Shown here piece by piece: positions 1 to 9,745 of a stretch of 9,745 nucleotides of DNA. Numbering within the stretch: position 1 is the stretch's first letter; every line of letters begins with the position of its first letter. Both the position numbers and the translations under genes were made by a program. The DNA is taken from positions 1-9,745 of the forward strand of contig SXHM01000238.1 in NCBI GenBank assembly GCA_005773695.1, read 5' to 3'. Source of the DNA: Bacteroidota bacterium (lineage in GTDB: Bacteria > Bacteroidota > Bacteroidia > SXHM01). Below the pieces are notes generated by a model that worked only from the letters and a program-made list of their open reading frames with translations, ran no database searches and was not told the DNA's origin.

Positions 1-702
1 AGTATTACTGTATGCTTTCACTCTTTAATCAAATGCATAAGCCAATCCTATTACTTCCATCCCCATTTTGTAGGTGTTGGATTCGGTGTGCTCACCGCGG
101 TGGTCGTTAAAAATAAACAATACTGCTTCATCACCTTTTATAGAAGGGTAATCACCGTTTTGCGGGTCGTAAATTCCATTTCCGTTTGCATCTGCAAAAG
201 GAGCAAGGTTAGGCGATTATCCTTTTTCAATATCACCCGATGCAGGCCAGTTGGCAATAACTTCGGGCATCATATACTCAGGGCTTGAGAAATTGGCCAT
301 ATGATTTTTAACTTCTTCTTTGGTGATTTTCCACACACGATTCCATTTCTCATCTTCAGCTGCTGAATAAAATTCTTCTTTCATTACAGGCCCGGGAAAA
401 ATGTCGGTTCCCCACTGACCAAAGGTTGGAGCATAAATGTGGTACTTGCTGCCTTCTTTGCCGCCCATCCAGATGCCGGCAATGTGAACAGCATGTTTTC
501 CATCGGTGTTCTTAATTTCAAAACCTTTCTTTTCCATGTCGGGAGCATCAATCATGTTTCCGAAGAGGCGACCATTAGCGTTAATGGTTGCCCGGATGTT
601 GTTGATGTCAAGCACATCGGAGTTAACTGTTGTTTGCGCTGTTGCGGAAAATCCTGCAAGCAGCAATGCAAATGCTGATGATTTTAGTAGTGTGTAGTTC
701 AT
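1..702 (-). pseudogene. Secreted T9SS-type protein, N-terminal part, interrupted by in-frame TAA; runs off the left edge
   Basis: The best start is the ATG at 702-700. It gives a signal peptide (MNYTLLKSS, then a hydrophobic core, ending ATAQ near residue 23). The mature part has the look of a Bacteroidota secreted family: an INNIRATINANGRLF segment near the N-terminus, an AGIWMGG strand, FGQWGTDIFPGP, and WNRVWKI. An in-frame TAA at 219-217 stops the protein at 161 residues, but the same frame carries on with clear family sequence: LAPFADANGNGIYDP, a calcium-loop-like D-x-N-x-N-G-x-x-D, then GDYPSIKGDEAV and FIFNDHRGEHT. A second TAA lies at 27-25, followed by eight open codons to the edge. 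Family members are usually several hundred residues long with a C-terminal sorting domain, which would lie outside the window. CAA (Gln) or TAT/TAC (Tyr) could each become TAA by one change. This is a recent pseudogene or a consensus error. Function is unknown beyond secretion; T9SS export is inferred from the family, not seen. Confidence 0.65.
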
Positions 703-763
703 AGTATTGGATTTTAAAAACGTGAATAAAATTAAGCAAAATAAATCGGAGATACCAAATCGA

Positions 764-783
764 GTGTTAAAAAGTGTTAAAAA
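764..783. repeat. Tandem 10-bp direct repeat GTGTTAAAAA x2
   Basis: Two perfect copies of GTGTTAAAAA lie head to tail in the divergent region between the secreted protein (start 702) and the barrel-like protein (start 870). The period equals one helical turn, so a regulator could bind both copies on the same DNA face. It could also be simple A-rich sequence. No exact TAnnTTTG promoter was found for either flanking gene; the closest on the minus strand is a TATTTTG-like element near 740-750. Confidence 0.45.
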
Positions 784-836
784 CAAGTATTGGATGCAGG
801 CAAGGGAATTATTCCATAAATTAGCCTCACCCCCGA

Positions 837-858
837 CCCCTCTCCAACAGGAGAGGGG
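837..858. repeat. GC-rich hairpin repeat (CCCCTCTCC-AACA-GGAGAGGGG) at a start codon
   Basis: A perfect 9-bp inverted repeat with a 4-base AACA loop sits in a C/G-rich block (about 822-863) inside otherwise AT-rich intergenic DNA. Blocks of the form CCTCACCCCC...CCCCTCTCC...GGAGAGGGG are, from memory, a common dispersed intergenic repeat in Bacteroidota. The right arm ends 11 bases before the ATG at 870, so in the mRNA of that gene it would occupy the ribosome-binding region, and its GGAGAGG resembles a Shine-Dalgarno sequence locked in a stem. It may act on translation, or may be a passive repeat that landed there. Confidence 0.6.
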
Positions 859-869
859 GGAAACAGCCA

Positions 870-1535
870 ATGAAATCAATAACAGGTATTTTCTTTTTTC
901 TTTTCCTGTTTAGTATTACAAACGCCCAGCAGCAGGATACCCTTTGGCTGAAAGAACATGCAGACACCCTGCGCTATAAAACAGCTAAAGAAGTAAAAGA
1001 GCCCAAGCCCCTTCAAAAGAAAATAAGACCTGAACCGGTGGAACTGAAAAGAAATCTTATTTCGGTTAACGTGCTTGATCTGATGCTGAAAAACATTTCA
1101 TTCAGTGTTGACTTTGTTCCTGGTGAGGGAAAGGTTGGGATTACGATGCCACTTACTTTTTACAGTCCATTAGGCAAAGCAATTGAAAACTACAACAGCA
1201 GCGATATGGGAAAATACCGCAAAGAACTGGCAACATATATCCGTGCGGGCTTTGACCTAAACTATTATCCTATCGGGCAGAAAAAGTATACTCCTGTTAC
1301 AGGTGTCTCCATGCAGGGTGCCTATCTGAAGCGCGATGTGGATGTGCAGGTAGATGAAAACAAAGGTGTTTATCAGGGTTTGTATTTTTATTTCATGGGC
1401 AAAGCGGGGGTGCAGTGTACTTACTGGAAGCGTTTCACGCTTTCGTTAATTGTTCATGCAGGAGTAAAAACACCCGATGTGCAGACCTGGTATTTTGCTA
1501 TGCTGGGCAATGTTGGGGTTGGGGTTAGGTTTTAA
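870..1535 (+). CDS. Small outer-membrane beta-barrel-like protein (221 aa)
   Basis: The protein begins with a signal peptide (MKSITG, a Phe/Leu-rich core, then ITNAQ with likely cleavage after TNA, about residue 19). A Lys/Pro/Glu-rich linker follows at roughly residues 30-60. From about residue 60 there are alternating hydrophobic and polar strands (LISVNVLDLML, ISFSVDFVPG, YIRAGFDLNYYP, GLYFYFMGKAGVQ, LSLIVHAGVKT), and the chain ends VGVGVRF. A C-terminal Phe on a last beta strand is typical of small outer-membrane barrels. The layout resembles DUF3575-type or porin-family proteins of Bacteroidota, but I cannot fix the family. The start at 870 puts the signal peptide directly at the N-terminus. 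The upstream hairpin at 837-858 abuts the start. The stop TAA (1533-1535) touches the stop of the convergent gene at 1536. No partner or substrate can be inferred. Confidence 0.8.
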   Translation: MKSITGIFFFLFLFSITNAQQQDTLWLKEHADTLRYKTAKEVKEPKPLQKKIRPEPVELKRNLISVNVLDLMLKNISFSVDFVPGEGKVGITMPLTFYSPLGKAIENYNSSDMGKYRKELATYIRAGFDLNYYPIGQKKYTPVTGVSMQGAYLKRDVDVQVDENKGVYQGLYFYFMGKAGVQCTYWKRFTLSLIVHAGVKTPDVQTWYFAMLGNVGVGVRF

Positions 1536-2135
1536 TTACTTGACCGTATCACTTTTATAACGCTCAACAATAACAGCAGGAGCTTCTGCTTTTTCAAGAA
1601 TAGCCAGCACCAGTTCGCGGGGTATTTCTTTTTCTTTCATACTTATCATTATATCGTATTCCCTATCGTGAATCATACGGATAAGCATTCCATACTCAGG
1701 ACTGAACCAGGTGGTGCCTGTATTAGAGGGCATATGCCCATGCATGGAACCACAAAACATATCATAGCAGTTATAATCAAGGTGCTTGTAAATAATGAAG
1801 TCTTTACCGTTAAGGGTATAAATCTCCTTTACCGATACATAATGATCGGGATTAAAAAATCCAAGAAACCACATAGTGGTATCCTGTTTTTCTTTTAACT
1901 GTTCTTCTTTGGTATAAGGCACAGTCGCAAAAAAATCCCAGCCTATGGGGCTCCTGGCTTCTATGTTATATTCATTTTTGCCCTTGTTGATGGTAATGCT
2001 TGAGTACCTGGAATAGCCGGCTGATAAACCGCCAGGATAATCAATATAGGTGGCACATTTTACATCGGTAAAGGTTTGTGCATTACAGTTGGTTAACAGC
2101 AAAAAGAAAACGGGAAGAAGTAAAGCTGCTTTCAT
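1536..2135 (-). CDS. Secreted protein of unknown function (199 aa)
   Basis: I do not recognise the family. The ATG at 2135-2133 gives a clean signal peptide (MKAALLLPVFFLLLTNCNAQ). The TTG directly before it would add one residue and is less likely. Cleavage after NCNA is likely; Cys17 is followed by NAQ and its -1 residue is Asn, which makes a poor lipobox. The mature part is beta-rich, with a Tyr-rich segment (GGLSAGYSRYSSITINKGK) and a Cys/His/Met cluster around residues 122-135 (NCYDMFCGSMHGHM) that could hold a disulfide or a metal. That is a guess. The C-terminus is helical and charged. Only 75 bases separate it from the cyclase gene upstream on the same strand, so the two may be co-transcribed, though small hairpins lie between them. 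No TAnnTTTG promoter was found in that gap. Confidence 0.75.
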   Translation of the reverse strand: MKAALLLPVFFLLLTNCNAQTFTDVKCATYIDYPGGLSAGYSRYSSITINKGKNEYNIEARSPIGWDFFATVPYTKEEQLKEKQDTTMWFLGFFNPDHYVSVKEIYTLNGKDFIIYKHLDYNCYDMFCGSMHGHMPSNTGTTWFSPEYGMLIRMIHDREYDIMISMKEKEIPRELVLAILEKAEAPAVIVERYKSDTVK

Positions 2136-2149
2136 CAATGTAAATACGT

Positions 2150-2199
2150 TGAGGTATACACCTCAGATGTACAAAGGGCAGAGATTCCATAAAATCTCT
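2150..2199 (-). terminator. Two small hairpins between cyclase and downstream gene, possible attenuator
   Basis: Two inverted repeats lie in the 75-base gap: TGAGGT-ATAC-ACCTCA (2150-2165) and AGAGAT-TCCATAAA-ATCTCT (2180-2199). Read on the minus strand, the second comes 11 bases after the cyclase stop and is followed by GCCCTTTG rather than a clean U run, so it is at best a weak terminator. The first would form in the leader of the secreted-protein gene, 15 bases before its ATG. Both stems are only 6 bp. Confidence 0.3.
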
Positions 2200-2210
2200 T
2201 TGATGAACTA

Positions 2211-3997
2211 TTATTTCACCTCCACAAAATACATTTCTATCTCGCCTTTTCCTTTCGCTTTTATTTTTCCGCGCGGTGTGCAGTTGAATTTTTTCTTCAC
2301 CAACTCATACGTAGCACCTGAAATATTAATCTTGCCGGGCTCACCGCTGCTTTCCATGCGCGATGCGGTGTTTACGGTATCGCCCCAAATATCGTAGGCA
2401 AACTTTTTGGTGCCCACTACACCGGCAACCACCGGTCCGGTATGTATTCCTATGCGCACATCAAAGAAATGCTGCTTTTTTTTCTGGCGTATTTTTTTCA
2501 GTTTGTTTATAAACTCCTGCATCTCAAGTGCTGCCTGAACAACATCGGCTGCATTGGTTTTGTTGGGTGTTGGCAAACCTCCGGCACACATATAACTGTC
2601 GCCAATGGTTTTTATTTTTTCTAAATTATACTTTGGCAATATGTGATCAAATGCACCAAAGATCATATCCAGTTCGCTTACCAGTTCTTCGGCAGATAAT
2701 TTTTCGGCCTGCTCGGTAAAGCCTTTAAAATCGGTGAAGAGCACCGTTACCTGTTTGTATTTGCGGGGTGCCACCTTTGCATTTTTCTTCAACTCTTCGG
2801 CCACCTCAGCGGGAAGAATATTCGGCAGCAACTCATCTGACTTGCGTTTTTCTTCGGCAATAACTTTGCTTTGTTTCTGAATTTTATCGTTGCGTTTTTT
2901 CAACTCTACATTGCGCAGTTTGAAAATTTCTGCTTCTCTGCGGCTCTTCTCCGTTTCATATCCGGTAACCAGTTCATTCAAACGGTTGCGTGCTTCCTGA
3001 CTGAACAACTCATCGTGCAACTGAAAAAACTTTAAGTGGTTTTTGTAGGCTTCTTCATAATCTCCTACTTTGGCATAGCTCTGCGAAATTTCTTTGTAAA
3101 TGTCTTTCTCCAATGGTTTTGCATTGGAGTCGGCAATCAGGTCTAAGGCAATTTTCTGATATTTCACTGCATTTTTCTGATCGCCTTTTGCACGGTATAA
3201 ATTTCCGATGTTGCTGTAAGTAGAGGCAATTCCCTTGGTATCGCCAATACTCTCTTTCAGCATCACTGATTTCATAAAATACCTGAGAGCATCATCAAAT
3301 TTCCCCTGCTTCTCATACACCAGACCAATGTTGTTGGTAATGAGGGAAAGGTTTTTTTATCGCCAACGCTTTCAGCTATTTCCAGCGCTTTTTTATTGTA
3401 GTCAATGGCTTTGCGGTCATTACCCGTTTGGCGGTGGATATTGGCAATGTTGCCCAAAACCATTATCAGTCCTGAAGTTTCTTTTGCTTTGTTATTTATG
3501 TCTAAGGCCTTTTCAAAATACTGCAATGCTTTGTTAAACTCGCCCTGTACTTTATACAACACCCCCAGATTATTATTGGCCGATGCCATTCCTTTTTTGT
3601 CGTCAATCTCTTCAAACAGTTTAAGCGCTTTCATGTGAGCATCCAGCGAACCGTCCATAGAGCCTTTACTTTTATTAACCACCCCACTTGCATTGAGCGA
3701 TTCGGCCATCTGTTTTTTCATGTTCAGGCCCGAATAATAATCACCGGCTTTATGCAGATGCTCAAGAGCAGCGTTAATATTGCTTTGGTTGAAATAGGCA
3801 ATACCTAAATTGTAATGACATTCGGCTGCGCCTTTTTTGTATCCCCTTTTTTCGGATTGCATTAAAGCTGCAAGCGCCAGTTCAATGCTTTGTGCCGCAT
3901 TTTCCTGACGAAGCTGTATGGCCTGTTTAATAAGCCCGTCAACATCAGGATTCGCTTTTTTTATCACCGGTTTCAGATATGGTTTCTTTTCTGTCAT
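2211..3997 (-). pseudogene. TPR-coiled-coil class III adenylate cyclase, split by a homopolymer frameshift
   Basis: Two overlapping frames together make one protein of about 595 residues from the ATG at 3997 (MTEKKPY). An ATG five codons earlier (4012) is also possible. The frame breaks in an A7 run (T7 on the plus strand, 3352-3358). One more A, or a -1 shift there, joins ...AESVGDKK to NLSLITNNIGLVYE and keeps the TPR spacing. Using the joined numbering, about seven TPR units lie at 57-330, spaced 40 residues, so they are the longer TPR_12/Kinesin-light-chain-like type. A charged coiled coil follows at 335-390, then the linker LLPNILPAEVAEELK, and a class III cyclase domain at 413-595. Metal-binding Asp423 (LFTDFKGFT) and Asp467 (IGDSYM), adenine-selecting Lys463 and Asp536 (YDIWGD), and Asn543/Arg547 (TVNTASR) are all present, so it should make cAMP from ATP. 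There is no transmembrane segment, so it is probably cytosolic, with the TPRs sensing a protein partner. It is divergent from the lipoprotein gene at 4110. Confidence 0.85.
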
Positions 3998-4037
3998 AAC
4001 TCTTAAAAACAAAATGTACTGAATAGCGCTTTCGTTT

Positions 4038-4045
4038 TACTTTTG
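4038..4045 (+). promoter_or_regulatory. Predicted -7 element TACTTTTG for the lipoprotein gene
   Basis: TACTTTTG is an exact match to the Bacteroidota -7 consensus TAnnTTTG. It lies 64 bases before the ATG at 4110, in the 112-base divergent gap. No clear -33 TTG is found at 19-21 bases upstream, so the support is the -7 element and its position only. On the minus strand a looser TAnnnTTTG (TACATTTTG, about 4010-4018) sits just before the cyclase start. Confidence 0.4.
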
Positions 4046-4109
4046 CAGCGTATTAAACCAATTCATTTTATCAAAGTCAAAAGTATCAAAATCCCAAAAA
4101 CATATAGCC

Positions 4110-4982
4110 ATGAATAAGCTGTTTCATATAACATCTCTGATATTAGGGCTTTCTGCACTGATTGTTTCGTGTAATAATAATGACGATGAAGACGATGATT
4201 TAAATGCCGTTTACAATAACGCTGCTTCGCAAACCGCCTATAATGATATTGCCAGTATTGGTGACGAATCAGTTATTGATGATGACCTGAGTTCATTTAA
4301 AATGGATGAGATGGAAAAAATTTCTTCGCCCTGCGCTACCATTCTAAGAGGCGATACCAATGATATGCCTAATGTAACCACTATTGATTTCGGCAGCACC
4401 AATTGCCTTTGCAACGATGGCAAAATCCGCAGAGGAAAAATTGTAATGAACCACCCATCGCCTTCTATGGCAAGAGATTCGGGCGCTGTTTTTCATCATG
4501 AGTTTATTGATTTCTATGTAAATAATAACAAGGTGTTAGGATATATTGATGTAACCAATTTGGGTTTAAGTCCTCTTGGCGACCAGCATTTTAAATGGGA
4601 TGTAGTTGGCGGACTGGAGCTGGCCAACGGTTCAGGAACAATAGTCTGGTAAAGTCATCAGGTAAAGGCATTCCTTTCGGGTTTTAATACCCCGAACACA
4701 CGCCTTGACGATAAAATTGCAATTCAGGGGGGCAGCAGCGGCACTACTCAAACAGGTGAAACCTATATTGCAGATATTGACTCAAGTGCTGCGTTGATGC
4801 AGGATTTTTCAATCGCCTGCCGTAAATATTTTTATGCAGGTACTACCTTTATTACTCCGCAGAATAAACCCATGCGCACCATTAACTATGGTAATCCTAC
4901 GCCTCAGGTATGTGATGATATTGCCACTGTTACTGTAAACGGACAAACGTATACCATTAGCCTGGATAATACACACGAGTAA
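4110..4982 (+). pseudogene. Probable surface lipoprotein with one in-frame TAA at 4650-4652
   Basis: The frame from the ATG at 4110 holds 290 codons before its final stop, with a single TAA at codon 181. Residues 1-20 form a lipoprotein signal peptide ending IVS-Cys21, a good lipobox. Cys21 is followed by NNNDDEDDD, an acidic run like the lipoprotein export signals that send Bacteroidota lipoproteins to the cell surface. The first half contains TTIDFGSTNCLCNDGKIRRG (about 90-109), and the last part contains PMRTINYGNPTPQ then CDDIATVTVNGQTYTISL (near the C-terminus). This pattern is familiar from unnamed Bacteroidota lipoproteins of roughly 250-300 residues, so the region after the TAA belongs to the same protein. 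The residue at the stop sits in TIVW-stop-SHQVKAF; CAA (Gln) or TAT/TAC (Tyr) would each be one change away. As written, only the first 180 residues are made. Function is unknown. Confidence 0.7.
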
Positions 4983-5004
4983 AGAAATCAGAAAGTGTTA
5001 TAAT

Positions 5005-5028
5005 TTCCGGTGCTTCTGTATTCCGGTG
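5005..5028. repeat. Direct repeat TTCCGGTG x2 with 16-base period
   Basis: TTCCGGTG occurs at 5005-5012 and 5021-5028, in the 68-base gap between two convergent genes. The following bases (CTTCTGT and TCTGTTT) are also similar, so it may be a worn tandem 16-mer. The CCGG cores could pair, but no good terminator stem is seen. Little meaning can be assigned. Confidence 0.3.
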
Positions 5029-5050
5029 TCTGTTTTTAATTTCAGTTAAT

Positions 5051-6163
5051 TCAACTCTGTTCTTCCACAAAACCCTTCCACTTTTTCATGTAATGGATAA
5101 AGACAGGGCCCAGGTCTTGTTCCTTAAGATGCTGAACCGAGTAGGGTTGCGGAGCAGGCTGCACGGTAAAGTCTTTTACCAGCGTGGGCCAGTTGGCATG
5201 AGCTATGGCTGCCTTGCCTATGGCTACTATATCGGCACCCAGTTCAATGGCTTTTTCGGCATCAGTGCGGCTCCAGATGTTCCCGGCTACCATAATGGGT
5301 GTATGTGGCAGCGCCTCACGGAAATAGGTGATAAGGGCTTTATCTCCATCAGCATATTTATCGGGTTTTTTAAAGGCATCCCAGGGCGAGAGGTGGATAA
5401 ATGCGGCACCATCTTCAGCCAGCCATTGGGCAAGCTGCAGACTTTCGTCAAAATCAATTCCTTTAAAGGTGTATTTATCTTCGGGCGAAAGGCGCACGCC
5501 TACCAGAAAGTTGTTGGAGGTAAGGGCTTTTATCTTTTGCAGAATGGTGCGCAACAGGCGGCTTCGGTTTTCAAGGGAGCCACCCCACTCATCGCTGCGC
5601 ATGTTGGTAGCCGTGCTTAAAAACTGATGCAGCAGATAACCGTGGGCTCCGTGCAGTTCTATTCCGTCAAAGCCTGCCTGTTCGGCCCTTTTAGCGGCTG
5701 CTGTAAAATCGGCTATCGCGCGGTTAATGTCATCGGTTGTTGCTCCGCGCACCTCAACAGGTGTTTTGGGATGAGGCATCGTGTGTGCGCTGGCACTCCA
5801 GGGTTGTGTGCCGGTGCATTCCTGAGGGCTGCGGGCACCTCCATGAAAAATCTGAACAAGGGCAAGACTGTTATAGCTGTGAACACCTGCGGCAAGGCGG
5901 GTAAGGCCGGGAAGATGGCTATCGTGGGCAATACCCAGTTCGCCATCCCAGCCTTTGCCATCCTCTGCTACATATGCGGCACAGGTGCAGATTAATCCAA
6001 ATCCTTCTTTAGCCCTGCGTTGCAGCCATTTAAATTCGTCATCGCTCAAGGTGCCGTCAGTATTACTCTGCAGATTGGTAAGGGGAGCCAGCGCAATGCG
6101 GTTGGGCATTGTTTTGTCTGTATCAGGGAAATGGAAAGGGGTAAACAGTTTAGCGGAAGACAT
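5051..6163 (-). CDS. NADH:flavin oxidoreductase, Old Yellow Enzyme family (370 aa)
   Basis: This is a complete TIM-barrel flavoenzyme of normal family length. It would bind FMN and reduce activated C=C bonds (enones, quinone-like or nitro compounds) with NAD(P)H. Visible motifs, in order: N-terminal NRIALAPLTN (about 21-30); VQIFHGG with Gln104, expected to bind the flavin; GIELHGAHGYLLHQFLS with the substrate-anchoring pair His171/His174; WGGSLENRSRLL (193-204); VGVRLSPED (221-229); and the phosphate-binding segments MVAGNIW (291-297) and GADIVAIGKAAIA (309-321). The usual Tyr before GGSLENR is Trp here. There is no signal peptide, so it is cytosolic. The start at 6163 gives a normal N-terminus. 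The natural substrate cannot be read from the sequence. The gene is divergent from the GH125 mannosidase (142-base gap) and convergent with the lipoprotein gene, so it is a single-gene unit. No TAnnTTTG promoter was found upstream. Confidence 0.93.
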   Translation of the reverse strand: MSSAKLFTPFHFPDTDKTMPNRIALAPLTNLQSNTDGTLSDDEFKWLQRRAKEGFGLICTCAAYVAEDGKGWDGELGIAHDSHLPGLTRLAAGVHSYNSLALVQIFHGGARSPQECTGTQPWSASAHTMPHPKTPVEVRGATTDDINRAIADFTAAAKRAEQAGFDGIELHGAHGYLLHQFLSTATNMRSDEWGGSLENRSRLLRTILQKIKALTSNNFLVGVRLSPEDKYTFKGIDFDESLQLAQWLAEDGAAFIHLSPWDAFKKPDKYADGDKALITYFREALPHTPIMVAGNIWSRTDAEKAIELGADIVAIGKAAIAHANWPTLVKDFTVQPAPQPYSVQHLKEQDLGPVFIHYMKKWKGFVEEQS

Positions 6164-6256
6164 AGTTATTTAAGATGTGTGTTGCGGGGATGTAAAGGAA
6201 TGAAAAAATGAGAAGCAGTAAAAGGGGTTTTCTGTTTCCTTATCTCTTACTTTTAG

Positions 6257-6264
6257 TAGTTTTG
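6257..6264 (+). promoter_or_regulatory. Predicted -7 element TAGTTTTG for the GH125 gene
   Basis: TAGTTTTG fits TAnnTTTG exactly and lies 41 bases before the ATG at 6306. Nineteen bases upstream is a T-rich CTGTTT (6232-6237), a weak -33. Transcription would begin near 6270, leaving a leader of about 35 bases. The gap is shared with the oppositely oriented oxidoreductase. Confidence 0.5.
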
Positions 6265-6305
6265 TGTTATCACCTTCTCCGCAAATTTTTTTATAAACTT
6301 CTTTC

Positions 6306-7748
6306 ATGCACCGCAGAGATTTTATCAATAAAAACACCCTGGCTCTGGGTGCCTTAAGTCTGGTTTCGGCTAAGTCAGTAGCGCTTGATTTTTTTCTGAA
6401 AGAAGAATTAGTAAGCAAGCGGCCACCCCTTGAAAAAAGAACCTTTACCAGCAAGGCAGTTGAAGCACAACTGAGCGAAGTAAAAGCGGCAATAAAAGAT
6501 AAAGAGCTGGCCTGGTTGTTTGAGAATTGCTATCCCAATACCTTAGACACCACGGTTGATTACGAGCCCATAAACGGCAAACCCGATACCTTTATTATTA
6601 CCGGTGATATAGATGCTATGTGGCTGCGCGATTCAACGGCACAGGTATGGCCTTATATTCCGCTTATTGCTAAAGATGATGAACTGAAAAATCTGGTAAA
6701 GGGTCTTGTTAGTCGTCAGGCAAAATGTGTGTTAAAAGACCCGTATGCCAATGCATTTTACAAAGACCTGAACAAAGAATCGGAATGGAAAAATGATAAA
6801 CCAAGTCCCCAACCCGGAGTGCACGAACGCAAGTGGGAGATCGATTCGCTCTGCTATTTTATAAGGCTTTCAAACCGCTATTATGAGCTTACGGGTGATG
6901 CAAGCGTATTTGATAATGAGTGGAATGAGGCGGCACATACGGTAGTAAAAACATTCCGCACCGAGCAGCGCAGAGACGGTACTACGCCTTATTATTTTAT
7001 CCGGAAAACTTTTAATCCTATTGATGCGCCTGTAAACGATGGCAAGGGAAATCCTGTAGAATTTAACGGAATGATTTGTTCCATGTTCCGCCCTTCTGAT
7101 GATGCAACTACCTATCCGTATTTAATTCCTTCCAACATTTTTGCGGTGCTCTCACTCAGGCAACTTTCTGTAATTTATAACACGGTGTTAAAAGATGAAG
7201 CATTTGCCAAAGAATGTGAAGCATTTGCAGAAGAAGTAGATGCCGCCATTAAAAAAAATGCGGTACTAAACCACCCCACCCTGGGTGAATTATATGCCTA
7301 TGAAGCAGATGGTTTTGGCAAGCAGCTTTTAATGGACGATGCCAATGTGCCTTCTTTAATTTCACTCACTTACTTAGGCGCTCACCAGCCCGATGATGCA
7401 ATTTATAAAAACACAAGAGCTTTTGTATTAAGCAACGAAAATCCATATTACTTCAAAGGCAAAGCAGCAGAGGGACAGGGCAGTCCGCATACCGGTAATA
7501 ACCAGATATGGCCCATGGGTATTATTCTGCGTGCGCTTACCAGCACCGATACTAATGAAATAAAGCAGTGTTTAAAAATGCTAAAACATACCCATGCCGG
7601 CACGGGCTTTATGCATGAGTCTTTTGATAAAGATAATCCTCAGCGTTTTTCGCGAAAATGGTTTGCCTGGGCCAATACTTTGTTTGGTGAACTGATGGTA
7701 AAAATTTACAGCGAGCACAGAGAATTGCTGGAACAGGAATATGAATAA
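6306..7748 (+). CDS. GH125 exo-alpha-1,6-mannosidase with Tat-like signal (480 aa)
   Basis: The protein belongs to glycoside hydrolase family 125 (formerly DUF1237). These are metal-independent, inverting enzymes that remove non-reducing alpha-1,6-linked mannose, for example from N-glycan or mannan fragments. Diagnostic motifs in order: GDIDAMWLRDSTAQVWPY (100-117), HERKWEIDSLCYFIRL (173-188), FRPSDDATTYPYLIPSN (261-277), GSPHTGNNQIWPMGII (392-407) and GFMHESF (434-440) followed by RKWFAWANTLFGEL. By comparison with the characterised Streptococcus pneumoniae enzyme (acid Asp220, base Glu393, recalled), the acid would be Asp265 or Asp266 and the base Glu438. The family core is about 430 residues; the extra N-terminus starts MHRRDFINKN followed by a hydrophobic stretch, a twin-arginine export pattern, so the enzyme is probably folded before export to the periplasm. 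No SusC/SusD, GH92 or other mannan gene is near, so it is an orphan here rather than part of a utilisation locus. Confidence 0.93.
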   Translation: MHRRDFINKNTLALGALSLVSAKSVALDFFLKEELVSKRPPLEKRTFTSKAVEAQLSEVKAAIKDKELAWLFENCYPNTLDTTVDYEPINGKPDTFIITGDIDAMWLRDSTAQVWPYIPLIAKDDELKNLVKGLVSRQAKCVLKDPYANAFYKDLNKESEWKNDKPSPQPGVHERKWEIDSLCYFIRLSNRYYELTGDASVFDNEWNEAAHTVVKTFRTEQRRDGTTPYYFIRKTFNPIDAPVNDGKGNPVEFNGMICSMFRPSDDATTYPYLIPSNIFAVLSLRQLSVIYNTVLKDEAFAKECEAFAEEVDAAIKKNAVLNHPTLGELYAYEADGFGKQLLMDDANVPSLISLTYLGAHQPDDAIYKNTRAFVLSNENPYYFKGKAAEGQGSPHTGNNQIWPMGIILRALTSTDTNEIKQCLKMLKHTHAGTGFMHESFDKDNPQRFSRKWFAWANTLFGELMVKIYSEHRELLEQEYE

Positions 7749-7800
7749 ACGCAACAAAGAAAAGACTGTTTAAAAAACAAATCATCAACTTGTGTGCCTT

Positions 7801-7926
7801 ATGAAAGCGCCTGTAAAAAATAAAACTCCTGATGATATTTACACCCAGCGTTTTCGATTTCTTCTGCGACTTATCCGCATCAATAAAATGCTGAGCAAAG
7901 CCAAAATTATTCCTGCAGAAAAATAA
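7801..7926 (+). CDS. Small basic protein (41 aa) coupled to a nucleotidyltransferase
   Basis: The frame starts at ATG 7801 and ends at TAA 7924-7926; its last A is the first base of the nucleotidyltransferase ATG (TAATG overlap). The protein is rich in Lys/Arg, with a likely amphipathic helix at about residues 12-35 (IYTQRFRFLLRLIRINKML), then KAKIIPAEK. It has no signal peptide. I recall similar short proteins with an RF..L.RLIR..KML..AKI pattern next to nucleotidyltransferase genes in Bacteroidota, but cannot verify this here. The one-base overlap implies translational coupling, and the pair looks like a toxin-antitoxin module in which this would be the smaller partner. No promoter motif was found in the 52 bases after the GH125 gene, so read-through from that gene is possible. 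Confidence 0.65.
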   Translation: MKAPVKNKTPDDIYTQRFRFLLRLIRINKMLSKAKIIPAEK

Positions 7927-8397
7927 TGGACATTCTTGATGAAGAATTTCTTGGCTTCTGGAAGTTACTTGATTCCAACACTGTAAAATACATCATGGTA
8001 GGCGGTTTTGCAACTAACCTCCATGGCTTTCAACGGACAACAGGTGATCTTGATTTATGGATTAAAGACACACTTGAAAATCGTAAAAAATTTCAGGAAT
8101 ACATTAAAAGAAGAAGCAAATGGAGATCTTGAAAGTATTGAAACAACACAATTAATTCCGGGCCGGACAGTTCTTTTCTTTCCTTCCGGTTTTGAATTGG
8201 ATATTATGACTTCATTAAAAGGATTTTCTGCAGCACGATTTTATGAATGCTACAAACTTTCACCCACAGCTTTGATTGAAGAAATTCCTGTAAAATTTCT
8301 GCACCTGAATCAATTGATAGAAGCAAAAAAAGCTGCCGGCAGACCAAAAGATTTGCTTGGTTTAATTGAACCGGAAAAAATACGGGATAGAAAATAG
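7926..8397 (+). pseudogene. Small MNT/AbiEii-like nucleotidyltransferase, split by an A6 frameshift
   Basis: Two overlapping frames join into one protein of about 156 residues if one A is removed from the A6 run at 8085-8090: ...TLENRK then NFRNTLKEEANGD. As written, the first frame ends early with an unrelated tail at the TGA near 8130. The joined protein has the full nucleotidyltransferase signature: VGGFATNLHGF (Gly26-Gly27), GDLDLWI with Asp41 and Asp43, and a third catalytic Asp92 in FELDIMTSLKG. Next come VKFLHLNQLIEAKKAAGRPKDLLGLIEPEKI, a C-terminal helix pattern common in these small proteins (AbiEii/DUF6036-like; exact family unsure). Such enzymes transfer nucleotides to RNA or protein, and several are toxins. 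It overlaps the 41-residue gene by one base. It may be decayed, or the break may be a sequence error, since the downstream half is intact. Confidence 0.78.
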
Positions 8398-8426
8398 AGT
8401 GCGAAACTCCACCCGCTTTTTCTATC
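8386..8426. terminator. Possible bidirectional terminator between convergent genes
   Basis: GATAGAAAA (8386-8394) pairs with TTTTCTATC (8418-8426). Inside is a second small hairpin, GAGT-GCGAA-ACTC (8397-8409). The structure spans the stop codons of both convergent genes (8395-8397 plus, 8422-8424 minus) and has a T5 run at 8417-8421 on the plus strand and a TATTTTC tract on the minus strand. The stems are AT-rich, so strength is uncertain. Confidence 0.4.
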
Positions 8427-9681
8427 GCTTAATACTGTTCACATCCTCCCATTTAAGGTTGGTATCATTAAATACCTGCTCCTCAAATTTTTTATCTGCT
8501 GAGTAGCGCTTAGCCTTTTCAACAGCTGTAGCATCCTCAATAGTTGTTTCGCTGATCATAAATAACTGCTCCAGATTAAAATCCGAAACTTCATTGGCTT
8601 TAAAAACATGTTTGCGGATAAGGCGGGCAGTTGCCTCAAGTCTGAAATTTTGCGGATACCAGCGGCCGTTCATTTCATAGTAATTATACTTTTTCCGGTA
8701 ACTGATCTCTTCCAGTCCTACACCCAGGGCAAACAAAGCAGGCTGGGCAATCATGGGCAATTCAATAAAAGAGCTAAAGTCAACCGATACAATAGCAAAG
8801 GTATACGGGTCCATAAATAGTTTACCGGTTTGCCATTGATACTCCACCACCTTTCGTGATTCAAAATTGATGGTAATAAGGTCTTTGCCCAAAAAGCTGG
8901 ATGGCGCCCCGAACGAAAATTTAAAACGTTTGAATTTGGTGCTGTCCAGAAAAAGTTCGCGTGAACTGATAAAGTCTGAACTTAAAATGGCTTCCGGTCC
9001 TCCGAAATTATCAATAAGATCATCTGCATCCATAGCTTCCGTTTCTTCACCATTCTTTTTGGCTTCTTTCTTTTCTTTTTCAACTGCCTTATCAATCTTA
9101 TCTTTGAAAATCTGAAGGGGTTTGGTTTCTCCTTTGTGATGCAGCATAAGTTGGTGCTGGTTGGCGGAAGTATCACAATAGTAAGGGTAATAGGTTTTAA
9201 AAACAGCTTCTTCGTCTTTTAAAAAATTCTTGTTTTCTCTTGCCCGCTCGCGGTAATAACCCAGTGTTTGAAAAGGTTGATTAGCATAATTCTCTTTTAT
9301 GCTGCGAATAGCCATTACTAAATACTGCTCGGGAGTAAGTGAACGTATTACAGCTTCAGCAAGAGGCACTCCGCTTTTTTCAAGTTGAATGGTAAGCGGG
9401 TTTTTTATACCCGAAAGAGCCATTCGCTGCGAAGCATATCCCAGAAAACTAACAATAAGCGAATCTTTTTCGCTGTTAGCAGGAAGCAGAATATCAAATT
9501 CACCCTTTTCATTACTCAGGCTTCCGGTTGCGCTCTTTTTAAGCGAAACTGTTGCAAAAGGCAAGACTTCACCTGTACGTTTATCCGTAATAACTCCCGA
9601 AAGCATATTGTTTTGCTGCGAAAAGCAACCCATTGAAATAAGACAGAGAAATACAGCAGGGTATACTTTTATTAAATTCAT
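8422..9681 (-). CDS. CarboxypepD_reg-like domain secreted protein (419 aa)
   Basis: The ATG at 9681-9679 begins a signal peptide (MNLIKVYPAVFLCLISMGC). SMGC at 16-19 is an imperfect lipobox, so the protein is either a lipoprotein or cut after FSQ. A TTG one codon earlier is less likely. Residues 27-101 form a CarboxypepD_reg-like beta-sandwich (LSGVITDKRTGEVLPFATVSL, then SNEKGEFDILLP, VSFLGYAS and LTIQLEKS), as found in TonB-dependent receptors and many Bacteroidota envelope proteins. After it comes LTPEQYLVMAIRSIKENY...GYYRE (about 115-145), typical of a larger Bacteroidota family with this domain. A highly charged Lys/Glu linker (193-215) divides it from the C-terminal beta-rich half (SFGAPSSFLGKDLI, LFMDPYTFAIVSVDFSS, YYEMNGRWYPQNF). 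There is no TonB-dependent barrel. The role is unknown; the location is the periplasm or outer membrane. It has its own promoter at 9702-9731. Confidence 0.85.
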   Translation of the reverse strand: MNLIKVYPAVFLCLISMGCFSQQNNMLSGVITDKRTGEVLPFATVSLKKSATGSLSNEKGEFDILLPANSEKDSLIVSFLGYASQRMALSGIKNPLTIQLEKSGVPLAEAVIRSLTPEQYLVMAIRSIKENYANQPFQTLGYYRERARENKNFLKDEEAVFKTYYPYYCDTSANQHQLMLHHKGETKPLQIFKDKIDKAVEKEKKEAKKNGEETEAMDADDLIDNFGGPEAILSSDFISSRELFLDSTKFKRFKFSFGAPSSFLGKDLITINFESRKVVEYQWQTGKLFMDPYTFAIVSVDFSSFIELPMIAQPALFALGVGLEEISYRKKYNYYEMNGRWYPQNFRLEATARLIRKHVFKANEVSDFNLEQLFMISETTIEDATAVEKAKRYSADKKFEEQVFNDTNLKWEDVNSIKR

Positions 9682-9701
9682 CAATCAGGATTTTCGGGCT
9701 G

Positions 9702-9731
9702 CAAATATAGTTTGAAAATAACCCTTCACAA
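9702..9731 (-). promoter_or_regulatory. Bacteroidota-type promoter (TTG-N19-TATATTTG)
   Basis: On the minus strand TTG (9731-9729) is followed after 19 bases by TATATTTG (9709-9702), matching the -33/-7 consensus of the Bacteroidota primary sigma factor in both sequence and spacing. Transcription would start about 10-15 bases before the ATG at 9681, so the leader is very short. This is the best promoter in the window. Confidence 0.65.
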
Positions 9732-9745
9732 TTTACCTTTTTCAG

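Follow-up and report, generated by a model that had tools for sequence, protein, structure and literature searches.

A conserved two-gene cassette pairing a predicted one-helix protein with a DUF6036-type nucleotidyltransferase: a probable toxin-antitoxin system with an interrupted copy in Bacteroidota

The toxin MenT1 modifies tRNA, and its antitoxin, MenA1, is short. The accessible part of PMC10435456 counts 21 menA1 genes, 15 of which are upstream of a menT-like gene; it attributes winged-helix and kinase domains to MenA4 and AbiEi, and a kinase action to MenA3, and no word beginning 'bacteroid' occurs in its main text. In HEPN/MNT systems it is the MNT enzyme that acts as the antitoxin (PMC7641770, accessible part). 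Antitoxin-driven self-phosphorylation has been proposed, in the portion available of PMC11375011, as perhaps widespread in DUF1814 enzymes with varying partners. The gene pair reported here is not described in the titles or opening lines of abstracts on MenAT, AbiE and HEPN-MNT, nor in those of survey papers, and no paper on DUF6036 was found, in a literature collection lacking preprints and the majority of subscription journals.

The window is the whole 9,745-nucleotide stretch of Bacteroidota DNA that was analysed. The initial annotation had proposed that it carries a toxin-antitoxin-like module, made of a small basic protein and a nucleotidyltransferase. This is still the best-supported reading, to which we assign a probability of about 0.6: the pair would be a two-gene toxin-antitoxin cassette with a one-helix antitoxin. 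The copy in the window is interrupted, however, its enzyme gene being broken. Coordinates are collected in Table 1.

Table 1. Features of the cassette and its flanks in the window
Feature	Position	Strand	Details
Left flank, GH125 alpha-mannosidase family gene	6306..7748	+	PF06824, E 1e-169
Cassette extent	7750..8425		In window and L001; 31 bp instead in genome G301
TANNTTTG element position	7785..7792	+	Altered in window; from alignment with L001 and L002
Small partner gene, predicted antitoxin	7801..7926	+	41-aa ORF, one basic helix (predicted)
Nucleotidyltransferase N-terminal piece (GGFA...R.T.D.D)	7926..8132	+	Frame 1; HMM positions 1-62, E 5e-30
Nucleotidyltransferase C-terminal piece (third Asp, Lys, R..D..)	8098..8397	+	Other frame; HMM positions 49-156, E 8e-47
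Right flank, 420-aa CarboxypepD_reg-like protein	8422..9684	-	PF13715

Both the 41-aa ORF and its TAATG overlap with the enzyme start are present as first annotated: the last A of the stop codon TAA opens the ATG of the enzyme gene. A GTG start at 7792 would give an alternative product of 44 aa. The core of the small protein reads YTQRF..LLRLIRI.KML..AKI. Its 44-aa homologue from locus L001 was modelled with a helix at residues 13-36 (pLDDT 82), and the partner is on this model predicted to be a single amphipathic basic helix. Relative to L001, the small ORF of the window has one synonymous and three non-synonymous changes, which reveal no protein-level constraint in numbers too small to tell; dN/dS against L002 is 0.43 and 0.37, indicating weak constraint at close range.

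The initial annotation had named conservation of the small protein directly upstream of the enzyme as the point to check, and the protein is indeed conserved there. A single scan of a species-level genome collection yielded 37 enzyme loci, of which 36 were used, L037 being cut by a contig end. In all 36, a small ORF ends between -22 and +17 nt from the enzyme start (estimated in L031, where the first codons are lost). The partners are 41 to 81 aa long and share the core YTERF..LM.LIRI..ML..AKI; in the most distant members (L030, L032, L033, L034 and L036), the position is kept and the core is partly kept. Downstream of the pair, L032 and L034 also encode another nucleotidyltransferase, a more remote member of this family. 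When an HMM trained on half of the loci was run on six-frame translations of the remaining half, 35 of 36 small ORFs were recovered at E < 1, and 33 of them at E < 1e-3; it matched three further pieces out of 5982, although the halves are not fully independent since close kin occur among the loci (L022/L023, L032/L034 and L024/L025/L031).

Two genome surveys extended the comparison. Among 296 genomes of the phylum, 68 had an enzyme match at E <= 1e-10, and all six enzymes at E < 1e-50 were accompanied by the small ORF (four by search, L062 and L063 by direct reading). A further 147 genomes, from another family, gave 15 enzymes at E < 1e-50, each again with the small ORF (13 by search, two by reading); one of the 15, in G348, has a stop inside the enzyme. 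Neither a lack of conservation at the protein level nor a majority of enzymes devoid of the small gene was thus encountered (36/36, 6/6 and 15/15). Judged from sequence comparison, the small frame is more than a chance ORF: it is conserved as a protein directly upstream of related enzymes, and the two genes occur together in many environmental bacteria. Protein searches with the small protein returned 739, then 1569 relatives, and no Pfam domain was present among the 120 relatives listed in either search. No relatives were found in viral contigs or in phages.

The element TANNTTTG, which we take to be the Bacteroidetes -7 promoter element, is located 16 nt before the ATG of the small gene in L001 and L002; the window version is changed, and TANNTTTG is absent from the 70 nt upstream of its small ORF. 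Over the 36 loci, 14 have the element in the 70 nt preceding the small ORF, compared to about 1.4 expected. This excess suggests that the small gene probably starts its own transcript.

A 156-residue nucleotidyltransferase with a complete GG...DxD...D set had been annotated in the window, but no such ORF exists; the earlier reading had crossed a frameshift. Frame 1 ends after 68 aa that include GGFA and DLD, and the C-terminal 99 aa are encoded in a different frame, inside ORF 8008-8397, so that the third catalytic Asp is out of frame with GG...DxD. Intact 156-aa relatives do exist: the C-terminal piece has 88 protein relatives, and P0002 is 91% identical over this part. The break is situated near 8095-8130, and a three-way alignment with L001 and L002 points to an A-run near 8094-8100.

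Such a position raises the alternative, limited to the window, that the break was introduced by faulty sequencing or assembly into a copy that is whole and functional. A TPR-guanylate cyclase gene (2211-4012, minus strand) is likewise split into two overlapping frames at an A-run, near 3320-3360; in four relatives out of five its frame runs uninterrupted for 608-618 aa, and the fifth meets a contig end. This second break suggests homopolymer errors in the record. Against an error, seven amino-acid changes over the two pieces map to the window branch, and the L001 branch has none. Two of the seven alter invariant columns (145 and 149), and another two alter conserved ones (80 and 106). At 0.27-0.31, the dN/dS of the enzyme exceeds that of three flanking genes, 0.08-0.12 (Fisher test with rounded counts, p 0.013), the promoter element is altered, and the same protein piece is found on three contigs, which are possibly not independent. 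We consider real decay of the window copy to be the likelier explanation, and an error in the record to be the less probable one, with appreciable weight nonetheless. If the record is right, the interruption of the enzyme would make this copy a relic that no longer functions, although its antitoxin ORF is intact.

Enzymes devoid of a partner turned out to be further relatives (G320, L057 and L059). The 147 genomes contained 23 enzyme places at E <= 1e-30, eight of them weaker than E < 1e-50 (E 1e-30 to 1e-44). Two of these eight were viewed: in G400 the partner is present and the enzyme is broken, and in G320 (E 8e-44) no small ORF was found within 300 nt upstream of the enzyme. The G320 enzyme (L133, 279-1061) is extended at its N-terminus, which brings its frame to 260 aa. 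As for the small gene, 14 of its 21 matches in these genomes abut an enzyme, and seven have no enzyme match at E <= 1e-30 alongside. Enzyme relics or a degenerate enzyme accompany five of these seven (G094, G308 and G399, and weakly G378 and G393); for G314 and G406, reading revealed no convincing enzyme remnant.

Classification was carried out on 64 distinct loci, a set that leaves aside G320, L057, L059 and the distant loci. All 53 full-length enzyme frames had a small ORF (the frame in L128 is without the DxD motif). Among the 11 loci without a full enzyme, nine had a full small ORF (the window, L031, L035, L116, L118, L119, L123, L125 and L130), one a shortened one (L114), and one had neither (L121). 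By gene length alone, the probability that nine breaks out of nine fall in the enzyme is about 0.08, and the sample was partly chosen via the small gene; the excess of enzyme breaks therefore supports the enzyme as the harmful member without proving it. Earlier loss of the enzyme was dropped as a proof of toxicity for want of significance after length correction, and is kept as support only.

These loci also bear on a reversed polarity, in which the basic peptide would be the toxin and the nucleotidyltransferase an antitoxin that modifies it. The MNT enzyme has this role in HEPN/MNT (PMC7641770, same accessible part), and the peptide is basic and amphipathic, with a common Tyr/Thr ahead of the helix core. 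A free toxin should be the first to go, however, and the peptide ORF is intact without a full enzyme in the window and in eight loci; we regard this polarity as highly improbable.

Identity between the window and L001 is 91.6% over 4.8 kb; with L002 it is 86.7% over 2.4 kb. In genome G301, the GH125 and 420-aa genes are present at 91% DNA identity, and both genes of the pair are absent, with 31 bp compared to the window's 676 bp. In G302 and G303, the gene after GH125 encodes 128 aa and bears no relation to the pair; in L002, GH125 is followed by the pair, but a different gene lies beyond. Between the window and L001, the genes of the pair are 96.8% and 94.3% identical, compared to 91-93% for the flanking genes, while against L002 the pair is 78-80% identical, compared to 89-93% for GH125. 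As the empty G301 site indicates, the two genes are gained and lost as a unit, and the contrast in identity between pair and flanks suggests that the allele of the pair was probably swapped between lineages. A recurrent chromosomal site was also observed, in L017, L026, L028, L092, L114, L119, L121 and L123, where the small gene is present with or without the enzyme (the small gene is broken in L121, and the enzyme is lost in several). The genes bounding it are presumably an ABC-transporter gene and an ATP synthase subunit a look-alike.

The DUF6036 domain (PF19502) was detected in 40 of the 88 enzyme relatives, and the 29 aligned relatives all match it at E <= 0.1; the window piece scores 13.4 bits and P0002 18.1 bits, compared to a cut-off of 23.6. 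Pfam states no function for PF19502, and no description of a partner of DUF6036 was found in the literature consulted. PF08843 (DUF1814/AbiEii) matches 20 of the 29 at E <= 0.1, the best at 3.6e-5, and the first member, at 14.9 bits, is below the cut-off of 22.5. The alignments used were A1 (29 of the 88 relatives), A2 (without the near-copies L025 and L031) and A4 (a hand-picked set of 33). The AlphaFold model of P0002 (pLDDT 91.8) has MenT1 as its top PDB fold match, tied with TM1012, which argues for a MenT nucleotidyltransferase fold in the intact relatives. T39, D41, K134 and D145 are found in 29 of 29 intact relatives, and D43 in 28. With K134 and D145 matched to K137 and D152 of MenT1 by spacing, the intact relatives would possess the MenT active-site set (T/S39, D41, D43, K137 and D152, MenT1 numbering). 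The window copy does not, its frame being broken and column 145 changed.

A non-toxic enzyme with a helper peptide would be another way to explain such a pair: an RNA- or drug-modifying nucleotidyltransferase with its activator or subunit. The best fold match, MenT1, has a short antitoxin, however, and an obligate subunit would not explain why the small ORF is kept where the enzyme is broken (10 loci). Together with the patchy, cassette-like presence of the pair, these points make a helper role unlikely in our view.

The toxin-antitoxin reading draws on co-conservation, gene order and overlap, joint presence and absence at a chromosomal site, the fold, the invariant catalytic residues with T39, and the persistence of the small gene. 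The second gene, in intact relatives, encodes a nucleotidyltransferase of DUF6036 type that resembles MenT1 in fold and in active-site layout; this enzyme may add nucleotides to RNA, most likely to tRNA 3' ends, and stop growth. The single amphipathic basic helix encoded by the first gene would bind and silence the enzyme, perhaps by steric block, or else by a shift of the active-site T39 leading to self-phosphorylation of the enzyme, as MenA1 does on MenT1. We infer toxicity, target, binding and neutralisation. The many natural pairs with a one-helix partner and an invariant phospho-acceptor threonine would render the proposal of PMC11375011, as worded in its available portion, directly testable. 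They also provide a candidate function for DUF6036 and for short ORFs that are annotated as hypothetical or missed.

Among distant DUF6036-type enzymes, a regular expression detected a short upstream ORF with a (S/T)..ER..A..L(R) helix in 32 of 41 loci (the L085 match being doubtful), compared to 0 of 18 genes in a small control. Among the nine misses, visual inspection shows an ORF of related appearance in six (L041, L049, L052, L056, L063 and L067), L083 is doubtful, and no short partner ORF was found on reading L057 and L059. In L066, L069-L071, L074-L082 and L086-L088, the short ORF overlaps the enzyme in another frame by some 55-60 nt, at a near-constant length. In the L036 partner, the window-type core (YTERF) is joined to a tail characteristic of a different type (PRLDR..FS.RK). 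Profile-profile comparisons among the distant groups and PF18993 members were weak and collinear (probability 0.5-22, with shuffles reaching the score in 0 to 4 of 150), and 19 distant partners searched against NCBIfam and Pfam gave scattered single-member matches only.

The pair had been proposed as a system of Bacteroidota; it does occur there, but similar short partners are also present on two cyanobacterial plasmids and probably on an acidobacterial one. Five of six plasmid matches were examined. Two cyanobacterial plasmids have the same arrangement, and on an acidobacterial plasmid an unannotated ORF, of the partner kind by eye, precedes the enzyme and probably encodes a similar short partner. 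The first cyanobacterial pair (L137, 1065-1638) adjoins a VapC toxin, an HTH regulator and a type I restriction gene, and its short partner bears the annotation 'toxin secretion, membrane fusion protein'; in the second (L138, 1068-1643), the short partner is intact and the enzyme frame is broken. The neighbours of the enzyme on Fibrella and Spirosoma plasmids were rejected as partners, being a different, acidic protein.

A much wider reading, which we put forward as speculative, is that these partners, 41-99 aa long and sharing the core (S/T)..ER..A..L(R), make up a large superfamily of short helical antitoxins that has no name and is missed by gene finders and family libraries. Its members would pair with DUF6036 toxins in three phyla (Bacteroidota, Cyanobacteriota and Acidobacteriota) and would silence these toxins by having the enzyme phosphorylate its own active-site threonine. 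If true, the 41-aa form would amount to MenA1 pared down to its inhibitory helix.

How does the pair compare with described systems? With HEPN-MNT (HepT-MntA), it shares a small nucleotidyltransferase, a small partner and a mobile two-gene organisation. It differs in that the enzyme is here the presumed toxin and in that no HEPN domain is present: the partner is modelled as one helix instead of a four-helix bundle and matches no HEPN profile. AbiEi-AbiEii, MenA3-MenT3 and MenA4-MenT4 also differ, the partner here being one predicted helix. No AbiEi was found beside the enzyme, where the partner has 41-81 aa, and the window protein has no Pfam or PADLOC match. A HEPN, AbiEi or DNA-binding antitoxin was ruled out as the partner by the single helix and the lack of family matches. 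The initial annotation had stated that the partner does not match the known antitoxins; this is right for HEPN and AbiEi, but the layout fits the short MenA1 type (PMC10435456, accessible part).

Kinship with the family of MenA1 itself (PF18993, Rv0078B-related antitoxins) is only hinted at by sequence. At E <= 0.1, PF18993 matched one of 35 partners (E 0.064) and one of 120 (E 0.075), for a cut-off of 27.1 bits, so that direct membership has no sequence-level support. Profile-profile comparison was collinear on the ER helix with a low probability (3.8-4.5), and shuffles reached the score in 3 of 150 (A3) and 0 of 150 (A2). A PDB sequence search with the small family gave three matches, none credible (best E 0.65). 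In the 296 genomes of the phylum, PF18993 has seven members at E <= 1e-3, four of them over the cut-off; a nucleotidyltransferase is alongside in five (L043, L044, L045, L047 and L048) and none was found at L042 and L046. In L043 and L044, the PF18993-type short protein is downstream of, not upstream of, the nucleotidyltransferase gene.

The closest resemblance is to MenA1-MenT1 (Rv0078B-Rv0078A, M. tuberculosis). The enzyme is shorter (about 156 aa, compared to 197 aa for MenT1), and position 38, a Phe that MenT1 uses in MenA1 binding, is Thr in 20 of 29 relatives. MenA1 has 68 aa, and the partner here has 41-81 aa and one helix, as modelled in the 44-aa L001 protein. Like MenA1, the partner is short, has no DNA-binding domain and is encoded directly upstream of the enzyme, for which MenT1 is the best fold match; the numbering of R37, T39, D41 and D43 is the same, and the R..D..D spacing is like that of R146/D149/D152 in MenT1. 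From sequence and models, the best explanation for this real, conserved and cassette-like pair is a toxin-antitoxin system that works in the manner of MenA1-MenT1.
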